DNA of 64,000 nucleotides from Hypomyces perniciosus (lineage: Eukaryota > Ascomycota > Sordariomycetes > Hypocreales > Hypocreaceae). This document shows, piece by piece, positions 1 through 64,000 of the stretch (position 1 is the stretch's first letter; each line of letters opens with the position of its first letter). The stretch is from positions 5,146,001 to 5,210,000 of the forward strand of contig SPDT01000007.1 of assembly GCA_008477525.1 (NCBI GenBank). Reading direction: 5' to 3'. The notes under the pieces were generated by a model, which worked only from the letters and a program-made list of their open reading frames with translations, did not search any database and was not told the DNA's origin. The translations under genes and the position numbers were made by a program.

Positions 1-1460
1 CGCGGAGGGAGATGAGCGGTCTTACCTTGGATCCGAGCACAAGATGGGTCACAGCGATTCGCGAGGCGCAATTCCGTGAAACCACGAGACCTCGTGGCCG
101 ATCGCTTTCCGATGTGCCGAGTCAGGACAATTTAACGCTTGGGGATTCAGAGGACTTCCGATCCTCAACTGCGCGTCTGAACTGGAAGAAGGTGAGCATG
201 ATTGCGCGGCGGGCCGGACGTGATGACGACGAGGAGGAGCCCGACTCTGACACTTCGTTAGAGTCAGGGGGGTTGTCGCCAAAGGAGAAGGAAGAGAGAA
301 GAAAACTGCGCGAGAAGGCCAATGCCCAACGACGCCAAACTGCACTCACACTTGGGTTACAATACTGGCTTGAGATAGTCGATCAGAAACATCGGTATGG
401 AACCAATTTACGCATGTACCACGAAGAGTGGAGGAAGGCCGAGACCAACGAGAATTTCTTCTACTGGCTCGATTATGGGGAGGGGAGGTACATCTCGCTG
501 GACACATGTCCACGAGAGAGACTTGAAAGGGATCAGGTTCGTTACCTTTCGCGGGAGGAGCGCCAATACTATCTCGTCGCAGTGGACGATCGGGGTAGAT
601 TATGCTGGGCCAAGAATGGCGAACCTATCGACACATCGGACAAGTATAGGGATAGCATCTACGGTATCGTACCAGTAGATGATCCCGCGCCTGTGTATCG
701 CCCGGCAACTCAGCATTCAAAGTCCTACTCCGCGTCGACGAGCGATAGAACGTCGAGTACCTCGGCATCCGGTACGGATTCCAAACGCGAGCGAGATCAC
801 GGTGCGAAATATGTAGCCCAAACAACAAGCGAAGAGCCGCATGGTATTAAGAAAGTGAGGCAAATATCTGCCACGACCGCTTTCAACAAACTCCTGCGCA
901 AAGCCGTCAAGGACGGCACATGGATCTTCGTCGCCGACACATCATTCCGGCTGTACGTTGGTATTAAGCAAGCCGGGGCCTTCCAGCACTCATCATTCCT
1001 CCAAGGGGGGCGGATCTCTGCTGGGGGTCTCATCAGCATCAAGGAGGGGAAGCTCACATTTCTGTCGCCACTGAGCGGACACTATCGTCCACCAACCTCC
1101 AACTTTCGAGCCTTTGTCAGGAGCCTCAAGGACGAAGGTGTAGATGTGGGCCATGTGCCTATATCAAAGGCATATGCCGTCTTGCTAGGCATGGAGACGT
1201 ATACAAAGACGCGCCAAATGGGCGTTGATCTAATGCACAAGATGATCCATCGAAAGGACAAAATGGTCCACCCCAAAGAGCTGAAGAGGCGGGAGGAAGA
1301 GGAGAAGGACAAAAGCAAGAGCGCCGAGAAAGAAAGACAGGTCCTAGCGAAAGAAAGGGAAGAGGAAGAAGCCGAAAAGCGTGCGAATCGGTCAGCATTG
1401 AGGGCCATGCAGAAATTACATCTTGTACCGTCCAGAGACAGGCAACATGACGATGGATGA
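1..1460 (+). CDS. IQ-motif-type fungal protein, N-terminus outside the window
   Basis: The frame is open from the first bases of the window to a stop at 1458-1460. An ATG at 12 is available. However, the codons before it read R-R-E in frame, and the start SGLTLDPSTRW looks like the region just after an IQ calmodulin-binding motif in fungal proteins of this type, so I read this as a 3' fragment of a longer gene. About 482 residues are visible. There is a charged N-terminal part, a conserved central block with YWLDYGEG near residue 153, and a serine-rich linker. A second conserved block around residues 285-400 includes WIFVADTSFRLYVG and GGLISIKEGKL, followed by a long E/K/R-rich coiled-coil tail. 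No enzymatic motif is visible. The family name is from memory of similar fungal annotations; the molecular role is unknown. No internal introns are seen. Confidence 0.75.
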   Translation, partial: RREMSGLTLDPSTRWVTAIREAQFRETTRPRGRSLSDVPSQDNLTLGDSEDFRSSTARLNWKKVSMIARRAGRDDDEEEPDSDTSLESGGLSPKEKEERRKLREKANAQRRQTALTLGLQYWLEIVDQKHRYGTNLRMYHEEWRKAETNENFFYWLDYGEGRYISLDTCPRERLERDQVRYLSREERQYYLVAVDDRGRLCWAKNGEPIDTSDKYRDSIYGIVPVDDPAPVYRPATQHSKSYSASTSDRTSSTSASGTDSKRERDHGAKYVAQTTSEEPHGIKKVRQISATTAFNKLLRKAVKDGTWIFVADTSFRLYVGIKQAGAFQHSSFLQGGRISAGGLISIKEGKLTFLSPLSGHYRPPTSNFRAFVRSLKDEGVDVGHVPISKAYAVLLGMETYTKTRQMGVDLMHKMIHRKDKMVHPKELKRREEEEKDKSKSAEKERQVLAKEREEEEAEKRANRSALRAMQKLHLVPSRDRQHDDG

Positions 1461-2048
1461 GGAGAAAAGGTCATCGAGATGTTGTGGATTTTGTGCCTAA
1501 TATACCCATATACTCTGAGCAAGAACATAGAATTGGCTCTTTGAAGAACGCACAAATATTGAAACAAGCGTATATTAGCAACAGTACCTGCCAGGACGGC
1601 ACTATTCCTGTGATATGTCGATCTTCTGAAGTTGAAGAAGTTGCGAAATTTGGTTGATTTAGGGTAACATCCTGTATTTGAGATCAAGAAAGCGACTGAC
1701 CAAAAGCCGCATGCGGAACGCGTGGTTCGTGCTGAGGTACCCCCCAAATTGGGTCCCTCCTGCCCCGGAAGGGAAGCTGAGCGCCTGTAGACTCGCCGAA
1801 CACGTCCACTGTAAGATGTTCACGGAGGGTTCAAAGTCCCAGTGGGCAGCCACCAACACCCCCTAAAAATCAATGACTCGCAGGCGCTATTATAGTGCCT
1901 GGAGCCTGTACGGCGGCATCAACGTGGGCAGGTCGCACAAAACAATCAGGTCAACATCGAGCAAACATCGAGGCAACGCGTGTCCCGACAGCGACGACGA
2001 CCTCTCAAATCGACCCGAAAACCATGACGGGCCTGAACATAACTGCCA
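1461..2048. other. Intergenic region upstream of SAS4-like gene
   Basis: 588 bases between the IQ-type gene and the SAS4-like start. It presumably holds the 3' UTR of the first gene and the promoter of the second. Short open frames run through 1678-2226, but none resembles a protein family and they overlap each other. No RNA gene or repeat is seen. Confidence 0.5.
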
Positions 2049-3756
2049 ATGGCCTCCGTCACCCGCTCCAACCGACGAGCTGAGGGCCTTCACCCCCATC
2101 ACCACAGCGTCAACGCCCGCGGCCCCCTCACGCGCTCTGGGCCAGGGCCAAGCATATTCCACCACGGCGCTGCTGGTGCTGCTGCGGGCGGCGCGGGCAG
2201 TCGCACGAAGAGAGCCCTCGATGTGACGGATCGCGATTTCGAGGCTATCAAGCACAAGAAAACGAGAATCGCCGTTGAAATCCTTTCGAAACCGCAACTG
2301 TCCACCACTATTGACAACATTAATGTGCACCCTCTCCCTCCGATACCGCGACAAGCCGCTGTGGCGAACAGCGCAAATAGAGCACCTCCCACAGCCCCTG
2401 TGCAGTCCGCCAAGCCGACGCCGCCTGTCCCTCCAGAGCAGGACCATAGTCTGACAAAACACCAAGCGAAAGTAATCAATGGTATCAAACATGAGCTAGA
2501 TCGCCTACAATCTCGACCAATCGACACGAAGGATCAGGGCCGCAAGCTGCGTTCGCAGGAAGCGACCAGGTTCAAAAGTGAATTGTCTGCCTACTTCCCT
2601 GACTACGACGAAGTCATCGGTAACGACCCGAAAGAACAACGTAAGTTGTCTCTTACACAAGAGAGAGAAAAAATCGAAAAAATACCCTTTGCGATTGATA
2701 CACCGCCGCTTAGATATTCATGGCGTCTGACGATTGGATATAGACTTGCTGAACCCCGAGACGCCAATTGTTGTCTTCGACTCCAAGTTGGCGCGCTCCG
2801 TACCAGAGCCCCAGCGCGCAACATCTCGACCCCACCATTCGACTCAAGATGCCGATTTTCCTATACGGGGATATGGCGACGCGTTATTCACAGACGTGTT
2901 CGATTCACAGCGAATCGATTTTGGCTTTTTGGAAGCACAATATAAAAATAAGAACATTGAGGACCCTTTACCAGATGGCTTGTTTGAGCCGATGCACAAA
3001 CGGGCAGAAAGACTGGAACGGTCCATCCGTAACACCGAAAAGGGACGTGCCCAACATGAGAAGGACCAGATCGTTCGATTGCTGGAGGGTCTACAGGGCC
3101 ATGATTGGTTGAGGGTCATGGGAGTCAGTGGTGTTACGGAAACGAAGAAGAAGGCGTTTGAGCCTGCGAGGACACACTTCATCAAGGGCTGCCAGGCCAT
3201 CTTGGATAAGTTTCGGAACTGGAGCTTAGAAGAGAAGCGGCGGAAGCTAGAAAAGGAGCGAGTACTTGCAGAAAAGGCTGAAAAAGAGGCGGCGGCAGAC
3301 AACGACGAGGATCGCGACGAAGAGGAAGCCGTCTTCCAAAAAGACGACCCGGACGAAGATGAGGAAGAGGACGTCGAAGAACTTGCAACCTCACAAGACG
3401 ATGCAAGTGAGGCTTCATCTCCAGCAAAGCAGTTGCGTCAGGAGGCGAGGGCGAGATCAAAACTGGCGGCGGCAACCTCCAAAAAGTCACGACCCGCACG
3501 CAAATCAACTCCACCAACGAAGCCGCCAGAACCGCCGAAGGAGTTCAAGTCATTCTTTAGCAAAAAATATGAACGCGATGGAGCGCTTAATCGTCATCGC
3601 CGGGCGGGGAGAAAAGTCCTGGCATGGGGTCACCCGATTCCAGATATTACGCAAGCGGATTTCGTTCTACCAGAGGAATACCGTGATGAGGAGACGCTCA
3701 AGTCTCGCGCTAGGAAGAAGCGCAGAGACAGACGTGGAAATCGGCTCTCAACATAA
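2049..3756 (+). CDS. SAS4-domain protein (SAS histone acetyltransferase complex subunit-like)
   Basis: Two exons, 2049-2640 and 2744-3756, encode 534 aa. The 103-nt intron has donor GTAAGT, branch-like CTGAC and acceptor TATAG; a nearer TAG at 2711-2713 would put a stop in frame. The first ~200 residues are low-complexity and proline-rich. Residues of about 235-360 (LFTDVFDSQRIDFGFLEAQY to AILDKFRNW) match the 'something about silencing' subunit 4 domain as I know it. The rest is an acidic D/E-rich stretch and a basic tail ending KKRRDRRGNRLST. In yeast, Sas4 bridges the acetyltransferase Sas2 and Sas5 in a nuclear complex that acetylates histone H4 K16. A nuclear chromatin role is inferred from that family. 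The next two genes, TAF2 and SIN3, also act on transcription and run in the same direction. Confidence 0.8.
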
Positions 3757-4589
3757 TGTCGGAGGTATCATGGTGAGACGTTACTCCATGTGGACAGGTA
3801 AAGGGATAAAGGGACAGGAATTTGCTGGCATGGCGTTTGGTGGTTTGCGATCATCTCCGGAAGACAATGGTCCATTGTGATATATATACCTTATTAGCTT
3901 GTACAACATAGGATTTCTTGTTACTGCATTGGCGGCACCATGCCTGCCTGCTACTGGTTTGTTGAGCATAGTAATTAAACAAACCTTCAAAGCGCTGATT
4001 CTCCCGAAATCCACATGGTACATATAGTCCCCAGTCGTGTTAAAGCGGGCGGCAATAGAAGGGACTAGCATTGGCTTCACCTTTGCTTCACTTTACCTTG
4101 ATAGACTTAGAAGTTGCATGTCATAGCTCGGAGCCTTGATGGAGCCGTGGCTGCAGGAAGTTGCAGCGCCCACCCCAAACTCACGGTTGGCCCGTGCTCC
4201 TCGAGCTTCTGTGACGCGCCGCCACGCTGCACTCCGACTTCTGCGACCTCCAGAATCCAACCTTTTCCTGCATATCGTGAATAATTTTCTTCTATTAGCG
4301 CCTCTGTCTTCAGGCTGCTGCGACAGACGTACCGCCTGCGACTTTGACCACATATTTAATCGGCGACCGACGCTTCAGGCATCGAGACGACGCCCCGTGC
4401 GATGACCCTGGCCCGATAACCTTCACGAAGCGTTGGATGCGCTCGTCACAAAATTGCCCTCCTCGATGCAGTGACCTCGACAGTTGAGCTCACCGGGGCT
4501 GTGCCGTTCCTCAACTTTCCTTCTCGCAACTTTCTTCGTGCCGCGACACTGCCCTCCGAATCATCCTAGCTGCACAATCCGGCGGCATC
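3757..4589. other. Intergenic region, TAF2 promoter
   Basis: 833 bases between the SAS4-like gene and TAF2. The part near 4380-4589 is pyrimidine-rich, as expected for a fungal 5' UTR. Short frames on both strands have no recognisable product. No repeat or RNA gene is seen. Confidence 0.5.
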
Positions 4590-7500
4590 ATGTCGGCACC
4601 TGAAGCGGAGGAACAGCATCAGCACCAGCAGCCCCATCCGCTGTTGGACGGCCGAGATGGCTTGCCTCCTGTCGAGGACCGACCGATTCTCGAGTATTTC
4701 GTCATCAAGCAGGAGGTGAATCTCGAGGTGAATTTCCGAGAAAGATGTATTGACGGCACAACCGACATTTTTATCGCCACCTTCACGGACAAAATCGACG
4801 AGGTTCTCCTAGACGCCGCACAATGCGAGATCGATATGACCAAGATCACAGTCACTGAGCTGCGGGACGTGCAAGGGGAGCTTGTCGAAGGTCAGAAGCG
4901 AAAGGCTACTGCTGAGTACCAGGATCCATATCAGAAACTGTCGCACCCCAAAGGCTGGAATTGGAGAGCTGAGCACCACGACCTTCGCCGCATTCGCGCT
5001 CGTTCCATCTTCCACTGCCGCAAGACCGACGTGCCCGCCGAGACTAGAGAGTTCGAGGGTTGTACCCTGGTCTATGGCTCACTCAAGGTGAATTTGCGCG
5101 GCAAAGGGGAGCAGGACCGTCCGAGGTTGATCATAAGAAAATCGACCTCGAGTTTCGAGTCTATGGAGAAGACCCACAAGCAGTTCAAGATTTCTATACC
5201 ATTTACCAACAAGAACCCGAGAGATGGCCTGCATTTTGTCGGCGTCGACCCCTTGGATAACCGCTTCACTCATATGTACACCCGTCATTCCATCCAGCCA
5301 GGTACCGCCTCTTGCATCTTTCCTTGCATCGACGACCATGGCGCACGGTGCGATTGGAGGATTTCTATCAAGTATCCGCGGACACTTGGTGATGCGCTTC
5401 AACAAGCTCTGGCCACCAAGAAGGATGGAGCCGCCTCCCACAATGGCCCGGATAAGATGCAAATTGACGGTCAGGACCGCTACCTCAAACTGGTGGAGGA
5501 AGACAAACTTCGGGAGATGTCGGTGGTGTGCTCTGGATTTCTCATGGAGGAAACGGTTGACCCCGAGGATGACCACAAGAAGATCATGACCTTCGAGCCA
5601 GAAAAGAAGGTTTCAGTTCAAAAGCTTGGCTTCGCAGTAGGCCCCTTTGAGCACATTGATCTCTCATCCGAATTCCGAACTGAAGAAGATGAGGTCAAGC
5701 TTGGCATGAGTGCCCTGAAGGTCCATGCATATTGCTTGCCCAATCGAGGAGACTGGGTGCGCAACACGGCGGCAGCTTTGACCATGGCTGCTGACTTCTT
5801 TACTTATACGTTTGCCAAATATCCCTTTGGCAATTTCAAACTTTGTTTCCTAGACGATATGGTGGAAGATACTCTACCGCTGCATTCCTTGGCCTTCATC
5901 AGCAATCGATTACTCTATCCAGAAGACATGATCGACCCGGAAATCGAGGTAACGAGGAAGATTGTCTTCACTTTGACATACCAGTGGATTGGGATCAACA
6001 TGATTCCCAATACTCGTAACGATCTGTGGCTTGTCATCGGGATCGCACACTACATGACGGATTTGTTCATGAAGAAGCTCTGCGGAAACAACGAGTACAG
6101 ATTTCGAATGAAGACTCTGGCAGACAAACTTGTTGAGGTCGACATTGACAGACCTTCCTTATTCGACCTTGGACCGAATCTCCACTTGGGCGAATTCGAG
6201 ATGGAATTCATGTGCCTCAAAGCTTCCGTTGTCTTCTTCATTCTTGACAAGCGATTAGCCAAGGCATCGGGCGGCCATGGGTTGACTCGCATTCTACAGA
6301 AGCTTCTGACTAAAGTTCAGATCGAGAGTAGCGACAAATCCACCATTCTTGACTCTGAGAAGTTCAAGGCCACATGTGAAAAAGCGGCTAAGTACCGACT
6401 TGAGAGCTTTTGGAATCAATGGGTCTATGGCTCAGGTTGCCCTCGATTCGAGGTCAAGGCTAAATTCAACAAGAAGCGATTATGTGTTGAATTGATGTTG
6501 AGTCAAGTTCAACATCAGACTGTCAAGAAGGCTGAATTGAATAAGGATGACTTCTTGCGCGTTATCAAAGAACGAAGGGCCGACCTAAAAATCGGAGAAT
6601 TGCAGCCATTGTTCACTGGTCCAATGACTGTTCGCATCCACGAAGCAGACGGAACACCCTATGAACATATTCTAGAGATTCGGGAGGATGCCACTCGTTC
6701 AACCAAGTTTGAAATCCCATACAATACAAAATACAAACGCCTAAAACGAACTCGCCGGATGAAGGAGAAACACAATGCAGGTGCAAGCATGGAAATACCG
6801 GAAAATGCTGACGATGCTCTCCTATACTGTCTCGGGGATGTTCTCCAAAGCCCAGATGATCTCCGAGATTGGGAATTGATAGAGTGGGACCCCGAAACTG
6901 AGCGCAAGATGGATCAGGAATCCTATGAGTGGATTCGTGTTGATGCTGATTTCGAGTGGGCCTGCAGTATGAATCGGACCCTTGAGCCGTACATGTACGT
7001 CTCCCAGCTTCAGCAGGACAGGGACGTTGTTGCTCAGCAGGATGCAATGCTGTATTTGGCCCATGGACCGCTTCATCCAATTGCCTCGGGGTTTCTTGTT
7101 CGAACACTTGTTGACCGTCGCTACTTCCACGGCATCCGTACCATGGCAGCATATGCCCTCACGAGACAATCAAATATCAAGGATATTCCACTGTTGGGGC
7201 TGCGTCAACTGATGAGGGCATTCCGTGATATGTTTTGTTACGATCAGACAAATCAGCCACTACAGAATGACTTCACGGACAAGAAACAATACAATGTGCG
7301 GTGTGCGATCATCAGGGCCATTGCTGAAGTCAGGGATGGGTTGAACATGTGTCCGTTTGAAGCTCGTCGGTTTATTCTTGATCAACTACTCTTCAATAAC
7401 AACGAGGATAACCCTTATTCCGATCACTTCTACATCGCAACGCTCGTTGAGGCTTTGGCCACATCTCTTATTCCTTCTCAACAAGATGACTGGTTTGCAC

Positions 7501-9397
7501 GGCAGAACAAGATTCCCACAGAAGAGGACCGCTACTTTCTCGAAGAAGCCCTGGAGCAGATCGAACGAGTTCTTAGGCGGGATGAGTGGACCAATTCCTA
7601 CCAGAACATCTGGACAATTGCTGGATTGGATGCAAAGCAGCGTCTCATGAAGGCAGGAGTGATACCAAAAAACTATGCCGATTTTGGGCAGTACCTTTTG
7701 GATGGAACTCGAGATCTCATTCGCATCAAGTGCTTCGAGGCTCTGATCGATCTTGGGGCTTTAATGGATCCAACAGTCTTCACATTTCTGCTCTATTCAC
7801 TCATGACGGACCGGTCACCGTTCGTCCGCAACAAGCTTATCCAAGCTATGGCTAGTGGGCTCGCTGCCATTGCATTCGGTGATTACTCCAAGGCCGTTAA
7901 GCACGAGCCTGTCCCGGATGAAGCAGATGCTTTGTTGCTTGTCCAGGACAGTGCTGAAGAAATTGCCGCCCGAAAGGAAAAGTTTGCTCGAAGAGAGAAT
8001 CTTGATGCGGCCCTAAAGGCTCTTAGGAGAGAAATGGATGAGACATACGGCGCAGATGAGAGGCATTATAGTACGGCCATGCGCAAGGCGTTGGATCACC
8101 CTAGTCTGGGCCGAGCTGAGGTCGAGACTCTCCTTACTCTTGCCGCCATGATGTTTGATGAGGCCAGGAGTTGGGTGCTTACGTTGAATCTCCCGAAGGG
8201 TTGGAGGGTGGAGAGGGAGAGGCCGGCCCAGCAACTTGCTGATCGGGTAAGTTGTCGTCATTCAGCTCCACGGGTACTGATATTTCTAACCATGTGTAGT
8301 TGATTATGAACTTTAAGTCGTATTATAAGACGAAGCTAAAAGTATCAGCTCCTCCGCCTCCGCCTCCACCACCTCCACCACCTCCACAGGAACCAAAGGA
8401 ACCAAAGCAACCTATTCCAGTCCCAAGGACATCATCAATCAAGATCAGTACGAAACCTGTCATCGGTACAAAGCCTGCCATCAGTACAAAGCCTGTCATC
8501 AGTACAAAGCCCACGATCAGTTCAAAGCCTACAATCAGCACCAAGCCTACGATCGGCGCAAAGCCTACAATCAGCTCCAAGCCTGTGCTCAGCACAAAGC
8601 CTGTGATCAACACAAAGCCTGCGATCAGCACAAAGCCTGCGATAAGTACCCAGCCCGCGATAAGTACCAAGCCTGCGATCAGCACAAAGCCTGTGATCAA
8701 TACAAAGCCTATAATCGGTACAAAGCCTGCACAGACATCACAGCGGCCTGTGGCCGCTCCAGCAGCAACCCAATCCGAGACAAGAGCAGCAACACCATCG
8801 GCTCCACGCCCGCCCAATGGTGCTCCGGCCAAAGTTGTCCTAAAGTCGGAACTGCAATCGGGAATTTTGGCAAAACGTCCCCGGTCAGACAAGAGCGATC
8901 ATCCGACTCCTGTGTCGAAGCGACCCAAGGTGGAGTCCCAGTCGTCAAGCTCCGACAAGGGATCAGGTGTACCACCGAAAAGAAGGCGCATAGTGACTTT
9001 GAAAACCTCGAACCCCAAGCGACTGGCAGTAATCCTCGGCCAATCCAAGGGGTCGACTCATGCTTCTTCTGCCAGGACTGCCCTGCCGTCTGCAGCCCCA
9101 AGGGAGCCTTCTATGGGAGGAAGCAGAGATGGTATTACCGTGAAACCTGTAAGAAAACCTTTGCCGACAGGAGATCCGATAAGAAAGCCTCTTCCAACTG
9201 GAAGCTCTTCGGCACATCTTCCATCACCACAGCCGACGAGTAAACTGTTTGTCAAAACTCACGCTACTCCAGCCCCGGCGTCCAAGGCAGGTAGTCCGGC
9301 GGCGGCGGCGTCCCCAGCGAGTGCGACAAGCGCACGCCCAAAGATCAAAATCATCAGGAAGCCGCAGCCGCAGCCTCAACAGCCTCCGGCTCCTTAG
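4590..9397 (+). CDS. TAF2: Transcription initiation factor TFIID subunit TAF2
   Basis: Two exons, 4590-8246 and 8300-9397, give 1584 aa. The 53-nt intron has GTAAGT, CTAAC and GTGTAG and joins phase 0. The protein is the M1-aminopeptidase-like subunit of TFIID, which contacts the initiator element of core promoters. Residues of about 30-600 follow the M1 fold (FTHMYTRHSIQPGTASCIFP; LPLHSLAFISNRLL). The zinc-binding HEXXH helix is replaced by YQWIGINMIP near residue 463 and IGIAHYM near 480, so it should be catalytically dead, as expected for TAF2. A HEAT-like helical region covers roughly residues 780-1100. The C-terminal exon is unusual: a polyproline run (about 1234-1243), then 16 tandem KPxISx hexapeptides (about 1271-1366), then a basic, proline/serine-rich, probably disordered tail. 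The start is the first ATG of the conserved frame. Confidence 0.95.
8453..8740 (+). repeat. 18-bp coding minisatellite in TAF2
   Basis: Sixteen consecutive 18-bp units encode K-P-x-I-S/N/G-x hexapeptides (for example KPVIGT, KPAIST, KPTISS, KPVINT). One unit has Q for K and the last reads KPAQTS. Units differ mostly at the third and sixth residues. The array keeps frame throughout. A short CCTCCG/CCACCT polyproline-coding run lies just upstream at about 8350-8388. Confidence 0.95.
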
Positions 9398-10888
9398 AAA
9401 GATTCGGAGAGGTCGCAGCCAATACTATCCAGGTCAGGCTGGAGAGGGGGGGATTTCATAAAGCTCATGGATACAATGGATGTGCCTTAGAGAGGCTATG
9501 GAACGAGTGCACAAATGTTCAGGGAGGCTGAGGCTCGAGAATGAGACGATAGCACTGGTTGTCATGATGCTATGTCGACAATAGGCCTGGCACATGCGAT
9601 AGCCTTGAATTTATCGTTGAAGCGTGACACAGGTGAGGAGGATATTGGTCATGGTGACTTCAGGGAATGGCTTCTGCAACCATATTCAACCTGGCGGCAA
9701 GGCAAAAGCCTACGGAACTGGTTGGGTTTCCCTTAATGGTTGTTTGATTTGTACATGTTGGCATTAATCCGGCGTTGCGGTATAGGGGAGGGGAGAGATG
9801 ATCCAGTGCTCTAGGAGTTGGAGGCCACATATAAAAATGACTTAGGATGGAACCGGCATGAGTGATAATATGTGTATAGAAAGCGAAGCAAAGCCTTGAC
9901 GAATACCATTAATAGCACGCGAATGAAGTTTAGCTAGACACGATCAAGAGATGCGATGGACGTGCGATAGACGTGTGTTCCAAGGTGTTGATGGCTGCTG
10001 CTGATGCCCTTGTGATGCATAGGGCTCAGTTAAAAAAGACATCAAGACACTTGTTTGCTCAAACAACATCTGTTGTGTGTGATAGCATGCACCAAGCCGT
10101 TGTCTACCTATCTGGCCAACATCATCTGCAGTGCAAATGCTGTTGGTCACCGCTATTTTGTCTATTCAGCTTCAAGTTACCATGTCTGCGGGGAAAGGCG
10201 GTCGATAGACTACCAAGTAGTACTAGTATGAGGGCTTCGAATTATGAGTCTCTCAAATGTCTTGCTCACAACTTTCCTCTTCACTGATGAGGAGAGGAGG
10301 ATCTCATCTCTTAAAGCAAAGCCAATCATGCTTCCTCAATTTGGAAAGACTTCTTCCTCTAAGACGGAATAAATATAATCCGACCAACCAGGGGCAGGGT
10401 AGGTTAAGGTTAGCATTCCGCCATGACCTCAGATACACCCCGAAAACCCGCACCCGCGACGGCTTATCAGCACGTGATGCGGAATACTCCGCGATAAGGC
10501 CGTGCGATGGCCGTCAGATCTAATCACCCGCGAGCTTCCCAGGTTTGCACCAGCGCCGGTTTGTGTGCCCACCGGATTTTTGTCTGTCGATATTCTCGTT
10601 CTGTCCTCTTGTCCATATTTGTGTCTGGGACGAAAGCCTCCATGTAGGAGTCCACTGGCTCAGGTGCGCCTACAAGCTGTAAGTCGTGTCTCTTCCCGTC
10701 GCGCGACAGACACACTTTCCGAGCAATCTCCTGAGCTTGTCCGGAGGGGACAGACAACGCAACAAGCTTTCAGCCACCTGTATCATTCCTCGGCACAAGC
10801 TCATGGGGCCCAATATTGCCCTTTCACTTCCATTATCCTTGCTTGGACTTGTGGTGCTAATGTAATCCTTCTCGTCGACCAGATCAGC
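9398..10888. other. Intergenic region between TAF2 and SIN3
   Basis: 1.5 kb holding the TAF2 3' UTR and the SIN3 promoter and leader. A CTTATCAGCACGTGAT element sits at 10463-10478. The stretch 10500-10888 is open in the SIN3 frame but has no SIN3-like residues, so I treat it as 5' leader. No other gene is seen. Confidence 0.5.
10463..10478 (+). promoter_or_regulatory. E-box element upstream of SIN3
   Basis: CTTATCAGCACGTGAT contains the CACGTG E-box about 410 bp upstream of the SIN3 start. A copy differing at one base occurs upstream of SNU114 at 19033-19048. CACGTG is bound by bHLH factors in general; which one acts here is unknown. Confidence 0.4.
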
Positions 10889-13800
10889 ATGAACAGCCAA
10901 AACCTCCACGGCCATAGCGGCGGCGCGCCGTACGACCGAGAGCGCGAAATAGAAGAACGTCATCGCGCCATCCAGCAACACGATGAGATGGTCCGCCGCG
11001 ACCAGGAGCGAGAAAGAGAGCGCGAACGGGAGCGTGAGAACGAACGATACCAATCGGCCCCCCATCAGAGCAGCGCCGGCTCTATACCCATCCATCAACC
11101 TGTAGCCTCGCGAATCTCCGGTGCTATCCACAGTCCCGGAGGGTTGCTGGCAAACCACAACGGCAACGCGCCGTCCATCCCTCTCGGCGTACCGTCGGGG
11201 CCCTTGGCTAGCTTTGGCGGGCCCTTACAAAGTGAGCATGGCCGGCAGATCCAGCATGGCGGACCGGGCAATGCGAATGCGCAGCACCAGATGTTCGCAT
11301 CCATGTCCCATGCTCAACCTCCTCCGAACGGTTCTCAGGCAGCGCCGGGCGGTGGTATCTTCGGCGGCCCATTACAGCAGCAGCATCAGCAACAAGAAGG
11401 ACAGCGGGGAGGTCAGCAGGGCGCGTCCATGGTTGGCGTGACGCCCGGCGGCCATCAGATCCCGGGGGGGATATCCCAGGGCCAACAGCCCATTTTGAAT
11501 GTGAGTGATTCAAATTTCATCCTCTGGGCGTTTTGAAAGCGGTGAAGTGAGGATACGGCGACCTGCGGACTGTCAAAATCTGTAGGCGGCCGGCTGGCGG
11601 GAAAAGGCGACAATGCCGAACAGCTGTCAGGTCTGATTCACGACTGACGGCCGCATTGTTATTCTCGCTTGTACCTCAAAAGGCCTTTACCCCTCTGCAT
11701 GGTAGAAATACCTTGAAGCCATAATTGGCTCCTCCCACCTTTCCTTCACCACACCTTCTCGCGCCTCCTCGCGATGACAAGATGGATAATCCAACACCCC
11801 TCCCTGATCATTGTGCCGCACACTCGAGCCCGAGCATGGAGGATCCTCAGTCTTGCCCAGCAATGGCTATTACACTGCCCTCTGCCCGCTCCTTGAATAG
11901 TGTCGATCCCGTAGCGCTTCAAACACTGGCGTTTCTGGACAACCCGGCGGAGGAGAATGAGGTCATTGCTGCTTTTGTAGCCGGTGGCGAGCGCCTCATT
12001 CTCGCGTGCCGCGACGACACTAGGCTTTGGGGTTTCTACCATAGCTTCAACGTACCGTCCAATCCTCACATTCGCTCGTTTGGAATGATTTTTGTGACAG
12101 CTGCTAATACATTGCTCAACAGGATGCCTTGACGTATCTCGACCAAGTCAAAGTTCAATTTCACGATCAACCCGATGTCTATAATCGATTTCTTGACATT
12201 ATGAAGGACTTCAAAAGTCAAGCGTATGTAAAGCGCAGTCGTTGGGGAGAGTTTCGATGTTGACACAAAGCAGGATTGATACCCCGGGTGTTATTAACCG
12301 TGTCTCTGAGTTGTTCGCTGGACATCCGAATCTTATTCAAGGATTCAATACCTTTCTGCCTCCTGGCTATCGAATCGAGTGTGGAGCTGGTAACGACCCA
12401 AACACGATACGAGTCACAACGCCCATGGGTACGACGGTGCAGTCCATCGCTGGCCGTGGACCCCAGGTTGAAAGCCACGGGGGTTCTGGTGCCGGACAGC
12501 CTTTGTTCCCGGAGCGCGGAGGCCAGTGGCAACAGAGACCTCAACATAGCATTGAAAGCCCGGAAGCTACCTTCAGCACTCCTGTCCAAAATGGTGGAGG
12601 TTTGTTTGTCCAGGCCGCAGCTCAAAGCGGTGGCTTCGAAGGCTCGGGTGGTTCCCAGCAACGAAATCCCTCCCAGATACCAGCAAACGCTGGGCCGGGA
12701 GGTGTACCAAGAAATGTCCACACCCCAATACCTACTTCTGGTCCAGGCATATTGAACGGAAATGCTGCAAATCAAGCAAACATGGAACGCCGTGGTCCTG
12801 TTGAGTTCAACCATGCCATCAGTTACGTCAACAAAATAAAGGTAAGCAGCCGGGCACTGTGCTTACCCGCGTGAGCCGCGACTAATTCACTAACTTGATA
12901 TAGAATCGGTTCCAAGACAAACCTGAGATCTACAAGCAGTTCCTCGAGATTCTGCAGACATACCAAAGAGAGCAAAAGCCTATTCAGGATGTTTATGCCC
13001 AGGTCACCACTCTTTTCAACTCTGCCCCTGACCTGTTGGAAGACTTTAAGCAATTTCTGCCCGAGTCTGCGGGCCAGGCGAAGGCAACCCCTGGCCGCAT
13101 GGAGGACGGTGTACCGTCAGGACCTAGCCATACTCCTCAGCCTGGAATGAGAGATGGCCAGAAGATGCCACCCCTTGGAAGCTTCCCACCTCCGGCCAGC
13201 GCAAGCAAGGACAACAAGAAGCGACCGCGGACTGATAAGCAGCCACCTGCCCCTGGCCCTCTCCTTACTGAGGCCCCAGTGGTCAACCGACTTCCCCAAC
13301 CAAACATTAATGGCAACAAGCGCCCGAAACTCAGCCATGCTAGAGCCACTGGTGACGGTACAGCTATTGAGCCTACTCTCACTCCTGTGATGCCAGAGCC
13401 GTATCCCCCCCGATCCCCTGCAACCTCGAACCAGGACGAGATTGCGTTCTTTGAAAGGGTGAAGAAGTTCCTGAGCAATCGGTCGTCTATGAATGAGTTC
13501 CTTAAGCTCTGCAATCTCTTCAGCCAAAACATCATTGACAAGAACACCTTATACCACAAAGGCGCCCTCTTCCTCGGCTCCAACACAGATCTCTTGGGCT
13601 TCTGGAAGACGTTTGTCGGAGTCGATTCCCAGGATATTGTGATTGATAACCGACCTGCACCACCAACTGAGAAGGTCTCATTGAGCAACTGCCGTGGTTA
13701 TGGCCCGAGCTATAGACTTCTTCCAAAGAGGGTAAGTTTAAGCATCTCTTTGGACATTCCGTTATGCTAACGACACTAAACAGGAACGCTTGAAACCTTG

Positions 13801-16079
13801 CAGTGGTCGTGATGAGCTGTGCAACTCAGTCCTCAATGACGAGTGGGCATCACATCCTACGTGGGCCAGCGAAGACTCTGGATTTGTTGCTCATCGTAAG
13901 AACCAGTTTGAGGAGGGCTTGCACCGGATTGAGGAAGAACGCCACGATTACGACTTCAACATTGAGGTCAACCTGAAATGCATTCAGCTCCTTGAGCCGA
14001 TCGCCCAGCAGATGCTGGCCATGTCCCCGACCGAAAGAGAAGCATTCCATATGCCCTCTGCTCTTGCCGGCCAGAGCACGTCCATTTTTAAGCGAATCTG
14101 CAAGAAGATCTACGGAGAGAGGGGCATTGACGTTGTTAACGATATGTACAGCCACCCATTCGATGTAGTTCCTGTGCTTCTGGCCCGCATGAAACAAAAG
14201 GATGAAGAGTGGCGTTTCTCCCAGCGTGAGTGGGAGAAGGTGTGGCATGCCCAGACTTACAACATGCATCTCAAGAGCTTGGATCACATGGGTATCCTCG
14301 TAAAGTCAACAGATAAGAGGAACCTTACGGCCAAGCACCTGGTGGATGTGATCAAGACCAAGCACGAGGAGCAGCGCCGTGAGCGCATTCTCAAAGGCAA
14401 GGCGCCACGCCACCAGTTCGTCTGGGACTTCAACGACAAGGATGTTGTTTTGGACTTACTACGCCTCATGATGCTTTATAGTATGCATAACGGGCAGCAC
14501 AGCAGCCAGGAGAAAGAGCGAATTCTGGAATTTTTCGAGATGTTCATTCCTGCCTTCTTCGACCTCGCAGATGATGTCGTCCAGGAGAGAGTCCCTAAGA
14601 TGCAACCAGAGTCTGGTGAAGAGGAGATTGAGGACCAAACACCGTCCGAACTGACCAATGGCCGGAGCCGCCGCAACGGAAAGAAGGGTGATCTCCTTAG
14701 AGGGGTTCTCGACCCTGGCCGAAACGGCAGCAAACCCCGGAACCAGAAAGAAGACAGTGGATCTGGAAGCAAGGAGACCACCCCTGATGTCAACTCTGCC
14801 AATGAGGAGGAGATGCCTGATGCTCAGGATGATACAGCTGTACCAGAAGTGTCTAATGAGCGGTGGATGCCGAGTGTACCCAAGCCTGTTGTCGTTGGTG
14901 ATGACAATGCGCTTTTGGATGCCGATGGCGAGCTCAAGGCCGACGGCTTCTTCAGCCGGCCGTGGTACAACTTTTTCTGTAATCAAACCATGTTTGTATT
15001 CTTCAGCATCTTTCAGACGTTGTATTCACGACTACTGGATATCAAGGATAGCAAGGACCATGTCGCTTCGGAGATTGAGCGATTCAATCGACCAAAGCCT
15101 GCAAGGGATCTTGGCTTCACGGAGAACCACATGACTTTCTTCGATCCAAACGACGAACCTGCGAAGTTCTGGCCGAAGACCTTGGAGCTGATTGAAGACT
15201 ACATCACTGGCGAGATTGATGAGAATCGATACCAAGATGTTATGCGCCACTACTACCTCCGGAATGGCTGGAAGCTGTATACTATCCAGGATCTGCTCAA
15301 AACTCTCTGCCGTCTCGCCCTGACCTGCAGTAGCACTGACGCGAAGGAGAAGACGCCGGATTTGATCCACCAGTATCTTGCCAGCCGTGAAAAGGAGGAG
15401 ACGAGTTATCAGACCGAGATTAGCGCGAGAAAATTTGCAGAGAAGTGCGTTAAGGAGGGCGACATCTTTGTCGTTTGCTGGGTAAGTAAAATTATTGATC
15501 GACCAACTTGATTGACTGACTTGCTAATTCTTTGGTTAGTTCCCCCAGAAGTCTGAGGCCACGGTTCGTTGGCTGCAACGAGATGAGACCACCTTTTACA
15601 TGGACGAAATGCAATTGCGTGAGCGATGGCAGTACTACATATCTTCCTTCATTCGTGTGGAGCCCACTGAGGGCATTCCTAGATCGAAGCTTCAGAGAGT
15701 AGTGCTCACACGCAACCTGCCTTCCGGGGATACCGAATCAGACGAGGATGCGATTCCCAAGCCCGTCTCGTACCAGGAGAACCTGACGGTCAGCATCTGC
15801 CTTAAGAGCTCCAAGATGATTTGGGCGCCAGGCACCTCAGAGTACTTCATCTACGACCAGTCGCCAAAGTCAAAGGAACAGCGTGAACAACGAGAGAAGC
15901 TCTCCAAGGCGGCCCGTAATCAACGTGAGAGCAAGCTCCTGGAGAAGATGGTACACAACCCAGTGTGGGCCAAGGACATGAGCCCCGAAGAGGTTCAGGA
16001 GCAAAACAAGAACTTCCGCAAGTGGATGGACGAGGGAATCGCACCGGTCATTGCTAATGAGGATGTAGACATGGATTAG
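10889..16079 (+). CDS. SIN3: SIN3 histone deacetylase complex scaffold
   Basis: Six exons: 10889-11500, 12123-12223, 12274-12841, 12904-13731, 13784-15481, 15540-16079; 1448 aa. SIN3 is the nuclear scaffold of the Rpd3-type histone deacetylase complex. The N-terminus is Q/H/G-rich with an [10 protein letters not shown] run. PAH1 starts at residue 205 ([19 protein letters not shown]), PAH2 at about 416 ([15 protein letters not shown]) and PAH3 at about 605 ([16 protein letters not shown]). The HDAC-interaction domain follows ([47 protein letters not shown]), then the conserved C-terminal domain. Introns 2-5 are 50-62 nt with standard motifs. Intron 1 (11501-12122, 622 nt) is exceptionally long and joins exactly at the start of PAH1. 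The ATG at 10889 gives an MNSQ start; an in-frame ATG at 10502 would add unconserved leader sequence. Confidence 0.95.
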
Positions 16080-16691
16080 ACAATAGGCTTTCGGTTTTTT
16101 TTTTTTGGGGGGGGGGGGGAGAATACGTCTGCATATTTGAGGGTTGCTTTTTTGTTGTGCTTTTGTTGGCTCTCTTCTTTTCCCCTTGTGAAAGAAAACA
16201 ACGAAAAGGAACTGGCGCGTGCGGCTCATGAAATGTGTTTTTAAAAGAGCTTACGGGGCCAAACCGGAGCGTGGATGAAGGGGGTGGCACCGCTGATATA
16301 CTACCAACAGCGTACCTTTATTTGTCTCGCATTATTGCTTTGTATTTATCCCGTTGTTATTCGCTTGTTGACTTAGGGAATACCTCTAGGCAATCAAACC
16401 TGAATCTCTGAGTTTCTGATCTGGTCGTGTGCGGTGCCGTAGCCAGGGATGGCCAGGGCGATTACGAAGTACATCACTAATCTTTGGACGTCAACTTATG
16501 AGTCTTTGTGCAAGCCTAAAAGGAATGTTGCTTATGTACTCCGTATTTGTTTAGATTTCCTCATATATAGTGTACATAATGCACCTCTTCCTGGAACCCC
16601 TTTTTTGGGATCATCAGGTTTTTCCTCCTACAATTTCATCATGTGCTCGTTACATTTTCGACGTCCATGGTTCGTCTCGGGCTTGAGGTAG
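16080..16691. other. Convergent intergenic region between SIN3 and ERG10
   Basis: 612 bases holding the two 3' UTRs. It contains the T12-G13 run at 16095-16119 and one TACTCCGTA motif at 16537-16545. No gene is seen. Confidence 0.5.
16095..16119 (+). repeat. T12 followed directly by G13
   Basis: Two homopolymer runs abut in the SIN3 3' region: twelve T then thirteen G. Exact lengths are unreliable with most sequencing chemistries. Confidence 0.9.
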
Positions 16692-18072
<1,381 letters not shown>

Positions 18073-19191
18073 TTTGGAGATGTGTGGTGGTATGAAGATA
18101 TTAGGCTGCGAGTATGGAGAGCTTAGATGTAGATGTAGATGGTAGGTGGAGATGGAGATGGAGATGGAAGAAAGGAAGCTGGATGGTTTAGTAGTATAAG
18201 AACGTAGGTACAAAGTACGACGTAGACCACGAGGAAAAGCGAGATGGAGAGGGAGAAGGACCGTTATTATAGGAATATCCCAGGTCTCAAATTCGAAGAG
18301 TACGATGGATTGGATACCTCGGATGAGCAATGAGCTGCGAGGCTGGTATTTATTTATTTATCTGGTCTTTTTTAGTGATCCATCATCCTGATGTTGAGCT
18401 GATGGCGGGAACTTGGGAGGGGCATTTTTGGTGATCCGCTGTCGGGGGACCAGGACCCCTCCTCTAGCGCTACTTTCCAGCTTCCCATGTTCCATGTCTG
18501 AGCACTCGGGGAAGAATAGCCAGATTTTACCCTTAAGGACAAGAAGCGCCTAAATATCTGAGGGAGAATATCATACCTCTAAGGCATCTGAGGTATCCAA
18601 AAGTGGGTGATTGAGGGAGTGGATTGTACCTGTACAATTCCATGTCACCACAGCCTTGTCTCACATAGGAATTAAAATAAGGTCTTCCCAACCAACCCCT
18701 GACTTAGTACCAGGGAGGTACGAGTACGGAATATGGAGACCGAAGCTCCGTATCCGTATCCGTACCAAGAGCTGATACTTGACTGTTGTATGATACAAGA
18801 GTCGCAACGATGATGGCATCACTCAATCCTTGCTCGCTGTCTAATTAAAATTATCAGTGAGTTGAATAGTAATCCGAAAATCTATCGCGTTTGGCATGTT
18901 GCCCTGCCCAAGTCCGATGTCCATCTCTTTGAACCGACCATTCGACCGAGATGTGGCTAATGCCTGTGGCGCCTGGTGCCAACCGTTTTGGCGGATAAGA
19001 GCAACTGGATATCAGCCTTGCAGATCTTGCATCTTATCACCACGTGATACAGCCTTGTAGCACCTCGAAAAGTTCAAGCTTGGCGCAAGGCACGGCAGCA
19101 TTGTGTGTGTACACGCGACTTGCGACAAGACCCGTGTTTTCAGTTTGTCGCCCGCCATTGATCTTAGCTTTTGGATTTTGCCGACGACAAA
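18073..19191. other. Divergent promoter region between ERG10 and SNU114
   Basis: 1.1 kb shared by two divergent genes. The ERG10 side (18120-18180) is rich in GATGGA/GTAGAT repeats that probably lie in its 5' UTR. The SNU114 side carries an E-box element at 19033-19048. No gene or RNA is recognised. Confidence 0.55.
19033..19048 (+). promoter_or_regulatory. E-box element upstream of SNU114
   Basis: CTTATCACCACGTGAT lies 144 bp upstream of the SNU114 start. TATCAC and GTGATA form 6-bp inverted arms around a CAC spacer and include the CACGTG core. It matches 15 of 16 bases of the element upstream of SIN3. Confidence 0.45.
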
Positions 19192-22100
19192 ATGGATGAC
19201 CTCTACGATGAGTCAGAATACCCATCATAATCTTTTACATCATCTGTTCTAACGAAGCATAATAGGTTCGGAAACTTCATTGGGGAGGAGGCTGAGTCCG
19301 AGGAAGCGTCCGAGGCTGGCGTTGAGGCGGGCGACTACGTCTACGATGATGAGCAGGATGAAGCGCCTGGTATGACTGGGCAGGAGCTCATGGAGCTTGA
19401 CGGTGTGTCTAATCGATGGCCCGAGATCGTGGTCACAAGCTGATTGAGAGCGCGCGAACAGATGGACCGTCCAATGCCGTCATTCTCCACGAGGACAAGC
19501 AGTATTACCCGACCGCCGAGCAAGTATACGGCGCCGATGTTGAAACACGCGTGGAAGAGGAAGATGCGCAGCCTCTGACACAACCCATCATCGCACCGGT
19601 TGAGCAGAAGAAGTTCAACATCGAAGAGGCCGACCTGCCTCCCGTATTTTTCGACCGCGAATTCATGACCGACTTGATGAACTTTCCAGACCAGATACGG
19701 AACATCGCACTAGCGGGCCATCTGCATCATGGAAAGACGGCATTCATGGACATGCTTGTTCTGGAGACACATGACATCACGGACAGGCTAGATCGGAGGG
19801 TCGGTAAGAATCGTGATGAGGCGTTGCGCTACACCGACGTCCACACGCTGGAGAGGGAGCGAGGCATATCTATCAAATCAGCGCCGATGAGTCTTGTACT
19901 GCAGAGCACCAAGGGCAAATCACACCTTTTCAACATTATTGATACCCCTGGCCATGTCAACTTTGTCGACGAGGTTGCAGCAGCCTTCCGGTTGGTTGAT
20001 GGTGTATGTCTGGTTGTGGACGTTGTTGAGGGTGTACAGGTGAACACAGAGCAGATCATCAAGCATGCTGTCCTAGAAGATATCCCTCTCACACTCATCA
20101 TAAACAAGATGGATCGATTGATTGTGGAGCTCAAGCTGCCCCCCAAAGACGCTTACTACAAGCTCAAGCATGTCATTGAGGAGGTCAACACCGTCATCGC
20201 GAATACGGTCCCTACCAAGGCGGCGTCGAAGCGAATAAGTCCTGAAAAAGGCAACGTCCTCTTCGCATGCACGGACATGGGTTGGTGCTTCACCTTGCCG
20301 TCTTTTGCGAAAATGTACACCGATACGTATGGGGATATCAACACCGAGGAGTTCGCCAAGAGGTTGTGGGGAGACGTCTACTACAACCCCAAGAAGCGCA
20401 ATTTCACACGAAAACCTGCCGAGGACCGATCTGCAAGATCCTTCGTGCATTTCGTGCTAGAACCCATCTACAAAATATTCACACATTCCATCAGTGACAG
20501 CCCAGAGCAGCTGAGACCGGTGCTGGCATCGCTCGGGATTGAGCTGAAGCCTTCACAATACAAGTCCGATGCGAAGGATATCCTGAAATTGGTGTGTGAG
20601 CAGTTCTTTGGTCCGTCGAGAGGCTTCGTCGATATGGTTGTCCAGCATATCCCCTCTCCAGCTAAGGGGGCAGAGCGGCTGTTGGACCGATACTATACTG
20701 GCCCCCTGGATACAAAGGTCGCCTCATCAATGAAGACATGCAATCAAGATGGTCCGTTGGTGGCCCATGTTACGAAACTATTTAGCACTTCAGATGCCAA
20801 GAGCTTCTACTCCTTTGGCCGTGTCTTGAGCGGTACTGTACGACCAGGCATTTCAGTACGGGTTCTCGGCGAGGGCTACTCCCTTGATGACGAAGAAGAC
20901 ATGGCAACAGCTTCGATCAGTGAGGTATTCATCGGAGAGACAAGATACAATATTCCCACAGATGGTATACCAGCCGGCAATTTGGTGCTGCTGGGTGGCG
21001 TTGACAACTCAATTGTCAAGTCAGCGACGATCGTGCCACCGAAACTGGATGATGATGAGGATGCATTCATCTTCAGGCCTGTAACACACTTCACTGAGTC
21101 TGTTCTCAAGGTAGCTGTTGAGCCCATTAACCCCTCTGAGCTGCCCAAGATGCTTGATGGACTGCGCAAAGTCCAAAAGTCGTACCCTCTTATCAATACG
21201 AAGGTGGAAGAGTCTGGTGAGCACATTATTCTGGGAACTGGAGAACTCTACATGGACTGCGTGCTGCACGATCTACGGCGCTTATATGCAGACATGGATA
21301 TCAAGGTGTCAGATCCAGTGACAAGATTCTGCGAGACTGTGGTGGAGACGTCGGCAACCAAGTGCTACGCAATCACACCAAACAAGAAGAACAAGATCAC
21401 CATGGTAGCAGAACAGCTGGAGAAGGGTATATCTACCGACATCGAAACGGGTGCTGTTAGGATCCGTGACCCGGTACGCAAGACGGCCAAGTTCTTTGAG
21501 GAGCGACATGGATGGGACAAGCTGGCGGCGAGAAGTATCTGGGCCTTTGGTCCTGATGAGATGGGGCCAAACATTCTGCAGGATGATACTCTTCCTACGG
21601 AGGTATGTTGAGGTTACGATTATCCAGCTTTTTGACTCGAGTTGCTAACAGTGACGGCTCTACACAGGTTGATAAGAAGCTCTTGGGCACTGTCAAGGAA
21701 TCGCTTCGACAAGGCTTCAGCTGGGCCACCCGTGAGGGACCGTTGTGCGAAGAACGTATGTCATCAGCTGAGCATTGAAATCCTAATGGGAGCTATCGTC
21801 ACTGACAATGATTCACAGCTATTCGCAACACCAAATTCAAGGTCACAGATGTCGTATTAGCCAATGAGGCCATATTCCGTGGTGGCGGCCAAATCATCCC
21901 CACATCCCGACGAGCATGCTACTCATCATTCCTCATGGCATCCCCACGTCTTATGGAGCCCGTCTACGCTGTCTCCGTCACAGGTCCCGAGGACTCCTAC
22001 ATGGAAGTCTACAACGTCTTAGCACGGCGCCGAGGTCACGTCCTATCAGACGGCCCCGTAGCCGGCACACCCCTGTACCGTGTCAACGGCCTCCTCCCAG

Positions 22101-22384
22101 TCGTCGACAGTTTCGGCTTCGAGACGGATCTGCGCATCAAGACCCAGGGCGGCTCCATGGTCAGCCTGGTATTCGACAGCTGGAGCATCGTGCCCGGCGA
22201 CCCCCTGGACCGCGAACAGGTCACCAGACCACTGCAGCCAGCCACCGCGCAAGCCACAGCGCGGGACTTTGTCCTCAAGACCAGGCGGCGCAAGGGCCTC
22301 AGCGAAGATGTGAGCGTGAAGACGTTCCTGGAGCCTGAGTTTTACCAAAGCCTGATGGAGAGCGGCATGCTTGGGGACGCTTAA
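19192..22384 (+). CDS. SNU114: U5 snRNP GTPase Snu114 (EFTUD2/Cwf10 homologue)
   Basis: Five exons: 19192-19211, 19266-19402, 19462-21602, 21668-21755, 21819-22384; 983 aa, family-typical. This EF-2-like GTPase of the U5 snRNP controls spliceosome activation and disassembly through Brr2/Prp8. The N-terminus reads [15 protein letters not shown] after splicing. The acidic N-terminal region is followed by the GTPase domain: GHLHHGKT at about 138-145, DTPGH at 213-217 and NKMD at 267-270. EF-2 domains II-V follow, ending [20 protein letters not shown]. The first coding exon is only 20 nt and its donor GTCAGA is non-consensus, but the frame, the CTAAC branch site and the conserved start all support it. 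The second intron (donor GTGTGT) is needed to join ELMELD to [12 protein letters not shown]. Confidence 0.95.
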
Positions 22385-24218
22385 GCGAGAGAGGGTCGGG
22401 GCATTAATGCATATGTTTGTTTGTTTTTGCCACATTGTTGTAGCATCTCTTCACCCCATGATGATATGTACGTTATTGGGAATTTGAAAGGGGGAGACAA
22501 GATAAAGCGATGGAGGCAATGAAGGAATCACAAAAAGGCCACACGGCGTTGTAACCACAGAGAAACCTATTTTTGGCATGACACATAGTATTGGTGGCGA
22601 GCAAGTCGGTAATGGGAAGTTGTAACTAAAGCAAGTCAAGAAGGGGGCCATCTACTTCGTATACGTCGTATCTTTTGTCTATGCATAAAGGGCGTGTGTC
22701 TAATTGTTGAAACTTGAGATGGAAGGGGAGAGTGTGCGTGAGCTATAGGAATGCATGATTCTGCCTACTAGGGCAGATCAATGCTTGATTTACTCCGTAC
22801 ACGTTCATGCATTAGTCAATCGCGAGGCTGGTCGTTTTTATTTTTATTTTATCGGGGACTTGGCTTATGGGCTTGCAGATTGTAGCAAACAATGTTCCCC
22901 GAGCGAAGCATGACATGAGACGACATGAACTGGCATGATAGATACACACATACGAAGTCGTCCTCTCCCATCAGCCTAGATTCCATTACTATGCTTGGTA
23001 CTTCATAGATATCCGTTTATGCCCAGCCCGCCAGCCCTGGCATATCCTTGGGGTCCCACTCGGGCCGAAAAGCTGTTCGGTTTGTCAAGGTTTGTCTTCA
23101 TCAGATACTAGCAGGCGATAAGCAGGAGGAGAGGGCAAGGCGGCTATACAATGTTCTAGCCCTTGCATGACTCCAGACTCGATGTATATTATAGCGCACA
23201 TTCCAACATCAGCCCCATCGCCAGCGGCGAACTCCGCAGATAACCTCCTTACCCTTACCCATAGGCCTTACCCATAATGCGAGCAGCTTCCATTCTTGTC
23301 AAGAGGGGCGTGTTGCAGAACGACTTTTTTTTCTCTCAAGTCGCTCGGTGAGTTTGTTGAGGGCGTGGGTCTATGGCAGTGAGTCTTCGGCAGACGCACA
23401 GATCTGTGGACAGGGTTTGACATGTGCCTAGAATCGCTTTCGGCGATACAGATCTGTTCCGACCCGCCTTTTCCGGTTCACTTCACAGGAAATATCAACT
23501 CTTATTCCACCCCAGGAATAGTAATAGATACTACTCGCCCAGGTCCGCCGAGTCATATGGGCCTAGCTTGGCGCTGACGTTTGACTTGCAGGCAATGCCG
23601 CAACTTAAGATGGTTGTCAGATCTGAGGCCTCGTATCGGTAAAAGGTTGTTCGTAAACTCGGCAGTGTGTGCCGATCAACTCTCTCCGGGAGTATTAGAA
23701 TGGCGGCAAGCAGCATAAAAAAACACCAATAGTTGTGTGAACTTGTTGGAGCATGACCGAGTCGGAGAATGCCGCAGTTTGCTACATCTCACCGACCCCC
23801 TCCCCTCTCTTTGTTGTCATCTGCACGATATGCCTCACGAGCTGTGCTCCTTGCCCTGCTTCCTAAATGGCAAGTCTGGCAAAGCCATGTTCCTCTGTAA
23901 GGGGCGAGAAGTGGGCTTTCAGCTAGGCCGTCTGGACCTTCTCCCCAGCCCCATTGCCTCTTGCCTCTCGGCATTGATGCATTGCTCTCGTGGGCATTGA
24001 AAGTTGAGCCCCACTCATGACCCCCATCTAGGTATCAAAGCCCATTTACGCATTGCCCACATGGCATGTTGGAGCATGGAATGTTTGTTTTCGCGTGTCT
24101 TGGCCAGTTAAAAGCGAAATCGGGTATGCACACTTGCAGCCGAGGAGCACTAGGCAATAATGGATTCAAAACAAGTTCACTTGCTTGGCCATCCAAATAT
24201 TGAGTAAAGCCCGGTAAC
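22385..24218. other. Convergent intergenic region between SNU114 and CIA2
   Basis: 1.8 kb between two convergent genes. It contains one TACTCCGTAC motif (22791-22800) and several short frames (for example 23737-24000 +) with no family resemblance or splice support. I see no tRNA or rRNA. A non-coding transcript cannot be excluded. Confidence 0.5.
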
Positions 24219-25156
24219 TTAGTTGTCCACACAGCTCTCGAGCATCTTGTCCAAAACAGCCCTTAGCGAATCATTTTCTATGGCTGCCGCAACGCGCTCC
24301 TTGTCACTGAGCTGCTTGTTCACCTGATCATCTTGGCTGTGGCTGTTTTCTTTACATATGACCTCGATACGGTAGTTCGGGGGCAGAACTTGCTCCAGAC
24401 GGACTCTTACGCCAAGCCCAAGAACGGTAGCAAGGGAGCAGTGGGTGACGGTAGGCGTAAGCTCGACAGTGACTTGAACGATTGTATTTGGACTTGGCAT
24501 CCCCAGAGCCGGTGATGGAGTGATGTGAATGTCTGGGAGATTGATAACGGAAAGCTGGCCCAGTGATACAGGGTGTTCAGGGTCCGTTATTGAAGAGATG
24601 AGATCTACCGGTGCATGTTAGCGATGATGATATTGACAAGTTGCTGTAACGGTGTTGTGAGGTGGGAAGTTGGCTCTCTGAGTAGAGTCGGTCGAGTACG
24701 GAGTACAATGAATGACGTAAGTATTGGTCGGCGGTGATAAGATCGGAGAGATAAGGCACAGGGAAGGGAAAGAAATCTCTCATAGCACACAGACCACTAC
24801 TACCACTCTCGGAGAGGGAGAGGAACAACAATCCTTGTCAAAAACAGGAGATTTGAAATGAAAGAGGTTCTCAACTCATACATACCATAGATCTCCTGTT
24901 CATCGATGGGCTCCGCTGCCAAGCTGTCATCACCGGCATCGAAGCGGGACCGCACCGGAGCCGCATCATCATCAAAGCCGTTGACATGAGTGTCATCCTG
25001 ACAAAAGGGCCGGGCCATGTACGACGGCTGAGAGAAGATCAGATCCGAGTACCTGCAGTCGGGTCCATTGCGAGGCACCGCCCTCTTCTGGCGTGTCGGC
25101 AACTGTGACGCGCTGAGGATTGTTGGATTGGCGTTGTCTAACGCAGCCGTAGCCAT
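24219..25156 (-). CDS. CIA2: Cytosolic iron-sulfur assembly factor CIA2 (MIP18/FAM96 family)
   Basis: Two exons, 25156-24886 and 24604-24219, encode 218 aa. The 281-nt intron has a GTATGT donor, GCTAAC branch and GGTAG acceptor. The protein belongs to the MIP18 family of the CIA targeting complex, which hands Fe-S clusters to cytosolic and nuclear apoproteins together with Cia1 and Met18. The first 90 residues are variable. The MIP18 domain begins at EQEIYDLISSITDPEHPVSL. The C-terminal half has the signatures PTVTHCSLATVLGLGVRVRL and VNKQLSDKERVAAAIEN, including the conserved reactive Cys in HCS. The intron falls within the EIYD motif. The start is the only ATG in frame upstream of the conserved part. 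Confidence 0.93.
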
Positions 25157-26319
25157 TTTCGTCTCTCGGTGAAGAAGCGGGGGAAAAGGGCTGTGGTGGT
25201 ATGTAGTAGTGAAACGTCAAGGTAAATACGGACGATCAGAGGCCAAAAAAGCAAGAAAAAGGATTGTAGAAAATGAGCTAAGGGGGGTTAATGGGCCGGG
25301 ATATTTGCAGAGGCCCGCAATGTTGATAGGACAAAGAGGAGTTTCTCGTCTACTCGTAAGGTTTTTGGGAGGAGAGGCGAGAGGGGTAATGAAGTGGCGC
25401 GCGCGGCTGCAGCTCAAAAGCCGACCAAAGAGAGCTGTTCGATAGTACCGATGCGAGTCGCAATTAACCGTTGGTCGCAGATCTTGTTTTGTCTGTCCTA
25501 TGGTTGCGCTGGTTGTGCTGGTGCTAGGAGTGGAAAGGGTAGGGGGAGAAAAAAGGTCCATTAGTATTCGGTCCTTCGTCCCGATGCGCCAACGCCATTT
25601 TTTGGGGGCTCTCGCTCTAGGGGCTGAACGTGCTGTAAAGTTGCCTGTAGGGCATCTCACACCACTAGTGCATATCTACGGAGTAGTGGACTCCATATTA
25701 GTCGGCCAACAAACTGCGCGATGCTACGACAATATATCGAACTCGTACCGTTACGCTCTTCTTCGGTTCCCTTCTTTGCCAAGTAGTACATACTCCTACT
25801 ATTTAGCATTACCTAGTAGTAGTATTACTGCACACCCCCAGAGGTTCTCTCCGTTCTGCGAGATTGCCAGCGAGATAAGAGTGTTAATGCGACGTCTCTG
25901 GCACATGCTTGCCAAGAAAGAATATGCCGACGATGACGCCATAACACAAGCTGCTTACAGACACCAAGCCTTTGAATGAATAATCATTTCACATGGTGTT
26001 CGCTTAACAGTTAGTAATACTACCTGACTCGTCAAGGCGAGGTACGAAGTATTACGACGACCGTACGAAGTAGTAAACTTCTTCAGCCTCGGCCCGCCAA
26101 GACTAAGAAAATCTCTTCTAGAAATCTTCAGGAACTTTCGCGATTGCGATTGTGGTGGCTTTCTCGTCCGAGCCTGTGCCGAAGTCCAAGCGCCCTATCA
26201 GCCACGCTTCGGTGTGTCTCGGAGTATCCGTCAATGTCTGAGCCAAGATAGTAGCGGCGTACCTTACTTTCGTACCTGCTGCAAGGCGGCCTCCCCCTCA
26301 CGCTATCTGTACCTAATAG

Positions 26320-26335
26320 TACGGAGTACTCCGTA
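26320..26335. repeat. Perfect 16-bp palindrome TACGGAGTACTCCGTA
   Basis: Two head-to-head copies of the dispersed intergenic motif TACGGAGTA form a perfect palindrome. A 14-bp version, ACGGAGTACTCCGT, is at 56311-56324. Confidence 0.95.
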
Positions 26336-28111
26336 CCTACCTACAGATCTGCGACGGACGTTTTGGCGTTGCGACAAAGGAGATCCATGAAAGGAGAGGA
26401 TGCTGTAAATAGATTTTTTCCTCCAGCTGTGATGATGTCATCGCGTCTGTTCCGATGTTCTCTTTCCAAATACTACTACATGTGATAGGTCGGCTGCCCC
26501 CTTGGGCTAATCAAACGAAAACGCCATTCAGATGGCAAATCGCCGCTGGGACCAAACGGCTGAAGCGCGGGCGCAAACGTTTCTGCTACGCTTCTTGACG
26601 GGCCATACTACTCGTAACGGTAGCGGCGATCCTTACGAAGAAGGCAAAAGGAAAGGCAAGAAAAAAAAAAACGAGAACCCACCGCGGTCGCGTGATAATA
26701 GGTTCAGCCAAACCAAAATCCTCCACCGCCATTATCATATCTCCGTCTCCAACAATCATCAGAACGGAGATAATGTCCGCCATATGGAGTACATAATCCT
26801 TCATCACCGCTCCAGCTTAGACTTCATGCAAATACCGACAAATAGGAGGCCTTCAAGAGGAATACGGATACGAAGTTAGTACACTCCGCACCACAATATA
26901 TACTTCCTCGCCGCCATGTAGATACGCATCGGTTCGAACATCCCTCACTGCGAATTGACTTTTGATACGATGTGAATACGAAGACGACGGTCGAAACGGT
27001 GTTATATCGGGGGCACTCCCGTTGGATTCTATCGGCCGCAAATTCCTTGACTAATAACACGCGGAGTATTCACAGAGGAGGGCGTACGGAGTTTTACGCC
27101 CGGGAGACTGTTAGATGCAGGAAGGGACCAGGATTGTGGTTGGAGAAAACGCCATTGACCCAACGTGCATCGATGATTTGGGACCCACGATGTCCATGTC
27201 GTTTGCGGTGCGAAATACATAATGGGTGAGACTGGCTGACGACTTAAACCCTATCTCATTAGTCTTCCTCTGAAGAGACTCTTGAATTCTGGGGTGGTTT
27301 CTGATACCGGCGAACCCCGATGCCCACGGAGGTCGTGCGGGGCCGCCATTGCCGATATGCTCCGTCCGTATCATTTGATCTGACTAGCTTGCGTGCAGGC
27401 TGTCTGACGTGCAGCAGGCGACCATGCCAACGCTGTGGGTAATAGAGGGACGTCAGGCCTTTGATACTAATCCGTCGATAATAATGAATGGATGGGCGTC
27501 ACCGCCGCGGTTGTTTGTCCCGTCTGTATTGGTGACAAAGGTCACTCTCGTAACAGCCAGATGCGCTCAGCACACCAGCAGTTGTTAGAGACTTGGGACC
27601 TTGACAGTCGACTATAGGAAGTATAGAGAGAATTGTGCCCTATTCCATCTACTATGTGCAGTGCTTCATCTATCGCCAGGGTGTAGATATCACCTTATTG
27701 TTTCGGCATGAGATATCAATTATGATGACGGGCCGAAGGACAAGTTGGATGCCCAGCCCATCTGTAGCCGAGGCACAGCCAAGAAGTAGTAGTACTATTA
27801 GTACTAGTAGTATCTAAACCTAGGCGAACCAACCCCTGCTGGCATAAACATGGTGGCGGGTCGATGTTACTGACGCGCGCTAGCAATGCTACATAGGGCC
27901 AGGGCTAGCCCTGAGCGGAGTGAGGTCGCTCGATTTGAGTCTGTGCCAGAACGTCCATGGAAATCTGGGGGCCAGGAGGGGGAGTCGTAGCTGACGCTAG
28001 ACCGCCAAATCCGCACTGCCGGGGCGCGCAGAGGGTGCTGAAGCTTGCGGTGGCTTGCTGCATGGCAGGCGCTGCTTCAGGCACAGGTACAGAAGGCCGC
28101 TCGCTATGACG

Positions 28112-28130
28112 GGTAGTAGTAGTAGTAGTA
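28112..28130 (+). repeat. GTA trinucleotide run
   Basis: Six consecutive GTA units followed by C in the gene-free region. Similar TAG/TAC runs recur at about 27786-27815, 34490-34520, 34905-34920 and 54893-54906. Confidence 0.9.
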
Positions 28131-30226
28131 CTATGTAGATAGACATGGCCGCAGATCGAACCGCTGCGGGGGTTAATGTCGCGATGTTGGCTCAGCGCCA
28201 AAGCGCCTCGTCTGTCATGAGGTTGGAAACTCGGGACCTACTCGTAGTCGATTGGTGATCAGCGAGTGATTACTGGCACAGGCCCTCGACCATTGTCTCC
28301 TACATAGGCATGTCTCGACGCCAGGGCGGTTCTTTTGTACGTAAGGTATGTATGTATGTACATGGGCGGAGACCTCCGCCTCTTTGTCTCAACCAAGCAA
28401 GCAAGCAAACAGCATAACGGCCAATGGCAACTGGTGCTCTGTCCCGTCTTAAGGCGAATCACATACGAGTATGCCTATGATACTAGGTAATGATAATTAC
28501 GAGTACTCCTACTCCGTGTTTTATCCACTGATCGTCTCCGCTAGATTCGCCTTTGCCCAAAAGATTCGGTTAGGAAGACGATAGAGCACAAGCTGAGCAA
28601 GCTGGCAGGGCAGCTTGCACGTCGGGAGTTAGTATTAGCAGTGGCAATACTACATCAACGCCCAGGAAATGTTCCTTATCTGCCAAGCGGACTATTGTTT
28701 GCGTAACCTTAAGAACTTCCATGTTGTTCTTCTTACTATTATACGTCGAAGGCTCTGAAGTCAGCTTACTAGTAGCAGCACTCCGTGGTACTACTAGGTA
28801 CGAGTAAGACTACTACTACTCCGGATGTTGAAAGGAACTACAAAGTACGTGATCCGGTTTAATCACCCTGACCGGGCGAGCGGGGGAAAAAGGAAGAAGA
28901 GAAGAAAGAAAGAAAAAAAAAGCCTACCGATGGTCTCCGAGCGTATTGGCGCATGATGCTAGCAATAGCGAGGATGGCGCTTGGAACTGCAACAGTCGTC
29001 GCGTTGATGGCGCCTCACCGTCCGTCTCAACCGCCCGATCACATTAGCTTCAGGTAGCCCAAAAGCGGCCTTACTTTGCTCCTTGACAGCCGGCGCCGAA
29101 GCACGGCAAAGATATAATATGGAAGTAGTATCCATCTTCCACCATGCTTTTTATACCGTGACCACCTGCTGCCGTTATTGTCGTCCATACGTCGCTGACC
29201 ACCGACCGGCTTGACAGACTTGAGCTGACTGATATTTAGGTATGTAATACTACCTAGCAGCCTCTTTCGAAGGTCGTCATCATCTGCCCCAAGCGTCAAC
29301 ATCATCACGCCTATCTCAAGTACGTGTATTAGTGGGAACAGCCGAGGTTAGAAGAAAGACGCCAATAGAACCGCTCGTAATGCTACTGGTGCCACTGTCG
29401 TCTCTCAATCTTCGTCACGATTCACATACTAGTATATCCATACTCAATATTCAATACCATCGCCAAGTTGAGAAGCGGAGGCGGCAAAGCAAAGGAGCAG
29501 CAATATCAAGCCCTAAAATGGACTAATAAAATACCAATCCCATCGACAGAGTGTCACCAGATAGTATCCACAATGCTCATAGAGAACTACTCGTACTAAA
29601 GTACTACGCCGTACTACCTACGAGTACTCCATCCTGATCACAGTCTCGGCCCTGCTCCTCCTCGTCTCCCGCATCAACCACACCACACACCCCATTTTTT
29701 AACCCTGGCGATGGTCCAAGTGCCCAGCCTTTCTGCACGCCCCTGTTCAGATACATACGAGTAGAGGCAGACGCCCCTCCCTTCGCCCAAGCGTTGCCTC
29801 TGGTCCAGCGCAGCCGACTGGGTCCAAAAGTCCGCCTCTCTGCTCTCAGCGGCTGCTAAATCTACTTGGACAGCGCCCAGCTGCCCCTCTACTCCATACC
29901 ACCGCATTGCTCTCCCGATCGATCACAAAACAAAGTCAACCCTCGACAAATCCCACCGAATCCTACCTGTCTCTACTCGTACTCTTGCAGCCTTCTGGCC
30001 GTGGCGGACCACTCGTTTCGCATCGCCTACAGTTCTTGGTTCACAGGTCCACTGCTCCGCTTACGCAGCACCGTTCGTTCCGAAGTGCCCTTCGACAACG
30101 TCCCGAGGCGCTCGAGGCTCGTTGTTGGCTTTGATGTCGACGAAAACAGCCACCCAGTCCTGAATTGCCATCGCGAAGCCTAGACACCCAATTGCTATTG
30201 CCGCGCGCGCACTCTCCATCATCATC

Positions 30227-33200
30227 ATGTCCGCCAACGATGCTTCCGTGCGGCGCATCCTGCCGCAGGACTCGCAGACCGGCCAGAGCGCCCATATGAA
30301 CACCTTCGCCTTTGCGCCTCAGCAATATCCCCAGAGGGAGGCCCAGAAGAGTGAGAAACGAGTCCTACGGGTGTATCCTGTCGTCTTGCGTCGCCGGCTA
30401 ACATTGCGATCCCTTCGTCACAGATTATGTCTTCGTTGACGAACACAATCGTCACAAGCGGCTCAAGGGTTCGACCCCCACGCATACCATGCCCTTACCA
30501 CCCTGGATTTACAAGCATTGCTGACACACCATTGCAGTTATGAGGGCCTGCGAGGGCTGCCGGAGAAGAAAGATCAAATGCGATGCCGCCACCACGAATA
30601 CCTGGCCCTGCTCTGCCTGCATCAGGCTCAAGCTTCACTGCGTCCGACCGAATGGATACGATGGCTCCACCGACTCGACGACCTACGAGACTCTCATATC
30701 CCCGACCAGCCAATTCCAACACATGACTATGCCGACGCAAGCCTCCCGGGCGCAAATCCCCTCTTCCAAGTCAGAAACCAACATGTATACGCCGCAGGCT
30801 GGCTATCATGACCCAAACACGGCATCGTTTCAGACGCTTTCCTACGATCCCTCCCAATCGCAGCACAACATTCACTACACCACGGTTCCGTCGTCCATGT
30901 CCCTTGTAGATCAGCATGTCACCGCTCAGGATGCCTTTCCCACGCCGCCTATGCAGCAGGCGTCACAGTCGGGCTCTTCTCCTGGAGCCTATTCCGTCGA
31001 CTCTTACCAACAGCAGGATCTTGCGGACCTCCTAGGCGGGCTTAAGGTCAATGAAATTGGAACGGGTAGGGCAACACTGTTGATTAAGGTTGATTCGAGT
31101 GATCACGGCTGATTTTCATTGACATCAACAGCGCCATATCTAAGGAACAAGGCATCATTTAGACGGGAGGAGCCAGCGGTCGAGGACGACGATGATTTTG
31201 GTAGTGTGTTGCCTCCCATATCGTCCCGCGCAGGCCATAAGATTCGGATACCGCCCGAATTGATGCCAGATGACGCAGCGGCTATACACTACTTCGATCT
31301 CTACTTTACCCACGTCCATCCTTACGTTCCTGTCTTGAACCGGTCGCTCTTCTATCGCCAATGGGCCACTGCAAGAGATTCGATATCTCCGCTGATTCTT
31401 GAAGCCTTGTTTGCCATTGGCGGACGCTTGGCAGATGATCCAGCCCAAGGCCAGCAGTGGTTGGCACTCGCTGGGAGTAGGTGCCCCCTCGCCTTTTTGA
31501 CTTGGGTAGTTTGGAAACTGACGGGGTGGAAATAGGACACGCTGATGCTTTTATGGATGTTCCCAGATTGAGTACTCTGCAGGCACTATTAATGATTCTC
31601 AAGGCTCGAGAAGCTGCCCCGAAGCGCGGCTACTACTACCGCTCATGGATGACGGTTGTTCAATGCGTCCAGATGGGCAAAGATCTAGGACTGGAGGAGC
31701 ACTATGATGATCACCAATCGGGCCGGCTCTGCGAGTATAATCCCATAGAATGCCAACTACGCACGCGCATATGGCAGACGATATTTGTTTGCGAAGTTAT
31801 GGTTGGAACCCCGCAAGGTGAGTGATGGTCAAGTATCTTTTTCTGCAATGCCCTCGATGGAGGTGGTTAGTTGACACATCCGCTCAACAAAACAGGCCGT
31901 TATAATCTAGCTGTGGATATCGAGTCAGTCGACTTTGACACACCGAAACCTATCCCCGGCGGAGACGACGCTGAGTACCATATCTCACGAAACTTCACGT
32001 ACTTTGCCCGAAATGTGCGCAATGTCGCCATATTGAGCAATGCCTACATGAAGCTCAAGAAGCGGAAGGACTGGGGAATCGACCCGGAATTTCAACAGTT
32101 GGATCAAACCTTCAACAGACTTCTGGCTGAGCTCCCGGCCGACCTTGGTGTTTCATTTCCTCCGGATGGCTCGGCCCCGTGGCTACCGTCATCATTCCTC
32201 GGCAACTTTCACTCATATTATTATCTCACTCTGATATTGTTCCACCGTCCACAACTTTCGTTCCTCGATCCGACCACGCACGAGGCGCAGTGGAAGCATC
32301 ACATGTTGATATGCTACAACTCAGCCAAGGCTCTTTGCCGTCTCCAAGAAGCCATCTTGACGTCATTTGGGCTCACGGGATTACAATGCATGCAGCGTGG
32401 CTTCAGTTTTACGGTGTATGCGGGCCTCTCCTGCATTGTTCTCCATCTCGTAAGCCCACCATCCCCCACGCAGCGGATAAGCACAATTTCTTGGTGGCCA
32501 TCCTAACGCTGGACACAGGTAGCAATCGTATCACCGGATCCTGATCTCCACACTGATGCGAGAGAGTACTTCACCCGTCACATGAGGATTATGGAGAAGG
32601 TGATGGACGTGTGGCCAATGCCAGAACTACAGAGACAGATTGATGCTGTTCGAGAAGCTTTTTCGTCTGACATTAGGAAACCATTCGCTCTGAAACCATC
32701 GTTCCCATATGGGAGCCCACATCCATCAAACAGTGCCAGTCCTTCAAGCTACCGCCCAGGTATGGGGCGCGCAGGCTCCATGGAACAACATTTGGACACA
32801 AGCGGCGCCCACACAGTCAGTTACATGAGACACCCTATATCACCTCCAATATCCACCGGTGGTCTAGACAGCAAGAGTGACTCCCCATCTACACAGTCAC
32901 TCGTTATGATGCCACAAGCAAGCCAGGGGCCGGGCCTGCAGCCGACTATGACATTACCGGAGCAGCCGACTTGGAACCCGGCTCGGATTTTTGAGTAAGT
33001 ACCTTAAACCTCATCCCAGCTTCGGCCAACTAACAGATGGCTAGACAATGGAACACCACATTTGGTACGCCCGCACACTCAGAGCCCGATTCCGTATCTC
33101 AAGTCAATTCTCTGAACATTGCGTCATCTTCAGGTGCCCCTGAAGTGTCCACGCTTGAGGATATTCAAGCCGTGACTGCCTCGTTGCCGGCTAGCTCACA

Positions 33201-33351
33201 ACATAGCATCCCTCAACCGCAATACGCCGTTGCTCCGGTGCCTAGCTTCGTGACACCTGCTATGTGGCAGGAGTCAGTGGCTAGTGTATACGAAGGTGGT
33301 CTCAAGCGGACCTGGGATTATGACGGATCCTCAGTAATGAAGCGCCGTTAA
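30227..33351 (+). CDS. Zn2Cys6 fungal-specific transcription factor
   Basis: Eight exons: 30227-30350, 30424-30468, 30538-31065, 31132-31476, 31536-31817, 31896-32449, 32519-32994, 33045-33351; 886 aa. All junctions keep frame. The DNA-binding binuclear zinc cluster uses C61, C64, C71, C81, C84 and C91, with an unusually long nine-residue loop between the third and fourth Cys, preceded by the basic stretch HNRHKRLK. A Q/S/P-rich linker leads to a fungal_trans-type middle domain from about residue 250 (AIHYFDLYFTHVHPYVPVLN; ADAFMDVPRLSTLQALLMI). The tail is low-complexity and ends GLKRTWDYDGSSVMKRR. Exon 2 is only 45 nt and its donor GTTCGA is weak; skipping or retaining this intron would destroy the zinc cluster frame. 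The target genes are unknown. The large flanking gene-free regions fit a heavily regulated gene. Confidence 0.88.
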
Positions 33352-34484
33352 CGAAGCACTTTTTTTTCTCTTCGGCTACTCCGACGCTACCGGCGCTTAC
33401 GACTCGATGATTTATCGATTGACTTGTACATCCATATCAATCCACCACCATACTTTACGACATACGTTTTACATGATAAGATTTTTTTAGTGCTATTACC
33501 TCATGTATACTTATCTAAGAGTTGTCTTTCTTTCTTGGGGCTGCTGTGGTGACCCAAGGTCAGCCATCATCACGTTTTCTAGGGTTTGTGAGGACAAGGA
33601 AAAGCGGTGAGACGGGACTGGAAAAGAATACGCTCCCGCTGCAAAAGCAATTTTTGTTACGAAAGCGAAGCCCAGTGGGCTATGTGCCGATGGCAGGATC
33701 ATAGGTACATAATGAGGTTATGATGGATTGGGCGGGTGGCGTTGATGGGTGATCTGATTATCTCCCTGACTCGGATTATTATTCCCTTGATTTCATTTCA
33801 TCTCATTTGCTGATTCATTTTGTTTATACATTTTTTTTGCGGATACAATCCCATATAAGCCCCGTGCTGGGGAGGTTTGGAATACTAGCATGTATACTAC
33901 CCCATCGTGGTGTTGTGATGCGTTGGGCCTCTTTGTTTTGTGAGCTTTACGGGAGATTCTCTCGGCATCGAACAGCAATCGGCCTACTACGGAGTACGAG
34001 TATGTACGGATCACATACTACTACTATCACGAAAATAATACTTGGTTCTTCGGATACAGATTCTGTGGGGAAGGGAGAACGTCTGTGCAGCGACATGTCT
34101 TGTGGGGTGCAGCACGTTAGCACCGGATTGAGGTTTGACAATAATAAGAGTACCTAGTACGGAGTAGGTACTAGTATGTAATACTCGGAGTATGTATTAC
34201 TCCGTGGAAAAGAAGTGCAACCGAATTGAAGGATTACATATTAATAAGGTACTCGTAGTGTCAAAACCGGGGTTTGATATGATATGCGAATGCCTAATGC
34301 CTGGGCAACATTAGCATGGCAAACAGACAGACAGGTTCGCTTCTGGGTGCCTAACGGAACGGACGCACGGCAATACCATCTGGCGTTAAAGGCGGGTCTT
34401 TGCTCATTGCTCATTCACTCACTTGTTCCTTGCGTTGTAGGTACATACATACTGCTTGCTAATTCTACTACTCGTCGTATATGT

Positions 34485-34520
34485 ATTACCTAGTAGTAGT
34501 AATAGTAGTACTAGTAGTAG
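34485..34520 (+). repeat. TAG/TAC trinucleotide block
   Basis: Interspersed TAG and TAC triplets (CTAGTAGTAGTAATAGTAG and following), partly self-complementary. Confidence 0.85.
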
Positions 34521-35849
34521 ATGACGGCGAGAGCGAAGATATTGCGGGCGCGCGGAACCCGATGGGATGCGCAGCGCCGGTGATATATGACACAATTACG
34601 AATGTCAAGGGATAGGATTGGACAGAAGAACAAGGCTCCCCCTTTGTCCTTTTCTTCCTTGGGTTATCTATTGGAATTTTTGGCATCGGTGAGGCTGGTT
34701 GGTGTTGGGCATCGGCGTGTTTCGGAGGCCGGGGTCCCCCTCTTGCGGATTACGAAGGGGGGCGTGTCGATTTCTTTTCTTTTTTAATCCATGGACCAGA
34801 ACAGAAACAGGTTTGTGGCGCTGGCGGATTAATTCCGTGGCAGAAGGGGAGGGAATAATTGTCTGGGGAACTTTTTGAAAAGGACGGGGGGTTCATACAT
34901 GCTAGCAGTAGTAGTAGTAATACATGTCAAATCGATACATGATGGATGCATGATGGATGTCGGCTAGCTGTTTGCATTGATTACTTGAGCTAGTAATCGT
35001 TTAATTAATATTTGTTAGATCAAAGGGGAGTACGGAGTAGAGTCGAAGGAGCCGGAAAGGGAAATCGTATATTAATAGAGGAGGACAAGTGCATTAGTCA
35101 TTGCCGAGGCAGGCTAAGACCTGTACTGTACTTTATTCCTACTGCATCTGTGGTCTGTGTTGTTTTGGTGCCAAGTTGGACATGTGAGAAAGCGCAATAT
35201 ACGGAGTCCTGGTGCTATGTATGAGGTGCCTGCATATGTATGCAGCGTGATGGTGCTTGGCGTTTGATTTTGACATGCCATGGATTTGGGATGTGTTTGT
35301 TGGTTTGGCTCGGTAGTTTTGAGGGTGTGGATGGATAGATGCTGTGTTATGAATGTATGGAATGTGATGGTAGTATCAGATAGTATGATGATGTTCACGT
35401 CTCTCTCACTCTCTGCTAGCGACACTTGCTACACAGCACGATAAATAGCATCTGCTACTCCCAAGTCCTCTTTCTTTCGTTTGCACGTGTTAGGTCTGGT
35501 CCCCCATCGCCTGATTCGGGAAGTGGGCGGCCAAGACATATCGTAGCCGAGCGATTTTAAGCATAAATATCTTGGCTCCAAGGATCTCGTGGATGTGGGT
35601 GCGGATCCGGTGTTGTTTCTTTCCTTTGTGCGTGTTGGATAGATTGCTTTCATTGTTCCTTTGTTAGACCAACAGACCTTGCTGAACCTTGTATATAGGT
35701 ATGTGCCGGGTTAGCATTCCTCTTGGGATGTTAACCGAGGCGTTGTTTCACCTGCTAGTACTAGTAATTAAGTCAAGTTAGCCATGAAGGTCTGGCGATG
35801 AAACGTTTCTCTCGGAGACTTGTTTGGGTGGAACTTTGTTGGATTGTCC

Positions 35850-36090
35850 ATAGACGAACCCTTGCTCTGGCAGTTGTGGCTCTGCTTTCCTTTGCGACTC
35901 TACTTTCCTCTGTGGCTTTGCTTTCCTTTGTTTGTCGCTCTGCTTTCCATAGTCATTCTGCTTTCTTTTGTACTCTGCTTTCTTTTGTACTCTGCTTTCT
36001 TTTGTACTCTGCTTTCTTTTGCACTCTGCTTTTCGTTGTTACTGTGCATTTCTTTGTTACTTGCTTTCCTCTGTGACTCTGCTGTTGCGG
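35850..36090 (+). repeat. 17-bp minisatellite, unit CTGCTTTCTTTTGTACT
   Basis: Four tandem 17-bp units at 35958-36025 (the fourth has one change) are flanked on both sides by degenerate CTCTGCTTTCC-TTTG units back to about 35850 and on to about 36090. The array ends roughly 180 bp upstream of the nuclease-like gene. Three forward frames stay open across it and would give L/F/C-rich peptides, an artefact of the repeat composition. Confidence 0.9.
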
Positions 36091-36271
36091 TTGTATTCTA
36101 GTATTGTAAACCCCGGCCGCATCATCTCGTGGAGCTATCTATCCACAGTAATGGGAGTCTGTTATAGTAACCAGAGTTTGCTGTGGCGAGGTACTCTAGA
36201 TGTGCTTTTTACTCATCTTCTAATGCGCAAACATCATCAACTATTGCTTTCCATCCCAAAACACATTCATC

Positions 36272-37587
36272 ATGAGTAACCATCATAAAATCTTGAATTG
36301 GCTCAACTCCATGGATGCCACGCAAGTTGTTCTCACTGAAGACTCTTATAAAGGAGCACGACCGGATGAAGTCGCCCGAGATGATGGTATTGACGTTCAC
36401 GACATCGCATGCGATAACGAAAGTCTCACCTCCAGCAAAATGCGTGCTCGTATAGATGACGGAGAAGACTATGATGATGCCTCCTTTCCATCGCATGTAA
36501 CTTCCTCTCGATCCAGAACAACCGCACACCAATCCACGGCCGAGCGGATCGTGCGCGCGAAGCTACACCCGACAGGTTTCCGCCAGGCCAAATTAGAATT
36601 TGACCCTCTACCTCTATCCCTCCAGGCTCTTTGCCGAGACTTAAAACGCATCTGCATCTACGATGAAGATGGGATTCTGCCGATAAGACTCAAGGAAGAG
36701 GTACTCTCTACTGTCTCTAAACGCTTCGGGGGCCTTGCTGACTGACAGACGTACAGTTCGCGCATCTTGAGCTTCCTGATCATTTCTTTTGTGATGATGA
36801 TACGGATGCGGTTGGTCGCCGCTACCCTTCACACTCTCACGTTAAAGAAATACTAAAGAAGGCCAACACATGCGACTGTCTCGCCAAACAAGAGTCAGTC
36901 TGGAACGCGGACGTCCATCTACCAGTCCTGAAGTGGGCAATGGAAGATGACTCGAATAGCGATGTTTCTATTGTCGTGGAGTATTGGTAAGGTCTGTCTG
37001 CCTGCTTTTTTGCCTATTTATTTTAATATTAATTGAGAGTACCTAGCATTAGTGCCTTAATACTCCAGGAATACAGGCCAATGGCAATGCAAAGCAAAAA
37101 GGTTGATTTTTGTCTCGCTATTGCTCCGAAACAGCGTGGGGAGCAGGACATGATCTATGCACTCCTCAGTCAACGTCCGGGCAACTCCATCAACCATACC
37201 GCAATCTTGCCGGAGCATCCTATTGCATTGTCAATTGAGACCAAACGCCATGGAGAAAATCACGATCAAGCTTTGCTCCAGGTTGCCACATGGCATTCGG
37301 CTCAGTGGAGAAGTTTACATTGGGGGAGGCAAGAGGGAACCAGCCATCTATCAAAGATTGAGTTTCTAGCTGGCCTTATAGTTCAGGGACACGACTGGCA
37401 GTTTGTCCCATCGATCCTTGGAGAAGATGCTGTTTCCATGGTGGTTAGGCCACCGCTGCTGATTGGGGATACGCGTTCTGAAGTCGGCATCCTCAAACTG
37501 TTCAAGTCCCTCCAGAAATTAAAGCAGTATGCGGAGGGCGTATACTGGCCGACATTCAAGGCCGATATTCTGGGTGTTCCAGTCTAG
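36272..37587 (+). CDS. PD-(D/E)XK nuclease-like fungal protein
   Basis: Proposed exons 36272-36700, 36757-36986 and 37077-37587 give 389 aa in continuous frame. The first intron (GTACTC donor, GTACAG acceptor) is needed to pass a stop. The second uses GTAAGG and a TACAG acceptor that leaves a Trp codon split; a nearby CAG at 37066-37068 is an alternative, so that junction is less certain. The N-terminus is variable and acidic. The C-terminal half carries a candidate nuclease core: KKVDFCL with D230, then LSIETKRHG with E274 and K276, followed by a Q-rich helix (DQALLQVATWHSAQWR). This fits the fungal PD-(D/E)XK-like family that is common in Pezizomycotina and of unknown function. The catalytic triad looks intact, but activity is only inferred. 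Confidence 0.75.
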
Positions 37588-37616
37588 CAGCGACCCCAAG
37601 GGCCCTCGCCCCCAAT

Positions 37617-38709
37617 CTAAGAAGACTTGGCTGCCACCGCCCTCTTGGAAATCTTCTCCCTGATAGCATCCCAAATCCACGTCTCCGTCAGGGCCTTGCT
37701 CTTCTTCACCTTTCCCTTACCCTTCCTCTCCGGTCTCGCTTCCTGTACGCAGAATTTGGTCGCCGCCCTGAAGTTATACCACTTCCTACTCTCGTTCTCG
37801 ACAGCGGCACCTTCTCCACCGCGCACATAGTTGATGATGCCGAAGCGCTGCTTCGCGGGATGCAAGTGCCCAGCCTGCATGGTGCTGTATCGTGGCTTCG
37901 CGATAGCGCTCATGGTGGTGAGTGTGAGCTCAGTGGAAGGCGGGAGGGCGCCTTGGACGAAGCGCTCGAGGACGGGGCGAGATGCCCGGGCTGTTGGGGG
38001 GAGGTGGATGTGGATGTGTGTGACGAAGGGAGAGGTTGTGTAGACCACGAAGAGAAGGGGAATGAGGCCGCAAAGGGTGACTGGAGTAGTTAGTTTTCCG
38101 GACGCGTTCTATTATGTTCGTTCATAATGATGTAAATGACGAGGCCAAAATACATAGGCGAGATATGAGTGACAGGCTCATAAACTGAATCTCACTTGGA
38201 CGTCTCATCACAGGGGCAAGGTCTAATGTAAAGTACATACCTCCAGCAATCTCCCATTCGGGCTTGTCAGCCTTGACATAGCCTGGCACCACGAGAAACG
38301 TGAAGAAGGCACCAATGAATAGGGTCGTCACCTTGAGCATGGCCAGGAAAGTGATCCTACCAGTGCCGGCATGATAGATGAGCAACCTTTCAGGGATTTC
38401 TAGACGGATATCCCATCAGCACGCTTCCGGCCCCCATGCTCGTGAATCATGTGTAGGCAGCCTACCGTAGTGTTTTGTGCCGGCTGCGGCGGCTTTTGCT
38501 TGTCGCTTGAATTCCTCTTCTCTTGAATGCCTCGTTTTCGGGCTCGGCTTCGCGGCTTGGGCGTAGCATCGTTGTTGGAGGAGCTTGCTCTCGAGTTGTC
38601 GCGTGAGACGATTTCTTAGAGGACATGACCAGTTGCCCTGCCGTGGCGGTACGGGGATGAATGTGAATGTCCTAAATGTTCTTTGGCCGGCTAATCGTAA
38701 TGAAAACAT
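37617..38709 (-). CDS. Predicted mitochondrial two-pass membrane protein
   Basis: Three exons: 38709-38466, 38399-38241, 38080-37617; 288 aa. Both introns show GTAGGC/GTATGT donors and good acceptors; the second has an AACTAAC branch. The N-terminus is Arg-rich and unacidic (MFSLRLAGQRTFRTFTFIP to RCYAQAAKPS), a likely mitochondrial presequence. Residues 98-123 (TFLAMLKVTTLFIGAFFTF) and about 135-152 (VTLCGLIPLLFVVYTT) are hydrophobic and should form a hairpin in a membrane, preceded by ERLLIYHAGTGR. The C-terminal half is soluble and basic. The layout resembles TMEM70/TMEM223-type inner-membrane assembly factors, but I cannot assign it firmly. Its stop lies 29 bp from the stop of the convergent nuclease-like gene. 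Confidence 0.75.
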
Positions 38710-38996
38710 TTTGTGCTTTCACTCCTCCTTTGGGTGAGGGATGAAGTGAGGTGAAGTGAAGTGAGATGAGATGAATTGGGTCAAGGTTGAAGCTTGGACG
38801 TCGTTGGCGATAACGATAGGCATGAGCTTAGGGGATTCTAAGTGCCCTGGAACAATCAACCACTACGAGTTGGAGATGATCATCTGCATAATATTTTTTT
38901 TTTCTTTTTAATATTAAGATTCATTTTTCCTACGGATGTGAATTTTTCATTCATCTACAACATGGACTGATTCATTGCAACTTTTGGCCTTTTCAG

Positions 38997-39764
38997 TCAA
39001 CCCACAACGTTCTTGGTGAGCCACTCCCGCCATTGTTCAAGGGTCCATCCAGAGCTGATATCCTGAACAACACCATCAAAGACAGCCGTCGGAGTGATGT
39101 GGACGCCAATCAGGCGGTTCATCTTGGTCACAACCTTCACGTCATTTGTAACCCCGTTGCCAATGTTCAAGCTGCCATCATCCGTAGGCTTGTCCGGGAT
39201 CTCCAGCAGCTTGTAGACCTGCTCCTCGTCAACACCAACCTTGGCCGCCACCTTGGCCAGGCGGCGATACGTTTGGTTGCGCGGCTCGTTCACAACGCTG
39301 ACGTCAAAGAACTCCTTCTGGGCGGCGAACAGCTCTCCGCTAAAAGCCCAGAACTTCTCGGGCGCGAGACGCAACACAGCCAGGCCGGTCTCGTGCATGA
39401 GCGTCGAGGATGGGTGCCACGGCTGGATCTGCTGGCGGAAGACGACGGCCAGGTTGTTGGCCCACTTGGGATTCTCGCGGACGACGGGGAAGACGGCGGT
39501 GGTGAGGGTGTTGAAGATGCGCGCGGAGAAGGGGCAGCAGTAGTCGAGATAGACCTCGAGCGTGTGAGTTGCGCGAGGAACCGTTGAGCTGGTTGTTGGT
39601 GCCTGAGCGAACTCGAGCTTGTGGCCAGCGAACTTGGGAGGAAGAGCCATTTTGGTGATGCTGGTTGAGAAGTGACGGTAGAACTGGCTGCGTTGGCTAT
39701 GGGGGAGAAGAAAGGAGAAATATGATCTGCTCGAGATGATTGCGCAGAGGGACCGAGATGGCAT
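38997..39764 (-). CDS. DsbA/thioredoxin_4-like protein with two possible starts
   Basis: A single exon of 255 aa from the ATG at 39764, or 217 aa from the ATG at 39650 (MALPPKFAGHKLEF). The core is a thioredoxin fold: LEVYLDYCCPFSARIFN after the first strand, a helical insert (ETGLAVLRLAPEKFWAFSGE) and the cis-Pro-type segment HITPTAVFDGV. The active-site position reads YCCPFSA, not C-x-x-C, so dithiol oxidoreductase chemistry is doubtful. The extra 38 residues of the long form (MPSRSLCAIISSRSYFSFLL to YRHFSTSITK) are rich in R and S and lack acidic residues, like a mitochondrial presequence. The short start matches where conservation begins. The function in fungi is not known to me. Confidence 0.85.
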   Translation of the reverse strand: MPSRSLCAIISSRSYFSFLLPHSQRSQFYRHFSTSITKMALPPKFAGHKLEFAQAPTTSSTVPRATHTLEVYLDYCCPFSARIFNTLTTAVFPVVRENPKWANNLAVVFRQQIQPWHPSSTLMHETGLAVLRLAPEKFWAFSGELFAAQKEFFDVSVVNEPRNQTYRRLAKVAAKVGVDEEQVYKLLEIPDKPTDDGSLNIGNGVTNDVKVVTKMNRLIGVHITPTAVFDGVVQDISSGWTLEQWREWLTKNVVG

Positions 39765-40710
39765 TAAATAAATGGATGAACTGCTTTGAAAGATGAATGA
39801 ATAATGATGTCAGGGAGGAGGGGAGCTCGAGGCACCTTGAGAGACTCGGAGATGGCGGGGTATCGGCATCTCTGGCGGGGCACAAGATGGTGTCATTTTG
39901 AATAGTCCTTTGCAGTAAGACGACTACTACTAATATTACTTTAGTACTCTAGGTCATATGGTCTGTTTGGTGTCAAGGGGAGAGAGGAATAGATCTTAGT
40001 ACGTAGTGGGTCTGATTTGCAGGTCAACACTATTCGCAGGTTTACCCACTCCGAGAAGATAGAAAAAGGCTCAATGACCAGGCATGGCAATCTTCATACC
40101 CGAAACTGATATTCGCCAGCTCGACCTTCAAGATACTCGATTTAGGTGTGTTCAGCCACATTGGTTGTCAAGAGACCCTACCCTTTCTCGGGAAAGACAA
40201 GAGTGACATCGATGTTGTCGACTTGGTCTCACCCATACATCAACGGACCAGGAAACGCATACCATTCATTCCATGCTCAAGCTTGGGGACGGATGGTGGT
40301 TGACATGACTGATAAAAAACAGTTTCCGGGTGTCTTTTAGAGACACGGAGAGAAGGCTGACTGGTTGCTGCTTCGCTTGCATAACCACAGCTGTTGCGGT
40401 CCACGAAAGTTGACAAGCCTGAATTGGAAAATAAAACACCAAATCAGATGCGTATCCGGTAATACGGCAAAATTCTGATCCTTCGTATATATCCGCCAAG
40501 GAGAGTTGATCCTTATGGACACTACTCCGCACTCTGCAAAGTCATCATTCAAGCTCCACCTCGGTGTAGCCTCGTGCGGAGAAGTCAACTTTGTCCAGAA
40601 ATGGCAAATCGAACATCGCCAACAGCTATCCATATTTATTCTCTAAATCCGATCAACCGCCAGGGACCAGCAGATATTCGGGCACACATTCACCGTCTAA
40701 ACACTCTGAC
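39765..40710. other. Intergenic region, divergent
   Basis: 946 bases between the thioredoxin-fold gene and the acetyltransferase gene. The short frames (40266-40532 - and others) lack family features. No repeat or RNA gene is seen. Confidence 0.5.
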
Positions 40711-41546
40711 ATGGCTGCACAGAACAAGGATAATAAGATCATCGAGATCGCCAGGACACTCAAGGGTATCCCTTGGTGCGAAGAGTACGAGCGTATGATA
40801 TCTGGCATGTTGTATGTTATTTTCATCCTTGATAACTTTTCTGCAATTGAAACGGCCTCGAAAAAGTTTCCGAGGCATCAAAAGCTAACGAAACAGGTAC
40901 AATCCGCTGAATCCCACCCTGATGGAGGGGCGCCACAAAGCTCGATGCGCTGCCTACAAGTATAATAACCTAGACCCCAATATTGGTAGTTTCGAGGAGA
41001 TTTCTGATATCCGCACTGCACTTCTTGGGGAGATGTTGGGACGTGTTGGGGAGGGGACTTGCATTGAGACGCCGTTCATACCGGACTATGGCTGCAACGT
41101 CATTATTGGCAAGAACTGTTTCATGAACTTTGGGTACGTCTCCTCCTTGTCATTGTTGAGTCTTATTACTGATGGGCTGCTACAGTTTGACAATCTTAGA
41201 CACAAGTCTCGTCATTATTGGTGATCGTGTTCAGATAGGACCCAATGTCCACATCTACACTGCAGGCCATGAGACGAGTGTCCTCTCGCGCATCAAGTTT
41301 GTCGAGTTTGGCCATCCCATCAGGATTGAGGATGATTGTTGGATTGGAGGCAATGTCACCCTCTTGCCTGGCGTTACCGTTGGTCGAGGCTGCACCGTTG
41401 GAGCTGGTTCCGTCGTGACGAAAAACGTTCCACCGTATTCTGTCGTAATCGGTGCACCAGCAAAGGTCATCAAAACACTGCCATCAGTTGGAGAGGAGTT
41501 GGCAGACCCAGAAAATCCCTATCGCAATATGCCGGATAGGGATTGA
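40711..41546 (+). CDS. Maltose/galactoside O-acetyltransferase family enzyme
   Basis: Three exons: 40711-40811, 40897-41133, 41186-41546; 232 aa. It belongs to the hexapeptide-repeat (left-handed beta-helix) acetyl-CoA-dependent sugar O-acetyltransferases, the Maa/NodL type. The N-terminal Mac motif is present (CEEYERMISGMLYNPLNPTL, then EGRHKAR). Hexapeptide coils include GCNVIIGKNCFMNFGLTILD, VQIGPNVHIYTAGHE (with the expected catalytic His in TAGHE), IEDDCWIGGNVTLLPGV and VGAGSVVTKNVPPYSVVIG. It ends at APAKVIKTL plus a short tail. Intron 1 has GTATGT and GCTAAC; intron 2 has GTACGT and CTACAG. The natural substrate is unknown; it is likely cytosolic. Confidence 0.9.
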
Positions 41547-42461
41547 TCGCAGTGCAGTGTGTATATGGAGGGGAAGGATGTCTTTATGGAGCTCTCTTTT
41601 CTCGAAGACAAACCTCATTTACTAGCTACCAGATATCCCCAGTCATCTTGCCTTCTAATTCTAATACAGCTTTAAACCTATCCGGCATCGAGTCGATCCA
41701 TTCATTGATCGTTTTCTGGGGCATCATATCCCAAGCCCCCTTGGCCTCTTGAATCAGGTCTTGCTGACTCGACAAACCTTAAAGATGTCGTTATAGCTGA
41801 AGTCTTGGCCATAGCGCCGCTTTTGGTGCTGGGCAAAGGCAACAGCACCTTTGACCCTGGCCCTCCTTGGGGTATCGGGATGATGGTAATGGATATCAAG
41901 CTGGTCTGTCATATTGGCTGCTGGCGTATGGAGTTGAATTGGGTTCAATTAGGTGGGATTGGTTGATCTCGGTGCTTGAAATAGAGGTGCAATACGTGAT
42001 GTCATGTGTGTGGGGCATTGGCGGTTGGCAAGTATGGCGGTGTTTTGCTGGCAGATCTGGAAATGATCAATCTTGAGTTGATTCTGATACGAAGTACATG
42101 CAGATCAACTCGTGCTCGCTACGAGAACCATGAAATGATCATTGTGATAATTGTGTCGTCATGACACGCCTGGCCCGGGTTCATAGAGCGGTACCATTGT
42201 CCACCCATTGTGAGTATTATCTAGATATCTACATCCTAAATAGGAAAAACAGCAAAGCAGGCCGATAAGCAATTCGGAAAGTTAGAGGCAACTTAAACGC
42301 CATCAATAGATGATTGTTGCGATAAGCCGTCAGATGTTCTAGGGTGGCATTTGTAGAGGTACCCCTCCACTCCACACAGGGCTTCAACCCACCACATATC
42401 CGCACACACACATGCATGCATCATATAATTCATCATTAAAGTCACCAATATCACCCAAGAA
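41547..42461. other. Intergenic region with transposase relic
   Basis: 915 bases between the acetyltransferase gene and the initiator tRNA gene. It holds the relic at 41626-41912, described separately. The remainder, including the tRNA 5' flank, has an AT-rich stretch (CATATAATT, 42422-42430) about 35 bp before the tRNA. I found no clear terminal inverted repeats. Confidence 0.5.
41626..41912 (-). pseudogene. Internally deleted Tc1/mariner-like transposase relic
   Basis: The minus strand begins MTDQLDIHYHHPDTPRRARV and continues through GAVAFAQHQKRRYGQDFSYN-DIFKVCRVSK. This reads like the N-terminal helix-turn-helix of fungal Tc1-type transposases. The frame ends at a TGA at 41754. Overlapping in the next frame is a second piece, QDLIQEAKGAWDMMPQ, then NEWIDSMPDRFKAVLELEG, which ends in TAG at 41626-41628. 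This resembles the extreme C-terminus of the same family (W-x3-P-x3-I-x3-I-x-SMP-x-R-x2-A-V). The whole DDE catalytic region expected between them is missing, so this is a non-functional deletion derivative. The family call rests on motif memory, not a search. Confidence 0.6.
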
Positions 42462-42587
42462 AGCAATTTGGCGCAGTGGAAGCGCGCCGGGCTCATAACC
42501 CGGAGGGTAAGCACCCCTTAGGTCCCCAGTTCACAACGACACCAACTAACAATCACCCAGTCGCACGATCGAAACGTGCAATTGCTA
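42462..42587 (+). tRNA. Initiator tRNA-Met (CAT) interrupted by a variable-loop intron
   Basis: Exonic parts are 42462-42506 and 42561-42587, with anticodon CAT at 42494-42496. All arms close perfectly after removal of 42507-42560. The acceptor stem AGCAATT/AATTGCT pairs over 7 bp. The D-arm is GCGC-AGTGGAA-GCGC and the anticodon arm CCGGG-CTCATAA-CCCGG. The variable loop becomes AGGTC and the T-arm is GCACG-ATCGAAA-CGTGC, with discriminator A. Hallmarks of a eukaryotic initiator are visible: A1:U72, three G:C pairs closing the anticodon stem, and A54 and A60 in the T-loop instead of TTC. A T8 run two bases after the discriminator (42589-42596) fits a Pol III terminator. Box A is TGGCGCAGTGG at 42469-42479. 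The insert lies outside the canonical 37/38 intron site. Confidence 0.9.
42507..42560 (+). other. 54-nt spliceosomal-type intron inside the initiator tRNA gene
   Basis: The insert begins GTAAGC and ends CACCCAG. It carries ACTAAC at 42545-42550, with the branch adenosine 11 nt before the acceptor G. Length and motifs match spliceosomal introns of protein genes in this window (for example 53 and 54 nt in TAF2 and SNU114). GGGT (42505-42508) can pair with ACCC (42513-42516), placing the 5' junction in a small hairpin. The excision point AGG^TC regenerates a five-base variable loop. Whether spliceosome or endonuclease removes it is not known. Confidence 0.75.
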
Positions 42588-43048
42588 CTTTTTTTTCTCT
42601 TCTTTTTTTTTTCGCCTCCTCTTTGTGACCTTTTTGTTTTTTTTCTGACTCAGTTCTTATGCGTGAGTTTGAGGAACTGATGTTACTACTGGCGATGAGT
42701 ACTTCCCAGCAATACGAGACGTAGTCTATCAGCCTACTGTTTATCCTTTCCAGTATATTTCCACTATAAATCTAGTTAAGCTATCTGCCTCTTGAGTTTC
42801 TAAGTCTATTTGTATATCGTTATCGCAATCGATGGCTAAGTATAGGGAGGTTTAAATCAACACCAGAATCCTTCTCTACGTCCAGACATACTCCAAATCT
42901 CCACTTCTACTTGGTCAATGAGTAAGGGAGTGTATTTTCATTTTCATATCAAGCCCTGGAAAAGAAGGAAAGGGAAACTTTTCCATTGAAACATCCATAC
43001 TAGGTAGTGTGCATTCAGTTGACTCGATTTCACGTCTACCTAACGTTT
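42588..43048. other. Intergenic region downstream of the tRNA
   Basis: 461 bases between the tRNA gene and the stop of the oxygenase gene. The first 60 bases are T-rich. Nothing else is recognised. Confidence 0.5.
42589..42596 (+). terminator. Pol III T-run terminator of the tRNA gene
   Basis: Eight T residues directly follow the mature tRNA 3' end; a longer T-rich stretch continues to 42612. Confidence 0.75.
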
Positions 43049-44315
43049 CTATGAAACTGTATTCTTTGCTACAACCCCCCTGGCAAACTCTCCAAACGTC
43101 AGATGCTGCTCAATATCAACCTCCTCGCCCAAGTTCGGCTGCGTAAACACCGCCAGCGTATTCCTCGCCACTCTCCCTTCACCCACACTGACCCTCGCAC
43201 CCCTCACAAAGTGCGGCACTGCCTTGAACCGTCCCGCGGTGATGCGCTCCAGTGCCTCGCCCGTCTGGAAGGCGATGCAGTCCCGTGGGATCTTGACTTG
43301 CACGGTCTCGCCTGTGCGTGACTTGATGTACAATCCTGCGGCAGGATCGGGAGATGAGGGGAGCTCCTCGAGTGGTGGGAGCGAGGCGCCGTTGACGCTT
43401 GTTACGTCTGGGACGGCGGTGCTGACGTTCTTCTCGTCGATGAACATGGCTGATGTGAGACCAGTCAAGCAACCATGGTCGAGATGCGTTCCGCACCAAT
43501 CGTCCTCATCGCCTTCTGGCTCCTTGGTTGTGGAACTATCGGCTACCTGCGGGAAGTAGTGCAAAAGTCTCGCCTTGGTAGTGTTGGATGTGCTAACAAC
43601 ATGCTCAAGATACCCCTTTGGATACCCCTGAATCTCTCTCTCAGCGAAGCGGTCACATGCGCGAGCCACAAGCACAGCAACATCGATGATGAGACGGCAC
43701 AGCGACGAGACGGCAGGCTTCATGCCGGGGAGGACGTCCTCGGCAGGCCAGACGTTGGGGGAAAGATACTCGGGAAAGGTTTCAGGGGAGAACTCTGCAG
43801 TGGGCTCGGCACAGTCAAGGCCGGGGTTGACATAGAATGCGCAGTTGGCGTAGAAGGAGCCCTTAAACGTGTCGGCCTGGCCGTTTTTGAGAGTTTCTTT
43901 GCCAAGGGACCAGCCGGTGAGATATTTGGCTTTGGCATTCTCCAGTTTGTCTACCAAGACATGAGTACGGTGAATGAATATGGGTATAATTGGAACTCCA
44001 TTGAGATTGAAAACTCACCCAGCTCTTCCTTGGGCAAGTTTCCCAAGTAGGATCCATAAGACAGGGCGAGATGGCGCAGCTGGGCAAACTCCTGGGGAAC
44101 GTCCTTGACGACGAGAATGCCGAGAGAGTCTGGACCAAAGGCCCTCTGCAGGGTCTCAAAGGAGACATCTCCTGGATTCACATTGTTAGTTGAGATCTCC
44201 AGCATCTACTGTTACACGCGCATGCAGGTTGTTGGACTTATATGCAGACGGACGAGTTCATACCGTTCTGGAGGTCCTTGAGAGAGACCGTTACAGCTTG
44301 TGCTAGCGGCGCCAT
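43049..44315 (-). CDS. 2-oxoglutarate/Fe(II)-dependent oxygenase family protein
   Basis: Three exons: 44315-44264, 44171-44019, 43950-43049; 368 aa. The first intron has GTATGA and CAACTAAC; the second has GTGAGT and a TAG acceptor. The protein has the isopenicillin-N-synthase-like double-stranded beta-helix fold. Metal ligands fit H224-x-D226 (WCGTHLDHGCLT) and H315 (AVPHFVRG). R331 (VARNTLAVF) fits the 2-oxoglutarate-binding Arg. The N-terminal domain (DSLGILVVKDVPQEFAQLR) is also family-typical. Between the metal ligands it has a longer loop than plant enzymes. No substrate can be assigned and no biosynthetic cluster surrounds it. It is likely cytosolic, since no signal peptide is seen. 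Confidence 0.88.
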
Positions 44316-44747
44316 TGTTAATTCTAGTAGCCGTATCTACCGACTCAAAGAGAGTGTGAGGAGAGAGAAAAGGAATACGGTAGTATTATTATATTAAGAG
44401 AAATATTGGACATGTCTTGTTTATCCCGTCCAAGCCCGCCACCACAACGGCGCAAGTTCCGCTCGCCACGCTCCTTTGTGGGGGAGGGGTCGCTAAAAAA
44501 AAATAACTGGAGGGGTAAAAAGGACCTCTGAAGAGCTTAAATCAGGGGGAGGAGCCGGCTTACGTAACTACAACCCAGCCACAAGTGAAGTGTGGCAGTG
44601 GAGCTCGCCGTCTCCCGAGTATGTACTAGTAGTACTTACCTAGGGTCCGTTGAATTTCTCCGACGTCATCGCGCCGTCGCGAAACCGAACGCTGCACGAG
44701 TTCAGCGAATGACCGACCGAAGCATATCGTCCCATTGGTGTCCCATA
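44316..44747. other. Divergent promoter region, oxygenase and FRG1-like genes
   Basis: 432 bases between two divergent starts. AT-rich and A-run segments are at 44380-44510, with a TACTAGTAGTACTTA stretch near 44620. The open frame upstream of 44748 is unlikely to be coding. Confidence 0.5.
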
Positions 44748-45635
44748 ATGGTCAAGCCGTTGACATTCAAGGGCGACAAGAAGGCCAAGAAGCGGAAGCG
44801 CGCCGCAGCAGACCGAGACGGCGACGATGACGACGCGGGTCCGTCCGGCAAGCAGCTCGTCAAGCAGCAGAACGTCGAGGCGGAACAGACCAATGACGAT
44901 AGTTGGGTCTCGGCCGATACAGTAACTGATGTTGTCGGCCCGGTCATGATCGTCCTGCCGACAGACACGCCGTCTGCCCTGGCGTGCGATCCCTCTGGCA
45001 AAGTGTTTGCCCTGCCGATTGAGAACATCGTGGATGGGAACCCTACCAGCGCGGAGCCGCATGATGTGAGGCAGGTATGGGTAGCGAATCGCGTCGCGGG
45101 GACGGAGAACTTTCGCTTCAAGGGACATCACGGAAGGTGGGATGATGACGCGTGGTGCTACTGAGATTCGAGTATGTGCTAACCGTTGTGTAGATACCTG
45201 GCGTGCGACAAGATTGGTATTCTCTCTGCGACTTCAGAGGCCGTCTCGCCCCTGGAATCGTTCAACGTTGTCGGCACTGCAGACACGCCTGGGACGTTCC
45301 AGATACAGACCCTGCGCGATACTTTCGTCACCATTAAGCCGACCACTTCTACCAAGGCCAACGCGCCACCAGTCGAGATCCGCGGCGATGCCGACAGCAT
45401 CACGTTTGATACGACGCTGCGAATTCGCATGCAAGCTAGGTTCAAGCCGAAATTCAAAGCGTCAAAGGAAGAACGTGCGCAGTCTAAAATCAGTCGTCGG
45501 GACTTGGAGGAAGCTGCTGGTCGAAGGTTGAACGAGGATGAGGTGCGGGTGCTGAAGAGGGCGAGGAAAGAGGGCGATTACTATGAGAGATTGCTGGAGA
45601 TAAAAGTGAAGAGCAAGCATGACAAGTTTGGTTAA
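44748..45635 (+). CDS. FRG1-like family protein
   Basis: Two exons, 44748-45136 and 45194-45635, give 276 aa. The intron has a GTGGGA donor, GCTAACC branch and GTGTAG acceptor, and the split codon restores GHHGRYLACDKIG. The N-terminus MVKPLTFKGDKKAKKRKR is a basic, nuclear/nucleolar-type stretch. A beta-trefoil fascin-like domain covers about residues 50-200 (VGPVMIVLPTDTPSALACDP; GRYLACDKIGILSATSEAV). The C-terminal RMQARFKPKFKASKEER and the basic helix ending VKSKHDKFG match FRG1 homologues. The family is linked to RNA processing and nucleolar functions. An in-frame ATG at 44592 would add residues that do not look conserved, so 44748 is preferred. Confidence 0.92.
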
Positions 45636-45750
45636 TGGAAATGGATAAAGGGGTGAAAGGGATAGTAACATAGGAATGGCGTTTACTCGTATAGTACTCC
45701 ATATAAGGGAGCTTATTTTCATGAAAAAGACCAAACATATCCATACATGC

Positions 45751-46947
45751 TTAACTACCTGGCCTCCAAGCTTTGATGTTGCCATCCTCACCTGTCGTAA
45801 AAAACAACCTGCTCATCATCAAAGAAGCAAAAAGACCGCACAATCTCCTCTCCATGAGCCCCTGGTAAACCAACTCTGTTCTCAAAGTCCAGCGCCCATG
45901 AATTCTGCGGTGTTCTAGCTAGAAAGACGAGGTTGAACATTTGCTGGCTGTATCGTTCCCGCGAGTTAGCCACTGCAAGAGATCAAAAAAATCGGGTGCT
46001 GGGACTTACTCTTGCGATCCAGCACCGAGAATAGCGCCACTACCGTCCAACTTGGTCGTCACGTTGGCCACATACTGGCAGTCCAGGACCTTTCTCAGGT
46101 CGCCAAAGTCCTGTATGGCATCTCCAGTCGTGCGCTCCTCCGCCATGTCGTACAGCGCGAAGCACTCGTCGTGCGACAGTGCAAAGATCTCTGCAGGGGT
46201 GAGGAACGCGGCATCGTGGATGGAGGCGTTGTGGTTGAATGTTTGAACGGTCAGTTCGTCCTCGTCAGCGATGGTCGTGTCGTGCACACTGACGAGACCG
46301 TCGGTCGAGCCGGAGATGAGCAGTGTGGGCTGTGAGGGATGGAATGAGAGAGAGGGTCACGTCATCACTGTGGACTTCGTTGTATTGTGCTTTGGGAGAA
46401 GGGGTGGAGCGGACGTCCCTATGTGTGTTAGTGTCTATTAGACATAAGAGAGTCTTGATCATAGGGCTCATACCAGAGATATATTGAAGCCTGGTGGTTC
46501 TCAAGCTCTGTCCCAACAGCTATTGTCTGCGTCCCAGCGCTACACGCCATTGACAGAATAGATGCTTCGCTTGCTGTCCCATACATCGCCGTCAGTCTCA
46601 CTCACACAACCTCATCCCGGCTCCTTACGATACTCACCTGTGAACTGAGCAACCTTGGCCCCCGGACTCCCAATCTGCCTCAAATCCCAAACTCCAACAG
46701 AGCCATTCTCACCCGCCGTGCAGACTAGTGAACTCCCCGCATCGAATATCCGTAGCGTCGTCAAATTTCCATGATCAGTCTTCACGCTGGCAATAGGACC
46801 AGCGCCGATGCGAGCCGGGTTGAAGAGCGAGAGGCTCTGGTCAGAAGCCGTGGTGACGAGGCCTGCCGCTGTGCGATAGGCTTCGAGCACGTAGACATCT
46901 TCCGGGCCAGAGAAGTGGTGCTGATCGATGTTGGTGAGCGTGTACAT
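45751..46947 (-). CDS. WD40 protein similar to WDR89, with two apparent frame breaks
   Basis: Proposed exons: 46947-46638, 46573-46474, 46418-46010, 45947-45751. WD motifs are clear: GENGSVGVWDLRQ, ELENHQASIYLWDVR, ISGSTDGLVSVHD and, in the last exon, ARTPQNSWALDFENRV. The pattern fits WDR89-type single-propeller proteins of unknown role. The reading frame breaks twice. At 46354-46356 (GGG on +, CCC in the gene) the conserved DDVT and SLSFHPSQPT lie in different frames. At 45799-45804 (six A on +, six T in the gene) VVF and TTGEDGNIKAW lie in different frames; left as is, the protein ends at 45788. Each break is explained by one surplus base in a homopolymer. It is either an assembly error or a decaying gene. 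The start at 46947 (MYTLTN) is tentative. Confidence 0.78.
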
Positions 46948-47550
46948 GGTGATGTTTGTAAAACCGAGGACTGAAAAAAATAATAGGATGGATGAGACCA
47001 GGCCAAAGAGGATGGCCCAGCAGAAGTGAGGACTGAACAACTCGCTATCTGTCCTCTATACTCAATCAATGACCGTATTCTAAAATTTCCTGTTCCTTCC
47101 CAGATCTCAAGTGAGTGTTAGTAGTAGTTGTCGAGCTTTTTTTCACATCTCGAACTTGCGAGTTCGCTGCCTCGTTAACTGAATATTTTCACTATGAGGA
47201 GTCTAATATGATCTCGATAGATCCCGAGCAAATGAATGAGCCTTGCTAAACTTTGATAGGCCTCATATTTTACTTCAGAAAGGAGAAAAAAGAAGATCTC
47301 GTATAAATAAAGCCATATTAATATCATATTTCTGATATAGGTATCGTACATATTTGGTTTCATCTAGTCGCTCACCCAGATCTTCGTTTTGGATTGAACC
47401 GCCGCCATACAACTTGAGATTTGCCCCCCTTATTCCTTTTTTTGTGTCAAACGCCAAATAATGCAGATGCAATCAAGGTTTTGTTTTGAGATTTTCCCTT
47501 TTCCAATCCATGACCCTCGTATCTTCGTTTCTGGTCCCGATTAATACGCC
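46948..47550. other. Intergenic region between WDR89-like and carrier genes
   Basis: 603 bases. A hairpin CGAACT-TGCG-AGTTCG lies at 47151-47166. The rest is AT-rich, probably the carrier 3' UTR and the WD gene promoter. No gene is seen. Confidence 0.5.
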
Positions 47551-48940
47551 TTACTCTCCTCTGCGCTCATTGACACTCCTGAATGCTCGCTTGCCGACTT
47601 CGTAGCTACTGATCATGATGGCACACGCTGGTGCTACCTTGAGTGTCCGAGGAATCCAGCCTCGCCACAGACCAGGGAAGCCCTCCGTCTTGAAAATATG
47701 CCACAGCAGCCGTACCATGTTCCGGGCTTCTGGTGTTTTGTGCGTTGAGTCGTGGTAGATCTGTGTCCGCGTCTTGCCCACATCGAACGGCATCGTCACT
47801 ATTGATGCGAGAGCACCGGAAGTGGCGCCAGCAGTGAAACTGTCGATGAATGTATCGGTATGGTTCTCCCGGCTCTGTGATCGACGTCTGGCCTTTGTGC
47901 GGTCGGCTCCGTCCATGGCACTGCGGGACAGAGGCCTGCCCCGGCGTTCCTCCCGTAGATCCGTGAGTCTAGACCGAATCGATTCATACCCCCACCAGTA
48001 GAGTCCAGAAAAGGGCACATCTCGCCACAGGGTCAATGTCAGTCCTCTCCAGAGTGCGGTATAGCCGTTGACGGCAACCATTTCCCGGATTCCCTGGAAA
48101 GTCTCGAGGAGGTGGTTTGTCGTCGACGTGCCTGATGCAGCCTGCATCCGAGTGCGGACAAGCTCGATGGGGCTGACAACAGTTGCAGCCACGACACGAG
48201 CGATAGACCCAGAAGTGAGCGGCGCATAGTCTGTCGAGAAGTTGGAGAAGGGGCTCATCGGGCTGAAACGCAGCCAGTCATATCCAGTAAAATAGATGAT
48301 ATTGGCCGGGATTGTCATAACCAGTGTAGGTGATAAGCCCCTCCATAGTGTTGTGAATCCTTCGTTGCGAGCAATCTTACGCAGTCCATCTATTGTTGAG
48401 TGGTATGTCTTTTTCTGCACTTCCTGCACAGCGCAATCGGCGGCCGCCCCGCCGCCCGTCGTCGTCGTCGTCGTTAATCCTTCAATCTTGGGAGCAGCAA
48501 GACAGTACTCCGCAGTGTTGCCAGCGAAAAAACACTTCGCGACAGCACGCTGTGACTCCGAGTTCAGCCGCCTCCACGGGTGTGAGGCTGGTCGTCGTGC
48601 GCACCAGCTTGGAGAAGTCGATAGAAGGGACGGGAGAGGTGGATATTTGAGACTGTAACCGGACACGAACGACGTCCAACGGCGTCACTGAGAGGGATGT
48701 TAGCTATTGATACCTTGAGAGCGCATTGCACATGTCCGATTGCTTACCCAGAAGCGACGTTAATAAGCTCCCCGACATAGCCGAGACCATCTTCTGACAA
48801 GCTGTGATGTCCGGCACAGGTCCTCCTCTATCACTTCCTTGTGCGCCAGCGCCGACTATGCTGTCCACGCCGAGACCGTCGCTTTCTATTCCATCGTAGT
48901 TCCGACCATTGGAGCTGTGCACAACAGAGATGGAGCCCAT
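47551..48940 (-). CDS. Mitochondrial carrier, Mtm1/SLC25A39-SLC25A40 type, with one frame break
   Basis: Exons 48940-48748 and 48687-47551, joined by a 60-nt intron (GTAAGC, GCTAAC, CTCAG). About 442 aa result if one base is discounted. Three carrier repeats have their signatures: TPLDVVRVRLQSQ, SPIELVRTRMQ and MPFDVGKTRTQIY. Each is followed by W-R-G-type motifs (TTLWRGLSPTLVM; TALWRGLTLTLWR; PGLWRGWIPRTLK). The long first matrix loop with VTACCREVFF is typical of the Mtm1/SLC25A39 group, linked to mitochondrial glutathione import, manganese and iron homeostasis. That loop also holds a TTTTTT run from a GTC repeat near 48458-48473. At 48527-48532 six A (T6 in the gene) separates REVFF from AGNTAEYC; five would keep frame. 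It is otherwise intact. Confidence 0.85.
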
Positions 48941-49655
48941 GTTGGCCGACTCAAAGCGACGAGCCGAGCTCTCGGATCAGGGCAATGCGAACGCTGTATG
49001 TTGTCTCGGAGACAGTCGGACGAGATAACGAGGGGGGAGAAACGAGATTCTTGTCGGCGCTATGGACTGCAGCTGAAGGTTCGTTGGAGGAATGAAGGAG
49101 AAAGATTAACGAGTGGGAGTCAATTCCAAAAGCCGGATATAGCACCTGTAAAGCGACTAGCGGACTTTGGCTTGGACCACAAGATTTTGGTCTCTTCGCC
49201 TCCGCAGAGCCGTTGCCGGAGATGAATTTGGACTGCAAAAAAAAAAGAGGAGCTGCGCGAAACTCCGACAAGCCGTGACCGTCGGTACCCGTATGATGTC
49301 ACTCTGTCGTCTGATTGGCTGTTTTATGTGCCGCAGTGATCGCGATTAGTGACCGATAAGATAAGGCATCTGCCAGTGCCCGCAGTCGGTTAGTAATCGA
49401 TAAGCTCACGCCCAACCCCTGAGGATCTGTCTTAAAGCCTGATCGATGATTGATTGAACAATAAACCAAGAGTGGTCTCATATCCTGAATCGCCCCCTCT
49501 TCTATCATCCTAGTTTTTTTCCATGTAGATCACGATATTCTGTACTCTTATACATAATTCCTATAACACGCGTTACGCTTTGAAATCCCGTCCTCCGAAT
49601 CATTCCCCGCACTCGGCCTTACCGGACATTATTAATTGCAACATCCGCCACCGCT
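48941..49655. other. Divergent promoter region, carrier and F-box genes
   Basis: 715 bases between divergent starts. GATAAG-type motifs occur at about 49355-49365 and 49397. The short frames have no family features. Confidence 0.5.
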
Positions 49656-51199
49656 ATGGACTCACAGGGCGAACAGACGACCTCCGAGCTGGAGTCCTTT
49701 CGACAAACTTGGATATCCGATCTTCAGTTGAGGAGTGAAAGTTCTGTCCCGCCAACCCAGGAGGGTGAACCTTCTTCGTCCTCGCAGCCAGAAGCAACGC
49801 AAAGCCAAAGATCGAGCGATTGGCCCTGGCACCTAATAGTCGACGATGAACTGGTTGATCCAGTGGACAAATCAACCGACAATGTTGAGAAGAAGAAGCT
49901 AGTCTCGGCGCTGGACCATTATGAGGAGGCTATGGAGAAGGAGGCTGAGGGGAACATGGGTGAAAGCTTGAGGCTCTACAGAAAAGCCTACAGGGTGTGT
50001 ATCTCATCTACTATTTGGATCATCGATGAGCACTTACTGATGCCATATTGCTTTAGATGGATACGCGTGTTGACAGAACCTATCGTGAGAAACACGTCGA
50101 AACCAAGGCTAGCTCATCCTCAGATGCACCATCATCAACACAAAAGCCCAACAGCAGCACTCAAGCCTCTGAGCAATCTCAAACCCAAACCATACAAGAA
50201 CTCATCGCCAGCTTCTCAGACCTCAAAGTCGAACCGGCGCCCCCCATCATCGAGGGCACACCGCCTCCGCCCTGTCCCATCTCCAAGATCCCAACTGAAC
50301 TGCTCGTCCACATCATCACACAAGTTGCCGTCGCAGACGTCGGAGAACTCACCCGCGTAGTTCTCGTATGCAAACAATTCGCCTACCTCGTCGCCACAGA
50401 GCAGGGCATCTGGAAACGCCTCTGCCTGGGCAGCGAGTTCGGCTTCAGCGCTATGCACCGCCACTATCAAACGGGCATGGATTGGAGCCCGCTAGAAGTC
50501 AAAGAACGAGGCGAAGATGGCTCGCTCATCAGCATGCCAGAACTCCAAAAGCGTTACCACGCCGAGGCTGTCCTCCAGACCAAGTCACTCACCCCGTCTT
50601 TCTATCCAACATGGCAGCACCACTTCCGCAACCGGCCCCGGATCCGCTTCAACGGCTGCTACATCAGCACCGTCAACTACGTCCGCACCGGACAAGCTTC
50701 CACCAACCAATCTACCTGGGGAGGTCCTCCTGTCCTCATCGTCACGTACTACCGCTACCTACGCTTCTTCCGTGACGGCGGCGCCATCAGTCTCCTCAGC
50801 CTCAGTCCCCCCGCTGAAGTCGTCCACCACCTAACCCCAGAGCTCCTCCTCCTCCACCGCGACGCCTCACGCAACGCAAACCACCCATCTGCAGTCATGA
50901 AGCATGCCTATCGCGGCCGCTGGCGCCAATCCACTGCACGAGACCACCCCGAGAACACTGACCCGAAGGACCAAGAGGCGGACTTGTGGGTAGAGACGGA
51001 AGGCGTGGGGCCCAAGTACACGTACCGCATGGACCTCTCGCTGCGGAACGCGGGAAAGACGGGGCGGAACAATAAGATTGTGTGGAGAAACTTCTACAGC
51101 TATGATAACCTGACGGATGAATTGGCCGAGTTCCCGCTCAGGAACGATAAGCCCTTCTTCTTCAGTCGGGTTAAGAGCTATGGAGTTTGGGGAATGTGA
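49656..51199 (+). CDS. F-box protein, Pof7/Hrt3/FBXO9 type
   Basis: Two exons, 49656-49994 and 50057-51199, give 493 aa; the 62-nt intron (GTGTGT donor, CTTTAG acceptor) joins KAYR to MDTRVDRTYREKH in phase 0. A TPR-like helical region lies at residues of about 75-120 (ALDHYEEAMEKEAEGNMGES). A low-complexity linker follows. The F-box is at about residue 190 (ISKIPTELLVHIITQVAVAD), which should dock Skp1 of an SCF ubiquitin ligase. The C-terminal substrate domain includes RPRIRFNGCYISTVNYVRTG and PVLIVTYYRYLRFFRDG, both typical of FBXO9/Hrt3 homologues. The exact substrate is unknown. The TPR plus F-box layout matches this group. Confidence 0.93.
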
Positions 51200-51949
51200 G
51201 TGACTTGATATAAAGCTGCACATGCCGGGACTTTTCAACGACGCTCATGGCTGGACGATTTAAATGCTATTTGATGGATGGGCGCCAAAATGTTGCGCGA
51301 CAGAGATTCTTAGATAGTGAACAATGAGAATATATTTTACAAGCTGACGTTGTTGAGAATTCGCCAAGTATTTTGACGATAGAAGCACACATCAAAATCT
51401 AGTTGTTTATTTTTTCTATTCTTAAGCGGCGAGAGAGCCAAAGATTCTTGACCTCATGACGCCCATTTAGATTCATGATAAGATCCACAGACATATATCT
51501 CCCTGCCCATTTAAATGCCACATTAAACGCCGAGCACATGGTACAAAGAAAACAAAAGGGTAACCAAATGAGTACAGGTCGACAGGCGATGAAAGAAAAT
51601 TCGGCCGCCGTGGTATAATACACAATATGCCAAAAATGATAATTTTCGCCCATATGCAAAGAATGCCCGAATTCGGGACTAGGATCTATGGTCACCTGAG
51701 TGACCCAGCCAGGCCACCAGGAGGGGGATATTGTAGTTATATAGAGGGTATCTTTTCGAATTTGATGATGATTTCGCGTAAGGTGCGCTCGACTTCTCGG
51801 GTATCCAAAAATTGGTCGCGTACAACTCAGTGAGCACACTTTGGTAAAGAGGGTAGGTGACGTCTCAGTCTCAGTTCCAGGTAGGACAAGCCGGAGAGCA
51901 AACTGTTTGTTGTCGTCCGCATATGAAATTATGCGTATTCCCTCGCTCG
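51200..51949. other. Convergent intergenic region
   Basis: 750 bases between the F-box gene and the large hypothetical gene. Small frames such as 51399-51839 (-) have no recognisable features. No repeat is seen. Confidence 0.5.
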
Positions 51950-54311
51950 TTACCGCAATCTTTTTCCATCCAGGAACTTCGGGGCGTTTCCATTGTAATA
52001 GCCGTCTTGATATTGCATTGCTTTACGTGCTTCATAAGCCGCTCTCTCTTCTTCGTCCATGCTGAATGCCTTTTTGAACCATCCAAATGCACTCTTCTTC
52101 TTCTTAAGCTGCTTGTCGCCTGACTTGCCTCCCTTCACCATTGGTGCCATCGACCGGGATTCTTCGTTGCTCGCCGCGGTGACGTTGCTCATCATACTCA
52201 TACCACCAAGTTTTGATGGCCTATGGCGTAGCGAATGCGCAGGCATTATTGGAGATTCTGATGGCTGGTGCGCTGGCTGTGCATGTCCAACAGCAGTATG
52301 CGGTCTTTGTTGCAGAGGTGAATGTGGTGAGGCAATGACAGGATGGTAGAACCGCTGCTGGTCAGAGCGGGGCGATGGCATAACGTTAGAATAGACGGGA
52401 GGCGATAGGTCACGCTGGGAGCTGGCAGGCGTGGGTTGATGGCGACTGTAGTGGTCAGCATCGGAGCCGTGGGCTGAGCTGATATGGCGGGAGGTGGTTG
52501 TCCGTGGGGTATTATTGCTCGACGCAGGCGCATACACTTCCATGCCTTTGAGCATCTTGGGTGGAATGTGGATGGCCTCGGGCGGGCTGGTCTTCAGCGA
52601 CACACGCTGACGGAGAGACGAGCTTCGCGCATCTTCACCATCCTCCCAGGATTCGGACCGAGTCCCAATTGAACAAGTCGACTGGTGCCCCGACCTTGAC
52701 ACAGGATGAGATTTTGGCTGAGACTCTAGTTGTTCCGCTTGCTGCGAACTATCCTTCAGAAGAGGTGAAGGCAATGGTGCAGGTGGCTGTGGAGTGTATG
52801 TGCGAGGCTGGAGAATGAAAAGTGGTTCGACCACTTGACTGTCTCGAGCTGTCTCGCCATCAAACTCCGAATCTTCAACCTCAGCTTCTGGTTTGTGAGG
52901 CGGAGGAGCATTGGGCGGCTCAGGATTAATCCCAAAATGACTAAAAGGTCTGCCCAGCGAAGCACGAAGAGGTGGAATCAGGGGTGCACCAGCAGGCATA
53001 GGAAATTCGATAGTGAGAGTTTCGTCATCGCCATCAACTGTAGTAGAGCCAGTAGATCGGACTCTGGATATTATAGAGGAGTTGCGAACTCGGGTTTGAC
53101 CATTCGTCCGCGGTGGAGACCGGTATGATGAGGCTGGGGTTGTTGGGGATGAGAAGCCGGCGTCAGTGCTAGAACAAGGTGGAGATGAGAACGGTGCGAT
53201 GTTTGCCTGGGCATACGTGGTTAGAGGTCAGGTATTGACTCGTATACTTTCTCTTTCCATGCAGACTACTCACCCAAGTCCTCCGGCTAACCTCGCCGGC
53301 CTTCTTTTCCATTTCAGATATCATGTTCATCAGTCGAATGATGTGAGCGTTGATGTCCTGAGTGCTGTCGCCGATCTTCTCGAAGGCAAGAAGCCAACCT
53401 TCTGCGTTTCCTCTCATCGCATCGAATATGTCCACCACATCCGGCTGTTCCGCCCTCCATCGTCCATCCCCATTCTCATTTAGCCAGTTTATGAACCAGT
53501 TGCTGCACTGCAGTCCGACGTCGATATCACCGTCCCACTGTTTCATAGCTACGTTGGTTCTGGCCAGGACATGTTCAATCTTCTCATTGCCCTCGAGGAT
53601 CTCGGTCCGATATTTGCGGTCCTCCAGCAGCTGCTCAAACACCTTCATATTGGCCATGGGAAGTATCAAGTGGTCAATACGCCTTTGAAGGTCCTTGTCG
53701 GCCTCTGCAAGATCCTCGATTGTGACCTCGAGAAATTCGTCCACCTCATCAATGTGGCCCTGGAGAATGTTGACGACTTGAGCATTGCTATTGGCCATTC
53801 CATTCAACAGTAGATAAACTCCAAAGGAGATCTGAGAGATGAGCTTTGCTATCTCATGCTGAGTTTGACCAGACCGAAGCCTCCATGCCGCATCAAAGGT
53901 CAGGTCGTCTGCGGCTTGTGTGAGCAGCAGTTCCCTGCGGGCCGCAGCATCAATCTCCCTCAGTTTGGGCTTATCGGCAGCGGTACCGCTTGTCACCTCG
54001 TGCAGAGATTCGGCAAACGCTTCCTGTAAGGTAGGAATGGGGTGTATGGGGATCGTCTGCTGGGGCAGCGAATCGGCGGGTGGCTCAGCCTTGTGCATAT
54101 CGTTCTCATGATCGTCATCGAATGCCCCTTCAGCGGCAGCGTAGAGTTCGGAGTAGCGAGCAGAGTTGAGTGTTTCGTATGACTCGGGTTCGGGTTCGGC
54201 GTCGCGGGAAAAGGAGGAAAAAGTCGAGATTCTGCTCTTGAGCTCGGGGAGGAGGGAGATGCGAAGCCCCCTATTGTTGAAGTTGAGCGGGGGCAACTGA
54301 GCCGAAGTCAT
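51950..54311 (-). CDS. Large conserved fungal protein, function unknown
   Basis: Two exons, 54311-53274 and 53206-51950, give 764 aa. The 67-nt intron has a GTGAGT donor, CTCTAACC branch and CCCAG acceptor. Residues of about 110-345 are helical and probably coiled coil (RRELLLTQAADDLTFDAAWR; VDEFLEVTIEDLAEADKDLQ; MNMISEMEKKAGEVSRRTW), without transmembrane segments. The second half is proline/serine-rich and probably disordered. It ends in a compact conserved-looking block: KKKKSAFGWFKKAFSMDEEE, then RAAYEARKAMQYQ. I recognise the C-terminal pattern from other Sordariomycete proteins but know no function. No catalytic motif is visible. Confidence 0.85.
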
Positions 54312-57300
54312 GGCGACAGACGTTACGTCCTTGGAAACAGTGAAGGTTACACGAGCTGACCGGGTTGGACAGTGGCGCGAGCCGCGGGTAGAGATTCCGC
54401 CTGGGATTGTGTGACTCTGCGTGGCAGCAATAAACGAGTGGCGGGTCGAGGTAGAAGAAGCGGTTCAACACGACACTGATAAGGTCTTTGGAACATATGG
54501 CGTTATCCACGCCGCTGAATGCCTGCTTTAGGGTGCGACACAAGCCATGATCTCCCACGAGAGCAATAATAATGGCGAGGTTCGGGTTCGGGTGGTGGTG
54601 ATGTTGGCGGGCCTGGGCGTGGCGTCTGTCCTGCAGCCAACAAACGGTCCAGTCTCGACGCAGGTGAGAGTCTTGGAATGCTGCTATTCGGCCGAGCAAT
54701 TGGGAGCAAGACTGTGCAGGATTTGCTCGGTGCCCAGTTCGCAATACACGCGAAGCAAGCGCCAGCCAGCCAGCCAATGGCGCCTTTTTTTCTTTGGAGG
54801 TGATGGAAGAGGTTGGATTGAATGAGTGAATAAGCGGCAAAGGAGCGCATAGGTACGAGTAGAAACAAAACGAAACGTCCTCCTCACTGTAATAGTAGTA
54901 GTAGTACTCCGTAATAATAGCAACGCTGGTCGAGGCTCGGCTCGGTTGAGGAATCCCAGACCGGTTCCGTCGAGTTGCGTGGCGGTTCGAGCCCACCTAA
55001 AAATGTGTGTCGCACTTCCCATTTCCCCTCCAGGGTCTCTAGCGCGCTCACTAAAGGGCGCCTCCACATGGGAGCCCGCTATAACCCGTTGTTGCTTGCA
55101 GGGGCCGACAGTGGAATTACAGGGGGTTCTAGGGGCCGTTACTGGTTCTTCGAGCTCCTGAAGGCCTCCGTACAGGCTTTCATCCACTGCTGGGCAATCA
55201 ACCGCCTGCATCTGAGGTTGATTAAGGTTTGCAACTATCTATTACTACTGGCCGTTTATGCCCACGAGTTCCACTCAAAGGAAGGTCTGCTATACATACG
55301 GAGTACCTACATAAACAGAGCACGAAGTACAAGTCTTGGTTATTCAAACCAATACATACGAGTACGGAGTACAGTAAGCGGTGTGTCATATCGATATGCA
55401 CGTGAACGGAATGCTACCCAGCCCCCGTACTGAGACAGCGCTACGGAGAGTTCAGAAGAAGAAGAAAAGATGAAGAGATATGGTCGTCAGTCGACGCAAG
55501 GGAGTGATAAGATCCTGTTGGCAGCCAACACTGCAAAGGAACGAGAGGCTTTAAGCCTCAAAATGCTGTACTCGTACTACCACCTACCGCCGGAAATGGC
55601 AAAGCAGCGGATCCACACCTGAGCACCCTTACAGTAGCGCTATGAGCGTACGAAGTACTCGCAGTCGGATACATGATGAAGCCATCACTACCCGTATCTA
55701 TACTATAGACTGTCGACGCATTTCGAGGCGGTGACTCGGCTTTTGAAAATAGTACAAGTGCAAGATGGCATTCTCGACAACGCCAATCAGGGATACAACT
55801 CAAGCCCCCGTAGGTATGTTACGAGTACAAGCAGCAATCGTCTCGATTCAGCAATTAGCCTGGATCGTTGAATGTCGTTGAAATCAATAGTGACGCATCA
55901 CAATACGGAGCACTACACCATACCGAGTCTAGTAAACACCGATATCAACTTCAAATACGGATTCCGAATCCGGGGAGATTTGGACATTGACCTCTCTTAA
56001 TGCTGCGCCTCATCTCATGCTCCAAGATAGCCTGGCTGTCGGATTTCATGGCAGTGGCGCTTCTTTATTATGAGCTATCACAAATTCGAAATACGAACAG
56101 ACAAGGCACCACTTGGTTACTAACTTTTCCCTATCTTGGGTCGTGGCTCGAGTGGAGAGCTGATCTCAAATACTACATACTCGTACGAGTAGATAGCATA
56201 TAAAACCATTGCACGAAATACTACTCCGTACTACTCGTACAGACATGCATTGAGATCCTGCGCCAAGTCGTAACAGTCGTCAGCTACCTTCACCTGCCCA
56301 TACAAGCAGCACGGAGTACTCCGTACTACTTTGTACTACTTTGTTCTCCTAACAGTACGGAGTAAGCTACCTATATATACGGAGTATATTCACCCATAAT
56401 TCATATCATATGCATGTGTTGGTAGTTTTGATTGACCACTAATCGCTGACAAAGCTGGGCGGGCGTATTGGCAGGCTAGGGTCAGCGTGTTTTTTTCTTT
56501 CTCCTTCATTTCGCGTCTTATGCCAATTCGTCTACGAGTACTCCGTATTACTATTGGCCTTGGCTAACTGGCGATTCGTCCACTCGGCAGATTTGCTTAT
56601 TGCTCTTTTTAACCAGTGAATAACACCAAGATTCATCTCCTTTCTCGTCTCTCCAGTTTCGGAGATTACAGAAGTCCGAGTTCCTTGCTGTATATTTAGT
56701 GCTGACGACGGCCCGGCGCTTGATTGAATTGCTAGTACGGAGTAGTCGTAATATTTCTATGAATCACGCATCTTGCGACGACGGTAAGGATTCCGAAGGG
56801 CGGTTCTGCCTTATCGCCGTCGACTTTGGACGGATGAATTCATGTCACCAACAGAGTAGGCTAGCTGTACGTTATTGGATTTAGGCTATAAACTCATACA
56901 TACAACGATTGAAAGATTCCTTTCCCATCCGATATACTTCGTACAAACATAATAATATCGCTTCAAGATACGAAGTACTATTAGAAATGCGGCATTCTAA
57001 GCAGAGCACAAACCTCCTGAACTGTGCGAAGTACGTACGTATGGATGACTTGCATGCATGCCACTACCAGTTGTGGCACATTAGAGTGCCGACGCAAGCA
57101 AGCGGGTCGCATAAAAAATACGCAAAGGCCGCAAAGCACATTTCCCCGCGCATGGCCCTATAAGAGTCGGTCGCAGAAACGCCAAATAGGTAGTATTAGG
57201 GCAAGAATTTTATAAGAACTTGAATAATTTACACGAACTCTAAAGCCACTGTGGCATTTATGATATTCTTTTGTGAATTTAAGTACTTATTCGTACTCTT

Positions 57301-57780
57301 TTCAGCTGGCTGTACTCCGTATATGCGTCAAAAATCGGAAATGCCTAGCGTCAATGCCCACTTTCAGCCGATTTTTAGGGACCGAGTCTAACGCAGCTAG
57401 TTAAGAGGTTCATGGCATTGGCCAAGGAGTCGGCGCAATTATCGAACGAGTTTGCGTTTTTATTCTTCACAGGATCCATTGGTGCAATTCTGTACTACTA
57501 GTAGGACTACTACTTTTATTTTCTCCTCCCGATCTCAGAGTAACAAGCTGCACCGGGGATTCCTTGAGGGTTCGGTGAGAAAGGCTCTGGTTATACGCCA
57601 TTCTTCTGTCATATCCATCGAAATCATTTGACATGTACTCGTACTCCGTATGTTGATCAGATTAATAATCTGCAATAATATATATAGTGACCACGGGGTC
57701 TGTTATAAATCTCTATCTTAGCCACAAATTCTCCCATCCAACACCATTATATATGAGTTACAAAGCCCATTCAGAGCCTC
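54312..57780. other. 3.5-kb gene-free region rich in TACGGAGTA motifs
   Basis: The first 600 bases probably hold the promoter and leader of the gene starting at 54311. The rest contains at least eleven copies of TACGGAGTA/TACTCCGTA, at roughly 54904, 55297, 55363, 56222, 56311 (palindromic pair), 56355, 56380, 56535, 56735, 57316 and 57640. No open frame resembles a protein. A TTCGA-containing segment near 54980-55005 was examined and rejected as a tRNA. Confidence 0.5.
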
Positions 57781-58705
57781 TTAAGCACCAAGTCTGTTTG
57801 CTCCCTCAGACTCTTTCTCCCCCATGATATTAACCTCCACATCCTCATTCTGCTGCGCATGCTGCTGGGCAAACTTTCCATCCATGCCCAGCTTCGACTC
57901 AGTAATCCACCGACGCAGCCAGATGGCGCACCACACGAGGCAGAAAATGATGACAATGCCCACGGCAATACCGATGATGTAGGCCGCGACGATGCCCCTT
58001 CCGTGCACGGCGTCGTGGTCCAGGAAGTTGTACGTGTAAAATCCTTGCGTCGCAGCGGTGATGTACGCTACGCCGAGGTATCCTCCCAAGATGAGGATCA
58101 AGAAGGGGATATGTATCCACGGCGGTGGGCTCGTCCGCGTGAAGACGAGTTCAAAGAACGCAAATGCGCTGTTGAGGCCGTGCTGGCTGATGTTGGACCA
58201 GGCGTCGAATTCGGTCTTGAACCAGTGTCCTGAGTAGAGGACGCCCCAGTAGACGATGGTCACGAGGAATGGGTAGGTTACGATGGTGCTGTAGTAGAGC
58301 GAGTGGGCGGCCTGGAGAGGGCGCGGGAAGCGGTCGAGTAACGGTCGGGAGGTGAGCGCGTAGGTGAGGGTGTGAAGAGCGGCGACGATGAAGTAGAAGG
58401 CGATGCCCCAGTAAGTTAGGACGGTGAAATAACTAAAGGACTGTCGTGAGGCGAGACAGCCGCCTGCTTCCTCGTGGGTGCAGGTCCAGGCAAGGTTGAA
58501 GAGGCGCGTTGTCAAGGCATATGTGCCCTGCGATTGGTGTTAGTTTTTGGATGAACATAGAGCCCATTGGATATTTCTATCGTAGACAACTCACAATCAA
58601 GGCGCGGCAGCCAAAAAGCACCCACGGACCAAACAGCCAAGACGTCTCAAAACGCTGTGAGGGATCCCAAAGATTGGTCCCGAACGAGAATATGCCTGGT
58701 GCCAT
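57781..58705 (-). CDS. FAR-17a/AIG1-like multi-pass membrane protein
   Basis: Two exons, 58705-58595 and 58527-57781, give 285 aa; the 67-nt intron (GTGAGT donor, CGCAG acceptor) joins ALI to GTYALTTRLF in phase 0. There are about six hydrophobic spans, for example SYFTVLTYWGIAFYFIVAAL, STIVTYPFLVTIVYWGVLY, IHIPFLILILGGYLGVAYI and GIVAAYIIGIAVGIVIIFCL. The sequence matches the fungal members of the FAR-17a/AIG1-like family. Animal relatives (ADTRP/AIG1) hydrolyse fatty-acid esters of hydroxy fatty acids in membranes; whether this protein does so is inference. The C-terminus is cytosol-like, with acidic and Q-rich residues (QQHAQQNEDVEVNIMGEKE). Confidence 0.88.
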
Positions 58706-60072
58706 GATGGGCACACCCTTTCCCTTCTCTTTTATGCTAGTTAAGTGGTGCGCTCCAGCAGGTAGAATCGATCGATAAGAGAGGTCGAGAGTTATTTTCC
58801 GAACAATGAGCGTGGGTAGTTAGCGAGAGGGAGTATGATATTGAGGAGAGGAAAAGGAAATATGGAACTTTTTAATACTCTGTATTTTATTGGGGAATGT
58901 CGGCGATAAGCGCGATAAGTACCCCCTCGGCAGTCGTTCAGCGTTAAGCTTACTTGCCAGGTGGTGTTTCAGCTGCTCAGCTCACACTATTATTGGTTCG
59001 TATAGGGCGTGGCTTTGGAAATCATTCAGCATAAGGCGTAGTTTTGGAAATTACTATTCGCTGGTGGGCGTTGTTTTGGATGCTATTCAAGCCACCCATC
59101 ATCCATAGTACTATGCGCATGGCTTTTAGCAGAGCCAAGACATTGACACATGGCTAGTTTTTGCTTATTCGGCACTTCCTCACCGGCTGATCGGCGTATC
59201 ATTGGTTTTTGATGGGGTTTTGGGTCCGTGATTTACGCCTTATGTGCCGGTCCTCCGATTTTTAACAGAACCCGTTCGTTGCTACCCCTGCTCTATGTAA
59301 CAGGACGGTGTTGGAAGAACAGCACGCAATGGATGACCCTTGTCTCTCATGGAAGCCTCACGAAATCCTTGAGGCAGTATGTTACATTGTGGCTCGAGAA
59401 AAAGTCAATACTACCTACATAATTGCACCGACATGAATGTGAGACTTGGTCAAAGCTGTGAATATCTCTGACCTAGCTGCGTTACACTCGGTCCGACAAG
59501 ACCATGCTTACAACCATTCGGGCCGGTCCTGTACCAACGTCTTTTTGTGCCCGCCAAACAGTTCCACATATTCTTATTAGTATGCTTATTACCCTAGATA
59601 CTAGATAATTTACAGTAGTAACCCTAAATACAACTCTAGTCTCTCTACAGAGTAATTGAAGCCCTGATACCCAGGAGCCTTATGCAGCGTAATCTCTTCG
59701 TCTTCGACCCACGGTTGTAAGAGCCTCATCGACTTGTTCTCGGGCCGGCTTTCAGGGCCATGTTGTTTTTTCGGTCAGCCAGTTTGTGTATGGCAGCCCT
59801 CTTGGCATCTCGATTCTTCGCGCGTGCAGGCTAAAAGGGCCTTTTCCTGCATCTAGGTGGTGAATACTCTGGTTGAGGCCTTGTCTTCCTCCATCTATTA
59901 CCATTGGGACATCACCCTCTTCCACTTCAGTGCTTCGGCTTCGATGTGCCATCGTGAATAGAGTAATTCGGCCCCGGAAAGTTCGATTTTAGACGATTTC
60001 GGGAGCGTATAGCAAAGTGTTGTGGACTCTTTCACAACGTTCTACATAACCTATCCGTACCTATAAATCCTT
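58706..60072. other. Intergenic region with imperfect 30-bp repeats
   Basis: 1.4 kb between two minus-strand genes. It holds three imperfect repeats at 59006-59095 (separate entry). Small frames such as 59752-59952 (-) are not convincing genes. Confidence 0.5.
59006..59095 (+). repeat. Three imperfect tandem repeats of about 30 bp
   Basis: Units start near 59006, 59035 and 59067 and share GGCGT, TTTTGGAAAT and an ATTC core. Spacing is 29 and 32 bp. Confidence 0.7.
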
Positions 60073-62075
60073 CTAGCATTTAAGCATAACCCCCTTTCGT
60101 TTCTCCGACTCCCGAATCTCAAACATGATCTGAATACCCACAAACAGACATGAACACGCAGTGAGAACGAAGATAAATCCTAAGCGATGAGTTAGTATAT
60201 CAAGGGGTTCATAGAGAGGACTAGCAATGACTTACCTGACCAGTCATGCAAGATACTCCTAACAATGCTCTCCAACCCATCCAGACCCACCGCGAAACCA
60301 ACCAAATTGGCAGAAATCATCATGAGCACATTTCCTACCGCACCAGCGCAGCATAGCATGCGATATGCCGTAGCTCGGCTCTCCCATTTCCTCTTCGGAA
60401 ACAGGTAGCTCGCTGTCCACTCTGGCACCATGAAGATGACAATGAGCCAGCCCCAAATAAGCAGTCTCAGCTTGATGTCATGCCACAGGGCAACAAACGT
60501 AAAGACGAGCAAATATGTCACAATCGATTTAGCTACTTCTTTCCAGTTGCGGAAAGATGAGCCACCAAGTGGGACGTAAATATATCGGATAAGCCAACGG
60601 TTGTACGACCTGTGCCAGGCGCGCCAGAACAGCTGCGTGCTGTAGTTGTTGCTCACGCATCGGACCATGTTCTCTGGAGGGTCGATGCCGTCAACGAGCG
60701 CCCAGAGACGGAACAGACGCCAGGGGAGGAGCAGCTTCAGCCAGATGATGTGGAGGTTGAAGAAAGACAGGAGACTCAACTGGGCGGCCGTGTAGTCACT
60801 CCACACAGGGGCCGCCATGCTGATTGCGCCAACATAGTCATAGTGCAGAACAAGTTCCATGGAGAGGAGGACGAGCAAAAACCGGACAGCGTAGCGAATC
60901 GTGCGAGGCCGCTCAATGCTAGCCGCGCGATATTTCAGCTGGGCGATGTAATCATTGAAAGTCAAAATCGGGCCTGCCAGGTACAGCGGCGCGTACAGAG
61001 CGTATCCCAAATAGTTGCGGAACGAGAAATCTCTAACATCGGCTGGAATACTAATCCGGTCACGCTCAGAGAGGCTGGCTGGGTCTAATCCCTTCTTCTT
61101 TGACATATTAGACTGCAGCCAAGAAAACATGGCGAGTTGGAATTACTTACGTCCAATGTGTTAACGTTGCGCTTATCGATGCTCCAGTAATAGTCCAGGT
61201 TGAAGCTAATGAGTCGCAAGATGGTGATGTTGAACAGAACATCCCAGCGAGACAAGATGCCTCCGTAACTGTCAAGCCACGCACCCCAATGCGCCAATGG
61301 CCCCCAAGGCGGGCCGACGAAGTTGGCAAGGACCCTGAAACGATATCCCTCGGTCAGCTCATTGGCGAATAGCGTGCAGATGTTGAATATCCATGTTACC
61401 ACAGGCATATAGCGCCGCGGAAGCTTGGTCGCAATCTGGTAGTTGATGTAGAGGATCGTGAGGACCTTGAAAGCCGAGATGCCGTGGAGTATAATAATGA
61501 ACAAGATGGCAAACGCAAAATCAAAGGAGACTCGCTGTTCCAGCCTGACGGAACCTCCAGAGTCCCTTCTTGATGGTTTGTAAACTGCCTCCCATGCCTT
61601 TCTCAAAAGAGGGTGGAATATCAAGAGGGATGTCATAACAGGGAGGTTTCTTCGAAACGTATTGTACTGTGCATCGGAAATATCGACCTTTCGCCCGGGG
61701 ATCCATCCTTCAGACAGAAATCTCTCGTACTTGTCGTATCGTGGATCAGAAGCTATCAAATACTGTCAGGAATTGGACCTTATGCGCTGGACCCCAGCAG
61801 CGAATTGGGGACCACATACGTCTCGAGACATCATAAGCAATCCAAAACATATACGGAACCACAACCACAAAGATGACATAGTAGAGATAAAATTCGGGCG
61901 TGCGCCATTTTGACGGCTGGCCCCTTCCCTGGGCCTTATGCGCAGCCTCTCTGAAAGCGACGGGGTCGTCACGCGCGTCGATGACAGTCTGATAGGGCAC
62001 CGAGGATGAGTTGGTGAAGCGGGTGTCGAGGGTGTCAAGGTCATAGACCTTGCGGAGGTAGGATATCGGGCCCAT
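60073..62075 (-). CDS. GUP1: GUP1-type membrane-bound O-acyltransferase (MBOAT)
   Basis: Four exons: 62075-61820, 61752-61151, 61112-60236, 60179-60073; 613 aa. The small last exon (35 aa) is reached through a 56-nt intron with ACTAAC and TTAG. In yeast, Gup1 remodels GPI-anchor lipids in the ER by O-acylation and was first named for glycerol uptake. The protein has about ten hydrophobic spans. The MBOAT core is clear: [20 protein letters not shown] with His453, [11 protein letters not shown], and the catalytic-type His497 in [12 protein letters not shown]. The N-terminal region [24 protein letters not shown] sequence (here [17 protein letters not shown]) is typical of Gup1. It ends [15 protein letters not shown]. 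Intron 2 is only 38 nt; the frame and conserved flanks still support it. Confidence 0.93.
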
Positions 62076-63870
62076 GGCAGTTGGATCTGGGTCCCTGTGC
62101 TGTATGGTCTCAGCGCATGTTGATTGGGTAGATTGGGGTGGGCGAGCGGTTCGTTTCAGCCGATGAGGGTTGGCAAATGCAGCACAGCTTGTATCCAGAC
62201 AGATAGAGGTTGGATTTGTGTCAATGTGTCTAGACTCCTACCTCTAGTGGTGAGGCTGAGCGGGAGGATGGTGGGGCCGTGGGAGTGACCCCTGAATCTT
62301 TAATTGACATGGGCCGAGGCTGCCCCACGATTGTACAGTGTAAAGTTCATAATCGCATTTCTGAGACTGTGTTATGGGTTTTGCTTCGTGCAGACACTAC
62401 GAGTAGTAGCAGCTTACCTACCCTACACTAATCAACTGGCCTAGCCAATAAATGAAGCAAGGCTCGTATTTTCTCCCGTGAATGACACAAATGTTGGTTT
62501 CTCATTGGGTCGGACTCTGGGGTTTTGTTCATCTAGTACTGTATGTGGCTTGGCCATCAGGATCAACACCTTTCGTGTTATGTACTGCTACCATAAATAA
62601 GCTCCTTAGGCGGCCACAGTCACCAGACCTGCGGAGTCTGTAAAACCTTGATAGAAAATCCGCTGTGACCAAAGAAGCACTTATATCCGTGCTGGGAAAC
62701 TCTTTAACCAAAGTAGGCCTGTCTTGCGCTGAACAAGCTGCCAGGGGCTCCGGATAGGACGTCATCCCACCCAAGTCTCGTCCACAAACCCCTTGCGTGA
62801 GAAGATACATAGTGCTTGTGTACGGAGTACATGAGCCGCACCAGAAATCATAGTGGTATATGCACCTACAGACACTAGGTAGGAATATATTGAACGCAAC
62901 CCTTGTAATACTGCCCAAGGGATTCTGGATACCATCAACGGCGATAAGAAGCGTCGCGGCCGACCGGAATTGGTGTGGTATCCTATAACCGACGCGAAGT
63001 CTTGTGAGGGGGATCAACTATCTCAGGAATCATGAGCAACCAACAGTTGATAGACTCTGCAGCAAATAAGAACACAGCCTATTGGCAGAATCCCGAAGGC
63101 TACGGGTCTGCCGAACCTAGCAAGGCAGCAAGATGACCAGGCAGTTCGTAAAAACGATGCGTTGGCAAAATGCAGCCATCCATAATGGCTTGTTTGACGT
63201 GCCTTCAGATTGTACATACATCTGATAAGCTTCCCCGGTTGGCGTCTGGCCACTGATGGCCACACACCGTAATATATATTATTGCATGAGCTAATTTGTA
63301 TGTTGCCTTGCCGCCTCCAAGTTGCAGCTGGACCAGCGACTGGCCTATCGGCTATAAACCAAAAATGCAAAGCGGCATATTGACGAAATAGCAAACTCTC
63401 TCTGCCTGCTAGATAGCCAATGCCAGCTTGCAGTACAATCTCTTCTTCATATCTCACCAAGACGACGCGGGGTTTTGTCAATAAATGAGAGGGTTTGTTA
63501 TACATCCCCTGGGACGTGTCGAGCGGCGGCCCGCATGTCGTGACACGGCTGGCTGCCCAATGTCCTTCAATATTTCAAGGTTTCTGGAGTAAGCCAAGCC
63601 ACAAATGTGCGGTTGCAGGAAGCAAGGCTCCAGGTGTAAAAAAAAGCATCCATAGAAGGTTTGCTCAGGCACTGCGTAGGGCGTGCCACGTCGCGAACCT
63701 GAGCTTGAAGCGTTGTAAACACTTCTCGCCAACAACCCACCTCGTGCGGTTTCTTTCCCTCGACGGAACACGCACAGAGCTCCTACAGCACCGTCAGCTA
63801 CGACAGACCTGTCCCTACCTATAGAATTTCTCTGCAAAGAGTTGAGATCTGGAAGAGAGCTACACCAGTC
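62076..63870. other. Intergenic region at the right end
   Basis: 1.8 kb with three overlapping minus-strand open frames (62529-63017, 63023-63505, 63478-63837). None resembles a family, shows splice-supported extension or looks compositionally coding. One TACGGAGTAC motif lies at 62822-62831. Nothing else is seen. Confidence 0.45.
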
Positions 63871-64000
63871 ATGTGTGAGGTCAGGCTGTCTGTTTGCACC
63901 TACTGCACGAAAATCTTTTCGGTCCAGATGAACTACTGCGACCCCATCAAAACGGTTCTGAGGGTCACAGACAGCAGCCCTTTCGAAGTGAATTCTTTTA
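63871..64000 (+). CDS. Possible start of a Cys-rich protein cut by the window edge
   Basis: An ATG at 63871 opens a frame that runs to the last base without a stop (43 codons). It begins MCEVRLSVCTYCTKIFSVQM and continues NYCDP. The early Cys pattern (C-x5-C-x2-C) recalls short Cys-rich N-termini of many small fungal proteins. Length is too short to decide; chance is a real alternative. Confidence 0.3.
   Translation, partial: MCEVRLSVCTYCTKIFSVQMNYCDPIKTVLRVTDSSPFEVNSF

Follow-up and report, generated by a model that had tools for sequence, protein, structure and literature searches.

Spliceosomal-type inserts in the nuclear initiator tRNA-Met genes of a fungal genome

Introns of tRNAs are assigned to the tRNA splicing endonuclease and those of mRNAs to the spliceosome. 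Which of the two machineries, if either, would mature a tRNA whose gene is interrupted in the variable loop by a segment that looks like an mRNA intron? The question is raised by a nuclear initiator tRNA-Met gene found at positions 42462-42587 (plus strand) of the window, that is, the whole 64-kb stretch of DNA that was analysed (contig 4, 5146001-5210000 in the numbering of the analysis), which belongs to a genome surveyed as 44.0 Mb in 23 contigs.

Anatomy and borders of the interrupted gene

The alignment with the Rfam tRNA family RF00005 spans the gene from end to end (50.4 bits, for a gathering cut-off of 29), without any non-standard pair and with the 54-nt insert, located at position 46/47, appearing as one gap in the variable loop; no other structured RNA in the 64 kb of the window scores above its Rfam cut-off. 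The features of the gene, all on the plus strand, are listed below; we take TGGCGCAGTGG and GATCGAAAC to be its A-box and B-box motifs.

42462..42506, plus strand: exon 1 (positions 1-46: 5' strand of the acceptor, D arm, anticodon arm with CAT, AGG of the variable loop), from the RF00005 alignment; the same in 5/5 copies
42469..42479, plus strand: A box of the internal Pol III promoter (TGGCGCAGTGG), from its position in the tRNA
42507..42560, plus strand: 54-nt spliceosomal-type insert at 46/47, GTAAGC...CTAAC...CAG; in 5/5 copies, signals invariant, interior variable
42507..42512, plus strand: 5' splice-site-like GTAAGC, from the sequence; invariant in the 5 copies
42529..42537, plus strand: degenerate B-box-like GTTCACAAC inside the insert, from the sequence; its offset is that of GTTCGAAAC in two other copies
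42546..42550, plus strand: branch-site-like CTAAC, with 42549 as the presumed branch A, from the sequence; invariant in the 5 copies
42558..42560, plus strand: 3' splice-site-like CAG (TAG in two paralogues), from the sequence; final AG invariant
42561..42587, plus strand: exon 2 (UC of the variable loop, T arm, 3' strand of the acceptor, discriminator A), from the Rfam alignment; the same in 5/5 copies
42567..42575, plus strand: native B box (GATCGAAAC), from its position in the tRNA
42589..42596, plus strand: run of 8 T, presumed Pol III terminator, from the sequence; a T run lies 3' of the gene in 5/5 copies

When the flanks of the insert are joined at 42506/42561, ARAGORN folds the product as a 72-nt tRNA-Met(CAT). 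This spliced tRNA carries the CAU anticodon, A1:U72, A54 and, in the anticodon stem, the three G:C pairs that are the rule for initiator tRNAs. A1:U72 (PMC8450103) and A54 (PMC3978253) are given as marks of eukaryotic initiator tRNAs.

An earlier note on this DNA had held that the tRNA is perfect only if exactly 42507-42560 is removed. Removal does yield a normal 72-nt tRNA, but other excisions also fold: when 949 excisions of 48-60 nt were tried, ARAGORN returned a CAT cloverleaf for 137 of them. Structure therefore does not suffice to place the borders exactly; the splice signals and the short variable loop do. As for these signals, the GTAAGC start, the ACTAAC near the end, the terminal CAG and the length of 54 nt given in that note are all borne out by the sequence. 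Their combination is rare: segments of 54-55 nt with the three signals (start GTRWG, end YAG, and a CTRAC ending 6-21 nt before the end) number 3 among 255,782 on both strands of the window, a count that includes real introns and the insert itself. By our own rough estimate, with about 20 admissible registers, the probability that the insert carries them by chance is around 2 in 10,000. The window has 26 intron-like segments of 45-90 nt, the tRNA insert among them, which are pattern matches rather than proven introns; they begin most often with GTAAGT (6), GTAAGC (4) and GTATGT (4). One intron of the window, of 65 nt (about 21603-21667), lies in the gene for Snu114 (EFTUD2), the spliceosomal U5 snRNP GTPase, at about 19192-22378 (plus strand); it has GTATGT, GCTAAC and CAG, the same signals as the tRNA inserts. 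The best named matches of the Snu114 protein are from Trichoderma and Cladobotryum, with 91-92% identity, from which we place the fungus in the order Hypocreales.

Five initiator loci and their inserts

A DNA search of the genome gave seven aligned pieces, which correspond to five initiator loci:

L016: contig 4, window copy; 46/47 insert of 54 nt, no 26/27 insert
L017: contig 3, 2.82 Mb; 46/47 insert of 54 nt, no 26/27 insert
L018: contig 23, 3.65 Mb; 46/47 insert of 55 nt, no 26/27 insert
L019: contig 3, 0.24 Mb; 46/47 insert of 54 nt, plus a 55-nt insert at 26/27
L020: contig 5, 0.14 Mb; 46/47 insert of 55 nt, plus a 55-nt insert at 26/27

The 46/47 insert is thus present in 5/5 loci, and a second one, placed after G26, in 2/5. 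The exons measure 45 + 27 nt, or 25 + 20 + 27 nt in the two-insert copies, and the spliced 72 nt are identical in all five. The 26/27 insert begins with GTATGTT, has a TGCTAAC branch site and ends with TGCTAACTTGCTCCAG. At the corresponding place L016, L017 and L018 show the exact joined exon sequence; with three paralogues that lack it, the site of the second insert is fixed to two registers, and this insert adds weight to the observation.

Both kinds of insert have the same architecture. The 5' start is GTAAGC in the five 46/47 inserts and GTATGT in the two 26/27 inserts, YAG ends them throughout, and CTAAC ends 9-11 nt before the insert end in 7/7 cases. In the alignment of the 46/47 inserts, 20 of 55 columns vary, none of which is among the 13 signal columns (the first six, CTAAC and the last two), a distribution with a hypergeometric probability of 0.001. 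The five copies should not be taken as five independent tests, since exchange between paralogues is possible: L018 and L020 are distinguished by 1 column in their 46/47 inserts. By their flanks, L016 is linked with L019 (upstream only) and L017 with L018 (both sides), which means that presence of the 26/27 insert differs between related loci. In searches for relatives of these genes, exact patterns with the insert had no match in the viral and genome contig collections, and the uninterrupted core had nine (5 and 4), which read as bacterial-type tRNAs by their flanks.

The survey of the assembly also brought up sequences that look mitochondrial. The first 6000 positions of contig 2 (15,331 bases) consist of an AT-rich tandem unit of about 2.9 kb (30% GC, neighbouring units 97% alike), with a tRNA-Lys(ctt)-like gene at constant spacing and no ORF of 150 amino acids (table 4) in the 6 kb; from its sequence, this repeat looks like a mitochondrial plasmid concatemer. 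In addition, the first 6000 positions of contig 8, which is 4.2 Mb long, are 99.6% identical over 6 kb to those of contig 17 (145 kb), which has 28% GC in these 6 kb and mitochondrial-type tRNAs, so that the start of contig 8 would be mitochondrial DNA that was either inserted recently or joined on during assembly.

Which machinery would remove the inserts

Two kinds of intron were rejected. Group I and group II introns have a catalytic core of hundreds of nucleotides, and the inserts, of only 54-55 nt, are too short for either. A canonical intron of the tRNA splicing endonuclease (SEN) sits at 37/38 in the anticodon loop, whereas the inserts sit at 46/47 and 26/27.

In our opinion it is highly probable that Pol III makes the initiator precursor and that the spliceosome removes the inserts as U2-type introns. 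The internal A and B boxes would direct transcription, which would end at the T run. With GTAAGC or GTATGT as 5' site, CTAAC as branch site and YAG as 3' site, the spliceosome would then take out the 46/47 intron from all five copies and the 26/27 intron from two, the exons being joined into the normal 72-nt tRNA. As no uninterrupted copy was found, translation initiation would depend on this splicing. Such a route would account for the borders, the branch site, the size, the pattern of conservation, the existence of two positions and the parallel with U6 that is described next. What counts against it is that Pol III precursors have no m7G cap and that the exons are very short (45/27 or 25/20/27 nt).

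The U6 genes, which are Pol III genes, provide a comparison within the same genome. Two were found, L021 (contig 3:1700161) and L022 (contig 4:5851670), with 47 of 2649 candidates scored, and both are interrupted directly 5' of ACAGAGAAGATTAGC, the ACAGAGA box, by inserts of 60 and 58 nt that start with GTAAGT, have CTGAC or CTAAC, end with CAG or TAG, and each enclose GTTCGAACC. Among other Pol III genes, 5S gave 45 matches (47 of 1834 candidates scored), and the 43 above the cut-off are all uninterrupted and 119-120 nt long; the alignment of the one SRP RNA gene found has no intron-sized insert; the RNase P RNA gene was not found in the genome and is therefore uninformative on introns.

The best of the alternatives, which we nevertheless consider unlikely, is that the inserts are SEN-type introns at unusual positions, cut at a fold resembling a bulge-helix-bulge and sealed by a tRNA ligase, as in archaea or some algae. 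Such an endonuclease seems to act in this fungus, as suggested by anticodon-loop introns in 11 nuclear tRNA genes (Val-TAC 2, Thr-AGT 4, Val-CAC, Ala-TGC, Ser-GCT and Arg-CCT 2), and, according to PMC3978253, many intron-bearing tRNA genes of the species merolae are tied to bulge-helix-bulge motifs. These 11 introns, of 14-31 nt, never have GT...CTRAC...AG, which means that the signals are not a general feature of tRNA introns; the endonuclease pathway probably exists alongside, with introns of a different look. In the initiator inserts the bulge-helix-bulge itself is absent: when two 3-nt bulges around a 4-bp helix were sought, in both admissible registers yielding the same spliced product, the central helix had 0-2 of its 4 pairs in all seven inserts. 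An endonuclease would also leave unexplained why GT, CTAAC and YAG stand at the borders and why the U6 inserts have the same layout. The earlier note had left the choice between the spliceosome and an endonuclease at an unusual site; the sequence evidence favours the former, because borders, branch site and size fit, the bulge-helix-bulge does not, and the U6 inserts are of the same kind.

Another possibility, to which we give very little credence, is that the five loci are dead or minor and that the cell relies on an intact initiator gene lying in an assembly gap or too divergent to be retrieved. A gap is conceivable in an assembly of 23 contigs, and the searches were not all of equal reach. 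In the genome search with the tRNA family, 63 of 2316 candidates were scored, giving 62 matches, around which 48 loci were examined. The word-based search with the spliced sequence returned only exon pieces of three interrupted copies and so missed two of the five known ones, and a yeast-type query for elongator tRNA-Met had no match, which is uninformative. The two pattern searches that do recover all five copies speak against a hidden intact gene. A 19-mer over the anticodon and variable loop (up to 3 mismatches) found, besides the five, four other sites, none of them a tRNA; an 18-mer of the D arm (up to 2 mismatches) found eight others, six in Arg or Val tRNAs (L081-L086) and two in no tRNA (L080 and L087), and no intact initiator gene. 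Furthermore, identical 72-nt exons in five dispersed copies with differing inserts are unlike decay. Within the reach of these searches, the survey of initiator copies with and without the insert, which the earlier note had called for, gave five interrupted copies and no uninterrupted one.

Finally, that the inserts are handled by some unknown nuclease and ligase, or simply tolerated as an oversized variable loop, is hardly credible: ARAGORN does accept many loop lengths, but the signals are conserved and the interior is not, and we know of no initiator tRNA with a 59-nt variable arm or with a 55-nt insert at 26/27.

Promoter layout, implications and known systems

If spliceosomal removal is the fate of the inserts, there is still the question of what they do in the gene, and the position of the B boxes suggests an answer. 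Counting from 0, the B box of the spliced gene starts at index 51. Where both inserts are present the native one is displaced to index 160-161, but at index 51 these copies have GTTCGAATCC, inside the 26/27 insert and at precisely the distance from the A box that the spliced gene shows. The B box of the 46/47 insert is an exact GTTCGAAAC in L017 and L020, has one mismatch in L018 and is degenerate in L016, the window copy, and in L019. An exact GTTCGANNC occurs in both U6 introns, in both 26/27 inserts and in 2/5 of the 46/47 inserts, for a background of 0.22% of 55-base segments of the window and 1 of its 26 intron-like segments. The full layout, sought over 237 kb of genome sequence (overlapping), turned up in both U6 introns and in four of the seven tRNA inserts; the only other match was a segment of the window, on the minus strand and with a poorer B-box match. 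We infer that the inserts are introns doubling as parts of the promoter: where the native B box lies 54-110 nt farther downstream than in the spliced gene, their B-box-like motifs would probably supply one close to the A box. That the window copy does without a good intronic B box weighs against a strict requirement for one.

Where the inserts came from is less clear. Of the 14 possible U6-tRNA insert pairs, 8 were tested by shuffling in which the B box, the branch and the sites at the two ends stayed fixed. The observed score was reached by 17 to 34 of 1000 shuffles for five pairs and by 68, 241 and 398 of 1000 for the other three, values that are uncorrected; descent of the tRNA inserts from U6 introns, which we do not claim, is suggestive at best. 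Two other relations were tried and are not supported. The likeness between the 46/47 and 26/27 inserts does not exceed that of shuffles, 375 and 859 of 1000 of which reach the score in the two pairs compared, and the 46/47 insert does not stand out as a duplicate of the gene's own 3' half, matched by 74 to 176 of 1000 signal-fixed shuffles in the five copies. There is no sign of a repeated element either: a 20-mer from the 26/27 core (up to 3 mismatches, genome) found the two known copies and two other sites, with 3 mismatches each, which read as ordinary sequence without tRNA or intron layout. A bolder proposal, which we put forward only tentatively, would be that all initiator tRNA is spliced from Pol III precursors and that the introns are removable B-box promoter modules, sharing with the U6 introns a layout and perhaps descent; spliceosomal introns would then have spread between Pol III genes.

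An essential tRNA with all its copies dependent on the spliceosome would break the division of labour between endonuclease and spliceosome, would make translation initiation dependent on splicing, and would serve as an example of how Pol III genes acquire introns and keep them. Since U6 needs splicing and would then take part in splicing the initiator tRNA, translation initiation might even be coupled to the capacity of the spliceosome. Such genes may be overlooked elsewhere, given how the usual programs fared: the Rfam tRNA model was above its cut-off in 2/5, and ARAGORN, in its intron mode, missed two of the five loci and gave the three others the wrong names tRNA-Arg(tcg), tRNA-Ser(tga) and tRNA-Val(aac). 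False isotype names may therefore stand in automatic annotations.

To our knowledge, spliceosomal maturation is known for no other tRNA, and no described spliceosomal intron in a tRNA was found in the open-licence literature, covered mostly as titles and abstracts. Already known are spliceosomal introns in a Pol III gene, U6, and variable-loop introns in tRNAs of archaea, which depend on another mechanism; what would be new is the spliceosomal type in a tRNA. The canonical 37/38 SEN introns share with the present inserts their residence in nuclear tRNA genes, but differ in position, length, borders and the bulge-helix-bulge, absent here. Introns outside the anticodon loop, the variable loop included, and in archaea more than one per gene, are described in PMC8450103 and PMC3978253; in archaea and unicellular algae the cuts are made at bulge-helix-bulge motifs, which the initiator inserts lack. 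Fungal U3 snoRNA introns resemble the inserts as mRNA-type introns in a small structured RNA, but U3 is not a tRNA; according to a 2017 paper (PMC5832005), frequent interruption by an intron was until then known for no small structured RNAs other than U3 and U6. The closest known systems are the U6 introns of Schizosaccharomyces and other fungi, where, much as proposed for the initiator genes, a Pol III gene has a short GT-AG intron with a branch site; an intronic B box, which part of the initiator inserts carry in exact form, was reported for Schizosaccharomyces by Frendewey et al. 1990, to go by the title as cited in PMC10484740. Unlike U6, the initiator tRNA gene already has a B box of its own, has two intron positions, and is interrupted in every copy found.
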